From positions 434,001 through 498,000 of the forward strand of contig NZ_AUAS01000001.1 in the NCBI RefSeq assembly GCF_000428845.1: DNA of 64,000 nt, read 5' to 3'. Numbering within the stretch: the first letter of the stretch is position 1; every line of letters starts with the position of its first letter. Source of the DNA: Dyadobacter alkalitolerans DSM 23607 (GTDB lineage Bacteria; Bacteroidota; Bacteroidia; Cytophagales; Spirosomataceae). Position numbers and translations under genes: made by a program. The notes below the pieces were generated by a model. That model worked only from the letters and a program-made list of their open reading frames with translations. It made no database searches and had not been told where the DNA came from. Of this stretch, positions 1-64,000 are shown in pieces.

Positions 1-602
1 ATCCCTAAATACCAGCCTTTCTGATCATTCCTTGCAATTCCATAAGCAGAAAGCAATGCGAAAAAGATTAGGGGCGTATTCTGGATTGCGGCTATTCCCC
101 AAACGGCGTTTTCAAAATAAACCAGATTGAAAAGCACGTAAGGAACGGGAATGAAGTAATACCAGGAGATCTGCTCTTTTTTGAATGACAGGAAAAGCAA
201 ATAAAAAATGCCCAGCAACGCGAGGTTACCGAGCAGTATTTGAGTTTTGACATTGACCGTACCCGTGAAAAAGTACATGATCAGCATCACAGTCCTTTCA
301 AATGCAAAACGGTGCTGATTGACCTGCTCGAAAAGCACTTCGATCTTGCCTACAAAACCATTAGCAACATGAAAATTATGGATCGTTTCCAGCAGATTGA
401 AGTCATCCGTGTAGGGAATATTCAATGTGTAGGCTTCCAGAATGAGATAAAAATAGACAACCGGTGTAATGATCAGGCCTATTCCCGACCATTTTCGCAA
501 TGTAACCTGGCCTCTGTAAAAGCTTATTCCAAACAGAACAAGCAGAATAATGACCAGGCTAAAATACTGAAAGAGATAAGGGTTGTCTACAAGTATTCTC
601 AA
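1..602 (-). CDS. multi-pass membrane protein, partial (3' end outside window)
   Basis: An uninterrupted frame runs on the minus strand from a TTG at 602-600 to the window edge. The visible 200 residues are very hydrophobic, with about five membrane segments separated by short loops (for example VDNPYLFQYFSLVIILLVLF near the start and YYFIPVPYVLFNLVYFENAV near the visible end), and a soluble stretch around residues 60-100. The layout resembles the polytopic glycosyltransferase-like membrane proteins of Bacteroidota, but I recognise no family motif. No in-frame ATG lies between the stop of the upstream lipoprotein gene (620) and the first membrane segment, so TTG is the best start, 17 bases after that stop. 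The two genes are probably co-transcribed. Confidence 0.6.
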   Translation of the reverse strand, partial: MRILVDNPYLFQYFSLVIILLVLFGISFYRGQVTLRKWSGIGLIITPVVYFYLILEAYTLNIPYTDDFNLLETIHNFHVANGFVGKIEVLFEQVNQHRFAFERTVMLIMYFFTGTVNVKTQILLGNLALLGIFYLLFLSFKKEQISWYYFIPVPYVLFNLVYFENAVWGIAAIQNTPLIFFALLSAYGIARNDQKGWYLG

Positions 603-619
603 AACTGTGTGATTTAAAT

Positions 620-1252
620 TTAGCGTGCGAGCATCTTACTCGTAACTTCTTTTTCGAATGTAATGTATCCGGGATAATTGACCTGTTTTCCAGCTACATC
701 CAGTGTTGGGCGGATTTTCACCTGGAATTTTGCTGGCTTTGCGTCGCCTTTGCCGGTCAGCGCCATGATCATGTTCACGAACTCATCGCGCGTTTTGTCA
801 TTGGAAAGCAACTGGTAAGCATTTGTATTGAGCCTTACGGGAACTCGTGTAGGGCTGGTTCCTGGCATTACTTCGATCAGCTGGCTCAGGTAGCCGTTGA
901 AGATCTCGTTATTGGTAAGTAACACTTTGTATTCCAACTGGTTGATCGCGGCGCGTTTCTTGGTTGGGTTCGTTATGTCAATGTTCACCCGCAGATCCAG
1001 AGGCACATTTTTCCTTAAAAGTCCCATCGCAAGTCCGGGATATTTCGCCAGGTCAAAATCGCTGAAACTGCGGATATTCTTAAATTCCCGAATGTCAATT
1101 CCCCCCAGATAAACGCTATCGACCGAGGCAATGTCGTATTTACAATCGCCAAATGTTTTCGCATCGGCAACCTGGCGGCCTACTCCGCAACTGGAAAGCG
1201 CACCGGCTACAATCATGAGTACAAGGACCCAAATGTTCTTTTTCATTATCAA
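620..1252 (-). CDS. LEA14-like lipoprotein
   Basis: A 210-residue lipoprotein. The N-terminus is a lipoprotein signal peptide with the lipobox ALSSC; two starts are possible (MIMKKN at 1252 or MKKN at 1246). After the Cys the protein has the look of an LEA type 2 (WHy) beta-sandwich: residues around 55-130 describe alternating strands with VPLDLRVNIDITNPTKKRAA and EYKVLLTNNEIFNG, the usual pattern of that fold. It should be anchored to a membrane facing the periplasm. Function is unknown. It sits directly upstream of the membrane protein gene that starts at 602. Confidence 0.6.
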   Translation of the reverse strand: MIMKKNIWVLVLMIVAGALSSCGVGRQVADAKTFGDCKYDIASVDSVYLGGIDIREFKNIRSFSDFDLAKYPGLAMGLLRKNVPLDLRVNIDITNPTKKRAAINQLEYKVLLTNNEIFNGYLSQLIEVMPGTSPTRVPVRLNTNAYQLLSNDKTRDEFVNMIMALTGKGDAKPAKFQVKIRPTLDVAGKQVNYPGYITFEKEVTSKMLAR

Positions 1253-1390
1253 AATATTTTTCGCAAGTTAAACAGTAGGTATCAGAACGCATGCACCGCG
1301 CAACGATTATTAGTTTGTGACTATATTTTTTGCACGCCTTCACCCAAGCGTTTACATTTGCCTACTTTTAGGAAAATCAAAACTACAAAT

Positions 1391-1903
1391 ATGGCGAGCT
1401 GGTATTTAGGGAAAATTCGGTATCAAAAAGAGGATGAGGCGGGAAGTCTAAAAACGATCAATGAAGTTTATCTGGTGGACGCCGTTTCGTACACGGAATC
1501 CGAAGCCAGGCTTTACAAGCAAATCGTTACCGGTGCCAGCGATTTCAGCGTAATGAGCATTTCACGGATGCGTCTTGCCGATTTGTTTGCTTTCGAGGAA
1601 GGGGAACAGTGGTTTAAGGCGAAAGTGATCTATTTTTCAGTAGATGAGAAAAGCGGCAAAGAGAAGAAAATCATCAACCAGATGCTGGTTAATGCAGACG
1701 GTATTCAGCAGGCGCTGGACAGAATCAACGAAAGCATGCGCAATTTCCTGATCCCTTACGAGACGACGGACATTGTATTAACGCCGATTCTGGACGTTTT
1801 CCCGTACACAGCGGAAGAGGACGAGCAGGAAATCCCGGCCAATATGCGGCCATTATCAGAAGTAAAAGCGGAACGCGCGGAAGCAGAAGCGGTTGCAGAA
1901 TAA
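1391..1903 (+). CDS. DUF4494 family protein
   Basis: A cytosolic protein of 170 residues. The opening MASWYLGKIRYQK, then VYLVDAVSYTESEARLYKQI and WFKAKVIYFSVDEKSGKEKK, match the DUF4494 family, which is almost confined to Bacteroidota and has no assigned function. I chose the ATG at 1391 because the family starts just before the WY..KIRY motif; an in-frame upstream start at 1358 would add eleven residues (MPTFRKIKTTN) without family similarity. The C-terminus is acidic and Ala/Glu-rich. The gene stands alone and is closed by a strong hairpin at 1913. Confidence 0.75.
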   Translation: MASWYLGKIRYQKEDEAGSLKTINEVYLVDAVSYTESEARLYKQIVTGASDFSVMSISRMRLADLFAFEEGEQWFKAKVIYFSVDEKSGKEKKIINQMLVNADGIQQALDRINESMRNFLIPYETTDIVLTPILDVFPYTAEEDEQEIPANMRPLSEVKAERAEAEAVAE

Positions 1904-1912
1904 AAACGTTCT

Positions 1913-1944
1913 CCGTCCCTTTAAAGGGACGGAAATGTTTTTTT
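1913..1944. terminator. bidirectional intrinsic terminator
   Basis: A perfect inverted repeat with 8-base arms (CCGTCCCT, TTAA loop, AGGGACGG at 1913-1932) is followed by a T-run at 1937-1944 and preceded by an A-run, so it can serve both the plus-strand DUF4494 gene and the minus-strand gene ending at 1948. Confidence 0.8.
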
Positions 1945-1947
1945 CGT

Positions 1948-2694
1948 TTATTCTGTTTTGAATACCATGTATCCCTTCGTTGAAACCGTTTGCGGATCAC
2001 GTCCGAAGCTTTTCAGTTTCAAAATCGTGTCTTTGGAATTAATCTCGGCAACAAGCTGATTCGGCTCCAGAAGATGCATATAATCAAACGAAATCGGCAT
2101 TGCGACCGCGCTTTCTACGAATTCCAATCCATATAGCGGATATACATTAAAAGGCGTTTTGGCCAGCCAAACCGTATCCTTGTTCTCGGAAGTGGCAAAG
2201 CTCACATTGTATTCCAGGCTTTCGAAACCGAAATCATCCCTTTTGTTTCCCGTTGCTGCCCAGTAGGTCGAGAAATCTTCTCTCGCCTGCGCTTTTGTGT
2301 CCGGCCCTGGCTTCAATGCGCCCACCGCCTCGTTGATCCTCATCTTTTTACCATTCTCATCCGTGCCGCAGAAAATGTATTTCCCATCCGGGAAGCCGAT
2401 CACAAAATCGAAATCCTTACCGCCTTTTCCAAAGCTGTTTTCTTTCTTGAAACACATCCCGCCGCTCACCGGGTCAATGTAAATGGTGATGGTGCCTTTG
2501 GTTTGATCGGCTTTATTTTCGTAATCATACACCAGCGAATGGCTGAAATAATACTGGCCTTTAGCAGGCTGCCACTGCGCAGCACGCTGTTTATCAGCCG
2601 GAATTTTCTTCGCAACCTGGGCGAAGACAGGTGCGCCATACGACAGCGCACAGCACATTATAAGTAGGGAAGCAAAAAATCTTTTCATCATCAT
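1948..2694 (-). CDS. secreted protein of unknown function
   Basis: A 248-residue protein with a signal peptide (MMMKRFF, a hydrophobic stretch, then a probable AQV cleavage near residue 26). The mature part is soluble with no membrane segments and is rich in aromatic residues and beta-strand patterns (YYFSHSLVYDYENK, GTITIYIDPVSGGMCF, GYMVFKTE at the end). I recognise no family. It is a periplasmic or exported protein transcribed away from the LpxH gene, with 85 bases of divergent spacer. That spacer contains nested inverted repeats (GGCGTG/CACGCC around GCAATCT/AGATTGC, 2706-2744) that could form a leader hairpin or an operator. Confidence 0.5.
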   Translation of the reverse strand: MMMKRFFASLLIMCCALSYGAPVFAQVAKKIPADKQRAAQWQPAKGQYYFSHSLVYDYENKADQTKGTITIYIDPVSGGMCFKKENSFGKGGKDFDFVIGFPDGKYIFCGTDENGKKMRINEAVGALKPGPDTKAQAREDFSTYWAATGNKRDDFGFESLEYNVSFATSENKDTVWLAKTPFNVYPLYGLEFVESAVAMPISFDYMHLLEPNQLVAEINSKDTILKLKSFGRDPQTVSTKGYMVFKTE

Positions 2695-2779
2695 AAGTTG
2701 TAAACGGCGTGCAATCTAGAAAGAGATTGCTAAAAAATCACGCCGGTGAATGTAAATTGCAGCGCATTTAAAATTCCGC

Positions 2780-3589
2780 ATGAACTTTCATTTTGAGAAA
2801 AAGACGATTCAGTTGCAAGATGGCCGCCGCGCCTATTTTTCATCGGATTATCATCTTGGCGTCCCTTCCCCGTTGCAGAGTCGCGAGCGCGAAAAGCGCG
2901 TAGTAAGCTGGCTGGAATCTATTCAGCACGATGCGCAGGTGATATTTCTGGTGGGTGATATTTTTGATTTTTGGTTTGAATACAAAAAGGCTGTTCCCAA
3001 GGGTTTTGTTCGGTTGCTGGGGAAATTGGCGGAGCTTTCCGACAGAGGAATTGAGCTCATTATCTTCACCGGAAATCATGACATGTGGATGTCGGGCTAT
3101 TTGACAGAGGAAGTTCGCGCTGCTATTTACAGAAATCCTGTCTCGTTTACATTTAATACAAAAGGCGCTTCGAAAACCATGTTAGTAGGCCACGGCGATG
3201 GGCTTGGGCCAGGCGACAGCACTTATAAGTTTCTGAAAAAGGTTTTTGAAAACCGTTTTTTCCAAATGATCTTCCGTATTGTTCATCCGGATGTGGGCAT
3301 GTGGATTGCGATGGAATGGTCTAAAAGAAGCCGCATCGCGAATGTAAATAAGGGCGAAGAGCGCTTTATGGGCGCGGATCATGAATGGTTATTTCAATAT
3401 TGCAGAGAAGTTGAGCAGACGCTGCATCATGATTTTTACATATTCGGGCACCGGCATCTCGTCCTGGATATGCAGGTCAACGCGCGATCTCGTTACATTA
3501 ATCTAGGAGAATGGGTTTCGCAGCAGCATTTCGCCACGTTTGACGGCAACAATCTAACATTGAGGAAGTTTGATCCTGCGCTGCTTTAA
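2780..3589 (+). CDS. lpxH: UDP-2,3-diacylglucosamine diphosphatase, LpxH family
   Basis: A calcineurin-like metallophosphoesterase of 269 residues. The metal-binding blocks are all present: SSDYHLG (Asp23, His25), GDIFDFW (Asp60), TGNHD (Asn99, His100), VGHGDG (His138) and FGHRH near residue 225. The FDFWFEY block and the spacing fit the LpxH group, which hydrolyses UDP-2,3-diacylglucosamine to lipid X at the inner face of the inner membrane. The other early lipid A genes are at 29295-32577, so lpxH is unlinked here. The start is the first ATG after the divergent spacer. Confidence 0.85.
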   Translation: MNFHFEKKTIQLQDGRRAYFSSDYHLGVPSPLQSREREKRVVSWLESIQHDAQVIFLVGDIFDFWFEYKKAVPKGFVRLLGKLAELSDRGIELIIFTGNHDMWMSGYLTEEVRAAIYRNPVSFTFNTKGASKTMLVGHGDGLGPGDSTYKFLKKVFENRFFQMIFRIVHPDVGMWIAMEWSKRSRIANVNKGEERFMGADHEWLFQYCREVEQTLHHDFYIFGHRHLVLDMQVNARSRYINLGEWVSQQHFATFDGNNLTLRKFDPALL

Positions 3590-3592
3590 ATA

Positions 3593-4339
3593 CTACTGAC
3601 CGTTTTTCTTGATATCATTATCAGGCATTGGAGGGATAAAGTCCTGCTTGGTAATGTTCTCGCGGGGAGCCGCGTTCAAGTCTTTTCTCCAATCCTTTTG
3701 TTTCAAATCGCCTTTTTTGACGGATTTGATGAAGTTGGCCCAGGCAAATGGGTTCAGGAAGGGAAATGTGGTCGCAAAGCCTTTATTGCCCGATGATTCA
3801 CGCCCGAAAAGCAACTGGTCCATCGAATAGCGATAATTGGTTTGTGCATTATTAGGCACCTGCGCAGCCATCCTGTTAATGTAGTCCGGGTCTGTGCTTC
3901 TTGCCAACGCATCCCTATCCGCCTGATCGGGCAATTTCAAATCGAGGAATGCTTTCTTGAATTCTTCTTCTGTTGAATAGGGATAAATGGTCACGCCGGA
4001 AAGCGTTACCACATCTTCCCTTAGCGCCACAATAGCCGAGTAAATGTCTGAATTATAGCTTCTTGGGATAACGTGATATTGTTTTTTGAAACCTACATAA
4101 CCAAAAACAATGCTATCGCCCGGAAAAACCTTGATCGTGAAAGAACCGTCGCTTCTGGATAATGTTCCCCGTCCCGCATTTACAATGAAAATTGTTGCCC
4201 CAGGCAGGATTTCGGTGGTTTTACCACCTACGACCATCCCTGAAAACACAATGGCACTTTGTTCACCCTGCGCATACGAATCCCGGACTCCAGTTACACC
4301 TGCAAGTATCAATAAAAATATAAAAAGACTCCGTTTCAT
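3593..4339 (-). CDS. secreted protein with CarboxypepD_reg-like domain
   Basis: 248 residues. A signal peptide (residues 1-23, ending around SYAQG) is followed by a carboxypeptidase regulatory-like beta-sandwich at about 30-115: FSGMVVGGKTTEILPGATIF, the GTLSRSDGSFTIKVFPGDSI turn and VFGYVGFKKQ, the same domain that fronts many TonB receptors. The remaining 130 residues are hydrophilic and contain no barrel, so this is a free-standing periplasmic member. Such proteins are common in Bacteroidota and their role is unknown. It converges on lpxH with a three-base gap. Confidence 0.7.
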   Translation of the reverse strand: MKRSLFIFLLILAGVTGVRDSYAQGEQSAIVFSGMVVGGKTTEILPGATIFIVNAGRGTLSRSDGSFTIKVFPGDSIVFGYVGFKKQYHVIPRSYNSDIYSAIVALREDVVTLSGVTIYPYSTEEEFKKAFLDLKLPDQADRDALARSTDPDYINRMAAQVPNNAQTNYRYSMDQLLFGRESSGNKGFATTFPFLNPFAWANFIKSVKKGDLKQKDWRKDLNAAPRENITKQDFIPPMPDNDIKKNGQ

Positions 4340-4468
4340 TTCCAGATTGTTATTCCAAAATCAATGTTAAACCAAACGCATTTGTAATCGTTGCTAAATT
4401 TCTGTTCCTGATTTAAAAACGACTTACCGCCTCACGGATTGCCTGCTCATCCAGACTTACTCGCGCTG

Positions 4469-5302
4469 CTAGGAAAAAAGCTTTAAAAAAGTGACGATAA
4501 ACGGAGCCGAAAGAAGCAGACCATCAAACCGATCTAAAAAGCCTCCGTGACCCGGAATACTACTTCCCGAGTCCTTAATGGCAATGCTCCGCTTGAAAAG
4601 GGACTCTACCAGATCGCCGTAAGTGCCCACTACCACAATAATGGCCCCGATGCAATACCATTTCCAGGGCTCGAAGGTACGGAAATAATAACCGAGGGCA
4701 AAGGCGATAAAGGCCGCGAACACCGCACTTCCCATCGCTCCTTCCCATGATTTCTTGGGAGAAATACGCTCAAAAAGCTTTCTTTTTCCAAAATTCGTCC
4801 CTGCAAAATAACCACCGATGTCCGAAGCCCAGAGTAAAAGCAGGCTTCCCAGCACGATTTCATAATTGTAATTCCCGCCGCGCATCGCCATCACAATGAT
4901 GAGCGCAAAAGGAAGCGCCACGTAAATGATGCCCAGAAACGTAAAACCAATGTTGGTAAAGGGTTTCAGGTCATTCTTTTTATACAGCTTGATAAAGAAT
5001 ATCATCGATAGCAACGGGCTGATTATGAAGTAATTTTCAAATGGCACAATGTCTTGCTCTATCAGATACGCAAGTAACATCATGACTGTGCCACAGAATG
5101 TTCCATAATATGTCAGCGGCTGGTTTCCGTCGAGGCCAAGGAGCTTGTAAAATTCCAGTTGGGTAAGCGAGCTGATGGTGCAAAAAAGGAGCAGGAAGGT
5201 CAATTCATTGTAAAGGATGCAGCTAATGATCACAAATACACCTGCCAGAGCAGTGATTGTCCTTTGCTGTAAATTATTCAGATTCGTTAAGCGCTCCTTC
5301 AT
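4469..5302 (-). CDS. cdsA: phosphatidate cytidylyltransferase
   Basis: A 277-residue polytopic membrane protein with about seven membrane segments. The C-terminal CDP-diglyceride synthetase signature is intact: SLFKRSIAIKDSG, then IPGHGGFLDRFDGLL, with the conserved Lys-Asp, His-Gly-Gly and Asp-Arg-x-Asp. The enzyme makes CDP-diacylglycerol from phosphatidate and CTP in the inner membrane, the branch point for phosphatidylethanolamine and other phospholipids. The start overlaps the end of the DUF2007 gene by 29 bases. It is the last gene of a CPBP-DUF2007-cdsA unit. Confidence 0.9.
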   Translation of the reverse strand: MKERLTNLNNLQQRTITALAGVFVIISCILYNELTFLLLFCTISSLTQLEFYKLLGLDGNQPLTYYGTFCGTVMMLLAYLIEQDIVPFENYFIISPLLSMIFFIKLYKKNDLKPFTNIGFTFLGIIYVALPFALIIVMAMRGGNYNYEIVLGSLLLLWASDIGGYFAGTNFGKRKLFERISPKKSWEGAMGSAVFAAFIAFALGYYFRTFEPWKWYCIGAIIVVVGTYGDLVESLFKRSIAIKDSGSSIPGHGGFLDRFDGLLLSAPFIVTFLKLFS

Positions 5303-5495
5303 TCGTTATTATCATTTGGGCCTGTGAAAGATCACCAGCCGGCACGTGCACTTCATACATTCCGAATACCGGATAATTGCTATCCTTTTTGTCAACGATG
5401 ACAGCCGCAATTCCGTTTTGCTCTAAAATTTCACGGGCAATATCAGCCCGCATCACTTGCGCGCTCTGATAAGCCTTCACCCAGTTTTCAGCCAT
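5274..5495 (-). CDS. DUF2007 domain protein
   Basis: A 73-residue cytosolic protein. WVKAYQSAQVMRADIAREIL followed by NGIAAVIVDKKDS and YEVHVPAGDLSQAQMII is the DUF2007 (putative signal-transducing protein) pattern, a small alpha/beta fold related to ACT-like domains. It lies 20 bases after the CPBP gene and overlaps cdsA by 29 bases, suggesting translational coupling. The biochemical role is unknown. Confidence 0.75.
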   Translation of the reverse strand: MAENWVKAYQSAQVMRADIAREILEQNGIAAVIVDKKDSNYPVFGMYEVHVPAGDLSQAQMIITNEGALNESE

Positions 5496-5515
5496 ATATA
5501 ATTTAAAATATTGAT

Positions 5516-6487
5516 TTAAAACTCCTTATCCACAAGCAATGGCCCTTTCTGCATCGCACTCGTTTTTCGTATAGAAAACAATATGCCAGCAGAAACCAGC
5601 AGCGAAGATAAGATCAGCATCACCGGCATTGACTTTGTTTCCTCCACATCAATGCTTACCACACCAATGTTGTTTAGATACATCATCACAAGCACAAAGC
5701 CATTATTGACAAAATGGGCGAGTATAGCCACCCAGATGTTTCCGGTCCAGTAATATAGGTAACCAAACACTGCCCCCAACATCATCCGGGGCAAAAATCC
5801 GTAAAACTGGAAATGAATAGCACTGAAAATAGCCGCCGCAACCCAGATCCCCACATGCGGGTTTCCCCAAAGCTTGATCAGCTTGGTCTGGATAACGCCG
5901 CGAAAAAGCACTTCCTCCCCTAATGCCGGCAATAAAACCACCACAAACAATGCAACCAGCAACTGGCCGAACTGTGTATACTCCGTCATAAAAGCTGTCA
6001 TCACCGAAAGCTGGTTCTCTTTCTCCTTCATCCACAATTCCAGCTCCGACAACGCATCCGGCAACTTCATGGCCGCATTCCATTCTATAAACTTACTGTT
6101 CACCGGGATAAAAGCCAGAACTAGCAAAAATGCCAGTAACCAGATCCTGAAAGCGGGTTTGGGACGGAAGTCAAATTCAGCGATCGATTTACGATCTATA
6201 TAAATCCAGAAAACAAGCGAAGGAAGCAGATAGGAAAAGAAATGGACCGTGCCCTGGAGCAACATTAATGCATACCAACCATTGGGAACTTCGCCCGGGT
6301 TGCTTAGTAATTGAGTTAATACACCGGTAATGCTGTTGGTATCCACATGCAAATAAAGCGCAAGCACCATAACCGCCAGGATATTGCCCACCGCCATACC
6401 AATGAGCACAAAGCCAATGAGGACCAATAAACTGCCTCCTATGCCGGGTACACGGGAAACTAACTGAATAGGGTTACTATTTTGCAT
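5516..6487 (-). CDS. CPBP family intramembrane glutamic endopeptidase
   Basis: A 323-residue inner-membrane protein with about eight membrane segments. The CPBP (Abi, Rce1-like) motifs are present: GEEVLFRG (Glu191, Glu192, Arg196), then FSAIHF and LAHFVNN, which supply the catalytic glutamates and histidines. Family members cleave prenylated or hydrophobic peptides within the membrane, and in bacteria many act in bacteriocin immunity or signalling; the substrate here is unknown. It is first in the CPBP-DUF2007-cdsA unit. The stop is 20 bases before DUF2007. Confidence 0.8.
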   Translation of the reverse strand: MQNSNPIQLVSRVPGIGGSLLVLIGFVLIGMAVGNILAVMVLALYLHVDTNSITGVLTQLLSNPGEVPNGWYALMLLQGTVHFFSYLLPSLVFWIYIDRKSIAEFDFRPKPAFRIWLLAFLLVLAFIPVNSKFIEWNAAMKLPDALSELELWMKEKENQLSVMTAFMTEYTQFGQLLVALFVVVLLPALGEEVLFRGVIQTKLIKLWGNPHVGIWVAAAIFSAIHFQFYGFLPRMMLGAVFGYLYYWTGNIWVAILAHFVNNGFVLVMMYLNNIGVVSIDVEETKSMPVMLILSSLLVSAGILFSIRKTSAMQKGPLLVDKEF

Positions 6488-6552
6488 AATTGATGTAAAT
6501 TTACAGTTAATTATGAATTTAAAAATAAGGAATAGGCGTCAGCCTTTGTGAG

Positions 6553-7542
6553 ATGGTAAAAATCGGAAACATAGCGTTAGGTGATTTTCCACTGCTTCTG
6601 GCACCGATGGAGGACGTAAGTGATCCTCCTTTCAGGGCGGTTTGCAAGGAAAACGGGGCGGATCTGATGTACACGGAATTCGTATCGTCGGAAGGATTGA
6701 TCCGCGATGCGGCGAAAAGTGTGCAGAAGCTTGACATATTTGAATATGAACGGCCGGTAGGGATTCAGCTTTTTGGCAGCGACATTGAAACAATGGGTTC
6801 ATGCGCCGAGATCGCATCCCGCGTAAATCCCGACCTGATCGATATCAATTATGGTTGCCCGGTGAAAAACGTGGCTTGCCGCGGCGCCGGCGCTGCATTG
6901 TTGCAGGATATTCCTAAAATGGTCAAGATGACCGATGCGGTGGTGAAATCAACGCATTTGCCGGTAACTGTAAAAACGCGGCTGGGCTGGGACGAGAATA
7001 CAAAGAATGTCCAGGAAGTTGCGGAACGCTTGCAGGATATCGGCATTCAGGCATTATCCATTCACGGCCGCACGCGCGTACAGATGTACAAAGGCTCGGC
7101 AGACTGGACATTGATTTCGATGATTAAGGACAACCCGCGCATTACCATCCCGATTTTCGGGAATGGCGATGTGGATTCTCCGGAAAAGGCTTTGGAATAC
7201 AAAAACAGGTTCGGCGTGGACGGCATCATGATTGGCCGCGCAACGATTGGCAATCCCTGGATCTTCAACGAGATTAAACATTATATGAAAACGGGCGAAA
7301 AGCTGGCTCCGCCTACAATGGAACAGCGCGTTGCCGTTTGCCGCAAACACCTTGAATTTTCCATCCGCTGGAAAGGCCCGGTGGCGGGTGTTTTTGAAAT
7401 GCGCAGGCATTATACCAGTTATTTCAAAGGACTCGATCATTTCAAACCCTTCCGCATGCGGCTGGTTGAAGGCATGACCTACGAAGAGCTCGACGGGATT
7501 TTGCAGGAAGTTGTCCACGAATACAGCGAAGCATTATGCTGA
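6553..7542 (+). CDS. dusB: tRNA dihydrouridine synthase DusB
   Basis: A 329-residue FMN-dependent enzyme that reduces uridine in the tRNA D loop. The TIM-barrel motifs are visible: LLAPMEDVSDPPFR at the start, NYGCPVKNV ahead of the catalytic Cys in VACRGAGAALL, then VKTRLGWD, SIHGRTRVQMYKG, GNGDV and MIGRATIGNPWIF for FMN phosphate binding. The C-terminal helical tRNA-binding part is present. The stop overlaps the start of the biotinyl protein by seven bases. Confidence 0.9.
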   Translation: MVKIGNIALGDFPLLLAPMEDVSDPPFRAVCKENGADLMYTEFVSSEGLIRDAAKSVQKLDIFEYERPVGIQLFGSDIETMGSCAEIASRVNPDLIDINYGCPVKNVACRGAGAALLQDIPKMVKMTDAVVKSTHLPVTVKTRLGWDENTKNVQEVAERLQDIGIQALSIHGRTRVQMYKGSADWTLISMIKDNPRITIPIFGNGDVDSPEKALEYKNRFGVDGIMIGRATIGNPWIFNEIKHYMKTGEKLAPPTMEQRVAVCRKHLEFSIRWKGPVAGVFEMRRHYTSYFKGLDHFKPFRMRLVEGMTYEELDGILQEVVHEYSEALC

Positions 7543-8072
7543 AAATCGCTGTATCCGATGCCCCGGCAACCGAACATGGTGATGACGCGTCAACCGGGCA
7601 TGTTTTTGAGATCAATAACGAGCAAAACACCCTGTCCATAGGCGGCGAACCGTTTGATGGCGACATTACAGCGCTCGGCAACAACCGTTTTCACGCCATT
7701 TGGAAAAACAGATCTTACAACATTGAAGTCCTCGAACACAATGTTGCAGAGAAAACGTTTCACCTGCTCATCAACGGCCAGCACATTCATACCAAAGCAA
7801 AGGATGAGCTGGACCTGCTCCTGGAAGGAATGGGATTGCAAAACGCCAGCAGCGCCAAGATCAATAATGTAAAAGCGCCCATGCCCGGGCTCATCCAGTC
7901 CGTTGCAGTTGCCCAAGGCGATACGATCCAAAAGGGCGACACATTACTCGTGCTGGTGGCCATGAAGATGGAAAACACGATCAAATCTTCCGGAAACGGA
8001 GTCGTGAAGACATTGAAGGTTGCGGCTGGTGAAATTGTTGAAAAAAACCAGGTATTGCTCGAGTTTCAATAA
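7536..8072 (+). CDS. biotin/lipoyl attachment domain protein (BCCP-like)
   Basis: 178 residues. The last 75 form a biotinyl domain: KAPMPGLIQSV, then the biotinylation motif AMKMEN (acceptor Lys about residue 145) and the mirrored VKTLKVAAGEIVEKNQVLLEF. The first 100 residues look like the linker/BT-type region seen before the biotinyl domain of acyl-CoA carboxylase alpha chains (WKNRSYNIEVLEHN). It is probably the biotin carrier of a propionyl-CoA or acetyl-CoA carboxylase-type enzyme or a decarboxylase, but no carboxylase gene is in the window. The ATG at 7536 lies inside the last codons of dusB, suggesting coupled translation. Confidence 0.75.
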   Translation: MLKIAVSDAPATEHGDDASTGHVFEINNEQNTLSIGGEPFDGDITALGNNRFHAIWKNRSYNIEVLEHNVAEKTFHLLINGQHIHTKAKDELDLLLEGMGLQNASSAKINNVKAPMPGLIQSVAVAQGDTIQKGDTLLVLVAMKMENTIKSSGNGVVKTLKVAAGEIVEKNQVLLEFQ

Positions 8073-8077
8073 ATTAC

Positions 8078-8109
8078 TTGTTAATCTTAACTTCCTACGC
8101 TTATTTTTA
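8078..8109 (+). promoter_or_regulatory. probable promoter for pyrH-frr
   Basis: TTG at 8078-8080, 21 bases, then TATTTTTA at 8102-8109. This fits the Bacteroidota form TTG(N19-21)TAnnTTTG except for the final base. It lies 26 bases before the pyrH ATG. Confidence 0.35.
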
Positions 8110-8135
8110 CGGTCGAAAACACCTATCTCACAATC

Positions 8136-8855
8136 ATGCCCGAACCAAAATATAAACGTTTACTACTGAAATTGAGCGGAGAAGCACTTAATGGCGGCGA
8201 CAAAGGCCAGGTTATCGACTTCAATATTCTTGACAACTACGCTCGGGAAATCAAGAGAATTGCCGAAGTAGGTGTTCAGATTGCCATCGTGATCGGAGGA
8301 GGAAATATTTTCCGCGGCGCATCCGTCGAAAAATCGGGCATCGACAGAGTGCAGGGCGACCATATGGGCATGCTGGCCACCGTAATTAATGGTATGGCCA
8401 TTCAGAGTTCACTTGAAAAACATGGAGTAAACACGCGTTTAATGTCTGCGATCAAAATGGAGCAGGTTTGCGAACCTTTGATCCGCCGCCGCGCGATCCG
8501 TCACTTGGAAAAAGGACGTGTTGTTATTTTTGGCGCCGGAACGGGTAACCCCTATTTCACCACAGACACAACAGCCGGACTTCGTGCCATCGAATCGGAA
8601 TCCGAAGTGGTTTTGAAAGGAACACGTGTAGACGGTGTTTACACAGCCGATCCTGAAAAAGACCCGCTTGCTACGAAATACACCCAACTTACCTTCGACG
8701 AAGCATTATCCAAAAACCTGAAAATCATGGATTTGACGGCATTTACGCTTTGCAAGGAAAACAATGTTCCGATCATCGTTTTTGATATGAACAAGCCTGG
8801 TAACCTGTACGATCTGGTGATGGGCGAAGAAGTGGGAACATTGATATCTAACTAG
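8136..8855 (+). CDS. pyrH: UMP kinase
   Basis: A 239-residue amino-acid-kinase-fold enzyme that phosphorylates UMP to UDP with ATP. Blocks: [12 protein letters not shown] at the N-terminus (phosphate binding), [10 protein letters not shown], the [15 protein letters not shown] helix, then [17 protein letters not shown] for nucleotide binding and [14 protein letters not shown]. Length and motifs match the bacterial hexameric PyrH. It is followed 28 bases later by frr, a conserved pairing linking nucleotide supply and translation genes. Confidence 0.95.
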
Positions 8856-8883
8856 CAGTAATACAATATATTATTACAAAATA

Positions 8884-9444
8884 ATGGAAGAAATAGAATT
8901 ATATCTGGATGACGCTAAGGACACCATGGAAGGCGCCATCAAGCACCTGATCATTGAACTAGGTAAAATACGCGCCGGAAAAGCATCTCCTCAAATGCTG
9001 GAAGGCCTTCAGATCGATTATTACGGTTCCATGACGCCATTGCAGAATGTGGCAACGATCAACACTCCCGACGCCAGGACGATCGCAATCAGGCCGTTTG
9101 AGAGAAAGATCATTAACGACATTGAAAAAGCGATCCGTAACGGAAACCTGGGCTTCGCGCCTTCGAATGATGGAGAAATGATCCGTATTTCGGTTCCGCC
9201 ATTGAACGAGGAACGCAGAAGAGAACTGGTGAAGCGTGCGAAAAACGAGATTGAGACGGCGAAGATCAACATTCGTAACATTCGCCAGGATGCAAACAAT
9301 TCATTGCGCAAGCTGACGAAAGAAGGTGTTGCAGAGGATTTGGTGAAGCTAAGCGAAGACCGCGTTCAGAAACTGACCGATGGCTTTATTACCAAGGTGG
9401 AGCAGATTTTCAATGCGAAAGAAAAAGAGATTATGGAAGTGTAG
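8884..9444 (+). CDS. frr: ribosome recycling factor
   Basis: 186 residues, the usual length for RRF. Recognisable blocks are LGKIRAGKASPQML, IAIRPFERKIINDIEKAI, and the C-terminal long helix KRAKNEIETAKINIRNIRQD, where the conserved Arg-rich face contacts 23S rRNA. With EF-G it splits post-termination ribosomes. It is co-transcribed with pyrH and ends at a strong terminator at 9471. Confidence 0.95.
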   Translation: MEEIELYLDDAKDTMEGAIKHLIIELGKIRAGKASPQMLEGLQIDYYGSMTPLQNVATINTPDARTIAIRPFERKIINDIEKAIRNGNLGFAPSNDGEMIRISVPPLNEERRRELVKRAKNEIETAKINIRNIRQDANNSLRKLTKEGVAEDLVKLSEDRVQKLTDGFITKVEQIFNAKEKEIMEV

Positions 9445-9470
9445 TGATTTTATATTAATAGCCTACCAAC

Positions 9471-9498
9471 AAAAAATCCCGCTTCCGCGGGATTTTTT
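9471..9498. terminator. bidirectional intrinsic terminator
   Basis: A perfect 12-base stem (AAAAAATCCCGC, TTCC loop, GCGGGATTTTTT). A-run and T-run flank it on both sides, so it can end frr on the plus strand and the decarboxylase gene on the minus strand. Confidence 0.92.
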
Positions 9499-9523
9499 GT
9501 TTACTATCATTCTAAAGTATCTC

Positions 9524-10516
9524 TTATTTTGAGGCGCTGAAACTTTCAAATCCTCTGTGGTTAGATTCTTCGTAAAGTCTCTCCTTAGGCAGGTTGCGGA
9601 AATAATCGTAAGTGATACGCAAACCTTCTTCACGGGTAACTTTTGGCTCCCAGCCAAGGATTTCTCTTGCCAGTGTAATGTCCGGCTGACGCTGTTTCGG
9701 ATCATCCTGTGGCAAGGGTTGATAAATCACTTTCTGATCCGTTCCGGTCAGCTTTATAATTTCCTCAGCAAACTCTCCGATCGTAATCTCAGCAGGGTTA
9801 CCAATGTTAACAGGCAACGAATAATCGCTCATTAGCAATCGATAAATGCCTTCCACAAGGTCATCTACGTAGCAGAATGCACGTGTTTGCGTTCCGTCAC
9901 CGAACACCGTGATGTCCTCACCTCTCAATGCTTGTCCGATGAATGCCGGCAATACGCGTCCGTCGTTGAGGCGCATTCTTGGTCCGTAAGTGTTAAAGAT
10001 CCTTACAATGCGCGTTTCCAGCTCGTGATAACGGTGGTAAGCCATCGTGATCGCTTCCTGGTAACGTTTTGCTTCGTCATAGCAGCCGCGTGGCCCGATC
10101 GGGTTTACGTGGCCCCAGTAATCTTCTGTTTGCGGATGAACCAATGGATCACCGTACACTTCGGATGTGGAAGCAATGATAAAACGTGCTTTTTTAACCC
10201 GGGCAAGGCCAAGCAGGTTATGTGTTCCCATCGCACCTACTTTCAAGGTTTGGATAGGGATTTTTAAATAGTCAATAGGACTGGCAGGCGATGCGAAGTG
10301 CATGATGTAATCCAGCTCACCCGGCACGTGTACGAATTTCGTAACATCGTGATGGTTGAACTCAAAGTTCGGATTAGGCATCAAATGCTCAATATTGCGC
10401 ATATCCCCTGTGATCAGGTTATCCATCCCGATCACGTACATGCCTTCTTTCAGGAAGCGCTCGCAAAGGTGTGAGCCCAGGAAACCCGCCGCTCCGGTTA
10501 TTAATACACGTTTCAT
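9524..10516 (-). CDS. UDP-glucuronate decarboxylase (UDP-xylose synthase), SDR family
   Basis: A 330-residue extended SDR. The NAD-binding [10 protein letters not shown] is at residues 8-17, the catalytic Ser sits in STSEVYGD, and the Tyr/Lys pair in YDEAKRYQE. The [14 protein letters not shown] block and [10 protein letters not shown] are typical of UDP-glucuronate decarboxylases, which convert UDP-glucuronate to UDP-xylose. The gene immediately upstream is UDP-glucose 6-dehydrogenase, which makes that substrate, so the two form a UDP-glucose to UDP-glucuronate to UDP-xylose route for exopolysaccharide or glycan synthesis. The spacing between them is 38 bases. Confidence 0.88.
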
Positions 10517-10554
10517 TTAAAATGAGATAGGTTTAATGTTGAAATTTGACTTCC

Positions 10555-11871
10555 TCAGGCCGGAACGACTTTTTCGCGTCCAATGCTGAAATAAGTGTAA
10601 CCCATTTCGCGCATTGTTTCCAGTTCATAGAGGTTTCTTCCGTCAAAAACTACTTTATTTTTAAGCAGCTTACTCATTTTTTCAAACTCAGGTGTACGGA
10701 ACTGCGGCCATTCTGTGAAGATCATTAGCGCATCTGCATCATCCAGGGCTGCATATGGTGTATGGCAGAAGGTTACTTTATCGCCAAGTATGTTTTTAAC
10801 GTTCGTCATCGCTTCTGGATCGTAAACGGTCACTCTCGCGCCGCCTGCCAGCAATGCCTGAATGTTTTCTAAAGCCGGTGCTTCGCGGATATCGTCTGTA
10901 TAAGGCTTAAATGCAAGTCCCCACACAGCGATTGTTTTATCTTTCAGACTTCCTCCGAAATAGTTGTCAACCATTGGCAACAGCTTTTTCTTCTGGTCAT
11001 CATTCACATCCATTACTGATTGCAGGATGCGGAAATCGTAGTTGTAATCTTTTGATGTTTTGGCAAGTGCCTGCACGTCTTTCGGGAAGCAGCTTCCGCC
11101 GTAACCAATTCCGGCAAAAAGAAAACGCTTTCCGATACGGCTGTCTGTTCCGATACCACGACGGATATCGTCCACATTAGCACCTACTTTTTCGCAAAGA
11201 TTTGCGATCTCGTTCATGAAAGTGATTTTCATGGCCAGGAATGAGTTGGCGGCATATTTTGTCATTTCAGCAGAACGCTCGTCCATGAAAATAACAGGGT
11301 TACCCTGACGAACCAATGGAGCGTATAATTTCTCCATTACTTTCTTCGCTTTTTCAGAGGAGGTTCCAACCACAACGCGGTCTGGCTTCATAAAATCCTC
11401 AACAGCAACACCTTCACGCAGGAACTCGGGGTTAGAAACCACATCGAATTCAACTGTTGCATTGGCTGCGATGGCTGCATGTACTTTTTCAGCAGTTCCC
11501 ACAGGAACAGTGCTTTTATCAATTATTACCGCGTATTGTTCCATAATATGTCCCAGATCGTCGGCAACTTTCAGGATATATTTCAAGTCGGCAGAACCAT
11601 CTTCACCCGGAGGCGTTGGAAGTGCAAGAAAAATAACCTCTGCATCCTTAATTCCTTCTGCGAGATTGGTTGTGAACAACAAACGACCTTCCGCAACATT
11701 GCGATCAAAAAGCACGTCAAGACCCGGCTCATAAATGGGAATTTCGCCCTTCTGCAAACGTTCAACTTTTCTGACATCAATGTCAACGCAGGTTACCTGG
11801 TTGCCCGTCTCGGCGAAGCATGTTCCCGTAACCAAACCTACGTACCCTGTTCCTACAACTGCGATTTTCAT
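10555..11871 (-). CDS. ugd: UDP-glucose 6-dehydrogenase
   Basis: 438 residues. The Rossmann motif GTGYVGLVTGTCFAETG opens the protein; the central helix and the catalytic nucleophile Cys261 in GYGGSCFPKDVQAL are intact; the C-terminal UDP-binding domain includes VWGLAFKPYTDDIREAPA and FDGRNLY. The enzyme oxidises UDP-glucose to UDP-glucuronate with two NAD+. It is the first gene of a two-gene minus-strand unit with UDP-glucuronate decarboxylase. Confidence 0.93.
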   Translation of the reverse strand: MKIAVVGTGYVGLVTGTCFAETGNQVTCVDIDVRKVERLQKGEIPIYEPGLDVLFDRNVAEGRLLFTTNLAEGIKDAEVIFLALPTPPGEDGSADLKYILKVADDLGHIMEQYAVIIDKSTVPVGTAEKVHAAIAANATVEFDVVSNPEFLREGVAVEDFMKPDRVVVGTSSEKAKKVMEKLYAPLVRQGNPVIFMDERSAEMTKYAANSFLAMKITFMNEIANLCEKVGANVDDIRRGIGTDSRIGKRFLFAGIGYGGSCFPKDVQALAKTSKDYNYDFRILQSVMDVNDDQKKKLLPMVDNYFGGSLKDKTIAVWGLAFKPYTDDIREAPALENIQALLAGGARVTVYDPEAMTNVKNILGDKVTFCHTPYAALDDADALMIFTEWPQFRTPEFEKMSKLLKNKVVFDGRNLYELETMREMGYTYFSIGREKVVPA

Positions 11872-11950
11872 AAAATGTGATAATTATTATATAGCTGTTT
11901 TGAGACTTATTAATTAACGTTAAATATTTGTACTTAACCAAGACGGCTAA

Positions 11951-11971
11951 CTTTTGAGGTATGCAAAAGTA
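11951..11971 (-). promoter_or_regulatory. candidate -7 box and inverted repeat upstream of ugd
   Basis: Read on the minus strand, TACTTTTG (complement of 11964-11971) fits the TAnnTTTG box about 90 bases before the ugd start. On the plus strand the same place reads CTTTTG(N7)CAAAAG (11951-11969), a perfect inverted repeat overlapping the box. I see no good TTG upstream element. The rest of the 212-base spacer between ugd and the acyl-CoA dehydrogenase is AT-rich without other clear signals. Confidence 0.35.
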
Positions 11972-12083
11972 ACTTTTTTTAAATGAATCCTCACCTCCTC
12001 TTGTAGGATTTGTTCGTTTACGGATGGTGATTTTTATACAAATCTTGCTAACATTGAATAACATAATATAATCATCAGCAAAT

Positions 12084-13247
12084 ATGGACTTAATAAAAGA
12101 GGATTCAGTTGAAAGCCAGCGGGAACAAACCTGCGACCTGATCCGTGAGACAGTCAAAGACTTTACAGCAATCCATATAAAGCCTTATATCAGAGAGTGG
12201 GACGAAGCACAGCAATTCCCTAAAACATTGTTTAACAGCCTGGGCGAATTGGGCCTGATGGGCATGCTGGTGCCGGAGCAGTACGGCGGATCCGGATTAG
12301 GATATAAAGAATATGTGACGGCGATCATTGAGCTTTCCAAAACAGATCCTTCGGTAGGATTATCCATGGCTGCGCACAACTCGCTTTGCACAAATCATAT
12401 ATTAATGTTCGGCAGCGAGGAGCAAAAACAAACCTATCTTCCCAAACTGGCATCCGGCCGGAACGTAGGCGCTTGGGGACTTACGGAACCTAACACAGGC
12501 TCGGACGCGGGCAATATGCAGACCGTGGCTGTGCGTGACGGCGACGACTGGATCATCAACGGCTCCAAGAATTTCATCACCAACGGGAAATCGGGAGACG
12601 TGGCCGTGATCGTTACCAGAACCGGTGAGCCCGGCGACAAGCACGGCGCCACAGCATTCATCATTGAGCAGGGCACACCGGGGTTCACATCCGGTCGCAA
12701 AGAGGACAAGCTCGGTATGCGCGCATCCGAAACCGTAGAGCTTATTTTCCAGGATTGCCGCGTTTCCGACCGTCAGCGGCTGGGCGATGTAGGCGATGGT
12801 TTTATTCAATCATTAAAAGTCCTGGACGGTGGCCGGATCTCCATTGCTGCGTTGGGCGTAGGCACTGCATTGGGTGCCTATGAAGCCGCGCTGGCTTATT
12901 CCAAAGAACGGAAGCAATTCGGCAAAGCGATCTGTGATTTTCAAGCGATTGCCTTCAAGCTGGCCGACATGTATACCGACGTTCAGGCATCCACATTGCT
13001 TACTTTTCATGCTGCAGCATTGAAGGATGCCGGACAAAAAGTGGCGCTGGCGAGCTCAGTTGCTAAATATCACTCTTCCGAAACAGCAGTAAGGGTCGCA
13101 AACGAAGCCGTTCAGATCTTTGGCGGATACGGATTCGTGAAGGATTATCCAGCCGAAAAGTTCTACCGCGACAGCAAGCTTTGCACCATTGGCGAGGGCA
13201 CAAGTGAAATTCAAAAAATGGTTATATCAAAAGAAATATTGAAATAG
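12084..13247 (+). CDS. acyl-CoA dehydrogenase
   Basis: A 387-residue FAD enzyme of the short/medium-chain acyl-CoA dehydrogenase family. Seen in order: the N-terminal helical domain (to about 120), GAWGLTEPNTGSDAGNMQT (FAD/substrate), IINGSKNFITNG, the C-terminal helical domain with YSKERKQFGKAICDFQAI and FGGYGFVKDYPAEKFYRDSK, and the catalytic base Glu in IGEGTSEIQK. It oxidises acyl-CoA to enoyl-CoA in beta-oxidation or branched-chain amino-acid breakdown; the exact chain length cannot be read from sequence alone. The gene is alone, divergent from ugd. Confidence 0.9.
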   Translation: MDLIKEDSVESQREQTCDLIRETVKDFTAIHIKPYIREWDEAQQFPKTLFNSLGELGLMGMLVPEQYGGSGLGYKEYVTAIIELSKTDPSVGLSMAAHNSLCTNHILMFGSEEQKQTYLPKLASGRNVGAWGLTEPNTGSDAGNMQTVAVRDGDDWIINGSKNFITNGKSGDVAVIVTRTGEPGDKHGATAFIIEQGTPGFTSGRKEDKLGMRASETVELIFQDCRVSDRQRLGDVGDGFIQSLKVLDGGRISIAALGVGTALGAYEAALAYSKERKQFGKAICDFQAIAFKLADMYTDVQASTLLTFHAAALKDAGQKVALASSVAKYHSSETAVRVANEAVQIFGGYGFVKDYPAEKFYRDSKLCTIGEGTSEIQKMVISKEILK

Positions 13248-13330
13248 TAATACAGCCGTAACCATCCATCCCCATCTTAAGCCGACGAGCAAGTTTCCGT
13301 AATACTGATGCATGAAGCAGTAGGAAGGAA

Positions 13331-13370
13331 GTCATGTTATGGCTATTTTCGCAATAGACCATAACCTGAC
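13331..13370 (+). promoter_or_regulatory. 5'-leader hairpin directly before the SPFH gene
   Basis: GTCA-GTTATGG-CTATT pairs with AATAG-CCATAAC-TGAC around a TTCGC loop, giving 16 pairs with one mismatch and one bulged A. The hairpin ends five bases before the ATG at 13376. No T-run follows, so it is not a terminator. It could restrain or present the start codon. Confidence 0.5.
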
Positions 13371-13375
13371 TTGAT

Positions 13376-14290
13376 ATGACCACTCCACTTATCGTGTTGC
13401 TTGTCCTCGTAGTGTTCACGATCCTGATGACCGTGAAAGTGATCCCGCAGCAAACCGCTTACATTATGGAGCGGCTGGGTAAATTCTACGCCGTCCTGCA
13501 ACCCGGCATCAACTTCATCATCCCCTTTTTCGACCGCATTGCCTATAAATACACTCTTAAGGAAACCGCCATCGACATTCCCGAACAGATCTGCATCACG
13601 CGCGATAACGTTCAGGTGCGTATGGACGGTGTCATTTTCATTCAGGTGATTGATCCTAAAAAAGCTGCATACGGCATTGCAGATTATACATTTGCCGTGA
13701 TCCAGCTCGCGCAAACAACCATGCGTAGTGAAATTGGAAAACTTGATCTGGACAAAACATTTGAAGAAAGGATGACCATTAACCGCGCCGTCGTGGAATC
13801 CATTGACGAGGCGGCTACAGGCTGGGGTGTGAAAGTTTTACGTTACGAGATCAAGAATATCACGCCGCCCCAGAGCGTTTTGATTGCTATGGAAAAACAA
13901 ATGCAGGCAGAAAGGGAAAGAAGGGCTGTTATTTTGCAGTCCGACGGTGAGAAGCAGGCGGCGATCAATGTTGCCGAAGGTCAGAAACAAAAAGTGGTTT
14001 TGGAATCGGAGGGTCTCAGATTGAGACAGATTAATGAGGCGGAAGGGGAAGCAGCGGCGTTGCGCTCGGTGGCGGAAGCCACTGCCGAGAGCATTAAGCT
14101 GGTGGCCCAGGCCATTCAAATGGAAGGTGGCGTGGAGGCGGTGCAGCTCAAAGTGGCAGAAAATTATGTGGAACAATTTGGGAAACTGGCCAAAGCAGGC
14201 AATACGCTTATTCTGCCCGCCAACCTGGCAGATATGGGATCATTGATCGCCACCGCGCTTACTGTTGTTAAATCAGAACAAAAGAAATAG
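13376..14290 (+). CDS. SPFH/band 7 (stomatin-like) membrane protein
   Basis: 304 residues: one N-terminal membrane segment (residues 3-20), then the band 7 domain (QQTAYIMERLGKFYAVLQPG, AIDIPEQICITRDNVQVRMDG, AYGIADYTFAVIQLAQTTMR) to about 190, and a coiled-coil Ala/Glu-rich tail (EKQMQAERERRAVILQSDGE). This is the QmcA/stomatin-like group that makes homo-oligomeric membrane microdomains. Its partner NfeD follows after a single base, the classic stomatin-NfeD pairing. A leader hairpin lies just before the ATG. Confidence 0.88.
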   Translation: MTTPLIVLLVLVVFTILMTVKVIPQQTAYIMERLGKFYAVLQPGINFIIPFFDRIAYKYTLKETAIDIPEQICITRDNVQVRMDGVIFIQVIDPKKAAYGIADYTFAVIQLAQTTMRSEIGKLDLDKTFEERMTINRAVVESIDEAATGWGVKVLRYEIKNITPPQSVLIAMEKQMQAERERRAVILQSDGEKQAAINVAEGQKQKVVLESEGLRLRQINEAEGEAAALRSVAEATAESIKLVAQAIQMEGGVEAVQLKVAENYVEQFGKLAKAGNTLILPANLADMGSLIATALTVVKSEQKK

Positions 14291-14291
14291 T

Positions 14292-14726
14292 ATGGATTTG
14301 TCTTTGCCGCAAATATGGCTCATCGTCGGACTGATCATGCTAATTGCAGAACTGGTCAGTGTTTTACTTGTTTTCGTGTTTTTCGCGATCGGTGCATTGT
14401 TCACCTCCCTGCTGGCCGCCATAGGCCTGCTCGGCAGCACTGAAAGTCAGATCATTGCTTTCTCTGTTATTTCGCTGGTCTCGATGCTTGTATTACGCAA
14501 GCATGCGCGCCGGTTGCTGGACCGCAAAGGCGCGGCGGAATACAATGAATTTGTAGGTGAAACTGCCATGGTCATCAAAGACATTCCGGCCCAGGGAGAA
14601 GGCAAAATTTATTACCGTGGCGCGGAATGGAAAGCCAATTCAGAAAACCACACCTCCATCACAGCCGGAAGTAAAGTGGTGATTAAAAAAGCAGACGGAA
14701 TTCTGCTCATTGTCGAAGAATCCTGA
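14292..14726 (+). CDS. NfeD family protein
   Basis: 144 residues: two or three membrane segments in the first 75 residues (IWLIVGLIMLIAELVSVLLV, then ALFTSLLAAIGLLG), followed by an OB-fold domain (EFVGETAMVIKDIPAQGEGK, WKANSENHTSITAGSKVVI). This is the short NfeD form without the ClpP-like protease domain, which works with SPFH proteins in membrane quality control. I chose the ATG at 14292, which begins one base after the SPFH stop; an upstream in-frame ATG at 14265 would overlap the SPFH gene. Confidence 0.85.
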   Translation: MDLSLPQIWLIVGLIMLIAELVSVLLVFVFFAIGALFTSLLAAIGLLGSTESQIIAFSVISLVSMLVLRKHARRLLDRKGAAEYNEFVGETAMVIKDIPAQGEGKIYYRGAEWKANSENHTSITAGSKVVIKKADGILLIVEES

Positions 14727-14750
14727 ATAAGGTCAAACAGAAACATTAAC

Positions 14751-14799
14751 AAAAAGAGGTTGCATATCAAGGATCATCTCCCCTATGCAGCCTCTTTTT
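14751..14799. terminator. bidirectional intrinsic terminator
   Basis: AAAAAGAGGTTGCATA (14751-14766) pairs with TATGCAGCCTCTTTTT (14784-14799), 16 pairs with one mismatch. A- and T-runs at the ends let it work for nfeD (+) and for the phosphatase gene ending at 14810 (-). Confidence 0.85.
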
Positions 14800-14809
14800 A
14801 TGCAACAAC

Positions 14810-16468
14810 TTACTTCTTAATCGCCTCTTCCACCGGATTTCCGATGTTTCCGCTGGCTGGCAAAATGTGCAGCAATGCAGAAATAGTAGGCGCAATATCC
14901 GAAACCGAAGTCCGGCGCAACGTTTCTCCTTTATTTATCCCCCAACCAAACATAACGAAAGGCACCTGCGTGTCGTAATTGTAGGGTGTTCCATGGGAAG
15001 TTCCCGTTGGCGTTCCGTAAAACCATCCCGGCTCGGCAAGGATCTGAATGTCGCCGCTACGCTTTGCATTCACATTGTTTTTGTAAAGTTCAAGCTGATA
15101 GGTGTTCAAAGGCGCTTTTCCCATGTCCGTCAGGTTCAAAACGTCGGCTACGCCAGGGACTTTGAGCAATGCTTCCCGGATCACTTCTGTCGCCATAGCA
15201 ACGGTTATTTTATTTTTTTGCAAAAGGGCGTGATCGAAATACAGCTGGTTATTTTCTCTGCTCAGAACGTATTTTTCTTTACCAAATGCGTCATCCAATG
15301 CTTTATCGACGGTCGCATTTACAACCCTGCGTTCGACCAGCCCGGCAGGAAGCTTATGCGCCGCTGCAAATCCCGGAACGTCCACAACGCCGTGATCGGC
15401 TGTCAGGAAAACGGTGTAGTCGCCTTTGCCCACCCAGCTGTCCAGGAAGCCGAAAAGCTCAGCGAATTCGCGATCCAGGCGCAGGAAATCGTCTTGCTGT
15501 TCTATGGAATTAGGCCCTACCCGATGCCCGATCTTGTCTGTCGACGAAAAGCTGATGGCCAGGAAATCCGTATCCTTTCCTTTTCCCAGATTTTCTCCCT
15601 TAATCGCCTCAATGGCCATTTCTTTGGTAATCGTGTTGCCCCAGGGCGTATCCGTGACCACACCAAATGCATCGCCAGCTAAACCAGCCAGATCATAAGG
15701 AAAGACAGGCCTTTTGGCGCCGGGCAATTTACCTTCCCAATCCACATCGTCTGGCGAGCTTTGTCCGTAATTATCCGCAGAAAGCAGCAATTGCCAGCCT
15801 TTTTGCAGATAAGCCGAAGGCATTTTTTTGCCATTATAATCCTTTACCCACTGTGGCAGATCATCCATATAATAGGTGCTCGTCACCCAGTTTCCTGTTT
15901 TGGAATCAAACCAATAGGAACCATTCGCAGTGTGCCCGCCCGGTAAAATAGATCCCCTGTCTTTAATCGCTATAGCGATCGTTTTATTACGAAAGTTGGT
16001 GGCAATCCTTAACTGATCCGAAACTGTGCTGGTCAGCAAATTTTTGGGAGACATTTTGCCAACTGTCGGGTTGTTGCTTCCTACCGTTTTCACCGTGCTG
16101 TCTTCCACACAATAAACGCTTTGCCTGGTAATGGGATCAAACCATTCATTGCCGACAATGCCGTTAATCGCTGGCACCGAGCCCGTATAGGCGGATGCGT
16201 GACCGGCAGCGGTCACAGTTAATGCATAACTGTAATGATTATTCCGGCAGTTGAAACCCTCATTCATCATTCTTTTAAAACCACCTTCCTGATATTGATC
16301 GTAATAGCGATACAAATAATCGTAACGCATCTGATCCACAACAATACCGACTACAAGCTTGGGACGGGCAAGGGGCGATGATTTCGGGGAGGACGCTTTC
16401 TTAGAAGTCTGGGCGAATGCAGATACGGAAAGCAGTATCAGCAGCGCTTTTAAGCATATTTTTCTCAC
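14810..16468 (-). CDS. PafA-like alkaline phosphatase, copy 1
   Basis: A 552-residue exported phosphatase (signal peptide 1-20). The zinc and catalytic residues of the PafA type are visible: Asp45 in VGIVVDQMRYDY, nucleophile Thr86 in VTAAGHAS, Asn in GIVGNEWFD, Lys/Arg in AIKDRGSILPGG, DKIGHRVG, TADHGV and the late His in SHGTPYNYD. PafA enzymes are periplasmic phosphate monoesterases of broad specificity that are not inhibited by phosphate. This gene lies 64 bases downstream of a close paralog in the same direction, with a terminator between them. Confidence 0.88.
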   Translation of the reverse strand: MRKICLKALLILLSVSAFAQTSKKASSPKSSPLARPKLVVGIVVDQMRYDYLYRYYDQYQEGGFKRMMNEGFNCRNNHYSYALTVTAAGHASAYTGSVPAINGIVGNEWFDPITRQSVYCVEDSTVKTVGSNNPTVGKMSPKNLLTSTVSDQLRIATNFRNKTIAIAIKDRGSILPGGHTANGSYWFDSKTGNWVTSTYYMDDLPQWVKDYNGKKMPSAYLQKGWQLLLSADNYGQSSPDDVDWEGKLPGAKRPVFPYDLAGLAGDAFGVVTDTPWGNTITKEMAIEAIKGENLGKGKDTDFLAISFSSTDKIGHRVGPNSIEQQDDFLRLDREFAELFGFLDSWVGKGDYTVFLTADHGVVDVPGFAAAHKLPAGLVERRVVNATVDKALDDAFGKEKYVLSRENNQLYFDHALLQKNKITVAMATEVIREALLKVPGVADVLNLTDMGKAPLNTYQLELYKNNVNAKRSGDIQILAEPGWFYGTPTGTSHGTPYNYDTQVPFVMFGWGINKGETLRRTSVSDIAPTISALLHILPASGNIGNPVEEAIKK

Positions 16469-16490
16469 GGTTCAGGAATATTTATTAAAC

Positions 16491-16524
16491 AAAAAACCCT
16501 TGCGGCCAACGAAGCCAGCAAGGG
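16491..16524 (-). terminator. intrinsic terminator between the two phosphatase genes
   Basis: On the minus strand CCCTTGC and GCAAGGG form the stem (16497-16503 with 16518-16524), followed by a six-base T-run toward 16491. It separates the upstream copy 2 from copy 1. Confidence 0.75.
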
Positions 16525-16531
16525 ACTAAAA

Positions 16532-18208
16532 TTACTTTTTCAATGCTTCTTCCACGGGGTTACCCACATTTCCGCTTGGTGGCAGAATGTCCAGCAATGC
16601 AGAAATTGTTGGCGCGATGTCAGCAATGGTGGTCCGGCGCAATGTTTCACCTTTATTCACACCCCAACCGTAAAGCAGGAACGGCACGTGCGTATCATAA
16701 TTATAGGGCGTTCCATGATCCGTTCCCGTTGCATATGAAGACGCGAACCAGCCCGGCTGCACAATCACCTGAATTTCTCCCGTGCGCTTCGCGTGAATGT
16801 TGTTTTTATACATTTCCAGTTGATATGTATTCAAGGGAGCACGGTTAATGTCGGTCAGGTTCAAGACATCGGCAACGCCTTCCATGGGCAGCAATGCGGT
16901 GCGCACAACCTGGTAAGCGTCGGCAATGCTCACTTTCTTTTCCTTCAAAAGCGCCTTGTTCAGATAAAGCTGATAATTTTCAAAAGCTGAAATGTAGTCG
17001 CCTTCACCATAGGCGTCATTCAATGATTTCACAACAGCACGCGTCAATGCGGTCGCACTCATTAAGCCAGCGGGCAGCTTGTTTTCTTTCCAGAATGCAG
17101 GCACGTCCATCGCGCCATGATCCGCTGTCAGGAAAACCGTGTAATTACCCTTTCCAGTCCACGTATCCAGGAAATTGAACAGATCGGCGAACTCCATATC
17201 CAGTTTCAGATAATTATCTTCCTGCTCAACGGAATTGGGCCCGAATGCATGGCCGATCCGGTCTGGCGTTGAAAAGCTTACGGCCAGAAAGTCGGTATCC
17301 GCTCCCTTACCCAGATTTTCACCCTTAATAGCCGCAATCGCCATATCCTTGGTCATGGTGTTGCCCCACGGAGAAGTGGTGATCACTGTGTAAGCATCAC
17401 CGGCAGTTCCGATAAGCTCATGCGGGAAAATGGATTTTTGCTCGCCGGAAATTTTACCTTCCCAAACCACATCATCCGCTGTGCTCTGCGTGTATTCTTC
17501 AACGGGCAACAACAACTTCCAGCCCGCTTTGGAATATTCCGAAGGCATTTTACGGTTGTTGTAAGCAGTTACCCAGTCCGGCAGATTGTCGCGGTAATAA
17601 GTGCTTGTTACGAAATTTCCTGTTTTTGAATCAAACCAGTAAGCGCCTGATGCCGCGTGTCCGGCCGGTAAAATTGAAGCGCGATCCTTAATCGCTACAC
17701 CAATTGTTTTTGAACGAAAATTGGTTGCAATCCGCAACTGGTCCGTTACGGTGCTGGTGAGCAGGTTACGCGGCGACATTTTGCCCACTGCCCCATTGTT
17801 GCTTCCTACGGTTGCTACCGTGCTGTCATCTGTGCAGTAGACGGTTTTGGCGGCTTGCGCATCGTACCAGTCGTTCCCAACAATGCCGTTAATGGCGGGC
17901 AGCGAACCTGTGTAAACAGCCGAATGTCCTGCGGCAGTGACGGTTAGTGCATAATGATAATGGTTGTTCCGGCAATTGAACCCCTCATTCATCAATCTCT
18001 TCAAACCGCCTTCTTTGTATTTGTCGTAATAGCGATACAGATAATCATAGCGCATCTGATCCACCACAATGCCCACAACCAGCTTCGGGCGGGCAAGTTT
18101 GCCAGGGTTAGCCGTGGCAGGTTTTGTTTTGAATTGACTAAAAACGGAGGGGCTGATGATGAGTCCTGCAATCAGTAATCTTAATGTCAGGTTTTTTATC
18201 AATTTCAT
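16532..18208 (-). CDS. PafA-like alkaline phosphatase, copy 2
   Basis: A 558-residue paralog of the gene at 14810-16468 along its whole length: LVVGIVVDQMRYDYLYRYYD, the Thr nucleophile in VTAAGHSA, GIVGNDWYD, AIKDRASILPAGHAASG, DRIGHAFG, TADHGAMDV and DHGTPYNYDTH are kept. All catalytic positions remain, so both copies should be active. The mature regions differ in the middle (for example LFNFLDTWTGKGNYTVF against LFGFLDSWVGKGDYTVF) and at surface loops, so the duplication is not recent. Signal peptide about residues 1-24. Confidence 0.87.
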   Translation of the reverse strand: MKLIKNLTLRLLIAGLIISPSVFSQFKTKPATANPGKLARPKLVVGIVVDQMRYDYLYRYYDKYKEGGLKRLMNEGFNCRNNHYHYALTVTAAGHSAVYTGSLPAINGIVGNDWYDAQAAKTVYCTDDSTVATVGSNNGAVGKMSPRNLLTSTVTDQLRIATNFRSKTIGVAIKDRASILPAGHAASGAYWFDSKTGNFVTSTYYRDNLPDWVTAYNNRKMPSEYSKAGWKLLLPVEEYTQSTADDVVWEGKISGEQKSIFPHELIGTAGDAYTVITTSPWGNTMTKDMAIAAIKGENLGKGADTDFLAVSFSTPDRIGHAFGPNSVEQEDNYLKLDMEFADLFNFLDTWTGKGNYTVFLTADHGAMDVPAFWKENKLPAGLMSATALTRAVVKSLNDAYGEGDYISAFENYQLYLNKALLKEKKVSIADAYQVVRTALLPMEGVADVLNLTDINRAPLNTYQLEMYKNNIHAKRTGEIQVIVQPGWFASSYATGTDHGTPYNYDTHVPFLLYGWGVNKGETLRRTTIADIAPTISALLDILPPSGNVGNPVEEALKK

Positions 18209-18250
18209 TGGAGACGCATTGTAGCGATAAAGGTTTCCTTATATACTGGG

Positions 18251-18258
18251 CAAAGATA
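18251..18258 (-). promoter_or_regulatory. -7 box upstream of phosphatase copy 2
   Basis: Read on the minus strand TATCTTTG matches TAnnTTTG, about 43 bases before the start codon. A perfect 15-base palindrome, CTGCTTT-A-AAAGCAG (18267-18281), lies where the upstream element should be and could be an operator or part of the neighbouring terminator. Confidence 0.45.
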
Positions 18259-18281
18259 AAGATGTACTGCTTTAAAAGCAG

Positions 18282-18308
18282 AAACCGGCAGCAATTTGCC
18301 GCCGGTTT
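18282..18308 (-). terminator. probable terminator of the M16 peptidase gene
   Basis: AAACCGGCAGCAA and TTGCCGCCGGTTT form a long stem with one mismatch just after the stop at 18333. The T-rich tail on the minus strand is interrupted, so efficiency is uncertain. Confidence 0.5.
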
Positions 18309-18332
18309 AATTCTCCCTTAATATAAAAGCCT

Positions 18333-21143
18333 TTATTTTTTCTCGCTTCCACCCAGCGGTGCAGGCGCAGCGGCTGCAGGCGCTCCTTTTTTGGCCTTTG
18401 CAAAATCACCCGCCTTAATGATCACCAGCTTGTTGTAATCAATGTGTTTGTTAAATGCGGCCTTAATCTGTTCCGGGGTCAATGCTTCGATCTTCTTCTC
18501 AAAATCTGCATCCCACTGCATAGTCCGGTTGAGGTAAAGGTTGTTGGCCAATGCGTTGGTCAGTGAAGCATCCTGCGAGCGTCCTACCTGCCGGGATTGC
18601 AGGTAACCCGATTTCGCCGCTTTCAATTCCTCAGCCGTAAAACCTTCCTTCATTGCTTTCTCGATCTCTTCTTTGAATGCAGCTTCCAGTTTCTCTGCAT
18701 TTTGAGGTGCGTAAATCGCATAGGACATAAATGTGCCGCTCTTATCCAAAGAACTTGCAGAGAATTGTGATCCGACACCATAGCTTAACCCATCTTTCTG
18801 GCGAATACGTGTGGCAAGCCGGGAGTTCAAAAAGCCTCCGCCCAACAAATAATTGCCGATCACCAATGCCGGATAATCCGGGTCTGTGTCTTGCAGAGGC
18901 ATATTAAGGCCCGCTATAAACATGGCATTGGCTTTGTCCGGCGTTTCCACCATTTTATTTTCTGCTTTCACAGCTACATAAGGGGAAGCAACGCGTGTAA
19001 ATGGTTTCGCACTTTTCCATGTTCCGAATTCGTCATTAATGATCTTTTGAAGTGTCGCTTTGTCAAAATCCCCTACAACTGTTGCGGAAGCATTGTTAGC
19101 ACCATAAAAATCTTTGTGGAACTGCTTGATCTGGTCAATGGTCGTGGCCTTAATGCTCTCCACATCTTCATCAAATGTCCCCACGTAACGAATGTCTCCT
19201 TTTGGATAAGGCGTTACAATGCGGCGATACTGGTTGAATGCAATTGCCTGGGGTTCACTCCGTTGCGATTCAATTCCGGCCAGTTCCTCCTGTTTTAATT
19301 TTTCAAATTCTGTTTCATCAAAAGCAGGATTCTTCAAAACTTCCGCAACGAGCTTCATTACAGCAGGCAGGTTTTCTTTCGTCGTTTCAATGTTCGCCCC
19401 AGCCTGGTTATTAATCCCGAAGAAGCTAACCCGCGCTTTCAGTCTGTCGAATTCATCTTTGAGCTGCTGTCTCGTCTTTGTTTTTGTGCCTTTGTCGAGC
19501 ATGGACCCCGTGAGATCGGAAATGGTCGCTTTGTTCATCAGGCTCTTTTCATCCCCGTAGCGCAATATGATTTTAGCTGCGACTACATTGCCCCTCGTCG
19601 TTTTAGGAAGCAAGGCTATCTCAATGGCATTAGGCTTTTCAACGCGCGTCGTGCGGGATTCCACATTCATGGGCGACGGATCAAATGCCTCTCCTTCTGC
19701 TACAACGGCTTCACCTTTATAGCCTTTCACTAATTCTGCTACATTCGGCGCTTCCGGGATTTCAGCTCGTACCGGGTTGGATTCCGGCACGAATGTTCCT
19801 AATGTGCGGTTGGACGGACGGAAATAATATTGCGCAACGCGGAAGACGTCCTCCGGCGAAACTTTCCGAATGTTATCCCGGAAAAGGAATGCCAGCCGCC
19901 AGTCGCCAGTTGCAATGGCCTCGCTGATGCTCAGTCCTACCCTTTCGGAATTACGGAATTCCAAATCCCAGTTTTTCAGAATGGTCGTTTTTGCACGCTC
20001 AATGTCTTCTTTGGAAGGTTTTAAGACCGCAGCCGAATCCAGTGTGGCTGTAAATGCTTTTTTAGCTTCATCCAGAGATTTTTCCTTTAAAATCTCCGCT
20101 CCGAAAAGCACAAATCCCGGATCAAACAATTGAAAGCTGAATCCGAATTCAGAAGAAGCCTTCTTTGTATTCACCAGATTTTTGTAAAGTCGGCCGTTGG
20201 GTTCAGCTGTTAACAGCTCGGTAAGTACTTCCATGGCGGGATAATCGGCGTGCGAGCCGGGCATAATGTGGTAAGCCGCCATCAGCATTTGCACATCGCC
20301 TGTCCTTTTCAGCTCCACAAAACGCTCCCCGTCCTGCGTCGGTTCAGACGTGTAAGATTTGGGTAATACACGTTCCGGTTTTGCGATTTTACCAAAATAA
20401 TCATTGATCATTGCCAACGTTTTGGCTTCGTCAATTTTTCCGGCAACAGTCAGGACTGCATTGTCCGGCTGGTAATATTTTTTATAAAAAGCCTGTAAAT
20501 TTTCAATCGGCACCCTTTCAATGTCGGAACGGTTTCCGATGGTTGATTTTCCATAGTTATGCCAAAGAAATGCACCCGAAATCACACGCTCCATCAAAAC
20601 GCGGAAAGGACTGTTTTCACCAGATTCAAACTCATTGCGCACCACGCTGAACTCGCTGTCCAGATCTTTTTTGGCAATAAACGAATTTACCATTCTGTCC
20701 GATTCCAGATCTAATGCCCATTTCAGGTTTTCCTCGGTTGCCGAGAATGTTTCATAATAATTGGTACGGTCATACCAGGTCGTTCCATTCGGTCTGGTTC
20801 CATGTTCTGTGAGCTCCTGAGGAATGTTCGGATGCTTGGGCGTGCCTTTGAACACCATGTGTTCCAGCAAATGCGCCATGCCTGTCTCTCCATAACCTTC
20901 GTGGCGGGAACCCACCAGGTAAGTTACATTCACCGTAATAGTCGGCTTGGACGGGTCCGGAAACATGAGCACTTTCAGCCCGTTTTCCAGATTGTATTCA
21001 GTGATCCCTTCTACCGAAGTGACCTTTTTTACCCCTTTCGGCAGATCCTGCGAAAAGGACGGAGCGGCGATCAGGGAGGTTAGCAGCAGACCGATAACAG
21101 CTTTGCCACGGAATGCATTTCTTCTTTTAAAATTCATGACCAT
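18333..21143 (-). CDS. M16 family metallopeptidase (two-lobe, pitrilysin-like)
   Basis: 936 residues, exported (signal peptide to about residue 31). The N-terminal half has the zinc motif HLLEH at residues 91-95 and the downstream RNEFE Glu, giving an active M16 lobe. The second half (from about 500) repeats the M16 fold without HxxEH and includes ANIETTKENLPAVM and YLLGGGFLNSRLATRIRQKDGLSYG, the R/Y substrate-binding block. Four M16 subdomains in one chain is the full-length processing-protease layout. It should degrade peptides in the periplasm. The C-terminal 15 residues are Ala/Pro-rich. Confidence 0.88.
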   Translation of the reverse strand: MVMNFKRRNAFRGKAVIGLLLTSLIAAPSFSQDLPKGVKKVTSVEGITEYNLENGLKVLMFPDPSKPTITVNVTYLVGSRHEGYGETGMAHLLEHMVFKGTPKHPNIPQELTEHGTRPNGTTWYDRTNYYETFSATEENLKWALDLESDRMVNSFIAKKDLDSEFSVVRNEFESGENSPFRVLMERVISGAFLWHNYGKSTIGNRSDIERVPIENLQAFYKKYYQPDNAVLTVAGKIDEAKTLAMINDYFGKIAKPERVLPKSYTSEPTQDGERFVELKRTGDVQMLMAAYHIMPGSHADYPAMEVLTELLTAEPNGRLYKNLVNTKKASSEFGFSFQLFDPGFVLFGAEILKEKSLDEAKKAFTATLDSAAVLKPSKEDIERAKTTILKNWDLEFRNSERVGLSISEAIATGDWRLAFLFRDNIRKVSPEDVFRVAQYYFRPSNRTLGTFVPESNPVRAEIPEAPNVAELVKGYKGEAVVAEGEAFDPSPMNVESRTTRVEKPNAIEIALLPKTTRGNVVAAKIILRYGDEKSLMNKATISDLTGSMLDKGTKTKTRQQLKDEFDRLKARVSFFGINNQAGANIETTKENLPAVMKLVAEVLKNPAFDETEFEKLKQEELAGIESQRSEPQAIAFNQYRRIVTPYPKGDIRYVGTFDEDVESIKATTIDQIKQFHKDFYGANNASATVVGDFDKATLQKIINDEFGTWKSAKPFTRVASPYVAVKAENKMVETPDKANAMFIAGLNMPLQDTDPDYPALVIGNYLLGGGFLNSRLATRIRQKDGLSYGVGSQFSASSLDKSGTFMSYAIYAPQNAEKLEAAFKEEIEKAMKEGFTAEELKAAKSGYLQSRQVGRSQDASLTNALANNLYLNRTMQWDADFEKKIEALTPEQIKAAFNKHIDYNKLVIIKAGDFAKAKKGAPAAAAPAPLGGSEKK

Positions 21144-21358
21144 ATCCAGAAGATTATGTGAGATTTAGATTGCATGAAAATAACGCAGATTCTCGCATTT
21201 AGCAATGACTTAGGGATAAATGGCGAAATAAAATCCGGTGCAACAGAATGACAACGTTTTGGTGTATAGGCTTCAACTACTATACATATTTTCCGGCGTC
21301 AGTAGGAATTCTGGGAGAAGAATAGCAGTTTTAAACATATATGATTTAATTATAATAA

Positions 21359-21751
21359 ATGACGTCAATCAAAAATATAACCCGCCTGCTATTCCTGTCC
21401 GCCATCATTATCCTGGCGGGCTGTGCCTCGGGCATCCCTATTTCAACCAATACAAAATATCCTATTGAAGTGCTTTATGATAACCAGCCGCTGGAGCGGC
21501 CTTATTCGGAGATCGGGGTTGTGGAAATTACCAGTGAAGACTCTCTTACCGCCCGTCAAACGCAGGATAAGCGCATGATGTATCGTGGTAATGATGCCAA
21601 AACCAAGGAGTTGCTTACTGCGCGTTTGGTTATCAAGGCTCAAAAAATCGGTGCTGATGCGATTATCAATGTCAAATACAAGTATTACACCAGCGTAAAA
21701 AGTGAGGGCTACATGCTCAGCGGCCTAGCTGTGAGATACCGCGGCGAATAG
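21359..21751 (+). CDS. small lipoprotein of unknown function
   Basis: 130 residues with a lipoprotein signal (lipobox ILAGC). The mature part contains PYSEIGVVEITSEDSLTARQ and LVIKAQKIGADAIINVKYKY. The pattern of a short strand, a helix with an AQKIGADAI block and a final strand resembles the YbjQ/DUF4156-like heavy-metal-binding fold, but this is a loose similarity. It sits between two minus-strand genes, tail to tail with tamB (two-base gap). The 215-base spacer to its left has no clear promoter box. Confidence 0.5.
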   Translation: MTSIKNITRLLFLSAIIILAGCASGIPISTNTKYPIEVLYDNQPLERPYSEIGVVEITSEDSLTARQTQDKRMMYRGNDAKTKELLTARLVIKAQKIGADAIINVKYKYYTSVKSEGYMLSGLAVRYRGE

Positions 21752-21753
21752 TT

Positions 21754-24700
21754 TCAACGCGTTGGATCTTTCTTGGAGATCATTTTATTGACCGTTGTGT
21801 CCTGCCTGGTTGTGTCGGCAGGCACGTAGGGGATTTTTACTGATGGTTTCGGCATCAAAGAAATGCGGTTGAAACTGTGCGTAAACTGCATGCTCACACC
21901 ACCGGTTGTCACCGAGTTTAAGACAAGTGAGTTCAATACATTCCTGTTGTAGGCTTTCACCCGCACCGAACCACTGGGATTAAGCCAGTATTCCAAAGTC
22001 CATTCACCCAGCAAGCTGGCCGCGTCATATTGTGATGCGCCGTTCGCACTTTGGGTCCCGGAAGTAAAACGTCCGTCACGCGTAACGCGGAAGCGATCGT
22101 TCAGAAAGCGGTAAGAAAACCTCAATTGCAGGTTATTAAGCGCATTTTGATCCAGAGAAAGTCCTGAAACCCCCACTTCTAGGTTCTCATTAATACCCGA
22201 AGCCCAGCGGCTAATCTGATTGGAAACCAGCTCACTAATGCTGCTGCCCAGGAAATTCTGACTCCCCACCGCCGCCAGACTTGCCTCGGGAAGCAACTGA
22301 TTTACAAGCAATAAACTGCTCACCTGTCTGCTCAGTTCCTGCTCGTCAGACTTCAACTTATTCTGAAATGCTTCCAGTTGCCCGCGATATGTGCTTAATG
22401 ATGGGTTATCGAGCACTTTCAGGTCATAGCGGATTTGTGGCGACATCAGTTGCTCCGAAAGCGCAATAGTCACTTCCACCGGATAGCGGCGCGATAATGC
22501 ATCATTTCCTGTTTCCGTGGTGCTGGTATTCGGCAAAACGCCGGCCAGGGAAACCATTTGTGTATAACCTGCTTTCACATCCAGTTGCGCGCCATAAGGA
22601 TCACCGGACCACACAATGCGGCTTCCCGGTTTGATGCTGAATTTCTTATTAATGACATTCTGTAATGTGAAATTGTATTCTCCCCTTTCAATTTCATACG
22701 TGCCGGCCATCGTGAAATCGCCTTTTGTATCAATGTTGAGGTTCAGCCTGCCGCTGCCGTTTCCACGGATAATGTCGCCGGTTTGCCTGTCAAAAATGAT
22801 CTCGCAAGTTGCATCAGGCGTCAGGTTGAAATTAAAATCCATCTTAATACCCCCTGCAACCTGGCTTCTTGCCGTTGAATCGCCTGATTTTGCGGTGCTG
22901 TCTGCCGGTGGCATTTTGCTGACAAACTGAATGTAATCCTGCGTGGCCACTTCCGTAGCGCCGTCCAGCGGAATGTGGATTTTGGTGCCTTTGTTGCTAG
23001 TCACATTGGCTTCTATGTTAAGGTTGTCAATGGGGCCAAAAACAGCGACCGGGCCTGTAACATAAGCTGTTCCGTAAAAAATGCTGTTATCCTTCCCGGT
23101 TGTATTCAGGATTTTGAAATTGTGTAAATCCGCATTAAAACCGAGTGAAAAGTACTTGAAACCATCATGAAAAACCCCGCCGCGCAGGTTGGCCGTGTTT
23201 CCGTCCGTATCCGTGATGAGCATGTTATCGGATGTAATTTCACTCTCGGTAAAGTTGATCTTATCACTGAAAGTAAAGATCGATTGCAGATAATCGAATT
23301 TCATCCGGCCTTTATCCACCATTAAAGAACCAGAAAGGATCGGTGCATTCACCACGCCTTTGATCGTCACTACCCCTTTGGCCGTCCCGCTGATGTCCGA
23401 AACCAGCCCCGTAGCAAACGGTTCGAGACCTTTGAAATCAAAATTGTTGAAAATAGCCTTCAAATCCAGCGTATTGGCGCTTAATTTGGGACGATAGGCG
23501 CCGGTGAGATTGAACACGCGCCGTGCATCTTTGTTCAGCTGCGCATCAATTTCCAGCTCACTCCTACTCTGGTCCCAATCCCCAGTCCCGGATAAATTTC
23601 CAAATTCATACTGACCATAGCCAAGGCTTTCAATACTGAAATTGGCATCCAGTACAACATCATTATAAATGTCCTTCACCTTCGCAGAGCCATCCATAAT
23701 CCCTGCTAACTGCGTGGTTAACAATGCATTTAAACTGGACAACCTGAAATTTTTGATGTCCAGCACCATGCTTTTCTCTGGATCTTCCGAAGCCGTGCCG
23801 TTCACGAAAATCCGCTGCTTGCCACTCACAAGGCCAAAATTGGACATCGTCACTTCACGCCCTACAATAGAAATGAAGCTTTCAGAAGGCACATTCCAGG
23901 TTTCCTCTAAAAGATTAAGCTTCGAATTTTTAAAATTAATGTCCAAACCAGCGGGCAGGAAACGGATTTCACCGGCCAGATTAGCATTATTCGTGCTGGC
24001 TACCTGACTCAATGCGCCATTAAAATCGATGTGATCAACGTCCCAGGTTCCCTCAATTTCCAGTTTTTCAGTAGGGACCAGTGCGCTTATCTTCTGATTT
24101 TCGGACGTTACCAGCATGGAAGCCAAAACTTCCGCTGAGTTCACAAACTTTGAAGTTGTCACATCGATTTCCGCTTTCACAAATTCATTCGTGCCATAAC
24201 GAACTGTGTCCGAAATTGCATTTAATGTTAAAAAAGCCGTGTTATCCATTTTAAAGACACCCTCAGCCTTAGCTCCTCTTGAAATATGCACATCGGGGCT
24301 AAGGAATGCGAGAAAGCGCGACAGGTTCCTGGTTTCCACCGCATAATCGATCTGGTAACGGCTTAATGAGGTGGTAGCCGGCTTTTTGGCATAATATTCG
24401 GTCCTGTTTGCTTCGTTTTCGAAGAAGTAAAGTCTGTATTCGGCCAGAATTCGGCTAATGTCCTTGTAAGCAGCGGTTGGAAGAAAATTTCCATCCATTT
24501 TGGCAGTCAGGAACTCACTTTCCAATTTCAGTATCCTCCTGTCGGCGATCTGGCGCGATGAGAAAACCAGCGTGTCCATGACCAGGTTTCTTTCCTTTTC
24601 GGACATGAGTAAATACGTGTCGAGCAGCTTGGCATCGCCTGTCAGCGCGTCAAATGTATTACCGGACAGATTAACGTTCAGTTGCGTGCGCAGTGTGATG

Positions 24701-26343
24701 GCCTCCTTCGTAAAACCAAGGTCTTTGAGGTTCGCCCGTTCAATGGTCCCTTGCACATCAAATGCATTTTGCGCCTTTGAAAGGTCAAATTCTCCTTCAA
24801 TGTTGGCGATCAGATTGCTATCACGCGCAACAACGAGGCCATTGAAATACTGATTTTGTATATTTCCTTTGAGCTGAATGTTCCTGTAATTGTAATGCTG
24901 AAACCCAACCCGTCCGACGGTTGCATTCATATCCGTAGATGCAAATTTTAACTCCGTCCCTTTGCCAAAAACCTTCCCATCAAAATCCAGCTCCTGCCAG
25001 GTTTCCTCGTCATCCAATAACTTACCCAGCTTGAAAGCAGCCGTTTTAATCGTTCCGGAATAGGTGGTTGACTGTGCGTCGGCAATGTGGAAAACGAGAT
25101 CGCCCGCCACTTCGCCCATATCAGAAGAAGCCGAAGCATTTAAAGCAAAATCTTCCAATGTTCCTTTAAATGTGCCATCCAGTAATGTGAGGCCAAACTT
25201 CGAAAGCGTGGAATGCATATCCCATTCAGGATAATACTGGATAATGTCCATTGGTTCCACTTTTGAAAGTGACAGTTGAATGTCCATTTTTACACCTTCA
25301 ATCTTCGGCAGTCCCTGAAAACCAACATTACCAACCAAACGGCTCCCTCTTCCGAAGTGCAGGTCCATATCCGACACCATGAAATCATCGACTTTGCCAT
25401 TGAAATCGCCCGATATGCGCCAGGTTTCACTTAGATTATCAACATAACTCGAAAAAAGCCCCAGGTCCTTGGAATCAATACGACTTCCCACCAAATGCCC
25501 TTTCATCCGGACCTTATGATTGAAGTCGCCCAGCTCGCCCGATCTGTTATAGTAAAATATAACTTCGTCTTTCAAGTGGGAATTCCCAATGTGTGCGTCC
25601 AGCTCTTTGAGCTCCATCTTTTTTTGGCAAAACAAAAAACGCGTTTCCAGATCGTGCATCGTAAGGCCGGTCTGCTTATCGACCGTTTCCAGGTTTCGGG
25701 CCAGAAAGGAAATGGTGTCGCCCTGAACCAAAAAATTTCTCAGGTCCCCATTTAATTTGTTCAGCTCAAAATGGGAATAGTCAAAAGTCCTGGCGCCCTT
25801 ATCACGGGGCTGACGCGGATCGTCATAGCGGAATGTGCCGTCGATGACTTTTGATTTTCCGATAATAAAAGGCGTGTTGTTTTCTGGTGCGTTTTTTGGG
25901 CGCGGAACAGCCGGCGCGGTGAGCTCATTAATGCGTTCGATGAAGCCATCGATGTTCAATGAGCCTGAGGAGGGTATAATGGCCAGGTGCACATTAGGCT
26001 GATATACATTCACTTCATCGAGATAAATTTCTTTTGAAGCGTTTTCAATAATGTTGTTAAGGTCCAGATTAACATCAATCCTGCCGACGTCAATCATGTC
26101 CTTCTGGCTCGTGTCCTTCACCGAAATCCCTTCGAGGGAAACCACGTCGAACCACTTAATGTTGACTTTTTCGATGGTAATGGGATAACCCAGCTTTTCG
26201 GAAATGTTGCTGGTAACACGCTGAACTGCCCAGGTTTGGACGGAAGGAAGTTGAAGCGCAATGGTCACAATTCCCAGCGCCAGCAGCGCGAAGATGATCA
26301 CTACGATCAGACCATTACCAAACGCCTTCAGGAATTTTAACAT
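21754..26343 (-). CDS. tamB: translocation and assembly module protein TamB (AsmA-like)
   Basis: 1529 residues with one N-terminal membrane anchor (residues 7-30) followed by a very long repetitive beta-sheet region, as in the lipid-transport AsmA-like proteins. The C-terminal TamB domain (about 1150-1500) is recognisable: GRLNLNIDTKGDFTMAGTYE, GEYNFTLQNVINKKFSIKPG, WSGDPYGAQLDVKA and the final RFSYRFLNDRFRVTRDG. It would span the periplasm and move phospholipids toward, or support assembly of, the outer membrane. No TamA/BamA partner is next to it. It is divergent from tsaD. Confidence 0.85.
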   Translation of the reverse strand: MLKFLKAFGNGLIVVIIFALLALGIVTIALQLPSVQTWAVQRVTSNISEKLGYPITIEKVNIKWFDVVSLEGISVKDTSQKDMIDVGRIDVNLDLNNIIENASKEIYLDEVNVYQPNVHLAIIPSSGSLNIDGFIERINELTAPAVPRPKNAPENNTPFIIGKSKVIDGTFRYDDPRQPRDKGARTFDYSHFELNKLNGDLRNFLVQGDTISFLARNLETVDKQTGLTMHDLETRFLFCQKKMELKELDAHIGNSHLKDEVIFYYNRSGELGDFNHKVRMKGHLVGSRIDSKDLGLFSSYVDNLSETWRISGDFNGKVDDFMVSDMDLHFGRGSRLVGNVGFQGLPKIEGVKMDIQLSLSKVEPMDIIQYYPEWDMHSTLSKFGLTLLDGTFKGTLEDFALNASASSDMGEVAGDLVFHIADAQSTTYSGTIKTAAFKLGKLLDDEETWQELDFDGKVFGKGTELKFASTDMNATVGRVGFQHYNYRNIQLKGNIQNQYFNGLVVARDSNLIANIEGEFDLSKAQNAFDVQGTIERANLKDLGFTKEAITLRTQLNVNLSGNTFDALTGDAKLLDTYLLMSEKERNLVMDTLVFSSRQIADRRILKLESEFLTAKMDGNFLPTAAYKDISRILAEYRLYFFENEANRTEYYAKKPATTSLSRYQIDYAVETRNLSRFLAFLSPDVHISRGAKAEGVFKMDNTAFLTLNAISDTVRYGTNEFVKAEIDVTTSKFVNSAEVLASMLVTSENQKISALVPTEKLEIEGTWDVDHIDFNGALSQVASTNNANLAGEIRFLPAGLDINFKNSKLNLLEETWNVPSESFISIVGREVTMSNFGLVSGKQRIFVNGTASEDPEKSMVLDIKNFRLSSLNALLTTQLAGIMDGSAKVKDIYNDVVLDANFSIESLGYGQYEFGNLSGTGDWDQSRSELEIDAQLNKDARRVFNLTGAYRPKLSANTLDLKAIFNNFDFKGLEPFATGLVSDISGTAKGVVTIKGVVNAPILSGSLMVDKGRMKFDYLQSIFTFSDKINFTESEITSDNMLITDTDGNTANLRGGVFHDGFKYFSLGFNADLHNFKILNTTGKDNSIFYGTAYVTGPVAVFGPIDNLNIEANVTSNKGTKIHIPLDGATEVATQDYIQFVSKMPPADSTAKSGDSTARSQVAGGIKMDFNFNLTPDATCEIIFDRQTGDIIRGNGSGRLNLNIDTKGDFTMAGTYEIERGEYNFTLQNVINKKFSIKPGSRIVWSGDPYGAQLDVKAGYTQMVSLAGVLPNTSTTETGNDALSRRYPVEVTIALSEQLMSPQIRYDLKVLDNPSLSTYRGQLEAFQNKLKSDEQELSRQVSSLLLVNQLLPEASLAAVGSQNFLGSSISELVSNQISRWASGINENLEVGVSGLSLDQNALNNLQLRFSYRFLNDRFRVTRDGRFTSGTQSANGASQYDAASLLGEWTLEYWLNPSGSVRVKAYNRNVLNSLVLNSVTTGGVSMQFTHSFNRISLMPKPSVKIPYVPADTTRQDTTVNKMISKKDPTR

Positions 26344-26414
26344 ATACAGCTTCGCGGCGGGATACCGCTTATCTTATTGTTAATGCTTAATTTTGCGACT
26401 ATAGTTCAACAAAT

Positions 26415-27413
26415 ATGAATATCCTCGCCATTGAATCGTCTTGTGACGAAACCTCCGCAGCCGTAATCACTAACGGGAAAATCTGCTCCAATGTTGTTGC
26501 TACGCAACTGATTCACACACAATATGGCGGCGTGGTTCCCGAACTTGCTTCGCGGGCACACCAGCAACACATTCTACCTGTGGTCGATAACGCGCTGAAC
26601 GATGCAAAAGTAGCAAAAAAAGACCTGGATGCCATTGCTTTTACCAAAGGACCGGGGTTATTAGGCGCTTTGCTTGTGGGCACTTCCTTTGCCAAATCCA
26701 TGGCTTTGGGGCTTAACATTCCACTGATAGAAATCAATCACATGCAGGCACACGTGCTGGCGCATTTCATCGATGATCCCAAACCTGCATTTCCTTTTCT
26801 CTGCCTGACCGTCAGCGGCGGGCATACGCAGATTGTGAAGGTTACAGGTCCCTTGGAAATGGAAATTATTGGTGAGACAAAAGACGATGCAGTGGGCGAA
26901 GCATTTGATAAAACAGCGAAATTGCTCGATCTGCCCTATCCTGGCGGACCGTTGATCGATAAATATGCCGCTTTGGGTAACCCTAATGCTTACCCGTTCC
27001 CGCTTCCTGAAATGCCTGGGCTGGACTTTTCTTTCAGTGGGATCAAGACTTCATTTATGTATTTTTTGCAAAAACGGGTGCGCGAGAATCCTGATTTTAT
27101 CAAAGAAAATATCAATGATATCTGTGCGAGCATTCAGTTTACATTGGTGGACATTCTGTTGAAAAAGCTAAAAAAGGCGTCGCGGGAAACGGGCATTAAG
27201 GAAATTGCAATCGCCGGCGGTGTCTCTGCGAACTCGGGATTACGGAAATCACTGCTTGAATTGGGCGAAAAACTAGGGTGGAAAGTGTACATTCCGGCAT
27301 TCGAATACTGCACAGATAATGCAGCCATGATTGCGATGGCGGCGCATTACAAGTTTGAAGCCAAGGATTTTACGGATCAAACCGTAAGTCCGCTGGCCCG
27401 GATGGAATTTTAA
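26415..27413 (+). CDS. tsaD: tRNA N6-adenosine threonylcarbamoyltransferase
   Basis: 332 residues, usual length. ILAIESSCDETSAAV opens the ASKHA fold; the iron ligands are in INHMQAHVLAHF; then LTVSGGHTQIV, GEAFDKTAKLL, and the C-terminal IAGGVSANSGLR and YCTDNAAMIAMA. With TsaB and TsaE it transfers threonylcarbamoyl to A37 of ANN-decoding tRNAs. A TAATTTTG box at 26388-26395 lies just before the gene, but without a clear TTG element. Confidence 0.95.
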   Translation: MNILAIESSCDETSAAVITNGKICSNVVATQLIHTQYGGVVPELASRAHQQHILPVVDNALNDAKVAKKDLDAIAFTKGPGLLGALLVGTSFAKSMALGLNIPLIEINHMQAHVLAHFIDDPKPAFPFLCLTVSGGHTQIVKVTGPLEMEIIGETKDDAVGEAFDKTAKLLDLPYPGGPLIDKYAALGNPNAYPFPLPEMPGLDFSFSGIKTSFMYFLQKRVRENPDFIKENINDICASIQFTLVDILLKKLKKASRETGIKEIAIAGGVSANSGLRKSLLELGEKLGWKVYIPAFEYCTDNAAMIAMAAHYKFEAKDFTDQTVSPLARMEF

Positions 27414-27440
27414 AAGTCATGAATAAAACATCTTTGAACA

Positions 27441-28238
27441 ATGCGTTTATCAGAAATCTGGATCTATCCGGTCAAGTCGTTGGGTGGAATTCGCCTTACC
27501 GAGGCTAATGTCGAAGAAAGAGGCCTGCAGTACGATCGTCGCTGGCTGATCATTGACGAAAACAATGTGTTTATCACGCAAAGGGTTTTTGGTCAAATGG
27601 CCCTGATCGATGTCGCGCTGGAATCGAGTGGACTGAAAATATTTTTGAGAAATAATCCTGAAAACAATGTGATCGTTCCTTACGAACCTGGTTCTGGGGA
27701 AAAGGTCTCTGTAACCATCTGGGACGACATTGTGAATGCGGTAACAGTTTCTGATGAAGCGGATGCCTGGCTCTCTGCGCAACTGGACATGCGCGTAAGG
27801 CTTGTTATGATGCCGGAATCAACCGAGCGAAAGGCAGATCCAAAATATGCCAGCCATGGAGAGAATGTGAGTTTTGCGGATGGTTTTCCATTCCTTGTCA
27901 TTTCTCAGGCCTCGCTGGACGAGTTAAATTCCCGGTTAGAAGAACCAATTTCCATGGTCCGTCTTCGCCCAAATTTCGTGATTGCTGAAACAATGCCTTT
28001 CGAAGAAGATCAATGGAAGCGTATCCGAGTGAGAGAACTGGATTTTGAAATCGTAAAACCTTGCGGTCGGTGCGTACTGACAACTGTCGACCCCGCCACG
28101 GGACAAAAAGGACCCGAACCATTAAAAACACTTGCCACTTACAGACGGGTTAACAACAAAGTACTATTCGGTCAAAACCTCGTTGCAAGTAACTTTGGGA
28201 TAGTCCGGGAAGGGGACGAATTGGAAGTTATTGAATGA
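27441..28238 (+). CDS. MOSC domain protein
   Basis: 265 residues with the MOSC N-terminal beta-barrel (SEIWIYPVKSLGGIRLTEANV, RRWLIIDENNVFITQR) and the MOSC domain at about 125-260, including the conserved Cys in VKPCGRCVLTTVDP. Family members (YcbX/mARC group) bind molybdenum cofactor and transfer sulfur or reduce N-hydroxylated substrates. No ferredoxin domain is attached. It follows tsaD by 27 bases and ends at a strong hairpin. Confidence 0.85.
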   Translation: MRLSEIWIYPVKSLGGIRLTEANVEERGLQYDRRWLIIDENNVFITQRVFGQMALIDVALESSGLKIFLRNNPENNVIVPYEPGSGEKVSVTIWDDIVNAVTVSDEADAWLSAQLDMRVRLVMMPESTERKADPKYASHGENVSFADGFPFLVISQASLDELNSRLEEPISMVRLRPNFVIAETMPFEEDQWKRIRVRELDFEIVKPCGRCVLTTVDPATGQKGPEPLKTLATYRRVNNKVLFGQNLVASNFGIVREGDELEVIE

Positions 28239-28276
28239 TTGTTGCATTGAGTGGCCCGGTCCACTCAATGCGACAA
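28239..28276. terminator. intrinsic terminator after the MOSC gene
   Basis: TTGTTGCATTGAGTGG and CCACTCAATGCGACAA pair over 16 positions with one mismatch around a CCCGGT loop. A T-run follows at 28288. It lies between convergent genes. Confidence 0.8.
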
Positions 28277-28300
28277 CCTTACTAGCTTTTTGCTTTGGAA

Positions 28301-29080
28301 TTAATTCCCGTTCAAATTTTGAACACCACCGTAGTAGTACTGACCATTTGTGAGTTTCAAGTACGGTCTTGCATAAAGCTTTTCAAAAACTCCCCCTTCA
28401 ATGGGAAGATTTACAAAATGAGCACTTACTGCGAGGGGCATCATATACAATGCTTTTTTATCACCGACCCTCGGCTCCGTATTAACAGCTCCATTTGAAG
28501 TTGTTTTGTAAGAGTACGCGACACCGTATTCAGTAATGGAAAACGATCCCAATGACATTACATCAAGTTTTGCTGTTACTGCCCCGTTTTGATTTTTAAT
28601 TAAGGTCAGGTTCAATGCCGGGACACGTGTTGGCCTTAACTTTAAAACTTCGCCATACACTACTGTTCCATTTGCCTGCCTTGCATAAGCTCGGAAGTAG
28701 AGGTTTTCAAAATCATCAAATCCAACAGCTTTTCTTAGCAGTGACTGCTGTCCTAGTGTTGCAGCGCCATCAAATTTCAGAGCGCTCGTGTATTGATTTG
28801 ATAACGTAGGGACTTCGGTAAACTCATCACTGTTTGGCGATTTGAAGGAAAGTAGAACGCCGTACTCCGATATGGGCCGCGTTCCGATTTTTTCAAATGA
28901 CATCCTGAAAGTCAGGTCATTGATAACCTCATCCGAAAATGATATTTCCATTGTCTTAACCTGTGCATCCTCTGCAACGGGCTCTGGCTTTGGTTCGGGC
29001 GTTACGTGATCCTGGCAGGAAAAAGCGAAGAGGAAAAGCGCTGCTAGCAGGGATGAAAATTGGAGTGTGATTCTTTTCAT
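28301..29080 (-). CDS. lipoprotein of unknown function
   Basis: 259 residues from MKRITLQFSS (ATG at 29080); an in-frame ATG at 29116 would add twelve residues ahead of the signal peptide and is unlikely. Lipobox LFAFSC at Cys22, then a Pro/Glu-rich spacer (TPEPKPEPVAED). The mature protein has two related halves, each with an ISEYGV / ITEYGV block followed by a strand and YFRAY / LYARPY, which suggests two tandem fibronectin-like or Ig-like beta-sandwich domains (about 35-140 and 145-255). It is a surface or periplasmic lipoprotein. Confidence 0.55.
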   Translation of the reverse strand: MKRITLQFSSLLAALFLFAFSCQDHVTPEPKPEPVAEDAQVKTMEISFSDEVINDLTFRMSFEKIGTRPISEYGVLLSFKSPNSDEFTEVPTLSNQYTSALKFDGAATLGQQSLLRKAVGFDDFENLYFRAYARQANGTVVYGEVLKLRPTRVPALNLTLIKNQNGAVTAKLDVMSLGSFSITEYGVAYSYKTTSNGAVNTEPRVGDKKALYMMPLAVSAHFVNLPIEGGVFEKLYARPYLKLTNGQYYYGGVQNLNGN

Positions 29081-29230
29081 GATTGAGAATTGTTTTGCTT
29101 TATTTTGTTCAATCACAATATTAAGGCAAGCGACTCAGAGCAAAACTATGGAAGACGAGGCCATTGAACTAACGGCAGTCAGGCAGTTATTTAAAGGAGC
29201 AATTATGAGTTAACGGTTAGAAGAAAGCGT

Positions 29231-29259
29231 AAAAAAAGCCCGGGAGAAAGTCCCAGGCT
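29231..29259 (-). terminator. intrinsic terminator after lpxA
   Basis: On the minus strand AAGCCTGGGA and TCCCGGGCTT pair around a CTTTC loop and are followed by a seven-base T-run. It closes the lpxD-lpxC/fabZ-lpxA cluster. The spacer 29081-29230 shows nothing else I can support. Confidence 0.85.
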
Positions 29260-29294
29260 TGAAATAATTTTCAGAAATGTTCAGATAAGAATGT

Positions 29295-30107
29295 CTATGG
29301 CTGCGCTTCCGTTTCCGTTGTTCCGTTTGTCTGAAACGGGCTTTTCATAATCCCTCTTTCCGAATTACGGATAAAGTTAATGACCACATCCCGCTCGTTA
29401 GATGGCGGTAATTCAAGCTCTATTTTCTGCAAAGCCTCTGCATTATTAAGGCCGCGCATATAAATGTAGCGGTAAATGTTCTGGATCTCGTTGATCTTCT
29501 CGTTGCTGTAACCACGTCTGCGCAGTCCGACAGAATTGATCCCGGCATAGGAAATGGGTTCGCGGGCAGCTTTTGTAAATGGTGGCACATCCTTGCGGAC
29601 CAATGTTGCCCCTGAAACGAACGCATGCGAACCAATCTTAACAAACTGATGCACAGCACTTAATGCACTCACAATCGCCCAGTCGCCTACATGTACGTGA
29701 CCTGCCATTTGCACATTGTTGCCGATAATGCAGCTGTTTCCAACCCGGCAATCGTGCGCTACGTGGGCGTAAGCCATAATCAGGCAGTCGGAGCCGACCA
29801 CTGTTTTCCAATGTTCCTCGGTTCCGCGGCTGATCGTCGCGTATTCGCGGATCGTGGTGTTGTCACCGATGATAGTGAATGTATATTCGTTGTTATATTT
29901 AAGATCCTGAGGCGTCGATGCAATGACGGCTCCCGGAAAGATCCGGCAGTTTTTTCCTATTCTCGCGCCTGAATTAATAACAGCGTGTGATCCTATCCAT
30001 GAGCCCTCACCAATTTCAACATCGGAATGTATCATTGCGAATGGTTCAATTTCTACATTCTGAGCGATCTTAGCGTCAGGATGAATATATGCTAATGATT
30101 GAGTCAT
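29295..30107 (-). CDS. lpxA: acyl-[ACP]-UDP-N-acetylglucosamine O-acyltransferase
   Basis: 270 residues. The left-handed beta-helix repeats are evident (IHPDAKIAQNVEIEPFAMI, SWIGSHAVINSGARIGKNC), the catalytic His lies in AYAHVAHDCRVGN, and the C-terminal helical domain includes INSVGLRRRGYSNEKINEI. It catalyses the first step of lipid A synthesis, adding a 3-hydroxyacyl chain to UDP-GlcNAc. Its start overlaps the end of lpxC/fabZ by four bases. The last 20 residues are a hydrophilic tail. Confidence 0.95.
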   Translation of the reverse strand: MTQSLAYIHPDAKIAQNVEIEPFAMIHSDVEIGEGSWIGSHAVINSGARIGKNCRIFPGAVIASTPQDLKYNNEYTFTIIGDNTTIREYATISRGTEEHWKTVVGSDCLIMAYAHVAHDCRVGNSCIIGNNVQMAGHVHVGDWAIVSALSAVHQFVKIGSHAFVSGATLVRKDVPPFTKAAREPISYAGINSVGLRRRGYSNEKINEIQNIYRYIYMRGLNNAEALQKIELELPPSNERDVVINFIRNSERGIMKSPFQTNGTTETEAQP

Positions 30108-31495
30108 TTTTTCTTTACCAGGCTTGCTATCATATCCGCTTCACACACCAACTGTCCGGCTACGTATCCCCGGCCACTCATTTTCACAATTCCCCTTTTC
30201 ATTGGAGACGTAAATTCACATTTAAAAATTACCGTATCTCCGGGAAAAACATTGCGTCGGAAGCGGCATGCGTCAATTCCGATCAGGTAAGGCCAGTAAT
30301 TATCAGGATCAGGCACGCTTGTCAGAACCAAAATACCACCAGTCTGCGCCATCGCCTCCAATTGTAAAACACCCGGCATAACAGGGTTTCCAGGGAAATG
30401 CCCTAAGAAAAACTGCTCATTGATCGTCACATTTTTAACGCCTACCACGCTGTTTTCGTCCAGTGCAATGATCTTATCAATCATTTGGAAAGGATAGCGG
30501 TGCGCAAGCAGCTGACCGATCTGGTTAATATCAAAAACCGGCGCCTTATTGGGATCATATTGTGGAATATCTCCTTTGCCGGATTTAATCAGTTTCTTAA
30601 TTTTTTTAGCCAAAGCCACATTGGCCGCATGTCCCGGACGGGCAGCCAAAATCTGCGCCTTAATCGGACGACCCACCAATGCAAGATCTCCAATCAGGTC
30701 CAGCAGCTTGTGCCGCGCCATTTCGTTGGGATAATGCAGGTCAACATTGTTTAAAATGCCTTTTGATTCATTAACGCTAACTTTTGGTTTGCTCAATAGC
30801 TGCGAGAGATGATCCAATTCCCCATCCCGAACTTCTCTGTCTACAATTACGATCGCATTCGTAAGATCGCCGCCTTTGATCAGGTTTTGCTTATACAAAG
30901 CTTCAAGTTCGTGCAGGAATACAAAAGTGCGGCACTCTGCGATATCGTCTTTGAATAATGTAATGTCATTCAAAGAAGCATGCTGGCTGCTAATTACAGT
31001 TGAATTATAATCAACCATCACCGTCAGCCTATAATCAGAAAGCGGTAAAGCAACAAGTTCCGTGTCGGTTTCCTTATTTATATAATGCACATATTCAGGC
31101 ACTTCGAAGTAATTCCTGTATGCGTTTTGTTCTTCAATGCCTGCATCGAGCAGGGCATCTACGAATTTAATGGAACTTCCATCCATGATCGGCGGCTCGG
31201 GGCCGTCAAGCTGGATGAGCACATTGTCAATTTGCAAACCAACCAATGCTGCTAATGTATGCTCAACCGTATGGATCCGTGCTCCGTTTTGTTCGATGGT
31301 CGTTCCGCGCGACAGATCGACAACATTGTCGACATCTGCATCTACGATTGGCTGGTCGGGTAAATCAATGCGTTGAAACTTGTATCCGTGGTTGGCAGGG
31401 GCTGGCACAAATGTCATTGTAGCCACCACACCTGTATGTAAACCCACTCCTGTTACGGATACAGACTTGGAAATGGTTTGTTGTTTTTCGTTCAT
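30104..31495 (-). CDS. lpxC/fabZ: bifunctional LpxC deacetylase / FabZ dehydratase
   Basis: 463 residues, a fusion typical of Bacteroidota. Residues 1-300 are UDP-3-O-acyl-GlcNAc deacetylase (VGLHTG, the zinc motif HTVEHTLAALVGL, MDGSSIKFVDALLDAG, HKLLDLIGDLALVG). Residues 315-463 are 3-hydroxyacyl-ACP dehydratase with HRYPFQMIDKI (catalytic His) and LGHFPGNPVMPGVLQLEAMAQ (catalytic Glu). The fusion joins the committed lipid A step with the elongation step competing for the same hydroxyacyl-ACP. It follows lpxD by 35 bases and overlaps lpxA. Confidence 0.96.
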   Translation of the reverse strand: MNEKQQTISKSVSVTGVGLHTGVVATMTFVPAPANHGYKFQRIDLPDQPIVDADVDNVVDLSRGTTIEQNGARIHTVEHTLAALVGLQIDNVLIQLDGPEPPIMDGSSIKFVDALLDAGIEEQNAYRNYFEVPEYVHYINKETDTELVALPLSDYRLTVMVDYNSTVISSQHASLNDITLFKDDIAECRTFVFLHELEALYKQNLIKGGDLTNAIVIVDREVRDGELDHLSQLLSKPKVSVNESKGILNNVDLHYPNEMARHKLLDLIGDLALVGRPIKAQILAARPGHAANVALAKKIKKLIKSGKGDIPQYDPNKAPVFDINQIGQLLAHRYPFQMIDKIIALDENSVVGVKNVTINEQFFLGHFPGNPVMPGVLQLEAMAQTGGILVLTSVPDPDNYWPYLIGIDACRFRRNVFPGDTVIFKCEFTSPMKRGIVKMSGRGYVAGQLVCEADMIASLVKKK

Positions 31496-31530
31496 TATAA
31501 ATTTCCTTTTCTTCTTAAAGGCGCGTTGTA

Positions 31531-32577
31531 TTATTGACCCTGAAAATCGGATGTTTCGTGTTTATTTTCCAGATCTTTCAGCCTTTCTTCTATTTCGGGG
31601 AGCCTTCTTACAAGGGCCATGGATCTTAAATGTTCGTTCAAATCCCTTGCTGGCGAGCCTGATAGCGAAAGTCCTTCCTTTTTGATGGATTTCCCTAATC
31701 CGCTCTGGGCGCCAATTTTGGTTTTATTAGCAATCGTAATGTGTCCCACAATCCCAACTTGTCCGGCAACGACACACTGTTCGCCTACCGTGGTTGATCC
31801 TGAGATTCCGGACTGTGCTGCAATTACGGTATTTTTTCCAATCTCTACATTATGTGCGATTTGCACGAGATTATCTATTTTAACCCCTTTGCGAATAATT
31901 GTAGAACCCATTGTCGCACAATCAATTGTGGAATTGGATCCAACACTTACATCATCTTCCAGGATCACATTGCCAAGCTGGGGAATTGTTTTATAAGTCC
32001 CGTCAGTTTGTGGTGCAAAACCAAAACCATCGCTTCCAATGACTGTATTAGCGAAGATCACGCAGTTTTTACCAATGATCGTATTATCATAAATACGGAC
32101 ACCGGGATGGATAACTGAATTGTCACCAATTTCGATGTTATCCCCGAGATATGTGTTTGGATAGATCTTTACGCTGTTGCCGATCACGCAGTTTTTACCA
32201 ATGTAGGAAAATGCGCCCCGGTAGCAATTGTCGCCGGTCTGACTATTCTCTCCGATAAAACTAGGCTGTTCCACCCCGGTTTTGCCGCCGGCAATGCGTT
32301 TTTGATATTCTTCGAGCAGGATTGTGAATGCAGTGTAAGCATTTTCGACATAGATAAGGGTTGTCGAAATCTCTTTTTTAGGAACAAAATCCTTGTTGAC
32401 AATAACGGCAGAGGATTGTGTTGTATATATGTAAGGTTCGTATTTACTATTGGCTAAAAAGGAAATACAGCCCGGACGCCCTTCTTCAATTTTAGCAGCC
32501 GAATCAATTGTAATTTTTTCATTTCCAACAATGGTTCCATCAAGCATTTGAGCAATCTCGCTGACAGTAAATTTCAT
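31531..32577 (-). CDS. lpxD: UDP-3-O-(3-hydroxyacyl)glucosamine N-acyltransferase
   Basis: 348 residues. The N-terminal uridine-binding domain ([21 protein letters not shown]) is followed by hexapeptide repeats ([30 protein letters not shown]) with the catalytic His in [15 protein letters not shown] and a C-terminal helix. It catalyses the third step of lipid A synthesis. It is first in the lpxD-lpxC/fabZ-lpxA cluster and may be read together with the HD gene 82 bases upstream. Confidence 0.95.
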
Positions 32578-32659
32578 ATATTTTCGGCTAATTTCGGGTA
32601 ACGAATATCGAGTACTTATAGTGGATTTTGAAAAGGGCTTTTTCTTTTAACGATCCTGA

Positions 32660-33892
32660 CTAACCACGCAAAGATACATTTTTAGCCCAACATACATAGT
32701 ACTTGCGTACAATCTTAGTGAGCGCCTTAATGGTTGGTATATCGGATGCATCGGCAATGTCTAGCAGCGCGCCGCCCTTCATTTTCACCCGGATCGGGTC
32801 GAGTTCTTTTGCATAAGCCCAGTTGGTTGTTTCGCCGCTTACCAGAAAATAATCCATCTGCTCCTCGGCAATGCCTGCTTCCAGAAGCTGTCCCCGTAAG
32901 TCAGCAAGCAATGCTTCGCTTGGGGGAGCATCATAGAAAGTAATTTTAAACAGCTGCCGGTTCAGGAGCATGGTACAGAGTGTCGAGAGAACGGGATCGC
33001 TATGCGTTCTCCAGCCCTTTACAGAAGCCCATACGTCGTTATCATCCAAACCGTTGAACGAATCGAGCAGATCCTGGTGTATATCAAAGTCTTCAAGGCT
33101 GTAATTATTGTGCAGAAATCTAGCAAAATCCGGTGTGGCAAATAATGTTGCGCCGCTTTCCGACAATTCGCGTGCTCTTTGCAGCAGCTGGGTGAGCATG
33201 GCCTGCGCGCTTAGCAATGTTTTATGCAAATAAACCTGCCAGTACATGAGCCTCCGGGCATGCAGGAAATTTTCAATGCTAAGCAAGCCTTTTTCCTCTA
33301 CTACCAGCTGGTCCTCGCTCACATCCAGCATCTTAATGAGTCTGTCGGCACCGATAGAACCCTCAATCACACCCGTATAAAAACTATCGCGGTTCAGGTA
33401 ATCCATCCGGTCCATATCCAGCTGGCTGGAAACCATTTGATGGAAAAACTTGCGGGGATAAGTCCCCTCAAACATCCGAATAGCCAGATCAAGCCTTCCC
33501 TCCATTTGCCGGTTCAAGGCTTTCATCATGACAAGCGTGATGGATTCATGCGCAACATGTTGCAACAACACACTTTCCAAAACATGAGAAAACGGGCCAT
33601 GACCCAGATCATGCAGCAGAATAGCCGCTTGCGCGGCCTCAAATTCGGACTCAGAAATGGCGTGGCCTTTTTGTTGTAATACTTTGAGGGCCTGTCCCAT
33701 GAGGTGCATGGCGCCCAGTGCGTGATGGAAGCGGGTATGCAGTGCGCCAGGATAAACGACATCCGCCAATCCCAGTTGCTTAATCCGCCTCAAACGCTGA
33801 AAATAGGGATGATCAACCAGGTCGTAAAGCAGATCAGAAGAAATAGATATAAACCCGTAAACGGGATCGTTAATGATTTTCCTTTTATTCAA
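32660..33892 (-). CDS. HD-domain phosphohydrolase (dNTPase-like)
   Basis: About 410 residues. RLRRIKQLGLADVVYPGALH, then TRFHHALGAMHL and LLHDLGHGPFSHVLE form the HD metal site (HH...HD...), and DMDRMDYLNRDSF follows, as in the SAMHD1/YdhJ-like family that hydrolyses nucleotides. I chose the TTG at 33892 (LNKRKIINDPVYGFI) because homologs begin there; an ATG at 33934 would add a hydrophobic LLLL stretch that overlaps a possible TACTTTTG promoter box. It is the last gene before the tRNA on the left. Confidence 0.75.
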   Translation of the reverse strand: MNKRKIINDPVYGFISISSDLLYDLVDHPYFQRLRRIKQLGLADVVYPGALHTRFHHALGAMHLMGQALKVLQQKGHAISESEFEAAQAAILLHDLGHGPFSHVLESVLLQHVAHESITLVMMKALNRQMEGRLDLAIRMFEGTYPRKFFHQMVSSQLDMDRMDYLNRDSFYTGVIEGSIGADRLIKMLDVSEDQLVVEEKGLLSIENFLHARRLMYWQVYLHKTLLSAQAMLTQLLQRARELSESGATLFATPDFARFLHNNYSLEDFDIHQDLLDSFNGLDDNDVWASVKGWRTHSDPVLSTLCTMLLNRQLFKITFYDAPPSEALLADLRGQLLEAGIAEEQMDYFLVSGETTNWAYAKELDPIRVKMKGGALLDIADASDIPTIKALTKIVRKYYVCWAKNVSLRG

Positions 33893-33959
33893 AGCTCGAT
33901 TTTTTGGCAAAAGTAATAAACATGCAACGGACAAAAGAAGTTATTCTTATCAATATGAT

Positions 33960-33989
33960 TTGGAGAATTGCCGCTATTAAGTAATTTTG
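33960..33989 (+). promoter_or_regulatory. promoter of the tRNA gene
   Basis: TTG (33960-33962), exactly 19 bases, then TAATTTTG (33982-33989). A complete match to the Bacteroidota promoter, ending 11 bases before the mature tRNA 5' end. Confidence 0.85.
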
Positions 33990-34000
33990 CAGTCCTTATC

Positions 34001-34074
34001 GGGCCTATAGCTCATTCGGTTAGAGCAACTGACTCATAATCAGTAGGTGCCTGGTTCGATTCCAGGTGGGCCCA
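34001..34074 (+). tRNA. tRNA with CAT anticodon, probably tRNA-Ile2 (lysidine-modified)
   Basis: A 74-base cloverleaf: acceptor GGGCCTA/TGGGCCC, D arm GCTC/GAGC, anticodon arm ACTGA-CTCATAA-TCAGT, T arm CCTGG-TTCGATT-CCAGG, discriminator A; no encoded CCA. The CAT anticodon fits elongator Met, initiator Met or Ile2. The acceptor has C4-G69 and C5-G68, positions known as TilS identity elements in E. coli tRNA-Ile2, so I favour isoleucine. A full promoter precedes it and an intrinsic terminator follows. Its 3' half is repeated downstream. Confidence 0.9.
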
Positions 34075-34083
34075 CTACAATCA

Positions 34084-34113
34084 AGCACTTAACATTCGTT
34101 GAGTGCTATTTTT
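34084..34113 (+). terminator. tRNA terminator
   Basis: AGCACTTAAC, ATTC loop, GTTGAGTGCT (one G-U pair) followed by ATTTTT. The same hairpin recurs at 34184-34212 and 34283-34310 inside the tandem copies. Confidence 0.8.
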
Positions 34114-34114
34114 A

Positions 34115-34390
34115 TGACTCATAATCAGTAGGTGCCTGCCGGGCGGCCGGGCGGTTCGATTCCAGGTGGGCCCACTACAATCAAGCACTTAACATTCATT
34201 GAGTGCTTTTTTATGACTCATAATCAGTAGGTTCCTGCCGGGCCGCCGGGCGGTTCGATCCCAGGTGGGCCCACTACAATCAAGCACTTAACATTCGTTG
34301 AGTGCTTTTTTATGACTCATAACCAGCAGGTGCCTGCCGGGCCGCCGGGCGGTTCGATTCCAGATGGACCCACTTATAATCAAGTACTTA
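34115..34390 (+). repeat. three tandem copies of the tRNA 3' half plus terminator
   Basis: From the anticodon loop (TGACTCATAAT at 34030) the tRNA 3' half and terminator recur at 34115, 34214 and 34313, a 99-base period; the last copy breaks down after 34390. Each copy has a 15-base GC-rich insert between CCTG and GTTCGAT of the T arm (CCGGGCGGCCGGGCG in the first, CCGGGCCGCCGGGCG in the other two). The terminator hairpin is kept in copies one and two. Copy three has several substitutions and has lost the hairpin, so decay increases with distance from the tRNA. No 5' half is repeated, so none is a whole tRNA. Confidence 0.92.
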
Positions 34391-34482
34391 GCAACTTCAA
34401 AACCCTTATATACCAATCACCATTCTAATTTCAGCTCGATGCTCATAAATAGCGGTTATACTAACTGATATTAAAATAAAAC

Positions 34483-34500
34483 AATCGTAATATTGCGATT
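34483..34500 (+). promoter_or_regulatory. ArsR-type operator 1
   Basis: AATCGTAATATTGCGATT is palindromic at 16 of 18 positions. It overlaps the TTG element of the arsR promoter, the usual place for ArsR autorepression. A second copy lies at 34879. Confidence 0.7.
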
Positions 34501-34522
34501 TGAATAATTTGTGCTATGTTTG
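34493..34522 (+). promoter_or_regulatory. promoter of the ars operon
   Basis: TTG (34493-34495), 19 bases, TATGTTTG (34515-34522): a complete Bacteroidota promoter. The first usable ATG is at 34527, so the leader is very short or the message nearly leaderless. Confidence 0.8.
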
Positions 34523-34526
34523 CAGT

Positions 34527-34856
34527 ATGGGAGTTACGAAGACAGAAATTTTTACTGCACAACAAAACCGGATCGCGGACTTAGCAAAAGCATTTGCACA
34601 TCCCGCACGGGTTGCAATACTGCAGTTGCTAATTTCCCGGAAAGCTTGCGTTTGTGGTGATTTGGTTGATGAACTCGAACTTGCTCAGGCAACCGTTTCT
34701 CAGCACTTAAAGGAATTGAAACGAATAGGGATCATCCAGGGGGAGATTAACCCGCCACGTGTTTGCTATTGCATTAATCCGCCGGTATGGGAAGAAGCTC
34801 AGCGAGCGTTTGGTGCTATACTAAGATCTTTTGAAGGAGTGACCTGCTGCAACTAA
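34527..34856 (+). CDS. arsR: ArsR family transcriptional repressor
   Basis: A 109-residue winged-helix protein. The arsenic-sensing motif is ACVCGDL (Cys41, Cys43) in the helix before the recognition helix [18 protein letters not shown]; further cysteines lie in RVCYC and in the C-terminal CC. I chose the ATG at 34527 because the promoter -7 box lies at 34515-34522; an in-frame TTG at 34500 would start before the promoter. It should repress the operon until As(III) binds. Two matching operators flank the gene. Confidence 0.88.
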
Positions 34857-34878
34857 GAAGACATTTTTTCGACAAATC

Positions 34879-34895
34879 AATCGTAATATTACATT
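34879..34895 (+). promoter_or_regulatory. ArsR-type operator 2
   Basis: AATCGTAATATTACATT shares AATCGTAATATT with operator 1 and contains the perfect palindrome GTAATATTAC. It lies 15 bases before the DUF6428 gene, so the downstream genes may have their own ArsR-controlled start. Confidence 0.6.
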
Positions 34896-34910
34896 ATAAC
34901 AATAGGCACT

Positions 34911-35474
34911 ATGATTAACCAACCTAATCCAATGATCTGGCAAACGTTCAAAAGTACGCTTGAACAAAACCCTGATCTGCACCTGCAATTCCAATACGAA
35001 GCAGGCAAGTTTGTTGACAATTCGTTTCATATTACCGAGATTAAGCAGGCACCGATTGTTTCTGTTGATTGCGGTGGTGTCATCAGTAGCTGGACGGAAG
35101 TAATCGTGCAGCTTTGGGAGCCGCCAGTAAAAGAAGCTGATCGCTCGATGCAGGTTAGTAAGGCGCTAAAAATTATAAACCTGGTTGAAAAGTCATTGTC
35201 GCTGAATCCAAATGCCGTTGTGAAAATCGAATTCGGCAATTCCAAGTTCGACACCCGTCAAATGTATCCAGGTGAGCTTTTGGCCGAAAGTGACAGCTTT
35301 ATTGTCAATCTGGTTCCGGATTTTACCCAGTGCAAAGCACTCTCGCGAAACCAGGCTTGCGGGACAACCGCGGCAGATGCTTCATGCTGTGGCCCGGCAC
35401 CAGAAAAAACCGAGGAATTGGAACTTGTGGCAGCTGATGGCGCTGCGTGTAAACCGGGTTCGGGCTGCTGCTAA
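34911..35474 (+). CDS. DUF6428 family protein with Cys-rich tail
   Basis: 187 residues. The globular part (1-135: TFKSTLEQNPDLHLQFQYEA, DCGGVISSWTEVIVQLWEPP) fits DUF6428, a family found in ars operons of Bacteroidota. The last 50 residues carry seven cysteines (QCKAL, QACG, SCCGP, ACKPG, GCC), a likely As(III) or metal-binding tail. No signal peptide, so it is cytosolic. A role as arsenite chaperone or sink is inferred from position and cysteines, not known. It sits between arsR and arsC. Confidence 0.75.
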   Translation: MINQPNPMIWQTFKSTLEQNPDLHLQFQYEAGKFVDNSFHITEIKQAPIVSVDCGGVISSWTEVIVQLWEPPVKEADRSMQVSKALKIINLVEKSLSLNPNAVVKIEFGNSKFDTRQMYPGELLAESDSFIVNLVPDFTQCKALSRNQACGTTAADASCCGPAPEKTEELELVAADGAACKPGSGCC

Positions 35475-35494
35475 TTATCAATCAATTATCATAC

Positions 35495-35923
35495 ATGAAA
35501 AAAATTCTAGTGTTATGCACGGGCAATTCTGCCCGCAGCCAATTGGCGCAAGGTTACTTGCAGTATTTCGCCGGTGACCGCGCGGAAGTATATAGCGCCG
35601 GTGTTGATCCAAAAGGGGTTAACCCGGTTGCAATCCAGGTCATGGCCGAAGATGGCATTGATATCTCGCATCATACATCGAACCATGCCGACGAATACAC
35701 CGGCATCCCTTTCGATTATGTGATTACTGTTTGTGATAATGCCCGCGAGCAATGCCCTTATTTCCCGTCCGCTGGGGAAATGATCCATCAAAGCTTTTCA
35801 GATCCTGGCCATACCGCACCGGCGGACCTACCAGGTGAAGACCTGGAAACCTCATTCCGCAGGGTACGGGATGAAATAAAGGAATATAGCCGGGAGTTTA
35901 TCAATCAAAAATTGCCTGCCTGA
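35495..35923 (+). CDS. arsC: arsenate reductase, thioredoxin-linked (LMW-PTP fold)
   Basis: 142 residues. The P-loop LCTGNSARSQ with Cys8, and the redox pair Cys80 and Cys87 in VCDNAREQCPYFP, match the pI258-type ArsC that passes electrons from thioredoxin. It reduces As(V) to As(III) in the cytosol for export by Acr3. The stop overlaps the next start by one base (TGATG). Confidence 0.93.
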   Translation: MKKILVLCTGNSARSQLAQGYLQYFAGDRAEVYSAGVDPKGVNPVAIQVMAEDGIDISHHTSNHADEYTGIPFDYVITVCDNAREQCPYFPSAGEMIHQSFSDPGHTAPADLPGEDLETSFRRVRDEIKEYSREFINQKLPA

Positions 35924-36420
35924 TGACTTTCACCATCCGCCCCCTGATTGCGTCGGATTGGCCAGCGGTAAAGGAGATTTACCAGCTGGGCATTGATACC
36001 GGAGATGCAACTTATGAAACGCAGGCGCCGGAAGCCGAAGCACTGAAAGTGAAGTTTCTGACAGAGCCGCAGCTCGTTGCCGAAGATAGCGGCCAGGTGA
36101 TCGGCTGGGCCATGCTATCAGCTGTTTCCAGCCGATGCGTGTATGGTGGAGTAGCAGAAACGAGCATTTATATCCATTCCGGATATCAGGGGCGTGGTGT
36201 TGGCCGGGCGCTTTTATCTGCCCTGGTTCCGCTAAGCGAAGAGCTTGGCTACTGGACGTTGCAGGCACAAATATTCCCCGAAAATAAGGCCAGCATTGCC
36301 CTTCATGAGCACCACGGTTTTCGCCGAGTGGGCTACCGGGAAAAATTAGGAAAGCGCAATGGGGTTTGGCGGGACGTTCTGTTTTTGGAACGCCGCAGCG
36401 CGATTGTGGGAAATGATTAA
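35923..36420 (+). CDS. GNAT acetyltransferase, ArsN/PAT-like
   Basis: 165 residues. ETSIYIHSGYQGRGVGRALL is the acetyl-CoA pyrophosphate loop; the IYQLGIDTGDATYETQAP start, QIFPENKASIALHEHHGFRRVG and WRDVLFLERR are typical of phosphinothricin acetyltransferase-like proteins. Members in ars operons (ArsN) acetylate glutamate-like organoarsenicals. The place between arsC and acr3, with overlap or zero spacing on both sides, favours this role, but other amines remain possible. Confidence 0.8.
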   Translation: MTFTIRPLIASDWPAVKEIYQLGIDTGDATYETQAPEAEALKVKFLTEPQLVAEDSGQVIGWAMLSAVSSRCVYGGVAETSIYIHSGYQGRGVGRALLSALVPLSEELGYWTLQAQIFPENKASIALHEHHGFRRVGYREKLGKRNGVWRDVLFLERRSAIVGND

Positions 36421-37512
36421 ATGAAAAACTCCATGCAGGAAAAACGGCTTTCTTTTCTCGACCGATATTTGACGGTCTGGATATTCCTGGCGATGCTTTT
36501 GGGCGTATCCATCGGGTACTTTTTTCCAGGCACGTCCGATTTTATCAATCAATTTAATTCAGGTTCGAAAGGTGCGCCGGGCGCCGGACCGCCGGGCGCC
36601 GGAGCGCCGGGCGTCAATGTGCCGCTGGCCATTGGTTTGATCCTGATGATGTACCCACCACTTGCAAAGGTACGCTACTCGGAGCTTCCGCAGGTATTCA
36701 GGAATACCCGCATCCTAGGATTATCGCTGCTGCAAAATTGGATAGTAGGGCCACTGCTTATGTTTGGCCTGGCGGCAATATTCCTGCCGGACAAACCCGA
36801 ATATATGACCGGGCTAATTATGATTGGCATTGCGCGCTGTATTGCAATGGTAATCGTATGGAATGACCTTGCTGGCGGTGATCGCGTATATGCGGCAGGA
36901 CTGGTGGCATTCAACAGCATTTTTCAGGTGCTGTTCTACTCAGTCTATGCCTACGTATTCGTGACGCTGCTGCCGCCATTGTTTGGACTAAAAGGTTTCG
37001 CTGTTAACATAACGATGGGAGAAGTAGCGCAAAGCGTCTTTATCTATCTTGGCATTCCATTTTTAGCTGGAATCATTTCACGGGCAGTATTGACCGGGCT
37101 GTTTAGCAAACAGTGGTATGAGCAGAAATTTCTGCCTGCCATCAGCCCGATAACCCTGATTGCCTTGCTGTTTACCATTGTGGTGATGTTCAGCCTCAAA
37201 GGACAGTTGATCGTATCAATCCCAATGGATGTGCTGCGCATCGCCCTCCCGCTTACGATCTATTTTGCGATCATGTTTTTTTCTGCGTTTTACCTGTCAA
37301 AACGAGCGGGTGCGGATTATTCCAAATCTACTTCACTCGCTTTCACGGCCGCAGGCAACAATTTTGAATTAGGCATTGCGGTCGCAATTTCAGTTTTTGG
37401 CATCAATTCCGGAGCTGCATTTGCGGCAGTGATCGGGCCACTGATCGAAGTGCCGGTTTTAATCCTGATGGTCAACTTCGCTTTAAGGCAAAAAGGGGCA
37501 TTTCCTAAGTGA
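36421..37512 (+). CDS. acr3: Acr3 family arsenite efflux transporter
   Basis: 363 residues with about ten membrane segments. [20 protein letters not shown] opens the family; the essential Cys140 is in [30 protein letters not shown] is the late conserved block. It exports As(III) across the inner membrane. Between membrane segments 1 and 2 (about residues 51-65) there is a Gly/Pro/Ala repeat ([14 protein letters not shown]) where homologs have a short loop. It starts right after the GNAT stop, and its end abuts debris of an MBL gene. Confidence 0.92.
36574..36615 (+). repeat. 15-base GC-rich minisatellite inside acr3
   Basis: Two 15-base units (GCGCCGGGCGCCGGA, CCGCCGGGCGCCGGA) and a partial third encode the in-frame [14 protein letters not shown] segment of Acr3. 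The 10-mer CCGCCGGGCG also occurs in the inserts of tRNA copies two and three. Confidence 0.75.
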
Positions 37513-37530
37513 AACATAGAAATAAGCGTG

Positions 37531-37665
37531 TGCAATTTCCAAATGACTGCTGACAAAATCAGCATGTAAATGCGTTTCTATAACAGCGATTATCTTGCCC
37601 TGATGCTCTTCTGCAAAATCATAATACGGCTCTGGATTACGCCCCGGATCGATCAGTAACTGCAT
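37531..37665 (-). pseudogene. internal fragment of an MBL-fold (persulfide dioxygenase-like) gene
   Basis: 45 residues starting QLLIDPGRNPEPYYDFAEE and containing the metal motif ETHLHADFVSSH are clearly part of an MBL-fold hydrolase like the one at 38783-40201 (which has LETHFHADFVSGH). The N-terminal 20 residues and everything after HLEIA are missing. The fragment begins right after the YeeE/YedE stop and is cut off near the acr3 stop, so it is a relic at the ars/sulfur junction. Confidence 0.8.
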
Positions 37666-38166
37666 TTAATGGGGTAATTTATCCCTGAACCTGCCATATA
37701 CCCAGGTGCCTGCCACTGCACTAACCAGTGTGACGATTACAACAGTAGCACCCATACCAATCTGTGCAAACAAGGGTCCCGGACAAGCGCCGGTCAAACC
37801 CCAGCCCAGCCCGAACATTAAACCTCCGTAAATCTGTCCTTTGTTGAACTTCTTATCGGTGAAAGTGATAGCCTCCCCTGAAATCGTCCTGATATCAAAC
37901 CGCTTAATAAGCCAAACCGAAATCATTCCGACTACTACGGCGCTCCCGATAATGCCATACATATGAAACGATTGCAGCCGGAACATCTCCTGGATTCTAA
38001 ACCAGCTGATCACTTCTGCTTTCACAAAAAGAACTCCGAAAAGTAATCCAACCACAAGGTACTTCAGGTTATAATACCATTTGTGCTGTTCTTGACTCTC
38101 ATTGATGCAAATTGAATCCGTTGCCCGTATTTCATGCTCGCTTTGTGCCTTTAAGGTGTTTGTCAT
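37666..38166 (-). CDS. YeeE/YedE (DUF6691-like) membrane protein
   Basis: 166 residues, four membrane segments after a 35-residue hydrophilic N-terminus. The second half has GLMFGLGWGLTGACPGPLFAQIG, the conserved Cys motif of YeeE/YedE thiosulfate-transport-like half proteins. It follows its partner gene by four bases; together they make a two-part transporter for thiosulfate or another sulfur species. Confidence 0.82.
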   Translation of the reverse strand: MTNTLKAQSEHEIRATDSICINESQEQHKWYYNLKYLVVGLLFGVLFVKAEVISWFRIQEMFRLQSFHMYGIIGSAVVVGMISVWLIKRFDIRTISGEAITFTDKKFNKGQIYGGLMFGLGWGLTGACPGPLFAQIGMGATVVIVTLVSAVAGTWVYGRFRDKLPH

Positions 38167-38170
38167 CTGC

Positions 38171-38734
38171 TTACATCATTAATATGAAAGGCAATATCCA
38201 GTTTGCCATAACAAATCCGCCGATCATAAAACAGATGGTTGCTACCAATGAGGGCCATTGCAAAGTAGCAAGTCCCATGATTGCGTGACCGCTTGTACAT
38301 CCACCGGCATAGCGCGCGCCAAACCCTACCAGAAATCCACCGCCAACCATGATGATAAGTCCGGGCAGCGTTAAAAGCTTATTCCAACTTACCAGGTCAA
38401 CAGGCACGAGCGATGAAAAATCAGTGACACCATAAACGCTCAGCTCTTTTACCAACGACGGGTTCAGCTGTATTGGCGAGGTGTTGGCCAGAAATGTCAC
38501 TGCTATCACCCCTCCCAAAAAAATACCCAGCACAAAAAACATATTCCACAACTCCTTTTTCCAATCGTATTGAAAAAACGGGATTTTCGCCGGGACGCAC
38601 ATGGCGCAAACATGCCGGAGCGATGATGAGATCCCAAAGGACTTATTGCCCAGTATCAAAAGTGCAGGCACTGTAAGCCCAATCAGCGGTCCGGCCACAT
38701 ACCATGGCCAAGGCTGTTTTATAATTTCAAGCAT
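38171..38734 (-). CDS. YeeE/YedE family membrane protein
   Basis: 187 residues with about five membrane segments. [20 protein letters not shown] holds the conserved Cys of this family (thiosulfate or sulfur uptake, related to E. coli YeeE), and a second motif, [12 protein letters not shown], lies near residue 40. It is paired with the shorter YeeE-like gene at 37666 and sits just downstream of the CstB-like gene (48-base gap), so the three genes probably form one sulfur operon. Confidence 0.85.
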
Positions 38735-38782
38735 AATAAGTTGAAAGATGTGTTACTGAATCTTATTCCCTTGATAGTTTTA

Positions 38783-40201
38783 CTATAATGTACTTGGACA
38801 AATATAATTGCTTACTTCTAGCTTGTCTGAATCCTTTATTGCCTTGAAACCGCCCTGCACATCGATCAGATTGTCATATCCCCGTGCTTTGAGCACTGAA
38901 TTAAAAATCATTGACCGGTAACCTCCGGCACAGTGTACGAAGTAGGTTTTGTTTTTATCAATCCCCGCCAGATGATCATTGATGTAGTCTAGCGGGATAT
39001 TTTCTGCATTCAGCATATGCTCAGAGAGAAACTCACTTGTTTTGCGTACATCCAGCACGCCGATGGCAGGGTCCATTTTCAAGCGCTGACTCATCTGGTC
39101 AGCGGTTACTGACTGGATCTGGCTGGTTTCTTTACCGGCTTTGACCCAGGCATCGATCCCGCCTTTTAAATATCCAATCGTATGGTCATAGCCCACACGT
39201 GCAAGACGGGTCACCACTTCTTCTTCCCTGCCCTGCTCTGTGATCAGCAATATGTTCTGTTTGATGTCGGGAATAAGCGCTCCAACCCACGGAGCAAAGC
39301 CCCCATTTATTCCGATATTGATCGAGTTGGGAACGAAGCCTTTTGCAAAAATTTCTGCATCCCGGGTATCAAGGACGACCGCGCCAGTTTGGTTTGCCAC
39401 CGCCTCAAAAGCAGCCGCATCCAACTCCCGGGCTCCCCTTTCAAGAACCCTGTCAATGCTTTCGTAGCCCTGGATATTCATTAAAACGTTTTCAGGGAAG
39501 TAAGCCGGAGGCGGCATTAGCCCATGAGTAACTTCTTTGACAAATTCTGCCTTGGTCATATCCGGCCGAAGTGCATAGTTGGAGATTTTCTGGCTACCCA
39601 ATGTATCGGTCGTTTCCTTACTCATGTTTTTGCCGCACGCACTTCCTGCGCCGTGAGCCGGATAAACAATGATCTCATCAGCAAGCGGCATAATCTTATC
39701 GCGTAAAGAATCGAAAAGATGCTCCGCAAGCTTTTGTTGTGTCAGCTCTGCGGATACTTTTTGAGCCAGATCAGGACGCCCTACATCACCAATGAACAAG
39801 GTATCCCCCGTGAAAATGCCCACCTGCTTTCCCATTTCGTCACTTAAAAGATAGCAGGTGCTTTCCATGGTGTGCCCCGGCGTATGCAGCACTGTAAGCG
39901 AAACATCGCCGACTTTCAGCACCTGGCCATCCACGGCTACCAGCGCTTCAAAGCCAGGTTTTGCGGTTGGACCAAAAACAATCTGCGCTCCTGTTTTCTC
40001 AGCAAGGTCAATGTGGCCCGACACGAAATCCGCGTGAAAATGTGTTTCAAGTACGTATTTTATTTTTGCCCCATCTTTTTCAGCACGGTTCATATAAGGC
40101 CCCACTTCACGGAGCGGATCAATTACCACAGCTTCCCCATAACTTTCAATATAATAAGCACCTTGCGATAGGCAACCTGTATAGATTTGTTCGAGTTTCA
40201 T
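38783..40201 (-). CDS. CstB-like persulfide dioxygenase with two rhodanese domains
   Basis: 472 residues. An MBL persulfide dioxygenase domain (1-250) with metal ligands in ETHFHADFVSGH (His54, His56, Asp58), HTPGHT and GDTLFIGDVGRPDL; a first rhodanese domain (about 255-355) whose active loop reads LITEQGREEE, with Glu in place of the catalytic Cys; and a second rhodanese with Cys424 in VHCAGGYRS. This order (dioxygenase, dead rhodanese, live rhodanese) is that of S. aureus CstB, which turns persulfides into thiosulfate during sulfide detoxification. Confidence 0.88.
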   Translation of the reverse strand: MKLEQIYTGCLSQGAYYIESYGEAVVIDPLREVGPYMNRAEKDGAKIKYVLETHFHADFVSGHIDLAEKTGAQIVFGPTAKPGFEALVAVDGQVLKVGDVSLTVLHTPGHTMESTCYLLSDEMGKQVGIFTGDTLFIGDVGRPDLAQKVSAELTQQKLAEHLFDSLRDKIMPLADEIIVYPAHGAGSACGKNMSKETTDTLGSQKISNYALRPDMTKAEFVKEVTHGLMPPPAYFPENVLMNIQGYESIDRVLERGARELDAAAFEAVANQTGAVVLDTRDAEIFAKGFVPNSINIGINGGFAPWVGALIPDIKQNILLITEQGREEEVVTRLARVGYDHTIGYLKGGIDAWVKAGKETSQIQSVTADQMSQRLKMDPAIGVLDVRKTSEFLSEHMLNAENIPLDYINDHLAGIDKNKTYFVHCAGGYRSMIFNSVLKARGYDNLIDVQGGFKAIKDSDKLEVSNYICPSTL

Positions 40202-40270
40202 ATTTGTTGTCTTTTATAAATCCTGTTTGAATTAATAATACAAATTTCGGGATGCGAAGCTGGCTGGTCA

Positions 40271-40284
40271 GTGACAAGAGTCAC
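40271..40284. promoter_or_regulatory. candidate Crp/Fnr-type operator
   Basis: GTGAC-AAGA-GTCAC is a perfect 5-4-5 inverted repeat about 70 bases upstream of the CstB-like start. The flanking GGTCAGTGAC (40266-40275) recurs as GGTTAGTGAC at 40320-40329. A Crp/Fnr regulator is encoded at 41028. The 135-base spacer shows no clear TAnnTTTG box. Confidence 0.45.
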
Positions 40285-40336
40285 ATTGCAAGAAAAAATG
40301 AAAATGATTTCACCTTCATGGTTAGTGACCACAAAC

Positions 40337-41107
40337 TTATTTAAGATGCATTAATTCTGAGGATATAATGTAAATCCCCATCACCAGTACAAACCAGCCA
40401 AACCCTTTTTTCAAAGAAGTAGCATTTACCCTTTTGGCCAAGATTCCCCCAATCAGAATACCAGCCATAGCGACACCTGTGATTTCTAATAAAAAAGCCC
40501 AGTCAATCATGAAATGTCCTATATCGCCTGCAAATCCGATCAGCGAATTCAGTGCAATAATAAGAAGCGAAGTGCCCACAGCTTCCTTCATAGGCATTCC
40601 CAGGATCAATACCAATGTCGGTATCAACAAAAACCCGCCCCCTGCTCCCAGAAAACCCGTAGTAAGTCCGATGCCGATGCCACTTAAAAGCATCCGGATA
40701 ACATTACCCTTTAAGTCACACTCCATACACCCAGGTTTCCGCTCCTTGCTTTTGATCATGCCTCTTGATGCGGCTACCATGAGCACAGCAAAAAGCATCA
40801 TCGTGAGTAAGGGTTCAGTAACCCGAAATGCGCCAATGCTGAAAAGGTCATGAGGGACCAAAGGAATTAAAAACTTACGCGTCAGGAAAACGGTTGTGAT
40901 CGATGTGCTTCCAAATAGCAGCGCCGTCTTAATTTTGACGGCACCTTTGCGGTAATTGCTGTATGCACCGACAAGACTGGTTGAGCCGACAATAAACAGC
41001 GAGTAGGATGTCGACACCAAAGGACTAATGCCGAATATCCTGAGAAATATTCCAGCCGGGCAGGTCATCATGCGGACCGGGCAATATATCAAACACACGT
41101 TACTCAT
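40337..41107 (-). CDS. TauE/SafE (TSUP) sulfite exporter, 5'-truncated
   Basis: The frame is 256 residues, but the family part begins only at residue 24 (IFGISPLVSTSYSLFIVGSTSLVG, from about 41038). The usual first membrane segment with GGGGSILTVP is missing and replaced by an unrelated Cys-rich sequence (MSNVCLIYCPVRMMTCPAG) read from the antisense of the Crp/Fnr gene. The second half repeat (GFLGAGGGFLLIPTLVLILG) is intact. TSUP proteins export sulfite or sulfoacetate and pair with CstB in other bacteria. With one half-motif gone, function is doubtful. Confidence 0.75.
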   Translation of the reverse strand: MSNVCLIYCPVRMMTCPAGIFLRIFGISPLVSTSYSLFIVGSTSLVGAYSNYRKGAVKIKTALLFGSTSITTVFLTRKFLIPLVPHDLFSIGAFRVTEPLLTMMLFAVLMVAASRGMIKSKERKPGCMECDLKGNVIRMLLSGIGIGLTTGFLGAGGGFLLIPTLVLILGMPMKEAVGTSLLIIALNSLIGFAGDIGHFMIDWAFLLEITGVAMAGILIGGILAKRVNATSLKKGFGWFVLVMGIYIISSELMHLK

Positions 41108-41597
41108 CGGAAGCGGCAGGGTAAGGCTTTACCGTCAGGGCGACGATGGACAGGAAGCTTTCATTTATGATCTGGAACCGGGAAATGCATGTGCCTTGTC
41201 GATGATCTGTAATACAAAACAGGAAGCGAGTGAGATCATGGCCAAAACAGTGGAAGATACCGTTGCTGTCATGATACCGATCCAGTTGATGGACGAGCTT
41301 ATGCAGCAATATAAAACCTGGTACTACTTCGTCATTGCCAACTACCGGGCCCGTTTTGAAGAACTGCTGGTGGTGTTCGACAATGTAGTCTTCAAGGCCA
41401 TGGACGAAAGACTGGAATTTTATCTGAAAAACCAGTTTGCCAGTAGCAAGGGGAACCAGATATTTATCACCCACCAGGAAATTGCCAATGACCTCAATAC
41501 TTCGCGGGAGGTTATATCAAGATTGTTAAAGAAAATGGAACAGGACAGCAAAATCAGACTAAACAGAAATAGTATAGAATGGCTTACCGGGATGTAG
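41028..41597 (+). CDS. Crp/Fnr family regulator, probably 5'-truncated
   Basis: 189 residues: a cyclic-nucleotide-binding-like barrel (IPAGQVIMRTGQYIKHTLLI, GRVRLYRQGDDGQEAFIYDL, ACALSMI), a dimer helix, and a winged helix with FITHQEIANDLNTSREVISRLLKKME. About 20-25 N-terminal residues usual in this group are absent, and the ATG at 41028 lies inside the facing TauE gene, so the start appears to be a chance codon after a deletion. The DNA-binding part is complete. Its natural targets would be the adjacent sulfur genes. Confidence 0.78.
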   Translation: MPNILRNIPAGQVIMRTGQYIKHTLLIGSGRVRLYRQGDDGQEAFIYDLEPGNACALSMICNTKQEASEIMAKTVEDTVAVMIPIQLMDELMQQYKTWYYFVIANYRARFEELLVVFDNVVFKAMDERLEFYLKNQFASSKGNQIFITHQEIANDLNTSREVISRLLKKMEQDSKIRLNRNSIEWLTGM

Positions 41598-41606
41598 TTT
41601 AACTGA

Positions 41607-41781
41607 CTACTCGCTAATTCGGATGTAGCACTGCAGGTAAGCCACCTGGCCGCCTGCTTTCCGGACGCGTTCTGTAAGGTTGCTAAAGGTCTGACCTTCG
41701 GGCACCCGGCACCACCTTCGCTCCCCGTGCCGCCAGCAGTTCCGCCGTGGTTTCACATATTCCGCTATTGCGCCAGTAATG
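41607..41781 (-). pseudogene. fragment of an SDR dehydrogenase, frameshifted
   Basis: Pieces of the N-terminal Rossmann region can be read in two frames: AITGA, then SGICETTAELLAARGAKVVPGARR, then in another frame ERVRKAGGQVAYLQC. These match the order ITGASSGIGE, GARR, RIRKAGGQ..YLQCDVT of classical SDRs. Single-base losses break the frame at least twice and the remainder of the gene is absent. Confidence 0.7.
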
Positions 41782-41886
41782 GCGCCCCTGCAACTGCTGC
41801 TCCTCATTGGACGAAGGAACAATCTGCAATTGCTGCGGCTTCACCGTCGAAACTGCGCCGGTAACCTGGCTGCGGTTCTCGTTCGC
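41782..41886 (-). pseudogene. short fragment resembling a SusC-like TonB receptor plug
   Basis: 35 codons read NRSQVTGAVSTVKPQQLQIV followed by NEEQQLQGR. This is the V.GAVS.V...L..VP....EQ.LQGR pattern at the beginning of SusC-type plug domains. An in-frame stop precedes it and it is joined directly to the SDR fragment at the LQGR end, where the AGV block should follow. The match is short, so the call is tentative. Confidence 0.4.
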
Positions 41887-42159
41887 AATTTATTTTCCGT
41901 TAAATAACCAGCACGAACCGCAGGAACATTATCCTATATTTTCGTCGCTTCGTTATAATGTTATGCACTATTATTGGGCGCAATTAACAGGTAGTACTAC
42001 ACTCGTTAGATAATACTACAAGCATCCGACTCGACTTCATCTTCTTGAATTTGCCATTCAAAGCGGTAAGCATAATCACTTGCTACAACTCTGCTTGTCT
42101 AATCTAAGGTTTCAGTGATCAGTTTCTGTTTATATGTCCCACTTAAAAACAAACATAGA
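41887..42159. other. spacer without recognisable genes
   Basis: AT-rich stretch between the gene debris and the SGNH lipoprotein gene. I see no open frame, terminator, tRNA or clear promoter box in it. Confidence 0.5.
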
Positions 42160-43551
42160 ATGAAGAAGTTGTTCTTATTAATCGCCCTTGCGGCATGCAA
42201 CGAACCATCACCCGGCTGGCCCGAACCGAAGCCAAAAGTGCCGGTTTACATTCCCACGGCAGAAGATTCGGCCAGAACGCGCGGGCCATTTATGCGCATT
42301 CACCCCATGGGTCGATTTCCCGAGATGATTTCTGACAATATTGAACGCAAACCAATACTCAAAATTGAAGAATGGCTATCATCAGAACTTCCGCTTGCCG
42401 ATTTCGGGCGGATCCTCAAACCGGGACTGGAAATGGAGATGATTGCGTTCGGAGGCGGTCTGACTGCAGGAGTGATGAATGGCGGTATTACCCGGGAAAG
42501 CCAGCAAACCAACTACACAAATCTGCTCGCTCATCAAATGGGCATCAAAAACTTCGCGATGCCGCTGTTTGAAAAAGAACATTATAACGGAACGGGATAT
42601 TACGTATACCGTAATACGGAAAGCGAATACCCGCAATGGGACCGGGTTGTGAATAATACCATTTCGATTGCTCCGGGCAGCCCGCCCACTATGCCCCGTT
42701 ATCCGGGTAAGATTTCGAATTACGGATTATTTGAAGGCGGCACGGAATGGTTTGTTCCGGGCTGGGGCTGTGAGAATTGCGACTTGACTAAATTTCTGGT
42801 AACTAGATTTGATGGGCATATTCCAGCCGAAATACCCTACAATTTCGTAATCGTCGATGAGTTCTTTGACAGTTGGATGTATGGAATCCAAAATACACCC
42901 CGGATCAATCTTTTCAGTTATTCATTCAATGGCTCCATTATGAATACAGGCAGGATTGTAGATTATGCCATCAATTATAATCTGCATGGTAAAAAGGGTG
43001 TAATTTTTACCATCCCGCGATACCAGCACCTACCGTACATGAATTGGTATCCGATGGACAAATTTAAAAATGTGTCTATCAGTTTTGATAAGAACCATAT
43101 TGGGGATGGTGCAATAAATCCTTTAAAACCATTTTCATTGATTCCGACTGCCAAGTTGGATGCCATTTGTAAAAGATCCGAAAATGGCTTTTTAGTCGCT
43201 AATTTCCCTGATGTCGAGGTAATTGATGCAGGAGAAACCTACCAATCCGATCCACGACTATACTACAATCAAAAGATCAGAGACTATGCAGCAGAAAAAG
43301 ATCTTGCCGTCGTCGATCTTTTTGATCTCTACCAGCGCATTTATCAAGGCGGATATAAAACGGATGACGGAATCGCAATAGATGGCACTGCTCATGGCAA
43401 TTTCTTTTCTTCGGACGGGATCTATCCTTCAGCGCTTGGACAGGCCATTATTGCAAATGAGGTTATCAAGGCCATTAATAATTATTATGGGGCAAAAATC
43501 CCCTTGATAGACCTTAAAGGGTTTGCTAAGACAACAGGCCTGAAAAATTAG
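42160..43551 (+). CDS. SGNH/GDSL-fold lipoprotein lacking catalytic Ser and His
   Basis: 463 residues from MKKLFLLIALAAC (lipobox LAAC; an upstream in-frame start at 42115 would spoil the signal peptide). The layout follows Bacteroidota SGNH hydrolases: block I is IAFGGGLTAGVMNGGI, and block V is SSDGIYPSALGQAIIANEVI. In active enzymes block I is GxSLTAG and block V DGxHP. Here Gly100 replaces the nucleophile Ser and Tyr422 replaces the His, while Asp419 stays. The protein is therefore probably a non-enzymatic, surface-located binding protein, or has a changed mechanism. Confidence 0.65.
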   Translation: MKKLFLLIALAACNEPSPGWPEPKPKVPVYIPTAEDSARTRGPFMRIHPMGRFPEMISDNIERKPILKIEEWLSSELPLADFGRILKPGLEMEMIAFGGGLTAGVMNGGITRESQQTNYTNLLAHQMGIKNFAMPLFEKEHYNGTGYYVYRNTESEYPQWDRVVNNTISIAPGSPPTMPRYPGKISNYGLFEGGTEWFVPGWGCENCDLTKFLVTRFDGHIPAEIPYNFVIVDEFFDSWMYGIQNTPRINLFSYSFNGSIMNTGRIVDYAINYNLHGKKGVIFTIPRYQHLPYMNWYPMDKFKNVSISFDKNHIGDGAINPLKPFSLIPTAKLDAICKRSENGFLVANFPDVEVIDAGETYQSDPRLYYNQKIRDYAAEKDLAVVDLFDLYQRIYQGGYKTDDGIAIDGTAHGNFFSSDGIYPSALGQAIIANEVIKAINNYYGAKIPLIDLKGFAKTTGLKN

Positions 43552-43588
43552 CTCTCATCATTATTAAATTCACATTAACTCTCTTACG

Positions 43589-45406
43589 ATGAAAGTATTT
43601 TTTCGATGGATCTTCGTAGCCATTTGTCTGATAACAAAAATTTCCAGCGCCCAAACTGTCTCACTCTCCTATCCAATTAATAATTCTGTAATCCAACGCA
43701 GCACGCTGAATAAAGCGACAGTGACTGTTGCAGGGCAGCTCATTCATAATACGCTGGCAGTTACTTTAAGTTACAAAATACGTACGGTGAGCGCTACCGG
43801 TGTCATAGGCGCGGCAGGACCAGCCACGAACCTTGGCTTTGCATCAAATGGCATGTTTTATACTACGCTGGTTGTGAACAAAGGTTGGTATGTATGTGAA
43901 ATTCTTCTCAATGGTGTGGCGTATGCATCTAACAAATTTGGGATCGGCGATGTGTTCATAATTGCTGGACAATCCAATGCACAAGGCGTTGAAAAGCCTA
44001 ATTACTTGCTGCCGAACAGTGCAAGTATTCCAGAGTGGGTTGTCGGCTCATCAGAAGATAGGACATGTACAAAAACCTTTCCCTCATCCTTCACAAGTAT
44101 GTTCTCTCTAAACACAACGGATGAAGCAAAAAGGCATGGCAGATTAGGTCCTTCCGGAAGTACTATCTGGGCTTACGGCACATTGGGCAAGCTCATTTCT
44201 GATGCTAACGGAGGGATGCCGGTGGCCTTCTTCAATGCTGCAACCGGTGGATCTTCCATTACGGAATGGAAACAAGGCAGTGACGGTGTCGAAGCCAAAC
44301 ATCCCTATACTGGTGCACAGGTCTGTTTGGGCTATGAGGAAGGCTCCATTATTCCTTCTGATTATTACGGCTTACCATACACAACCTTGAAAAATGCCTT
44401 AAATTTTTACGGCTCACTATTTGGCGTAAGAGCTATACTTTGGCACCAGGGAGAGACTGACGCGGACTTATCCGTCAACGCGAGCTACAAAGCGACTAGT
44501 TCCGCCGACTACCAAGCCAAACTACAAGCTGTCATCGCCAAGTCCCGTTCAGATTTCGGCGCACCTAATCTTGCCTGGTATATTTCCAAAGCGTCTATCA
44601 GCAAATTTGGGCCCCTGAATGCAACCGTTAGAACCGGGCAAGGGAATGTGGCCACTGGCTCTCCCAACCTAAGCGGGGCTGATACGGATTATGTGGTGGG
44701 AAGTTCCGGAGCCACTACGCACGTTCTTGGCAACGACAGATATAGAGTAGACACCACCCATTTCTACGAAGGGACTGGATCAATTAAAGGGCTTACCTGG
44801 CTTGCTAACAAATGGTTTCAAACAATCGGAGCGTTGGGATCGCCCATTGCAGCCAGCTGGGTGCCACAATTGACATATTCCAAAAATGCCGACTGGCGGA
44901 CACTTACTGCGCCCGGCGGGGCTGTTCAATACATTTGGAGCAAGGTTGGGATCAACGGCCCCGCCGTGCCGGGAGGGAATGCAAATGTTTATACCACAGA
45001 CGAGCAATATCTTGGACTTCGCTGTTATATGAAGGATGCAAATGGTAACTGGCACGCTTCATCAGCTATTACTGTGGGTAAATATGCTAGTCAACGCATT
45101 GGAACTGACGTCGAGGAAAAAGAAACAGCCGAAGAAGCGGGCTTAAAATTGAATGCTTATCCCAATCCATTTTCAACAAACTTTACCATTGCATTTGATG
45201 TGCCTGATGAAAATAGCCTCGTCAAACTGGAAATTATTGATGGTCAGGGTAGAGTGATAAAAACAGTCGTAGACAATCCCCACGCAAAAGGAAAATGGCA
45301 TTATGAAGTACAAAACTTGCCTAACCAATCGACTGAAATTTTGTTTTGCAGACTAAAAATCAATGAACATTCCACAGTCAGGAAGTTGTTACAACTCACG
45401 AAATGA
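43589..45406 (+). CDS. sialate O-acetylesterase-like protein with T9SS sorting domain
   Basis: 605 residues. A signal peptide (1-21), an N-terminal beta domain (to about 125), then the SASA/SGNH domain with FIIAGQSNAQGVEKP (catalytic Ser) and LWHQGETDA, and a late TTHFYEGTG block. The last 85 residues (LKLNAYPNPFSTNFTIAFDV, then VKLEIIDGQGRVIKT and VRKLLQLTK) form a type A T9SS C-terminal domain, so it is secreted through the outer membrane and attached to the surface. It likely removes acetyl groups from glycans. It follows the SGNH lipoprotein by 37 bases. Confidence 0.82.
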   Translation: MKVFFRWIFVAICLITKISSAQTVSLSYPINNSVIQRSTLNKATVTVAGQLIHNTLAVTLSYKIRTVSATGVIGAAGPATNLGFASNGMFYTTLVVNKGWYVCEILLNGVAYASNKFGIGDVFIIAGQSNAQGVEKPNYLLPNSASIPEWVVGSSEDRTCTKTFPSSFTSMFSLNTTDEAKRHGRLGPSGSTIWAYGTLGKLISDANGGMPVAFFNAATGGSSITEWKQGSDGVEAKHPYTGAQVCLGYEEGSIIPSDYYGLPYTTLKNALNFYGSLFGVRAILWHQGETDADLSVNASYKATSSADYQAKLQAVIAKSRSDFGAPNLAWYISKASISKFGPLNATVRTGQGNVATGSPNLSGADTDYVVGSSGATTHVLGNDRYRVDTTHFYEGTGSIKGLTWLANKWFQTIGALGSPIAASWVPQLTYSKNADWRTLTAPGGAVQYIWSKVGINGPAVPGGNANVYTTDEQYLGLRCYMKDANGNWHASSAITVGKYASQRIGTDVEEKETAEEAGLKLNAYPNPFSTNFTIAFDVPDENSLVKLEIIDGQGRVIKTVVDNPHAKGKWHYEVQNLPNQSTEILFCRLKINEHSTVRKLLQLTK

Positions 45407-45535
45407 TTGAAAAGAAGAAACATTAAACCTCATTTAAGCCCAAGGCACATAGATTTCAAGCAGACAGAATATCGATTTGGTTTCCTAAGTTGAAATAAAA
45501 TCATTTCCTTAGCCGGAACAACCGATAACTGCAAA

Positions 45536-47116
45536 ATGAAGCCTATATCCTTTCTTTTCTTTCTAATCCTGATTTCAATACCCCAAGCATTCGCACAAAA
45601 ACCCAAGCCTAAACCAGCCCCTGGCCTCGTTGTCACTTACAGAAACCCGGTCATTGCGGGCGACTTTGCGGATCCTTCGGTGATTCGGGTGGGCGATATG
45701 TATTATGCTGTGGGGACTTCTTCGGAATGGGGACCGGCTTATCCTATATATAGCTCGAAAAATCTGGTCGACTGGGAATATGTCGGGCCGGTATTTAACA
45801 ACTTGCCGGAATGGACGATGGGGAGTTACTGGGCACCGGAATTGTTTTTCCGGGACGGGACTTTTTATTGCTATTACACTGCCCGACGAAAATCCGATAA
45901 GCAATCTTTCATCGGCGTAGCAAGCACGAAGGATCTGAAACAAGGCTTCAAAGACCATGGCGTTATCATTGAATGGACAAAAGAGGCGATTGACGCTTTT
46001 ATAGTGGAGGATAATGGCAAGCTTTTCATCACATGGAAGGCATATGGACTGGATAAGGACCGCGGGATCGAAATCCTGGGTGCGGAACTGGCTCCCGACG
46101 GATTAAAACTGGCGGGCAAAGAATTTACCCTTATCAAAGCTGACCAAACTGGCTGGGAAGCCGGCGGCGCGGAAGGGCAATCGATCTTCAAACGGGGTAA
46201 ATACTGGTATATGCTTTATTCAGGCAATGCTTGTTGCGGAGCCAATTGCGATTATCAGGTGGGCTTTGCAAGGGCGGAAAATTTGCAAGGACCCTGGACA
46301 AAATATGCCGGCAATCCAGCTCTTTTTGGCGATGAAACCTGGAAATGCCCGGGCCACGGAACCGTTGTGGTGACGCCCGACAACCGCTATTTTTATTTAC
46401 ATCACGCCTACAACGGCGTTGACTTTACATTTGCAGGCAGACAAGGCGTTTTGAGCGAGCTGGTTTGGGACGAAATCACCAAATGGCCGGCTTTCAGATA
46501 TGGAAAAACTACTCCCGCGCAGGCAGAAGCGCCCATCGCGATAGGTGCGCTGATCAACCACAACTTTTCTATCAATTACAATAAGGATACTCTCAAAGCA
46601 CCTTGGGTTTATGATGTAAGCTTTTCAAAACCGAATTACGCAGTCCAAAACGGTGAATTGCAAATCGAAAATGAGAACCGGACCAATACGGGGAATTTTC
46701 TTGGACTAACGATCAAAAATGGCAGCTATACATTCATAGCCGAAGTAACGGCCAAGAAAGACCTGACGCAGAACATTATGGTATACGGTGATGCCAAAAA
46801 TGCGATAGGGTATGGTGTGCGGGACAATCACATTACATTGTGGCAGGTGAAGGATGGCGTGCAGGAAGTGATCAAAACGCAGGAGATTCCTGATAAATAC
46901 AAAGACATTAAACTCAGCCTGCAGAGTCGTTATGGCCGTTTCTATGAATTTCGCTGGGATGTAAAAGGACAAAAGATCGACTCACTGACTAGTGCGACGC
47001 AGATTGAAACACCCTGGCTGCCACGCTGGGACCGGGCGCCAAGGGTTGGCGTAAATGTTGCGGGCAGCGGCTCCGGGAAAAGTGAGATCAAGGCCGTGCA
47101 GATGAAGTATGATTGA
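45536..47116 (+). CDS. glycoside hydrolase family 43 protein
   Basis: 526 residues with a signal peptide. The five-bladed propeller starts with YRNPVIAGDFADPSVIRVGD (catalytic base Asp), continues with WAPELFFRDGTFYCYYTARR, DAFIVEDNGKLFITWK (second Asp) and the acid Glu in EAGGAEGQSIFKRGKYWYML. Residues from about 350 to the end form a beta-sandwich like the C-terminal domain of GH43 xylosidases. Likely an arabinofuranosidase or xylosidase in the periplasm; the exact substrate is not readable. The 130-base upstream gap has no clear promoter. Confidence 0.85.
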   Translation: MKPISFLFFLILISIPQAFAQKPKPKPAPGLVVTYRNPVIAGDFADPSVIRVGDMYYAVGTSSEWGPAYPIYSSKNLVDWEYVGPVFNNLPEWTMGSYWAPELFFRDGTFYCYYTARRKSDKQSFIGVASTKDLKQGFKDHGVIIEWTKEAIDAFIVEDNGKLFITWKAYGLDKDRGIEILGAELAPDGLKLAGKEFTLIKADQTGWEAGGAEGQSIFKRGKYWYMLYSGNACCGANCDYQVGFARAENLQGPWTKYAGNPALFGDETWKCPGHGTVVVTPDNRYFYLHHAYNGVDFTFAGRQGVLSELVWDEITKWPAFRYGKTTPAQAEAPIAIGALINHNFSINYNKDTLKAPWVYDVSFSKPNYAVQNGELQIENENRTNTGNFLGLTIKNGSYTFIAEVTAKKDLTQNIMVYGDAKNAIGYGVRDNHITLWQVKDGVQEVIKTQEIPDKYKDIKLSLQSRYGRFYEFRWDVKGQKIDSLTSATQIETPWLPRWDRAPRVGVNVAGSGSGKSEIKAVQMKYD

Positions 47117-47122
47117 TATATT

Positions 47123-47181
47123 TTGTCAGCAAAAAATAACCGCTACATTTGCAAAACATACTAGTTAGTATGTTTTGCAAA
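47123..47181 (+). promoter_or_regulatory. promoter overlapped by a TetR-type operator
   Basis: TTG (47123-47125), 18 bases, TACATTTG (47144-47151). A 34-base palindrome at 47148-47181 (arms TTTGCAAAACATACTA, centre GT, right arm TAGTATGTTTTGCAAA) begins in the -7 box and covers the expected start of transcription. Binding there would block the promoter. The TetR gene is the second gene of the unit. Confidence 0.85.
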
Positions 47182-47195
47182 ATTGCTTTGCTGTT

Positions 47196-47654
47196 ATGTA
47201 CGCTATCCTTCTTTTCCTGCACGGAATTTTCCGGTGGCTCGTAGTTGCGAGTCTTGTTTACACCGTTGTTATCGCCGTTAAAGGCTATTTAGAAAACACC
47301 CCATTTACCAAAAAAACTGACCTGATAAGGCATTCAACTGCCACTATAGCGCATTTGCAACTCATGATCGGTTTTACGCTTTACACGCAAAGCCCTTTGG
47401 TAAAATACTTTTTCACAAACCCCAAGACATTCGATCTTTCCGAAATCACATTTTTCAGCATCATTCATGGAACGGCCATGCTCACTGCCATCATTGTTAT
47501 TACAATCGGATCGGCGTTAGCAAAGCGAAAAGTGGATGACCGCGATAAATACAAAACGATGCTCATTTATTACAGCATTGCTTTGCTGATCATTTTTCTG
47601 GCTATTCCCTGGCCATTCTCACCACTTTCTCAGCGGCCGTACATCCGGTTTTAA
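47196..47654 (+). CDS. small membrane protein, TetR-controlled
   Basis: 152 residues with four membrane segments (FRWLVVASLVYTVVIAVKGY, THIS region with IAHLQLMIGF, ITFFSIIHGTAMLTAIIVIT and LIYYSIALLIIFLAIPWPF). Conserved-looking histidines near the membrane (LHGIFRW, RHSTATIAH, SIIHGTAM) give it the look of a haem-b or metal-binding four-helix membrane protein, but I do not recognise a named family. ATG 47196 is chosen because it follows the operator; an upstream TTG at 47175 lies inside it. The tetR gene begins three bases after the stop. Confidence 0.6.
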   Translation: MYAILLFLHGIFRWLVVASLVYTVVIAVKGYLENTPFTKKTDLIRHSTATIAHLQLMIGFTLYTQSPLVKYFFTNPKTFDLSEITFFSIIHGTAMLTAIIVITIGSALAKRKVDDRDKYKTMLIYYSIALLIIFLAIPWPFSPLSQRPYIRF

Positions 47655-47657
47655 GAC

Positions 47658-48269
47658 ATGAATAAATCTGCCGGAACACGTCTGGACATTTTACAAAAGG
47701 CTTTTGAACTGATCTATAAGAATGGTTTCCAGCCAACGAGCATTGATACGATCATTGCTTCGACGAATGTGACAAAGGGTGCATTCTTTTATCATTTCAA
47801 AAACAAAGAAGAAATGGGTCTGGCGCTGATCGCAGAGGTTTTATTGCCTGGCATGCAAGAGGCCATGATCGAGCCGTTACATCATGCTAATGATCCGCTT
47901 GAAGCACTTTATAAAATGATGCGAGGTTTGCTCATGGAAAATGCATTCTTCCGTATTGAATATGGTTGCCCGGCGGTGAATCTGATCGAGGAAATGGGGC
48001 CGCTTAATGAGTCGTTTGGAAATGCATTGAGGCAGCTGCTAATAACCTGGCAAAGCGCCATTCAGCTTGTCGTGGAAAAAGGGAAGAAATCAGGAGAAAT
48101 CAAGGAAAGCGCAGAGCCTGTGCACATTGCGCTTTTCATCACCGCAGGTTACGCCGGAATCCGGAACATGGGGAAAATAATGGGGAAGGACTGCTATTCC
48201 GGCTTTTTAGCACAATTCAGCACTTTTCTGGATTCGTTGCGGCCACACAGTCCCTTACCCGAACATTAA
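47658..48269 (+). CDS. TetR/AcrR family repressor
   Basis: 203 residues. The N-terminal HTH (RLDILQKAFELIYKNGFQPT, IDTIIASTNVTKGAFFYHFK) is typical; the rest is the helical ligand domain (TetR_C type as in YxaF/LmrA-like proteins). It lies three bases after the membrane protein gene and the palindromic operator upstream of that gene is its most likely target. Convergent with the SDR gene without any gap. Confidence 0.88.
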   Translation: MNKSAGTRLDILQKAFELIYKNGFQPTSIDTIIASTNVTKGAFFYHFKNKEEMGLALIAEVLLPGMQEAMIEPLHHANDPLEALYKMMRGLLMENAFFRIEYGCPAVNLIEEMGPLNESFGNALRQLLITWQSAIQLVVEKGKKSGEIKESAEPVHIALFITAGYAGIRNMGKIMGKDCYSGFLAQFSTFLDSLRPHSPLPEH

Positions 48270-49310
48270 TTACGTTTCATTATTTTGCAGCGCGGCCCGG
48301 TCGCTGATTGACGCTACTTTTCCTTTCGATTTATCCGATTCACTCTCATAACCTTTACGGATCACAGCGCCTTCCGGGCCGGACTTGGGCAGGAATCTGT
48401 TTGCTATGGAAGCTGCCAGCGATACGAGGCTGGGGCTTGCTCCCTGCAATGCAACGGCCATTTTTGCAGTATTCGTCAGGACGATTTCCGTTTCCTGGTA
48501 AGCGATAGCATTGACAATGTCTGCCGCCGCCTGGGCTGCGTCTTGTGAAAGCAGTGGTGAAGAGCCCGCAATCTTGAACCACGCATATTCTGCCTCATGG
48601 TCGCCTTTTAGGGATACATTTCTTGGACTTCCGGTCCGCATCAGGTTTGGGATCACGGTTGTCACGTGAATGTTGTCTTTTTTCAACTCGGCATGAAGCC
48701 CTTCCGATAAAGCAACCATTGCAAATTTACTAACGCTGTACGGCAGCAAATGCGGAACCGCAACTTTTCCCCCTATCGAGCAGATATTGGCAATCCGACC
48801 TTCTTTCTGTTTATGAAAATGAGGCAATGCGGCTTTGATCATGTACAAAGCAGCCCAGAAATTAGTATCCATAGCCGTTTTGTAATCTTCCACATCCATC
48901 ACATTTTCCGGACCAACCAACATTACACCCGCATTATTGATCAACAAATCAATCCGACCAAACTGAGAAATGGTGGCTTCGATGACGCGGGAAGCGTCAC
49001 GCTGGTCACTGACATCCGCTTTCAATCCCAGCACAATGGAGCCCATTTGCCGGAGTTCCTGCTCAGCCACTTCAATCTGCTCTCCATTTCTCGAACATAT
49101 CACCAGGTTCGCCCCTTTTGCAGCCAGCTCTCTCGCCAGCAACAGGCCCAGTCCACGCGCGCCACCTGTGATTACCACCACTTTATCCTGAAAATCAAAC
49201 TTAATCATCTCTTTGTAGAAATGTCTGGCCGCGGCATACAAGCCCAGTCCTGCGGCTGCCCACAAGGCGGTTTTCCCTGAAAAGAGTCCTTGATTGCTGT
49301 TATTTTCCAT
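48270..49310 (-). CDS. membrane-anchored SDR oxidoreductase
   Basis: 346 residues. A short N-terminal hydrophobic segment (ALWAAAGLGLYAAARHF, residues 14-30) precedes a classical SDR domain: VVVITGGARGLGLLLARELA for NAD(P) binding, NNAGVML, catalytic Ser in ICSIGG and YSVSK for Tyr/Lys. The C-terminal 60 residues are an extension with a variable loop. Function cannot be told beyond an alcohol/ketone oxidoreductase. It stops one base after tetR. Confidence 0.8.
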   Translation of the reverse strand: MENNSNQGLFSGKTALWAAAGLGLYAAARHFYKEMIKFDFQDKVVVITGGARGLGLLLARELAAKGANLVICSRNGEQIEVAEQELRQMGSIVLGLKADVSDQRDASRVIEATISQFGRIDLLINNAGVMLVGPENVMDVEDYKTAMDTNFWAALYMIKAALPHFHKQKEGRIANICSIGGKVAVPHLLPYSVSKFAMVALSEGLHAELKKDNIHVTTVIPNLMRTGSPRNVSLKGDHEAEYAWFKIAGSSPLLSQDAAQAAADIVNAIAYQETEIVLTNTAKMAVALQGASPSLVSLAASIANRFLPKSGPEGAVIRKGYESESDKSKGKVASISDRAALQNNET

Positions 49311-49358
49311 AATCAGTAGGTTCTAATGTGATTATGAAAGGCTAAAAATCTTATGCCT

Positions 49359-50531
49359 TTACGGGCGGGATTTCATAAGCCTGATAAAATTCCCCCAGTC
49401 GTAAGCGGTCAGATCGTGCTCGCCTTCGCGGTTGTGATAAGCCAGCGGCGCCTGTGAAAGGGGCACATTAATAGCAGGAGGGTTTGCCGGCAACTTCGAC
49501 TTCCGGCCATAAAGCGCATATGTTTTTTCCGCATTTTTCAGCGCGAGGAATGTGCCCGTCGGATCGGCCCAAAGGTCCTTGGAGGCGTTTGTGGCATATA
49601 AGGGCCTCGGAGCAATCGCCGCAATGAGCATATGCTGGTCTACGGGCAGCTCGTTTTCGTTGTCGTTAAACTTTTTGTAGTTATTATTAAACCAATGCGG
49701 AAACGTCGTGTTAATGCGGGCAATTCTCTCACCAAACTGCCGCCGGGCCAATGCCGCGCCCGTATTTCCCGAACAATTTGTGACACAAACCGCAAACCGC
49801 TGGTCTTGCGCCGCTGCCCATAAGGAGGCTTTTCCACCCCGCGAATGCCCGACAACGGCTACATTTTTTGCATCAATATCTTTGTCATTTTCAAAATAAT
49901 CCATCACCCGCGAAGCGCCCCAAGCCCATGCGCCAATGGCCCGCATGCCATTATCTGCTTCCAGTTGTTCCGGATATAGCTGCAAAACGCCATTCATAAA
50001 TGTATCTTTATTGTCCGGTGCAAGGTCACTTACGTGGAAAGCGGCGATCGCATACCCGCTGTCAATAACCATTTCAGCGGGCCAGAACCCGCTTTTCACC
50101 TTCCTCGTCGGATCCGTGTTGTCCTTTCCGCGGTTATTGATCAAAACAAAAACCGGCGACGGCTTTGTAGCATTACGCGGGATAAACATGACCAGATGGA
50201 TCTGAACCGATTTTTTGTTCTTGAAAACCTGCACAGCCACTTCTTTCAACCTGGCTTTGCCGTTCATAGCCGCCTTATCCTCATTTTTCAATGTATAGCG
50301 AATGCTGTCATAGTCTTTCGGCATCTGCCCATAAATGTTGTCTTCAAAAAGCCGGAGGATCTCAGGCCGCCGCACTTCTTCCCACATTTTTTTGCTTGTT
50401 ACTTCTTTACCAGCCGCTGTTTTCAACACTTCCGGGAGCGTGTAAGCCGGAACTTTGGCCTCGTCGTAATTCTGGGCCACGGAATTCATGAGGCATGTAA
50501 GCAAGAGCAATGCAGTCAAAAGTTTTTTCAT
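49359..50531 (-). CDS. CE15-like glucuronoyl esterase / alpha-beta hydrolase
   Basis: 390 residues with a signal peptide (1-19). The esterase features are PVFVLINNRGKDNTDPTRKV (oxyanion region), nucleophile elbow VVGHSRGGKASLWAA, QHMLIAAIAPRPLYATNASKD and the His motif NREGEHDLTAYDW. This resembles CE15 4-O-methyl-glucuronoyl methylesterases, where the elbow is G-C-S-R-x-G; here it is G-H-S-R-G-G. It would cut lignin-xylan ester links or related sugar esters, in line with the GH43 and acetylesterase genes nearby. Convergence with other enzymes of the family was not checked. Confidence 0.75.
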   Translation of the reverse strand: MKKLLTALLLLTCLMNSVAQNYDEAKVPAYTLPEVLKTAAGKEVTSKKMWEEVRRPEILRLFEDNIYGQMPKDYDSIRYTLKNEDKAAMNGKARLKEVAVQVFKNKKSVQIHLVMFIPRNATKPSPVFVLINNRGKDNTDPTRKVKSGFWPAEMVIDSGYAIAAFHVSDLAPDNKDTFMNGVLQLYPEQLEADNGMRAIGAWAWGASRVMDYFENDKDIDAKNVAVVGHSRGGKASLWAAAQDQRFAVCVTNCSGNTGAALARRQFGERIARINTTFPHWFNNNYKKFNDNENELPVDQHMLIAAIAPRPLYATNASKDLWADPTGTFLALKNAEKTYALYGRKSKLPANPPAINVPLSQAPLAYHNREGEHDLTAYDWGNFIRLMKSRP

Positions 50532-50547
50532 ATCATATCAAAAAAGA

Positions 50548-50574
50548 GGATCACGCCGGTTATCGACGTGATCC
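50548..50574 (-). terminator. intrinsic terminator
   Basis: GGATCACG and CGTGATCC pair around an 11-base loop, followed on the minus strand by TCTTTTTTTG. It ends the pyridoxamine oxidase-like gene. Confidence 0.8.
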
Positions 50575-50599
50575 ACAAATTAAAGCATTTATATAAAAA

Positions 50600-51016
50600 T
50601 TATAACTTTACTTCTCCCTCTTCCTCACCCTGCCAGTATTTTATTCTTTTGGCTTTCACGATAATCATTGCAATGCCGGGTGTATCCAGCCCATCTTCAA
50701 ACCACTGGTTCAACTCCTCTACCCAATGTTCTTCCATATCCTCCCGCTCACGGCTCACCTCCGCTTTTCCTGAAACCGAGATCCAAATGTCTTTTTGCCC
50801 CTGGAACGTAAGGTTCACTTTGCTGTCCAGCTCAATGTCGCTGACCATCCGGGAGCCTTCCCATGTAAAAAAATAGGAATTACCGTCGTATTCCACTTCC
50901 CCGTTATTGCTCATCGGCCGCGAAGCCAGCATGCCATCGGTTGTGGTGGTGGTAAGCATACAAAGATCAATATCCTTCATTACTTCACTTACGTCTTTCA
51001 GCGTCTTATCTGCCAT
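50600..51016 (-). CDS. pyridoxamine 5'-phosphate oxidase-like protein (general stress type)
   Basis: 138 residues. MLTTTTTDGMLASRPMS, FFTWEGSRMVSDIELDSKVN, LTFQGQKDIWISVSGKAEVS form the split FMN-binding barrel of the general stress protein 26 family (Pfam Pyrid_ox_like). FMN or another flavin/haem cofactor is expected; the reaction is unknown. It stands alone between a terminator and the truncated receptor gene. Confidence 0.82.
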   Translation of the reverse strand: MADKTLKDVSEVMKDIDLCMLTTTTTDGMLASRPMSNNGEVEYDGNSYFFTWEGSRMVSDIELDSKVNLTFQGQKDIWISVSGKAEVSREREDMEEHWVEELNQWFEDGLDTPGIAMIIVKAKRIKYWQGEEEGEVKL

Positions 51017-51081
51017 GATAGTCTGTCGTTTTTGTAATAGCAGACATTAAAATAATGCCAGGCAAAATGTCGCAAAAGAAC

Positions 51082-52197
51082 CTAAATCTTCACCCCAAAC
51101 GAAAGTCCAAAGCTGCGGAGCTCGGAAGTGAAGCTTTTGAAATTATCAATGTCCACCTGCCGCGCTCTGTAAGATTTCGTCGCCGCATTGATTGTGTCCG
51201 GAACATTCGCAAATGCATCAAACATCACGCTGTTACGCGCTCCGTAAACACCGGAATTAGTCCATTTTAACTGCGTCGCCGGGCTGATCTGCCAGTCCAG
51301 GACAAGGGAGGGAATGTAAATGTCGGGGTTAAAGTAATTTCTCGAACGCGTCGATTGCCGCGGATCGGCAGCGAACATGGCGTCGGTGAGCGGGCCGGGG
51401 ATCTGGTAAACGTAAGAAGAGCGTCCCAGTTCTGCCTTAATGCGCAAAGATTTGTTGAATTCATATGCCAAACTGATAAACTGCGATTCCGCATCTGATT
51501 TGGCATTTTTTCTATATCCATTGGACTGTCGTTTCTGGTAATAAGCCGAGTAAACCAACTTACCAATTTTGCCGCCAATGGCATTATAGGAGCTGAACAG
51601 CCCGAACGAACCTACCGAATTAATGCTTTCGAAAGAAAATGCTCTGGTCGTATCCGGCCCTTTGGTCACATAATTGATCATCCCACCGAACTGCGCACCA
51701 TATTGCAGCGACCCGGTGCCCCTTACCAGCTCAATGCGCTCAATGGATTCCATAGCCGGGCTGTAATGGCTGGCAGGATAACCGTACATATCAGAGTTGG
51801 TAATGACGCCGTTTTGGCGAATGTTGTATTCCCAGGAACGGTGCGGATCGAGGCCGCGTGTGGAAATATTGATCTGGTTGCCGCTGCCATCCATGTCGTA
51901 GACGAACACGCCCGGGATTCTGGCGAAAATCTGCCTGCCCGTTTTCTCAGTGATATTGCCATTCACCCCGCCCAACTGGATTACTTCACTCTTCTTTCCC
52001 GCATGGATGTAAGTGTTCTGCACATCAGGCAGGCGCTCGGTATAGATGATATTTTTTCGTTCTTCAATGGTAACCTCATTCAGGTCCAGGACTTTATCGG
52101 CATCCAGTTTTTTGTTTTGATTTTCCTGCGCAAATGCGGCTCCTTTAAAAATTCCCGACAGCACACCCAGCGTAATCAGCGTAGATTTAATGTTCAT
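51082..52197 (-). CDS. FecA-like TonB-dependent receptor with internal deletion
   Basis: 371 residues, about half the usual 750. A signal peptide and a plug domain (ITEKTGRQIFARIPGVFVYD, ISTRGLDPHRSWEYNIRQNG, ERIELVRGTGSLQYGAQFGG) are followed by the first strands of the barrel up to NFKSFTSELR (residue 361). Then comes SFGLSFGVKI and the stop, which looks like the last strand of a receptor. An in-frame deletion joining an early strand to the final strand near 51114 explains this. Without the barrel it should not transport. It follows DUF3179 by 22 bases. A functional short form is unlikely. Confidence 0.7.
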   Translation of the reverse strand: MNIKSTLITLGVLSGIFKGAAFAQENQNKKLDADKVLDLNEVTIEERKNIIYTERLPDVQNTYIHAGKKSEVIQLGGVNGNITEKTGRQIFARIPGVFVYDMDGSGNQINISTRGLDPHRSWEYNIRQNGVITNSDMYGYPASHYSPAMESIERIELVRGTGSLQYGAQFGGMINYVTKGPDTTRAFSFESINSVGSFGLFSSYNAIGGKIGKLVYSAYYQKRQSNGYRKNAKSDAESQFISLAYEFNKSLRIKAELGRSSYVYQIPGPLTDAMFAADPRQSTRSRNYFNPDIYIPSLVLDWQISPATQLKWTNSGVYGARNSVMFDAFANVPDTINAATKSYRARQVDIDNFKSFTSELRSFGLSFGVKI

Positions 52198-52219
52198 TAT
52201 TCCAATATTAATTCAAACT

Positions 52220-53362
52220 TCAATAGTGCTGTGTATCAGGGTGGAAGGTGCGCCAGCTATGCCAGAATTCCTGGTAAGCATTGATCCGTTTCAAGTCTTC
52301 ACCTTCTCCCGAAACACGTTTTCCCAAGAGGTTGTAAGCATTATTCTGAGCGTATAAAGTGTCATTTTTAATCTCGAATTCCTGCCCCAATTCCTTTTCA
52401 AAAGCAAAAAAGCTCTTGTTATCCTCCGCAATCACAACCGCCACCGGCGTAACTCCCACGCGGTCATTGATCACCCTGTGTTTTAACAGTTTATGCCAGT
52501 CGTAAGCTTTGCTATACTTGCCCGCCTGCACGCCTACCACCCACGACTTATCCTTCCAGGCCGTTGTATCTGTTTTGGTGAGTGCCGATCTCCCTTTGCC
52601 GGATTCGTAACGACTCATGGAATCGTATTTGGCCTGGTAAGCTGGATCGGGCTGCATGATCTGGCTGCTGGGATGCAGTTTGAGCCATTGCGAAACGGTT
52701 GTTTGCGTGGTAGGAAGTTCGGGCAGCATTTGTCCTTTGAGCGGTCCGGCAATGGCTTCACCGTTTGCCTGCCGCCACCAGCTTCCCGTGCGCTCGTCTT
52801 CAAACATGGCATTGAAATGATCCATTCCTACCAGCCTGAACGCATCCGGCTTCCCTTCTACAATGGGCTCAAAAACCCTTCCTGTGCGGCAAACCGTGCA
52901 ATACGTGACGATCACAGGTTTTCCACCGAGCACGTCCCGCACCTGGTGATGATAACCGATGAACTGAATGGGATATGCTTTGGCCTCGCCATTAATTTCC
53001 ACGCCGATAACCAGGCGGTCGTCCTGCACCTTGTTTTGGGAAGCATTGTGTAAAATCACCTGCGAGGGCTGGTAAAACATGGTGTCGGCGGCCATTTCGT
53101 AGTTGGTGCCATAAGTCACCGCGCCCGCCACCATAAGCAGGATAACAGTGATCCATTTCCTTTTTCCCATTAATGCCGTGGTGCAGCCCGCGATGATCAT
53201 CAGCCAGAACACGATCCGGAACGCCCAGCGCCAGGTGTGAAGAAAATAGGCGATGTCGATGCTGTTCATCTGCTGGCTTCCGGGCATGGGCATGATGAAA
53301 TACACCTTTGCGATTTCATATAGGATAATGCCGATAATGCCCAGGTAGAGTAATTTTTTCAT
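52220..53362 (-). CDS. DUF3179 domain membrane protein
   Basis: 380 residues. Three membrane segments in the first 90 residues, then the DUF3179 domain: RLVIGVEINGEAKAYPIQFI, VIVTYCTVCRTGRVFEPIVE with its two Cys, MFEDERTGSWWRQANGEAIAG and late VGVTPVAVVIAEDNKSFFAF. The family is conserved and widespread in marine and soil bacteria without assigned function; the Cys pair suggests metal or redox chemistry. It probably forms an operon with the truncated receptor downstream. Confidence 0.82.
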   Translation of the reverse strand: MKKLLYLGIIGIILYEIAKVYFIMPMPGSQQMNSIDIAYFLHTWRWAFRIVFWLMIIAGCTTALMGKRKWITVILLMVAGAVTYGTNYEMAADTMFYQPSQVILHNASQNKVQDDRLVIGVEINGEAKAYPIQFIGYHHQVRDVLGGKPVIVTYCTVCRTGRVFEPIVEGKPDAFRLVGMDHFNAMFEDERTGSWWRQANGEAIAGPLKGQMLPELPTTQTTVSQWLKLHPSSQIMQPDPAYQAKYDSMSRYESGKGRSALTKTDTTAWKDKSWVVGVQAGKYSKAYDWHKLLKHRVINDRVGVTPVAVVIAEDNKSFFAFEKELGQEFEIKNDTLYAQNNAYNLLGKRVSGEGEDLKRINAYQEFWHSWRTFHPDTQHY

Positions 53363-53413
53363 TGATATAAATGCTGTTTATCAAAAGATTGAAATTAATA
53401 AAAAGAAAAAAAG

Positions 53414-53443
53414 AAACGGATTCGCCATATGGCAAATCCGTTT
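53414..53443 (-). terminator. intrinsic terminator of the MFS operon
   Basis: AAACGGATT and AATCCGTTT flank a GCCATATGGC core; on the minus strand the stem is followed by CTTTTTTTCTTTTT. It separates this operon from DUF3179. Confidence 0.9.
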
Positions 53444-53474
53444 GCCTAATTATTAACCTATGATAATATTTTTA

Positions 53475-54698
53475 TTACTTGCTTCTGGCAGTAACAATGA
53501 GCGCAACCAGGAAAGGGACCGTGAACACAAGCAATGCATTCCCGAAACCACCCAGAACCGCCACCAGCGAGCCGATAAAGAACACCGCCGTGGCCGTAAA
53601 AAACCGCCCTACATTAAAGCAAAAGCCCGTTGCCGTTCCCCGGATCGAAACCGGGAACAGCTCAGGAATATAACTTGACAACGCGCCCTGGCTGATCCCG
53701 AAACAGAAAGCCAGCACGGCCGTTTCTACATATATAATGTTTGAAAATGTGCTGTTGGTAAGGAACAAAATGCAGCACATGAGCAGGCAAGTGCCGAAAG
53801 TGAACATTAATGTGGCCTTTTTACCAAATTTATTGATCAGCATTCCGGAAAAAATACCACCTGTGATGCCGCCTGCACCCAGTAAAATCATCACCAACCC
53901 CCGCTCCCTCTGGCCATCCTGACCGGCTGTTAGCAACGTCTGTACCCAGGTAGGCAGCCAGGAAAAAATCCCCCAAAGCCCTATAAGCACAGAACCGAAA
54001 ATTAGTGAGCCCGAAAGCAGGTTAGCCCGGTTGTTTTTGTTGAAAAGCCCTTCCGGTTGATCGACATGCGTCCGGGTTGAGCGCCATTTATCTGATTCGG
54101 GCAGTAAAAAAAGAACGAGTACTGATACGATAACAGGGATAAAACCTACGCCAAATGCACTTCTCCAATCGGAAAAAATGAGATTGAGACTGCCGGTTGT
54201 CACAATGCCAACCGGGAAGAAAACGGCCAGGATCCCGAGCATGACCGCCCTGTTTTTGTCCTGCCAGATCTCCGAAATATAAACCGTTGTGAGCAGCAAC
54301 ACCCCGCCTATGTCCATCCCCGTAAAGAACCGCAAGGCCAGCAAACTATACCAATCCGGGACAATGGTGACCAGGCAAGTGGAAATTCCATAAAGGCCGA
54401 TGACCAATGTCAATGATCTGACACGCCCGATGCGGTCGCTAACGAAACCAAACAGCAGACCGCCGACCATCCAGCCGTAAAGGAATATGGCATTCACATA
54501 AGCGCCGATCTCACCCAGCTCGGCTTGCGAAACGGCCTGCCCTTTCAGCTCCGGAATTGCCACCGGCAGGTAAACCGACATTAAGGTGGAAACTGTCCCG
54601 CTCAGCATGTAACTCACTCCGCACAAGCCAAATGCGAGCCATTTTGAGCCTGTGTTTTTTTCTTCCAGATTGATCACTTCCAGTGTTTCCATGTTCAT
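53475..54698 (-). CDS. MFS transporter
   Basis: 407 residues with twelve predicted membrane segments. The family signature is in GLLFGFVSDRIGRVRSLTLV between segments 2 and 3 and repeated as GMLINKFGKKATLMF between 8 and 9. The general pattern (FTGMDIGGVLLLTTVYISEI, PESDKW in the centre) is like the sugar/aromatic acid carriers of the SV2/AAHS branch. It lies 11 bases after the TonB receptor gene, so the receptor likely brings the same substrate through the outer membrane. Confidence 0.85.
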   Translation of the reverse strand: MNMETLEVINLEEKNTGSKWLAFGLCGVSYMLSGTVSTLMSVYLPVAIPELKGQAVSQAELGEIGAYVNAIFLYGWMVGGLLFGFVSDRIGRVRSLTLVIGLYGISTCLVTIVPDWYSLLALRFFTGMDIGGVLLLTTVYISEIWQDKNRAVMLGILAVFFPVGIVTTGSLNLIFSDWRSAFGVGFIPVIVSVLVLFLLPESDKWRSTRTHVDQPEGLFNKNNRANLLSGSLIFGSVLIGLWGIFSWLPTWVQTLLTAGQDGQRERGLVMILLGAGGITGGIFSGMLINKFGKKATLMFTFGTCLLMCCILFLTNSTFSNIIYVETAVLAFCFGISQGALSSYIPELFPVSIRGTATGFCFNVGRFFTATAVFFIGSLVAVLGGFGNALLVFTVPFLVALIVTARSK

Positions 54699-54709
54699 AG
54701 CAGCCGCTG

Positions 54710-57481
54710 TTATCTGAAAAGCTGATCAAAATTGAGACTCACATAATACAATCCGCCTACCGCCGGGGAGCCGTATGCCTGTACAATGTATTGGTTTGTC
54801 AGATTCGCCGCGCCCAGTTTCACGATCGTTTTCAGGCTCGGAATGCGATAGCTTATCTGCGCGTCCAGGAGGTTGTAGCTTTTCACTTTTCCAGGCGCAT
54901 TTTCTGTGAATGTGCCATACCAGTCGAAGCTGCTCTGCCAGTGCCACGCCACATTGAAGCCTATTTTCTCGGTCAGCTTTGAATTGCCGAAAATGAGGTT
55001 GGTTTTCCATTCAGGCGTGTTGAAAGCCGGAATGTTGTTTTGGTCCGCATCGCCAATGTTGAAATCGATCCAGGTTGTGTTTGCGCCGATCTTGTAGTTT
55101 TTGGGAAGTGGATAAGTCAGTCCGGCACTTACGCCCTGGATGGAAACTTTGTCAGCCGCATTGGTGTAAAGTTGGAAAAGCTGTCTGTCCGCTCCAAGCA
55201 ATTCGGCAGCAGCCGCAGGGTTCACCTTCCCATCCGGCAAAAGGATATCCGATTTCGCTCTCGCCACCACCGTATTGATCATAAAATCAGTGTACTGGCT
55301 GTAATAGTAATTGACGTCAAACAAAAGCTTTTTGGCAAGAATCCCTTTATAACCAATCTCATAGCTTTTCACTTTTTCGGATTTGATGTAAGGAACATTG
55401 GATTTCACCAGTTTGTCTTTGTTGTTGGCAACCGCCTGTGGAAATGGTGTTCCTTTCGCCATATCCGCTCCGAATGCGCTTGCAAATGCGCCAAAAGAAG
55501 CGATGGTCACCGAGTTTTCGTAGGCATTGAGTCCGGCAGAGTTCACCGGCGCACCACCCAGAATGATGATCGGGCCTACATTGAGCTTAATGTATTGATC
55601 GCCAATGGTAGGGTTGCGGAAGCCGGTTTGGTAAGAAACCCGGAAATGGTGGTTTTCATTTGGAGAAATCACCGCCGAAGCGCGCGGTGTAAAACGACCG
55701 TCAAAGTTTTCATTCTTGTCGTAACGGCCCGAAACGGTCAGCTTTAAAACATCTTTCCAGAACGACTTCGAAGCTTGCGCAAAAACGCCGTATTCCTCAT
55801 TGGTGAGGTTTTTGTCTTTATCATCAAACAGCGTCCCGCCCGTATTCAGGTAATATTTGCGGTAATTGCCGCCTACCTGGAAGTTGATAAATTTCAATGC
55901 TGAACTGAAATCATACATGCCTTCCACATGACGCAGGCTGCATTCGCTGAGAATTCCGGCTCCGGACAGTCCGCGTGTCTGAATCAGACGGTCTTTGGCC
56001 GATTCATATTCACTGGATCCCGGCAGAATGCGGCCCTGATCCGCAAAAGCACGGGCTAGTGAATGATCTTTGCTTCCTACCGAAGCAATGGCGCCATTGT
56101 AAGCAGCTGTATATCTTTCAAACCAGGTTGCATCCGCTTTGTCGGGCGAAACTGTATTTCCAGCCAGATCCTTCACCCAGGTCCTGTTGATGTGCTGACC
56201 CAGCGCGCGGGTGTTGTAAGAGTTCGTCGAACGCTCCTGATTGGAGTAAGCGCGCACGTAAAAGTTGCTACTTCTTAACTCTAATCGATGTTGAATGAAT
56301 TTGAAATCGTTGATAACGAAGCGGTTACTACCCGTATATTGAGCCGTTCCCTGATTGAAATTTCCCTGATAAATGGCTTCCAGCTTGTCCGTAATGCGGT
56401 AATGCAATGCGCCGAGCAGTTTCAGGCTGTAAACGCCGTAAGTCGCAAGATCCTTTTCTTCATAACCTGTTCGCGAAACGCGGCCGATGCTTGGAATGGT
56501 TTGTGCTACTTCGTCGCCGTAAATGTTCAGTGCGTTTCTGCCAGGATTATCCCGGCCGCGGCTTGCTGCGGGTGTGTTGGGGTCAATGTCGGTGTAATCG
56601 TTTGCATACCAGTCGGTTCCTTTGAGATAACTTGCAGCGGCTTTGAAGGCGAACTTGTTGTTAAATGCTTTGGCATAACGCACCGCCAGATCATACATGG
56701 GTTTTGCGCCGAGGCCGGTTCCGTCGCCAATGTGGTTGACGCCAAATTTTGTCTGTGCGCTCAGTCCCTGATATTCATATGGATTTTTGGTGCGTGTATT
56801 GAGCATGCCGTTAAAAGCGATCGGGCCATACAACGCGGATGCCGCGCCTGGAATTAGCTCTGCGCTTTCCACATCGATGTCATGCGGGCCAAAAAGATTT
56901 CCCATCGCAAAACCAAGTCCGGAAGGCTGGTTATCAACGCCATCCACCAGTTGCAAGAAACGGCTGTTACCCGTTGAGTTGAATCCACGTGTATTAATCT
57001 GCTTGTAAGTAAGGCTGCTGGTGACCATATCCAGCGATTTCATATTGACCAGCCCGTCAAAATAATTTGCAGAAGGTGTTTGCTGCACCGCGCGGGAGTC
57101 CATTTTTTCAATGCTCACCGGCGAACGTAAAATGCTCTCTTCCACCCGTGAGGCCGAAACCACAACCTGGTTAAGCTCTTCCGCAGCCGGAACAAGATTC
57201 ACATGAATAGCCTGGGCAGAAGCAACTTCCACTTCCTGACGCGCATATCCGATCAGCGAAATCAGCAGCGTGGCAGGAACATTGGTTTTTAATTCAAAAT
57301 AACCCTCTGCATTGGTGATCGCCCCCGTATTTTTTCCCTTAACCGACACAGAAACGCCTGAAAGTGGCTTTTGGGTGTCGTTATCCGTAATGTGCCCGGA
57401 AAGCTGTGTGGATTGCGCCTTTACATTTTGCATGACCAAAACGCAGACGATTGAAAACATTAATAGTAGAGTTCTTTTCAT
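54710..57481 (-). CDS. TonB-dependent receptor with CarboxypepD_reg-like domain
   Basis: 923 residues: signal peptide 1-22, a CarboxypepD_reg-like domain at 25-110 (LSGHITDNDTQKPLSGVSVS, GYFELKTNVPATLLISLIGY), a plug at about 115-230 (QVVVSASRVEESILRSPVSI, INTRGFNSTGNSRFLQLVDG, LIPGAASALYGPIAFNG) and a complete barrel ending GLYYVSLNFDQLFR. It takes a substrate through the outer membrane with TonB energy. It lacks a SusD partner. In the operon it follows two CMD-like genes (13-base gap) and precedes MFS. Confidence 0.9.
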   Translation of the reverse strand: MKRTLLLMFSIVCVLVMQNVKAQSTQLSGHITDNDTQKPLSGVSVSVKGKNTGAITNAEGYFELKTNVPATLLISLIGYARQEVEVASAQAIHVNLVPAAEELNQVVVSASRVEESILRSPVSIEKMDSRAVQQTPSANYFDGLVNMKSLDMVTSSLTYKQINTRGFNSTGNSRFLQLVDGVDNQPSGLGFAMGNLFGPHDIDVESAELIPGAASALYGPIAFNGMLNTRTKNPYEYQGLSAQTKFGVNHIGDGTGLGAKPMYDLAVRYAKAFNNKFAFKAAASYLKGTDWYANDYTDIDPNTPAASRGRDNPGRNALNIYGDEVAQTIPSIGRVSRTGYEEKDLATYGVYSLKLLGALHYRITDKLEAIYQGNFNQGTAQYTGSNRFVINDFKFIQHRLELRSSNFYVRAYSNQERSTNSYNTRALGQHINRTWVKDLAGNTVSPDKADATWFERYTAAYNGAIASVGSKDHSLARAFADQGRILPGSSEYESAKDRLIQTRGLSGAGILSECSLRHVEGMYDFSSALKFINFQVGGNYRKYYLNTGGTLFDDKDKNLTNEEYGVFAQASKSFWKDVLKLTVSGRYDKNENFDGRFTPRASAVISPNENHHFRVSYQTGFRNPTIGDQYIKLNVGPIIILGGAPVNSAGLNAYENSVTIASFGAFASAFGADMAKGTPFPQAVANNKDKLVKSNVPYIKSEKVKSYEIGYKGILAKKLLFDVNYYYSQYTDFMINTVVARAKSDILLPDGKVNPAAAAELLGADRQLFQLYTNAADKVSIQGVSAGLTYPLPKNYKIGANTTWIDFNIGDADQNNIPAFNTPEWKTNLIFGNSKLTEKIGFNVAWHWQSSFDWYGTFTENAPGKVKSYNLLDAQISYRIPSLKTIVKLGAANLTNQYIVQAYGSPAVGGLYYVSLNFDQLFR

Positions 57482-57494
57482 AGAGGAGTTGAAT

Positions 57495-58064
57495 TTATGA
57501 GGGTTGTTGTTTCAAATCATCGTAACCATTGGCCAGCCGGTTATAACCGTGGTCAACCAGACGTTGGCCGAGGCCTTGATAGAATTCAGGATTGGAGGGC
57601 GCAATGGTGGCCATTCCGTCTACATAGCGGTTGTACAGGCAAAACAGGGCGGCAATGAGAACTGTGTCGTGAATTTCAATGTCGGTTGCGCCATTCGTTT
57701 TCGCTTCTGCGATGGCTTCTTTGGTAACCGCTTTACCCAGCACCTGAACTTGTTTAGCGACTTTCAGTAATGCTTTCATTTTGTCGCTAACCGGCGCAGC
57801 GTCAATGTCCTGTTTCATGATTTCGCAGGTTTCGGTATTGCCGATCAGCAGATCAGCGGCGGCAGTGTGTGCAGCAGTGCAAAACTTGCATGCATTGTTG
57901 TGTGAAACGATGGTCGCGATCAGCTCCCTTTCTCCGGGTGTTAATGTGGATTCACCACGCAAAAGGAATTGCGTTAGCGCACGGATCGGCGCGGCGGTTT
58001 GCTTATTGTATTCGAGCAGACCTGTTATTCCCGGCAAATGTTCCGGCAATGGTATATGTGGCAT
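57495..58064 (-). CDS. carboxymuconolactone decarboxylase/AhpD-like protein A
   Basis: 189 residues. GERELIATIVSHNNACKFCTAAH has the CxxC pair (Cys59, Cys62) and His of AhpD-like peroxidase-related enzymes; IHDTVLIAALFCLYNRYVDG is the second conserved helix. The reaction may be peroxide reduction or ring-compound chemistry. It is 31 bases after a close paralog (CMD B); the two are about half identical by eye, sharing RELIA..VSH, IHDTVLIAA.FC..NRYVDG. Together they could form a heteromer. Confidence 0.85.
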   Translation of the reverse strand: MPHIPLPEHLPGITGLLEYNKQTAAPIRALTQFLLRGESTLTPGERELIATIVSHNNACKFCTAAHTAAADLLIGNTETCEIMKQDIDAAPVSDKMKALLKVAKQVQVLGKAVTKEAIAEAKTNGATDIEIHDTVLIAALFCLYNRYVDGMATIAPSNPEFYQGLGQRLVDHGYNRLANGYDDLKQQPS

Positions 58065-58094
58065 TGCTATTGAGTGAAAATGGTTTTGGATAAA

Positions 58095-58652
58095 TTATTC
58101 AGCTGTTTGCTCAACAGAAGGAACGTAACCCTTGAAGGCCATACGTTGTCCCATAGCGCGGTAATCTTCGTTTTCCTGAGGCGCCCATGTGCCTAGTCCA
58201 TCCACGTAGCGGTTGAACATGCAGAATGACGCTGCGATCAAAACCGTGTCATGGATTTCGCGGTCAATGGCGCCTTCGGCACGGGCTGCAGCAACGTCTT
58301 CTTCGGAAACTTCCTTACCGCTTTTCTGCACTTTGGCAGCGATTTGGAGCAGCGCGCGCAGCTTGGGCGTGACCGGAATTTCCTGAAAACCATTGCGGAT
58401 ATCGGCGATCTGGTCCAGATCACACGACAAATGCGCCATCGCAGCCGAAGCGTGCGACATGTGGCAGAACCGGCAGTCGTTCAGATGCGAAACGTAAGCG
58501 GCAATGAGTTCGCGTTCGCCGCTGGTAAGAGGGGATTCGCCCCGTAACAAGGTGTCCGCCAGCCACCGAAGTGAAGAAGCCGTTTCGGGACGGAAATTGA
58601 ACAGGCCAACGATCCCCGGAAGCGATTCGTCGGGCAATGTGATATGCGCCAT
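58095..58652 (-). CDS. carboxymuconolactone decarboxylase/AhpD-like protein B
   Basis: 185 residues, paralog of CMD A. The redox motif is LNDCRFCHMSHASAA (Cys60, Cys63), followed by IHDTVLIAASFCMFNRYVDGLG. Both members keep the CxxC pair and the glutamate of RGE/GERELI, so both could be catalytic. It follows the membrane-anchored gene at 58798 by 145 bases in the same direction. Confidence 0.85.
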   Translation of the reverse strand: MAHITLPDESLPGIVGLFNFRPETASSLRWLADTLLRGESPLTSGERELIAAYVSHLNDCRFCHMSHASAAMAHLSCDLDQIADIRNGFQEIPVTPKLRALLQIAAKVQKSGKEVSEEDVAAARAEGAIDREIHDTVLIAASFCMFNRYVDGLGTWAPQENEDYRAMGQRMAFKGYVPSVEQTAE

Positions 58653-58797
58653 TTTTAAGAAAATCTGTTGTTAGTAAAAGATTTCTTCTCCTGGTTCAAT
58701 GGACCCAAAACAGCATATAGGCGCTGATTTCGGTTCAAAGCCGACATCTGCATTTCTGATGAAATGCCGTCAAAAAGGAGATAATGAAATGATAGTA

Positions 58798-59352
58798 CTA
58801 AGCCAGATCGGGTGGCGGCGAGGGAATGGTAAATTCTCTTTCTGAAAAATGAAGTTGCACCGAAGAAACGGCAACTTCGCGGGCGGGTGCCCATTCAAGC
58901 AGATAAAACACATGTTTCCGATCCTGGGACATGTATTCTTTTACAAAATTTTTGAGGATGGTCGAATGTGAATCCTTCTGTGGATTAGAAGCATTGCCAG
59001 TTACCTGATCATTGATTTTGGTCGCCAGGCCACTGAAACGCTCACGCGCTCCCTGGTCGTATTCGCATTGCACATACAGCGTGTCGTTGATCAGCTGGCG
59101 GCTTTTCATCTGGTAATAACGTCCTTCATGCAAAATCTGGCCTTCCACTTGTTCCGGAGCGTCCCAATTGGTCTGGTATGGAACCGCAACAGGCACTTTA
59201 ATAACAATGTCCTGTGAATGATCCGACTGCTGAATCAGGTCTTTTCCGCGCTCGCTGATGGTATGCGTTTCTTCCGACAGGTAAACTATCGAATAGCCTA
59301 CCATGTTGTAAAGCAGCAGCCCTAAAAGCAGTATGGATAAAATCCTGCGCAA
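58798..59352 (-). CDS. membrane-anchored periplasmic protein ending PPPDLA
   Basis: 184 residues with one N-terminal membrane segment (ILSILLLGLLLYNMVGYSIV) and a periplasmic part (YQTNWDAPEQVEGQILHEGR, YYQMKSRQLINDTLYVQCEY, KHVFYLLEWAPAR) ending in IPSPPPDLA. Short single-span proteins with this kind of PPP tail are often found just upstream of TonB receptor genes in Bacteroidota; function unknown. The start is TTG at 59352: the promoter lies only 32 bases away and no ATG gives the signal anchor. Confidence 0.6.
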   Translation of the reverse strand: MRRILSILLLGLLLYNMVGYSIVYLSEETHTISERGKDLIQQSDHSQDIVIKVPVAVPYQTNWDAPEQVEGQILHEGRYYQMKSRQLINDTLYVQCEYDQGARERFSGLATKINDQVTGNASNPQKDSHSTILKNFVKEYMSQDRKHVFYLLEWAPAREVAVSSVQLHFSEREFTIPSPPPDLA

Positions 59353-59383
59353 TGTTGTAATATTAAAATTCAGTGGGAATATG

Positions 59384-59413
59384 CAAATGTATAAAAAGCA
59401 ATACGAATAGCAA
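59384..59413 (-). promoter_or_regulatory. promoter of the CMD-TonB receptor-MFS operon
   Basis: On the minus strand TTTG (complement of 59410-59413 region, TTG at 59413-59411), 19 bases, TACATTTG (59391-59384). A complete Bacteroidota promoter. It points to the gene at 59352 and supports its TTG start. Confidence 0.85.
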
Positions 59414-59426
59414 AGAATACTGAAAA

Positions 59427-60173
59427 TCAGTAAGTGGCCCTTCCTCCCGAGAGATCGAATGTGAAGCCGGTTGTGAAACTGTTTTCCGCCGACACAATGA
59501 ATGCGGCCATATTAGCGGCTTCTTCGAGCGTTCCGCAACGGCGCATGGGGATTTTGTCGGTCATGTATTGCACTTGCGTGTCGGGCATAGCTTCTACGAG
59601 CGGCGTTCTTATCACTGCCGGGGCTAACGCATTGATGGTGACTCCGGTTTCCGCATATTCTTTCCCCTGCACTTTGGTCATGCCTATGACTGCTGCCTTG
59701 GAGGCCGAATAAGCGAGCATTCCTGCATTTCCCTCTTTTCCTGCAATGGATGCAATGTGTAAAATGCGGCCATAACCATTAGCGAGCATATGGGGCAAAA
59801 CTGCTTTTGAAGTATTAAAACTGCCCATGAAATTGATTTCAAAAACCTTTCTCATGTTCTCCGGATCCACCTCATGGCTTTTTATATTTGTAGCACCGGT
59901 AATGCCCGCGCAGTTGATCAGTATATCAATCTTGCCAAAGCGGGCAATAACCTGCTCCACACCTTTCTCAACCATTGCCGGATCGGTCACATCAACGCTC
60001 ACAAATTCTTCCTTGTCCGGATTGCCAATAAATTCCTCCCGGAGGGCTTCTATATTCACATCAAAAAGACCAACATAGGCCCCTTCGTTCAATAATTTGT
60101 GAGCGATCACAAGTCCAAGGCCGGAGGCGGCGCCTGTAATGATTGCGACTTGTGCATTAAAACCGGTTTGCAT
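59427..60173 (-). CDS. SDR family NAD(P)-dependent oxidoreductase
   Basis: 248 residues, classical SDR: IITGAASGLGLVIAHKL, NCAGITG, catalytic Ser in IASIAG, YSASK for Tyr/Lys, and the ending FDLSGGRATY. This ending, with PAVIRTPLVEAM, is that of dehydrogenases of the 2-keto-3-deoxy-L-fuconate or 3-oxoacyl type; I cannot choose between them. It is separated from the operon downstream by that operon's own promoter. Twin TAACGTTAC motifs lie upstream. Confidence 0.8.
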   Translation of the reverse strand: MQTGFNAQVAIITGAASGLGLVIAHKLLNEGAYVGLFDVNIEALREEFIGNPDKEEFVSVDVTDPAMVEKGVEQVIARFGKIDILINCAGITGATNIKSHEVDPENMRKVFEINFMGSFNTSKAVLPHMLANGYGRILHIASIAGKEGNAGMLAYSASKAAVIGMTKVQGKEYAETGVTINALAPAVIRTPLVEAMPDTQVQYMTDKIPMRRCGTLEEAANMAAFIVSAENSFTTGFTFDLSGGRATY

Positions 60174-60182
60174 GATTTTTAA

Positions 60183-60260
60183 TAACGTTACGTAATGGTC
60201 GTTGAGCTTATCTTAAAAGCAATTCTTATATGCTTTTTAACCTAATATATTAACGTTACA
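60183..60260. promoter_or_regulatory. twin TAACGTTAC motifs
   Basis: TAACGTTAC occurs at 60183-60191 and again at 60251-60259, 68 bases apart, both around the palindromic core TAACGTTA. They flank the expected promoter of the SDR gene and could be a pair of operators for a LacI-type regulator. No such regulator is in the window. Confidence 0.3.
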
Positions 60261-60331
60261 GCACAATTAATGAGGTAGGTTTAAAAGATGGGAAACGTGG
60301 CGATTATCTTAAACCGGAACTACTTAGCAAT

Positions 60332-60384
60332 ATAAAAGCGGACAAAATAACTTCTTTTAAATGAAAGTTATCTGCCCGCTTTAT
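60332..60384 (-). terminator. imperfect terminator hairpin
   Basis: ATAAAAGCGGACA... pairs imperfectly with ...TGCCCGCTTTAT over about 20 positions around TTTTAAAT. It is downstream of the gene ending at 60458. No long T-run follows. Confidence 0.4.
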
Positions 60385-60457
60385 AAGTGAAAATCCGATG
60401 TGAAATTGATTTGCTTAAACTATGTCGTTTTTACAAATCCGGCAATGCAATTGAGTT

Positions 60458-60790
60458 TTAAACTAATTCCCTTTCAAACTGTAAGCCTATCTGCGCCGCA
60501 GGGAAACCTAATACGGTATTAAATTCTGCAACTGCCTGATTGACTTGCCGCTGGGAGATCCCGCTATATTCTAAAACAAGTAATTTCGCTTGTTGCACCG
60601 ACAATCTTTTGAGTTTCCAAAACTGCGGATGATTAATCCCGATCGGTGCACGGAAGTATTTTTCTTTCGGTTCCCTGATCAATATTTCATATTCTGTGCT
60701 GCGTTGCGGATTGTCGTGCAGGAAGTAACCTTTTACTATGACCTTGACTTCCCGTCCACTTTTAAGTTTAAAAATTTTCTCGTGTATCAT
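60458..60790 (-). CDS. hypothetical protein
   Basis: 110 residues, no signal peptide and no membrane segment. The first part is a beta-strand pattern (KIFKLKSGREVKVIVKGYFL, STEYEILIREPKEKYFRAPI); the second is helical (LSVQQAKLLVLEYSGISQRQ). I do not recognise a family. It lies 138 bases downstream of the YgiC-like gene with a small inverted repeat (AAACGG, CCGTTT, 60889-60905) between them. Confidence 0.45.
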   Translation of the reverse strand: MIHEKIFKLKSGREVKVIVKGYFLHDNPQRSTEYEILIREPKEKYFRAPIGINHPQFWKLKRLSVQQAKLLVLEYSGISQRQVNQAVAEFNTVLGFPAAQIGLQFERELV

Positions 60791-60928
60791 GACTGGTTTT
60801 GTTTAAGAATTGTCGGAATGCGCTGATGCTGCCCTAACGATCTCACAAACTTTGTCAGACAAAACGATATTTACACACTATGATTATCAAACGGTCGATC
60901 CGTTTAGTCTGCGGTCATATTCAATGGT

Positions 60929-62101
60929 TTAACTTACCAAATGGCCCACAAATTGTGCCTTGTTATCCAGGATCCTGCCGCCCCGTCGAAAGCCCAGCGC
61001 ACAAGCTTCACCTGCATAAAAGACGCCGGCCTGATAAGAATTTCCAGCGCCATCGGTGGGGAAATCAAGATATTCCTGATAGATCTTTGGCTGGTCATCA
61101 TAATCACCCTCAACCGTTTCTAGCACTTCTCCGCCTTTTTCCAAAATAGAAACATTAGCCCCTTCGCGGCCAAAGAGCACTTTACGCACCGACTTTTTAT
61201 GAGGTAATGCGTAGCGTTCGGTTTGGAGCAACAGGGGATGATACGGATAAAGGTCCCACAAGACTTTCAATATATATTTTGACTGAAACAACAATGTATA
61301 AGCAGGATTAAGAATAACCGCTTTCCGGTTTTTGACAATCTCTGTCAGCATTCCGGCGAGTTCCGGCTCATCATTTCCGATATATTCCCAGGGGACAAGC
61401 TTGAACCAGAAATCGAACCGCAGAAAATCGTTGGAATCAGGCACCATTTTAAAAATGCCTTCGCCATTGGAAAATTCAACTTCCTCGACATAGGCGAAAT
61501 CCGTATCGAATCCTGCTTCCCGCGCGGCCTCGGTCAGTAAGGCGACATTGGTGTCATCTTCGGGATAACCGCGCATTGTGGAAAACAAAATAGAAGCGTC
61601 CAGGTCATTGTTTGCCTCTTTGAGATAACGGAACTGGTTAACCAGCGTTTCGTAAAGCGTGTTAAACTGCTGCGATTCATCGAGCCCGTTCATGCGCAGG
61701 TGTGCCCATTGCACAACAGCGGTCTCGGGAATGCAGGTTGCGGTGTCCGCATTAAACTCAATGAGCTTAACTGGTTCACCGTCGATTCCGCCAGCCAGGT
61801 CAAAACGGCCGTAAAGGTGTATGTGGCGGTCGTCCTGCCAGGAAAGCTGAACGAGCTCCACCAGATTCTCCGGAATGCCCATCTCCTTAAAAAGCAGGTT
61901 ATCAATGGCATACTGCCCAGCTTCGATTAGCATTTCATATAACGTCCCCGCCGCTTCGTAATATTGGATTGCCTGCTCCTCGCTGACAACCACAACGTCA
62001 CTGACCACATAAGGAGCCGTGTCGGCACCAAGCATCCAGTCCCAGCCTACGTTTTGCAGCGCTTTTTCCGGATGATTGGCTAGCGATTTTAATTGAATCA
62101 T
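60929..62101 (-). CDS. glutathionylspermidine synthase-like ATP-grasp protein (YgiC-like)
   Basis: 390 residues. DRHIHLYGRFDLAGGIDGEP, KLIEFNADTATCIPETAVVQ and late WDLYPYHPLLLQTERYALPH, VRKVLFGREGANVSIL, YQEYLDFPT are the C-terminal synthetase domain of Gsp synthases, without the amidase domain. The E. coli YgiC/YjfC proteins share this form; true substrate unknown, probably peptide-amine ligation. It follows its usual partner, a YgiB-like lipoprotein, by 12 bases. Confidence 0.82.
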   Translation of the reverse strand: MIQLKSLANHPEKALQNVGWDWMLGADTAPYVVSDVVVVSEEQAIQYYEAAGTLYEMLIEAGQYAIDNLLFKEMGIPENLVELVQLSWQDDRHIHLYGRFDLAGGIDGEPVKLIEFNADTATCIPETAVVQWAHLRMNGLDESQQFNTLYETLVNQFRYLKEANNDLDASILFSTMRGYPEDDTNVALLTEAAREAGFDTDFAYVEEVEFSNGEGIFKMVPDSNDFLRFDFWFKLVPWEYIGNDEPELAGMLTEIVKNRKAVILNPAYTLLFQSKYILKVLWDLYPYHPLLLQTERYALPHKKSVRKVLFGREGANVSILEKGGEVLETVEGDYDDQPKIYQEYLDFPTDGAGNSYQAGVFYAGEACALGFRRGGRILDNKAQFVGHLVS

Positions 62102-62113
62102 GTTTTTTTGAAT

Positions 62114-62725
62114 TTAACCTCCGCTTCTGCCTGCGGAACGTCCGAAGAAACCATTTCTGCCACCCTTAGGACGGGACGTCACCATGCGCGTGCTGCGGGA
62201 AGCATTTGCTTGCTGAACAGCGCTTTGCGATTTGTTATAAACATTCGGATCGCTGTAAAAACCTCTGGCCGCACCGCCGTTCCCACGGTAATTGTTCATG
62301 TATGCATTGTTGGAGCTTCTGCCAAGCATATAACCCATTCCTCCGTATAACAGCATGGTGGACAAGCCACTATGGTGCCCCACAGATGATTGGTTATTGC
62401 GGATCTCATCATCGATCAATGCCTTGGCGGCAGTTGTGCTGAGCGAGTCGGTGTGGCCGTCGAGGTAAGTGACAATGGCCACGGACTTATCCGCATCTAC
62501 GCTTTCTTCGTCGGTTATCTTAAATTCTCCGGGTTTAACCTCCTTAATGTGCGAGCGGATGCCTTTGGAATAGGTGGTTTCTTCGTAACTATAAGCTTCT
62601 TCATCTTCGCTGGAACCGCATCCCGTCATCCCGATTCCGGATGATAAAATGGTGATTGCCAAGGCGCTGCTAATGCTTATATCTTTGGCCCTTTTGAGGA
62701 AAGAGCCCTTTCGTAATTGGGTCAT
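62114..62725 (-). CDS. YgiB/DUF1190-like lipoprotein
   Basis: 203 residues with a lipoprotein-like N-terminus (lipobox GMTGC at about 35). A glycine/asparagine/tyrosine-rich part (GMGYMLGRSSNNAYMNNYRG) and a basic, Ser/Arg/Gly-rich tail (RPKGGRNGFFGRSAGRSGG) resemble the E. coli YgiB family, and the next gene is a YgiC homolog, the same gene order as in E. coli ygiBC. Function unknown. The gap to the aminotransferase gene is 52 bases. Confidence 0.65.
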   Translation of the reverse strand: MTQLRKGSFLKRAKDISISSALAITILSSGIGMTGCGSSEDEEAYSYEETTYSKGIRSHIKEVKPGEFKITDEESVDADKSVAIVTYLDGHTDSLSTTAAKALIDDEIRNNQSSVGHHSGLSTMLLYGGMGYMLGRSSNNAYMNNYRGNGGAARGFYSDPNVYNKSQSAVQQANASRSTRMVTSRPKGGRNGFFGRSAGRSGG

Positions 62726-62777
62726 GTGATTGGGTTTTTAAGCTGATGATCTTAAAGATAACGCAAAAATTCTTTCA

Positions 62778-64000
62778 TCAGGCTTTTTTTGCGATCTTTT
62801 CCAATGCTCCCACCAGCTTGTCCAGGTCACTGATTTTGGTATAAACATGAGGCGTAACCCGCACGCAATGAATGTTTTCCCAGTTGATCCCGACGGTGTG
62901 GATCTGATAATCTTTCATGAGCTTGCTATCCAGCTGCTCGGGTTTCATGCCGTCAATGCTCACGCCGGCAATGGCACAGGAATATTCAGGTTTCAGTGAT
63001 GTATGGATTTTCACACCGGGAATCTGCATTGCTTTCTCGGCCCAGTATTTTTTCAGATAGTGCACCCGCTCCTGCTTTCTTTTGGAACCGATGCCTTCCT
63101 GGAAATTGATGGCTTCACCAATGGCTTGCTCTATGCAAAAACTGCGTGTCCCCAATGTTTCAAATTTGCGGATGTCTTTGCTCTTAGGCTGGCTGTTGCA
63201 TAACAATGGCCATATTTTTTCGATTTGATCCTTCTTTACCCACATCATACCGCTTCCCACCGGCGCGCTCAAAAACTTGTGCAGGCTCGTTCCGAAATAA
63301 TCGCAATCCAGATCAGGGATTTTATAATCCAGCAAACCAAATGTATGCGCGCCGTCCACAACCACCTCAATGCCTTTGCTATGCGCCATATCACAAATCT
63401 TTTTCACTGGCATAATCTGCCCTACCCAGTTGATAATGTGGGTTACGTGAATGATCCTGGTCCTGGGTGTAACAGCGTCGGCAAAAGCTTTCACAATCTG
63501 CTCGTCATTTTCAATAGGGAAATCAAATGACAGCTGTTTATAAACCAGTCCATCGCGCATTTCCCTTTGTTTCCAGGCCTGGATCATATTGGGATAATCC
63601 TGAATGGTGCCAATGATCTCGTCGCCCTTTTCGAGGGGTAGGCCAAAAATAATGGTGTTAAGTGCTTCCGTAGCATTCCGGTTGATGGCTATTTCTTCGG
63701 CATCGCAACCAGCCAGTTTGGCCAGACGCTGCCGAAGCGGCTCGCGGCCTTTATCCATAATCCGCCACATGTAGTAAGACGGTCCTTGCGCAGCAGCTTT
63801 GTTGTATTTTTCCAAAGCTTCCTGTACGGCAATGGGCGAAGGCGAGACGCCGCCGTTGTTGAGGATAATAATGTCGCTTTTGCTCGCCGTGTAAGCATCC
63901 TGGATTACCGACCAGTAATCTTCATTGTCTGCACTGTTATCGCTCCAAAGCTTCTCGGCTTCACTGAATCTTTCTGCGTGCAATTCATTATAAAGACTGT
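62778..64000 (-). CDS. class V aminotransferase-fold PLP enzyme, 5' end outside window
   Basis: The frame is open to the window edge (SLYNELHAERFSEAEKLWS at the right end), so the start lies beyond 64000. Visible are INRNATEALNTIIFGLPL, QDYPNMIQAW, VTHIINWVGQIMPV, DGAHTFGLLDYKIPDLDCDY and the PLP Lys in FGTSLHKFLSAPVGSGMMW. The family is isopenicillin N epimerase/cysteine desulfurase-like; such proteins in Bacteroidota often carry a Tat signal, which would be outside the window. Substrate unknown. It precedes the ygiB-like gene. Confidence 0.8.
   Translation of the reverse strand, partial: SLYNELHAERFSEAEKLWSDNSADNEDYWSVIQDAYTASKSDIIILNNGGVSPSPIAVQEALEKYNKAAAQGPSYYMWRIMDKGREPLRQRLAKLAGCDAEEIAINRNATEALNTIIFGLPLEKGDEIIGTIQDYPNMIQAWKQREMRDGLVYKQLSFDFPIENDEQIVKAFADAVTPRTRIIHVTHIINWVGQIMPVKKICDMAHSKGIEVVVDGAHTFGLLDYKIPDLDCDYFGTSLHKFLSAPVGSGMMWVKKDQIEKIWPLLCNSQPKSKDIRKFETLGTRSFCIEQAIGEAINFQEGIGSKRKQERVHYLKKYWAEKAMQIPGVKIHTSLKPEYSCAIAGVSIDGMKPEQLDSKLMKDYQIHTVGINWENIHCVRVTPHVYTKISDLDKLVGALEKIAKKA

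Follow-up and report, generated by a model that had tools for sequence, protein, structure and literature searches.

Behind the tyrT gene of E. coli lie the rtT repeats, tandem repeats that each contain tRNA 3´ sequence, and Rfam includes an rtT family. Short dispersed palindromes, some of them within genes, have been described as REP and REPIN sequences (PMC3733652, PMC6006769) and as Rickettsia palindromic elements (PMC3733652), and the length of REPs is stated as 20–40 bp (PMC3733652). Even closer to what is reported here are very short GC-rich hairpins dispersed in mitochondrial DNA, the GC clusters of yeast (PMC4478555) and the hairpin elements of sponges (PMC2800124). GC42 has a length of 42 nucleotides and GC clusters are flanked by AG or ACT repeats (PMC4478555). 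In the window, the whole 64-kb stretch of Dyadobacter DNA that was analysed, we found an array of tRNA 3´ halves which is probably dead DNA that caught a very small dispersed element.

The only tRNA gene in the window is an intact tRNA-CAU at 34001–34074, on the plus strand like all parts of the array (ARAGORN and Rfam; Rfam end 34074/5, 69.7 bits). It is one of three CAU tRNAs in the genome and is probably tRNA-Ile2, since the other two resemble initiator and elongator Met. A Bacteroidota-type promoter, TTTG-N19-TAATTTTG, can be recognised by eye at 33959–33989, where an earlier note on this DNA had claimed only a complete promoter for the tRNA; it agrees with the Bacteroidota consensus, and the same element was seen in L002. 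A sigma-70 scan, which does not cover promoters of the Bacteroidota type, returned no promoter upstream of tRNA-CAU.

Downstream of the tRNA and its terminator, a hairpin with a T run (34084–34112), the earlier note had read three copies of the tRNA 3´ half with a 99-base period, and both Tandem Repeats Finder and alignment agree with this reading. Among the seven Tandem Repeats Finder rows of the window the array has the top score (34053–34390, period 99, 3.4 copies, 93% matches, score 588; runner-up 71). All three copies start at tRNA position 30, and the gaps between them are at most 40 bases. Copy 1 (34115–34175) comprises tRNA letters 30–75 and equals the tRNA outside the insert, copy 2 follows at 34214–34274, and copy 3 (34313–34390) shows the greatest decay. 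Identity to the tRNA, given for two blocks each, falls from 100/100 to 96/95 and 92/91%, so that decay indeed grows with distance. Terminators had likewise been assigned to the tRNA and the first two copies; we located those of copies 1 and 2 at 34183–34213 and 34282–34312 and can add that copy 3 has lost most of its own. Terminator-like hairpins with T runs, starting at 34084, 34183 and 34282, were thus observed three times, with 0.4 expected. Every copy contains the T-arm insert that had been noticed before, 15 nucleotides in each case, located between tRNA letters 53 and 54, one base 5´ of the T loop and before GTTCGA. This mini-hairpin module reads CCGGGCGGCCGGGCG in copy 1 (34139–34153) and CCGGGCCGCCGGGCG in copies 2 (34238–34252) and 3 (34337–34351).

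The functional tRNA-CAU is present at full length with at most two mismatches in all 48 Dyadobacter genomes, and six of them have downstream 3´-half copies (L039, L065, L071, L074, L107, L108). G020 carries two such copies with a 72-base period and the same insert as the window, and G064 and G015 carry one copy each, again with this insert. Species sharing one insert therefore differ in unit length (72 versus 99 bases), and copy number varies too. Because three relatives share the insert, G020 at a 72-base period, the insert predates the tandem duplication, in line with the earlier note. Counting 700 bases upstream and 900 downstream by hand, and excluding a minus-strand match (L066) and a copy resembling another tRNA (L077), we found a pseudo-copy adjacent to tRNA-CAU in 23 of the 48 genomes and none in 25. 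Upstream copies retain the 5´ part, with D and anticodon inserts, and downstream copies retain the 3´ part, with T-arm inserts and in some cases anticodon inserts. The 5´ parts of tRNA-CAU with a D-loop module like CAAARCGTTTGCCCGG (L006, L007, L065, L067, L069, L086 and others) stand directly 5´ of the functional tRNA and may therefore belong to its leader transcript. At L113/L065 (G063:C1 near 832–833 kb) a 3´-half array has T-arm inserts of 21 to 94 nucleotides, apparently several modules combined.

The insert of the window belongs to a module family, family A (CCGGGCSGCCGGGCG), with 265 copies in the 48 Dyadobacter genomes, compared to 2 for the reversed pattern; 38 genomes are positive and 10 lack it. 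In the window's own genome nine exact copies were found, three in the array and six outside it, five of these in REPIN-like arms and one at a contig end, which answers the question of whether the insert occurs elsewhere. Across the genus it is found in one arm of REPIN-like repeats, in transposase genes, and in copies of several tRNAs, where it occupies the T arm. Outside tRNA copies its usual location is one arm of a REPIN-like palindrome, of the kind GTCACCCTGAGCGGA^GTCGAAGGG; at L289, L319 and L320 the other arm is without interruption, showing that the module is a true insertion there. Without insert, the REPIN core has 38 exact copies in the own genome; by manual count, 28 of these form inverted pairs spaced at most 70 bases apart. 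Four of 13 genomes (G001, G004, G007, G010) lack the REP core and contain 0, 0, 1 and 1 family A copies, and the nine with the core contain 1 to 27; transport of the module by REPINs would lead to such tracking. Sorting the 61 distinct flanks of 12+12 bases by script gave 32 REPIN-like flanks, eight tRNA T arms and 21 others. Eleven of the latter lie in or at most 70 bases from a frame with transposase Pfam matches, one is tRNA-Lys (L192), one is REP-like (L317), and eight have no class (L125, L212, L256, L269, L270, L271, L283, L293).

A sister module, family B (CGCGCGGCGKCCGC), is the usual anticodon insert; pseudo-copies of the Pro, Ser and Thr tRNAs have it reversed, in their T arms. Its 15-letter form has 50 copies in 16 of 16 Dyadobacter genomes (reversed pattern 1) and none in eight genomes of other families. 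Family B was also found in 14 of 14 Dyadobacter genomes and in seven of 32 genomes of other Spirosomataceae genera, with controls at 0. The matches in 16 genomes outside Spirosomataceae are given no weight since the reversed control is about equally frequent. Allowing up to two mismatches yields 21 matches in the own genome versus 28 for the reversed pattern, which is background, so that only exact or near-exact copies were counted; within the window family B is at chance level. The 69 flanks of family B were classified in part. Taking both families together, the 14 exact copies of the own genome are distributed over tRNA pseudo-copies (6), REPIN-like arms (5), transposase frames (2) and a contig end (1).

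Pfam analysis of 40 stop-to-stop frames at or beside A and B sites assigned 19 to transposases (rve, rve_3, HTH_Tnp_1, HTH_21, Mu C-terminal, ISL3, IS110, IstB, IS4/5) and six to other proteins (L123 and L293 once, L259 and L270 twice each), and 15 had no match. Further module flanks resemble short intergenic repeats by eye. In five species (L131, L132, L133, L170, L265) family B is located at one shared place in apparent IS3-type transposase genes, after TGGA and before G[CT][AG]TGGATTT; the assignment comes from Pfam for L131 and L170 and from flank similarity for the other three. The shared place may go back to a single inherited event or to repeated insertion. A phage origin was rejected, since the phage matches among those listed (20 of 298) cover only the tRNA and a few adjacent bases, and a plasmid origin was rejected for want of any plasmid match. 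Two module-in-context patterns had no exact match in viral contigs.

The tRNA-CAU locus is not the only tRNA affected. In the own genome a pseudo-copy lies near eight of the 35 tRNA genes, and at seven of them an insert-bearing one is present: Lys (two genes), Pro-TGG, Pro-GGG, Asp (two genes with one common copy) and the tRNA-CAU of the window. At the eighth gene, which is probably initiator Met, the copy is partial and lacks an insert. Among 35 tRNA-Lys genes (30 loci), 15 have pseudo-copies and 13 have inserts, and in G184, from another genus, pseudo-copies were found at two and inserts at one of 35 tRNA genes. ARAGORN labels an 89-nucleotide insert-bearing copy (L251) as tRNA-Lys. We surveyed 162 tRNA loci, which were chosen by match and thus are non-random and biased towards matches; a copy with functional genes of the same type on both sides was counted twice (L043, L136, L202). 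The 97 pseudo-copies contain 84 inserts of at least 6 nucleotides, which by manual grouping fall into the D loop (10), the anticodon arm (26) and the T arm (48). Their positions recur: 16 of the 26 anticodon-arm inserts are located exactly between loop bases 1 and 2, and 42 of the 48 T-arm inserts at most two bases from the T loop. Compound inserts are present as well (CGCGCGGCGGCCGC + AGTTCCACTGGGG; CGCGCGGCGTCCGC + AATTCGATTGGCG). The exact pattern of the D-loop module was found solely at the tRNA-CAU locus, in 10 of 48 genomes, and this module was rejected as a dispersed element.

The modules have a length of 13–17 nucleotides; the window module, with 15 nucleotides and a 4-bp stem, is found inside a REPIN-like arm elsewhere. 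When inserts were defined automatically and clustered at an edit distance over 4, 10 of the 14 cluster representatives had a perfect stem of at least four pairs with a loop of 3–5 nucleotides, and none of 2000 mononucleotide shuffles reached 10 (mean 2.5, maximum 8). For all 37 distinct inserts, 19 had such stems compared to a shuffle mean of 8.6 (0/2000). These values supersede an earlier test with module boundaries chosen by hand (22 of 29 with stems of at least 4, shuffle mean 6.6). In one T-site group a core of CG-CGAT-CG or similar is constant and the outer pairs covary: TTCG/CGAA, GGCG/CGCC (once CGTC, with a G-T pair), GCCG/CGGC, and GACG/CGTC with loop CGCC. The base to the left of family A is A in 42 and G in 16 of the 61 distinct flanks (A or G in 58), and the base to the right is G in 59, followed by T in 44. 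Thus, there is no consistent target-site duplication, and a single-base ambiguity persists. For family B the following G is part of the search pattern. When the joined flanks (40+40 bases) were folded to test for insertion into hairpin loops, insertion sites did not clearly exceed neighbouring positions in any of the classes, the tRNA classes with a known place being equally without signal.

The same module is found at unrelated sites, and tandem units around one insert differ between species. Judged from the sequences, insertion is precise relative to the neighbouring intact gene or palindrome arm, from which we infer a mobile or copied module with G(T) as its target. The modules behave as if they were an extremely short mobile or hitchhiking element. 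Their exact conservation across the genus could alternatively mean that the modules themselves are under selection. The history of the array was probably as follows. A second copy of the tRNA-CAU gene would have arisen beside the functional gene. A 15-nucleotide GC-rich hairpin module, visible as an insertion when compared to the intact tRNA, would subsequently have been placed by some enzyme into the T arm of this copy, just 5´ of GTTCGA. The 3´ half together with the terminator was then copied in tandem, as the comparison of species shows, with a spacing of 99 bases in the lineage of the window and of 72 bases in G020, and the copies would have decayed neutrally.

The analysis revealed neither an inserting enzyme nor an excision product nor a recent insertion, and 15 nucleotides is, to our knowledge, far below the length of any known transposon. 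Y1 transposases are encoded in 13 of 13 Dyadobacter genomes tested, with two matches in the own genome. Neither a REP nor a module was present near them in eight gene regions from five Dyadobacter genomes (0 of 8); a Y1 transposase was therefore rejected as a module neighbour and is only a candidate for inserting the modules. It is possible, and we put it forward tentatively, that an undescribed activity of Spirosomataceae places hairpin modules of 13–17 nucleotides before G(T) in duplicated DNA, i.e. in REPIN arms, in transposase genes and, at three constant loop positions, in broken tRNA copies, and that modules are reused between sites and stacked.

Another reading would be a repeat-directed process, a loose analogue of fungal RIP, which puts modules into tRNA copies, REPINs and transposase genes and thereby inactivates them. 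It would account for the fact that 13 of the 14 exact copies in the own genome are located in tRNA pseudo-copies, REPIN-like arms or transposase frames and that all 48 genomes retain an intact functional tRNA-CAU. However, hitchhiking on amplifying hosts combined with loss from single-copy sites would give the same picture, as illustrated by the family A counts in genomes without the REP core (0–1 copies) and with it (1–27). In addition, most REPIN arms are without insert, and four sites in other genomes (L123, L259, L270, L293) are in or near ordinary genes. We thus regard such a process as unlikely; if it exists, it would be a new bacterial way of disarming duplicated and mobile DNA.

There is a slight chance that the array is transcribed into small RNAs in the manner of the rtT repeats at tyrT, with which it shares tandem repeats containing tRNA 3´ sequence and, in two copies, retained terminators. 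But the only Rfam family above its cut-off is the tRNA itself, the 61-nucleotide copies fold no better than shuffles (z +0.33 to +0.43), the copies decay, and species differ in unit length and copy number. A role of the copies as a source of tRNA-half-like RNAs, which the earlier note had also suggested, has no support from this folding test.

Repeated integration of islands at the tRNA 3´ end, followed by loss, had been suggested by the earlier note, which pointed to an arsenic island behind the array. The segment itself could be confirmed: approximately 11 kb of arsenic and sulfur genes (about 34400–45535, no strand assigned, outside the array) encode an ArsR-type regulator, DUF6428, a low-molecular-weight phosphatase-type protein, an SBF transporter and persulfide/sulfite functions. 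Within the coding sequence of the SBF-family transporter, a GCGCCGG-type short tandem repeat (36574–36613) includes near matches to family A. In G020, G015 and G064 the glycosyl hydrolase 43 gene, which is located at 45.5 kb in the window, adjoins the array, and thus the segment is extra in the window. Since these three relatives have the insert-bearing copies without the segment, the array is independent of it; copies in relatives lacking the island are just what the note had named as speaking against integration. In addition, none of the ten ORFs tested at 34.5–47 kb is an integrase, no further tRNA piece was detected in 32–48 kb outside the array (E up to 1e-5), and copies of the insert are scattered among Dyadobacter genomes.

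In many Dyadobacter genomes tRNA-CAU is an apparent island site, with 3´ fragments 12–142 kb away on the same contig (G029:C9 220773–241980, G014:C30 27051–47433, G022:C2, G010:C41, G036:C1, G023:C23, G019:C1, G060:C8). In G014 and G029, insert-bearing pseudo-copies are located just past the distant 3´ fragment, which is clean in G014. Use as an island site in G029, G014, G022, G010, G036 and others would fit island scars in the window, as would the start of the array copies at position 30, close to that of the distant fragments (about 26–33). The anticodon and T loops are moreover known integrase subsites (PMC4383910). However, the distant fragments examined (L005, L009, L013, L008) are without insert, and the insert-bearing copies of G014 are found past its apparent island, beside the clean fragment. 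Scars of repeated integration are thus quite improbable as the origin of the array. It is very improbable that the broken tRNA copies persist because they act as decoys or barriers against integrases, with modules in the two dyads that these enzymes use: the insert positions do correspond to the anticodon-loop and T-loop subsites (PMC4383910) and several tRNAs are flanked by pseudo-copies, but a split dyad should cease to be a target, 25 of 48 genomes have no adjacent pseudo-copy at tRNA-CAU, and the REPIN-like repeats and transposase genes that also contain modules are not expected to include an integrase site.

Insertions of invariant sequences of 14 or 15 nucleotides at recurrent sites are a poor fit to usual transposition, slippage and integrase action. 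If the proposed placing activity is real, the modules would represent the shortest mobile DNA on record, or else part of a repeat-tagging system that inactivates extra copies. A functional gene beside its tRNA pseudo-copy provides a clean comparison of filled and empty sites, which makes the mechanism testable. Such arrays may also mislead tRNA annotators, as in the L251 case, and the mapping of islands by tRNA fragments. None of the open-access papers among the matches listed was seen to describe this module phenomenon.

Of the known systems, the rtT repeats have the same layout as the array, tandem repeats 3´ of a tRNA gene that contain its 3´ sequence. Sequence and size differ, the array has no Rfam rtT match at E up to 1, and we know of no module in the tRNA part of rtT. 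The tRNA fragments left by islands are, like the array copies, 3´ fragments starting near the anticodon loop (Islander, PMC4383910). In contrast to them, the array has no island or integrase between its copies and forms a 99-base tandem; as judged from the ten ORFs tested at 34.5–47 kb, no displaced fragment brackets an integrase segment together with the intact tRNA, and the tRNA 3´ end is broken by the internal 15-nucleotide insert in all three copies. The modules are probably a variant of short mobile hairpins, and the array is most likely not an island scar. They resemble REPs, REPINs and Rickettsia palindromic elements in being short dispersed palindromes, some within genes (PMC3733652, PMC6006769); unlike REPs they are located inside REPIN-like repeats, and at 15 nucleotides the module falls short of a 20–40 bp palindrome of high copy number. 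With the yeast GC clusters and the sponge elements (PMC4478555, PMC2800124) they share merged compound forms and the lack of an encoded protein. They differ from GC clusters in being shorter (13–17 nucleotides) and bacterial, in their location before G(T) without evident duplication, and in their fixed places in tRNA pseudo-copies. Being GC-rich dispersed hairpins with filled and empty sites, the modules, by analogy, appear to act most like the mitochondrial GC clusters (PMC4478555).
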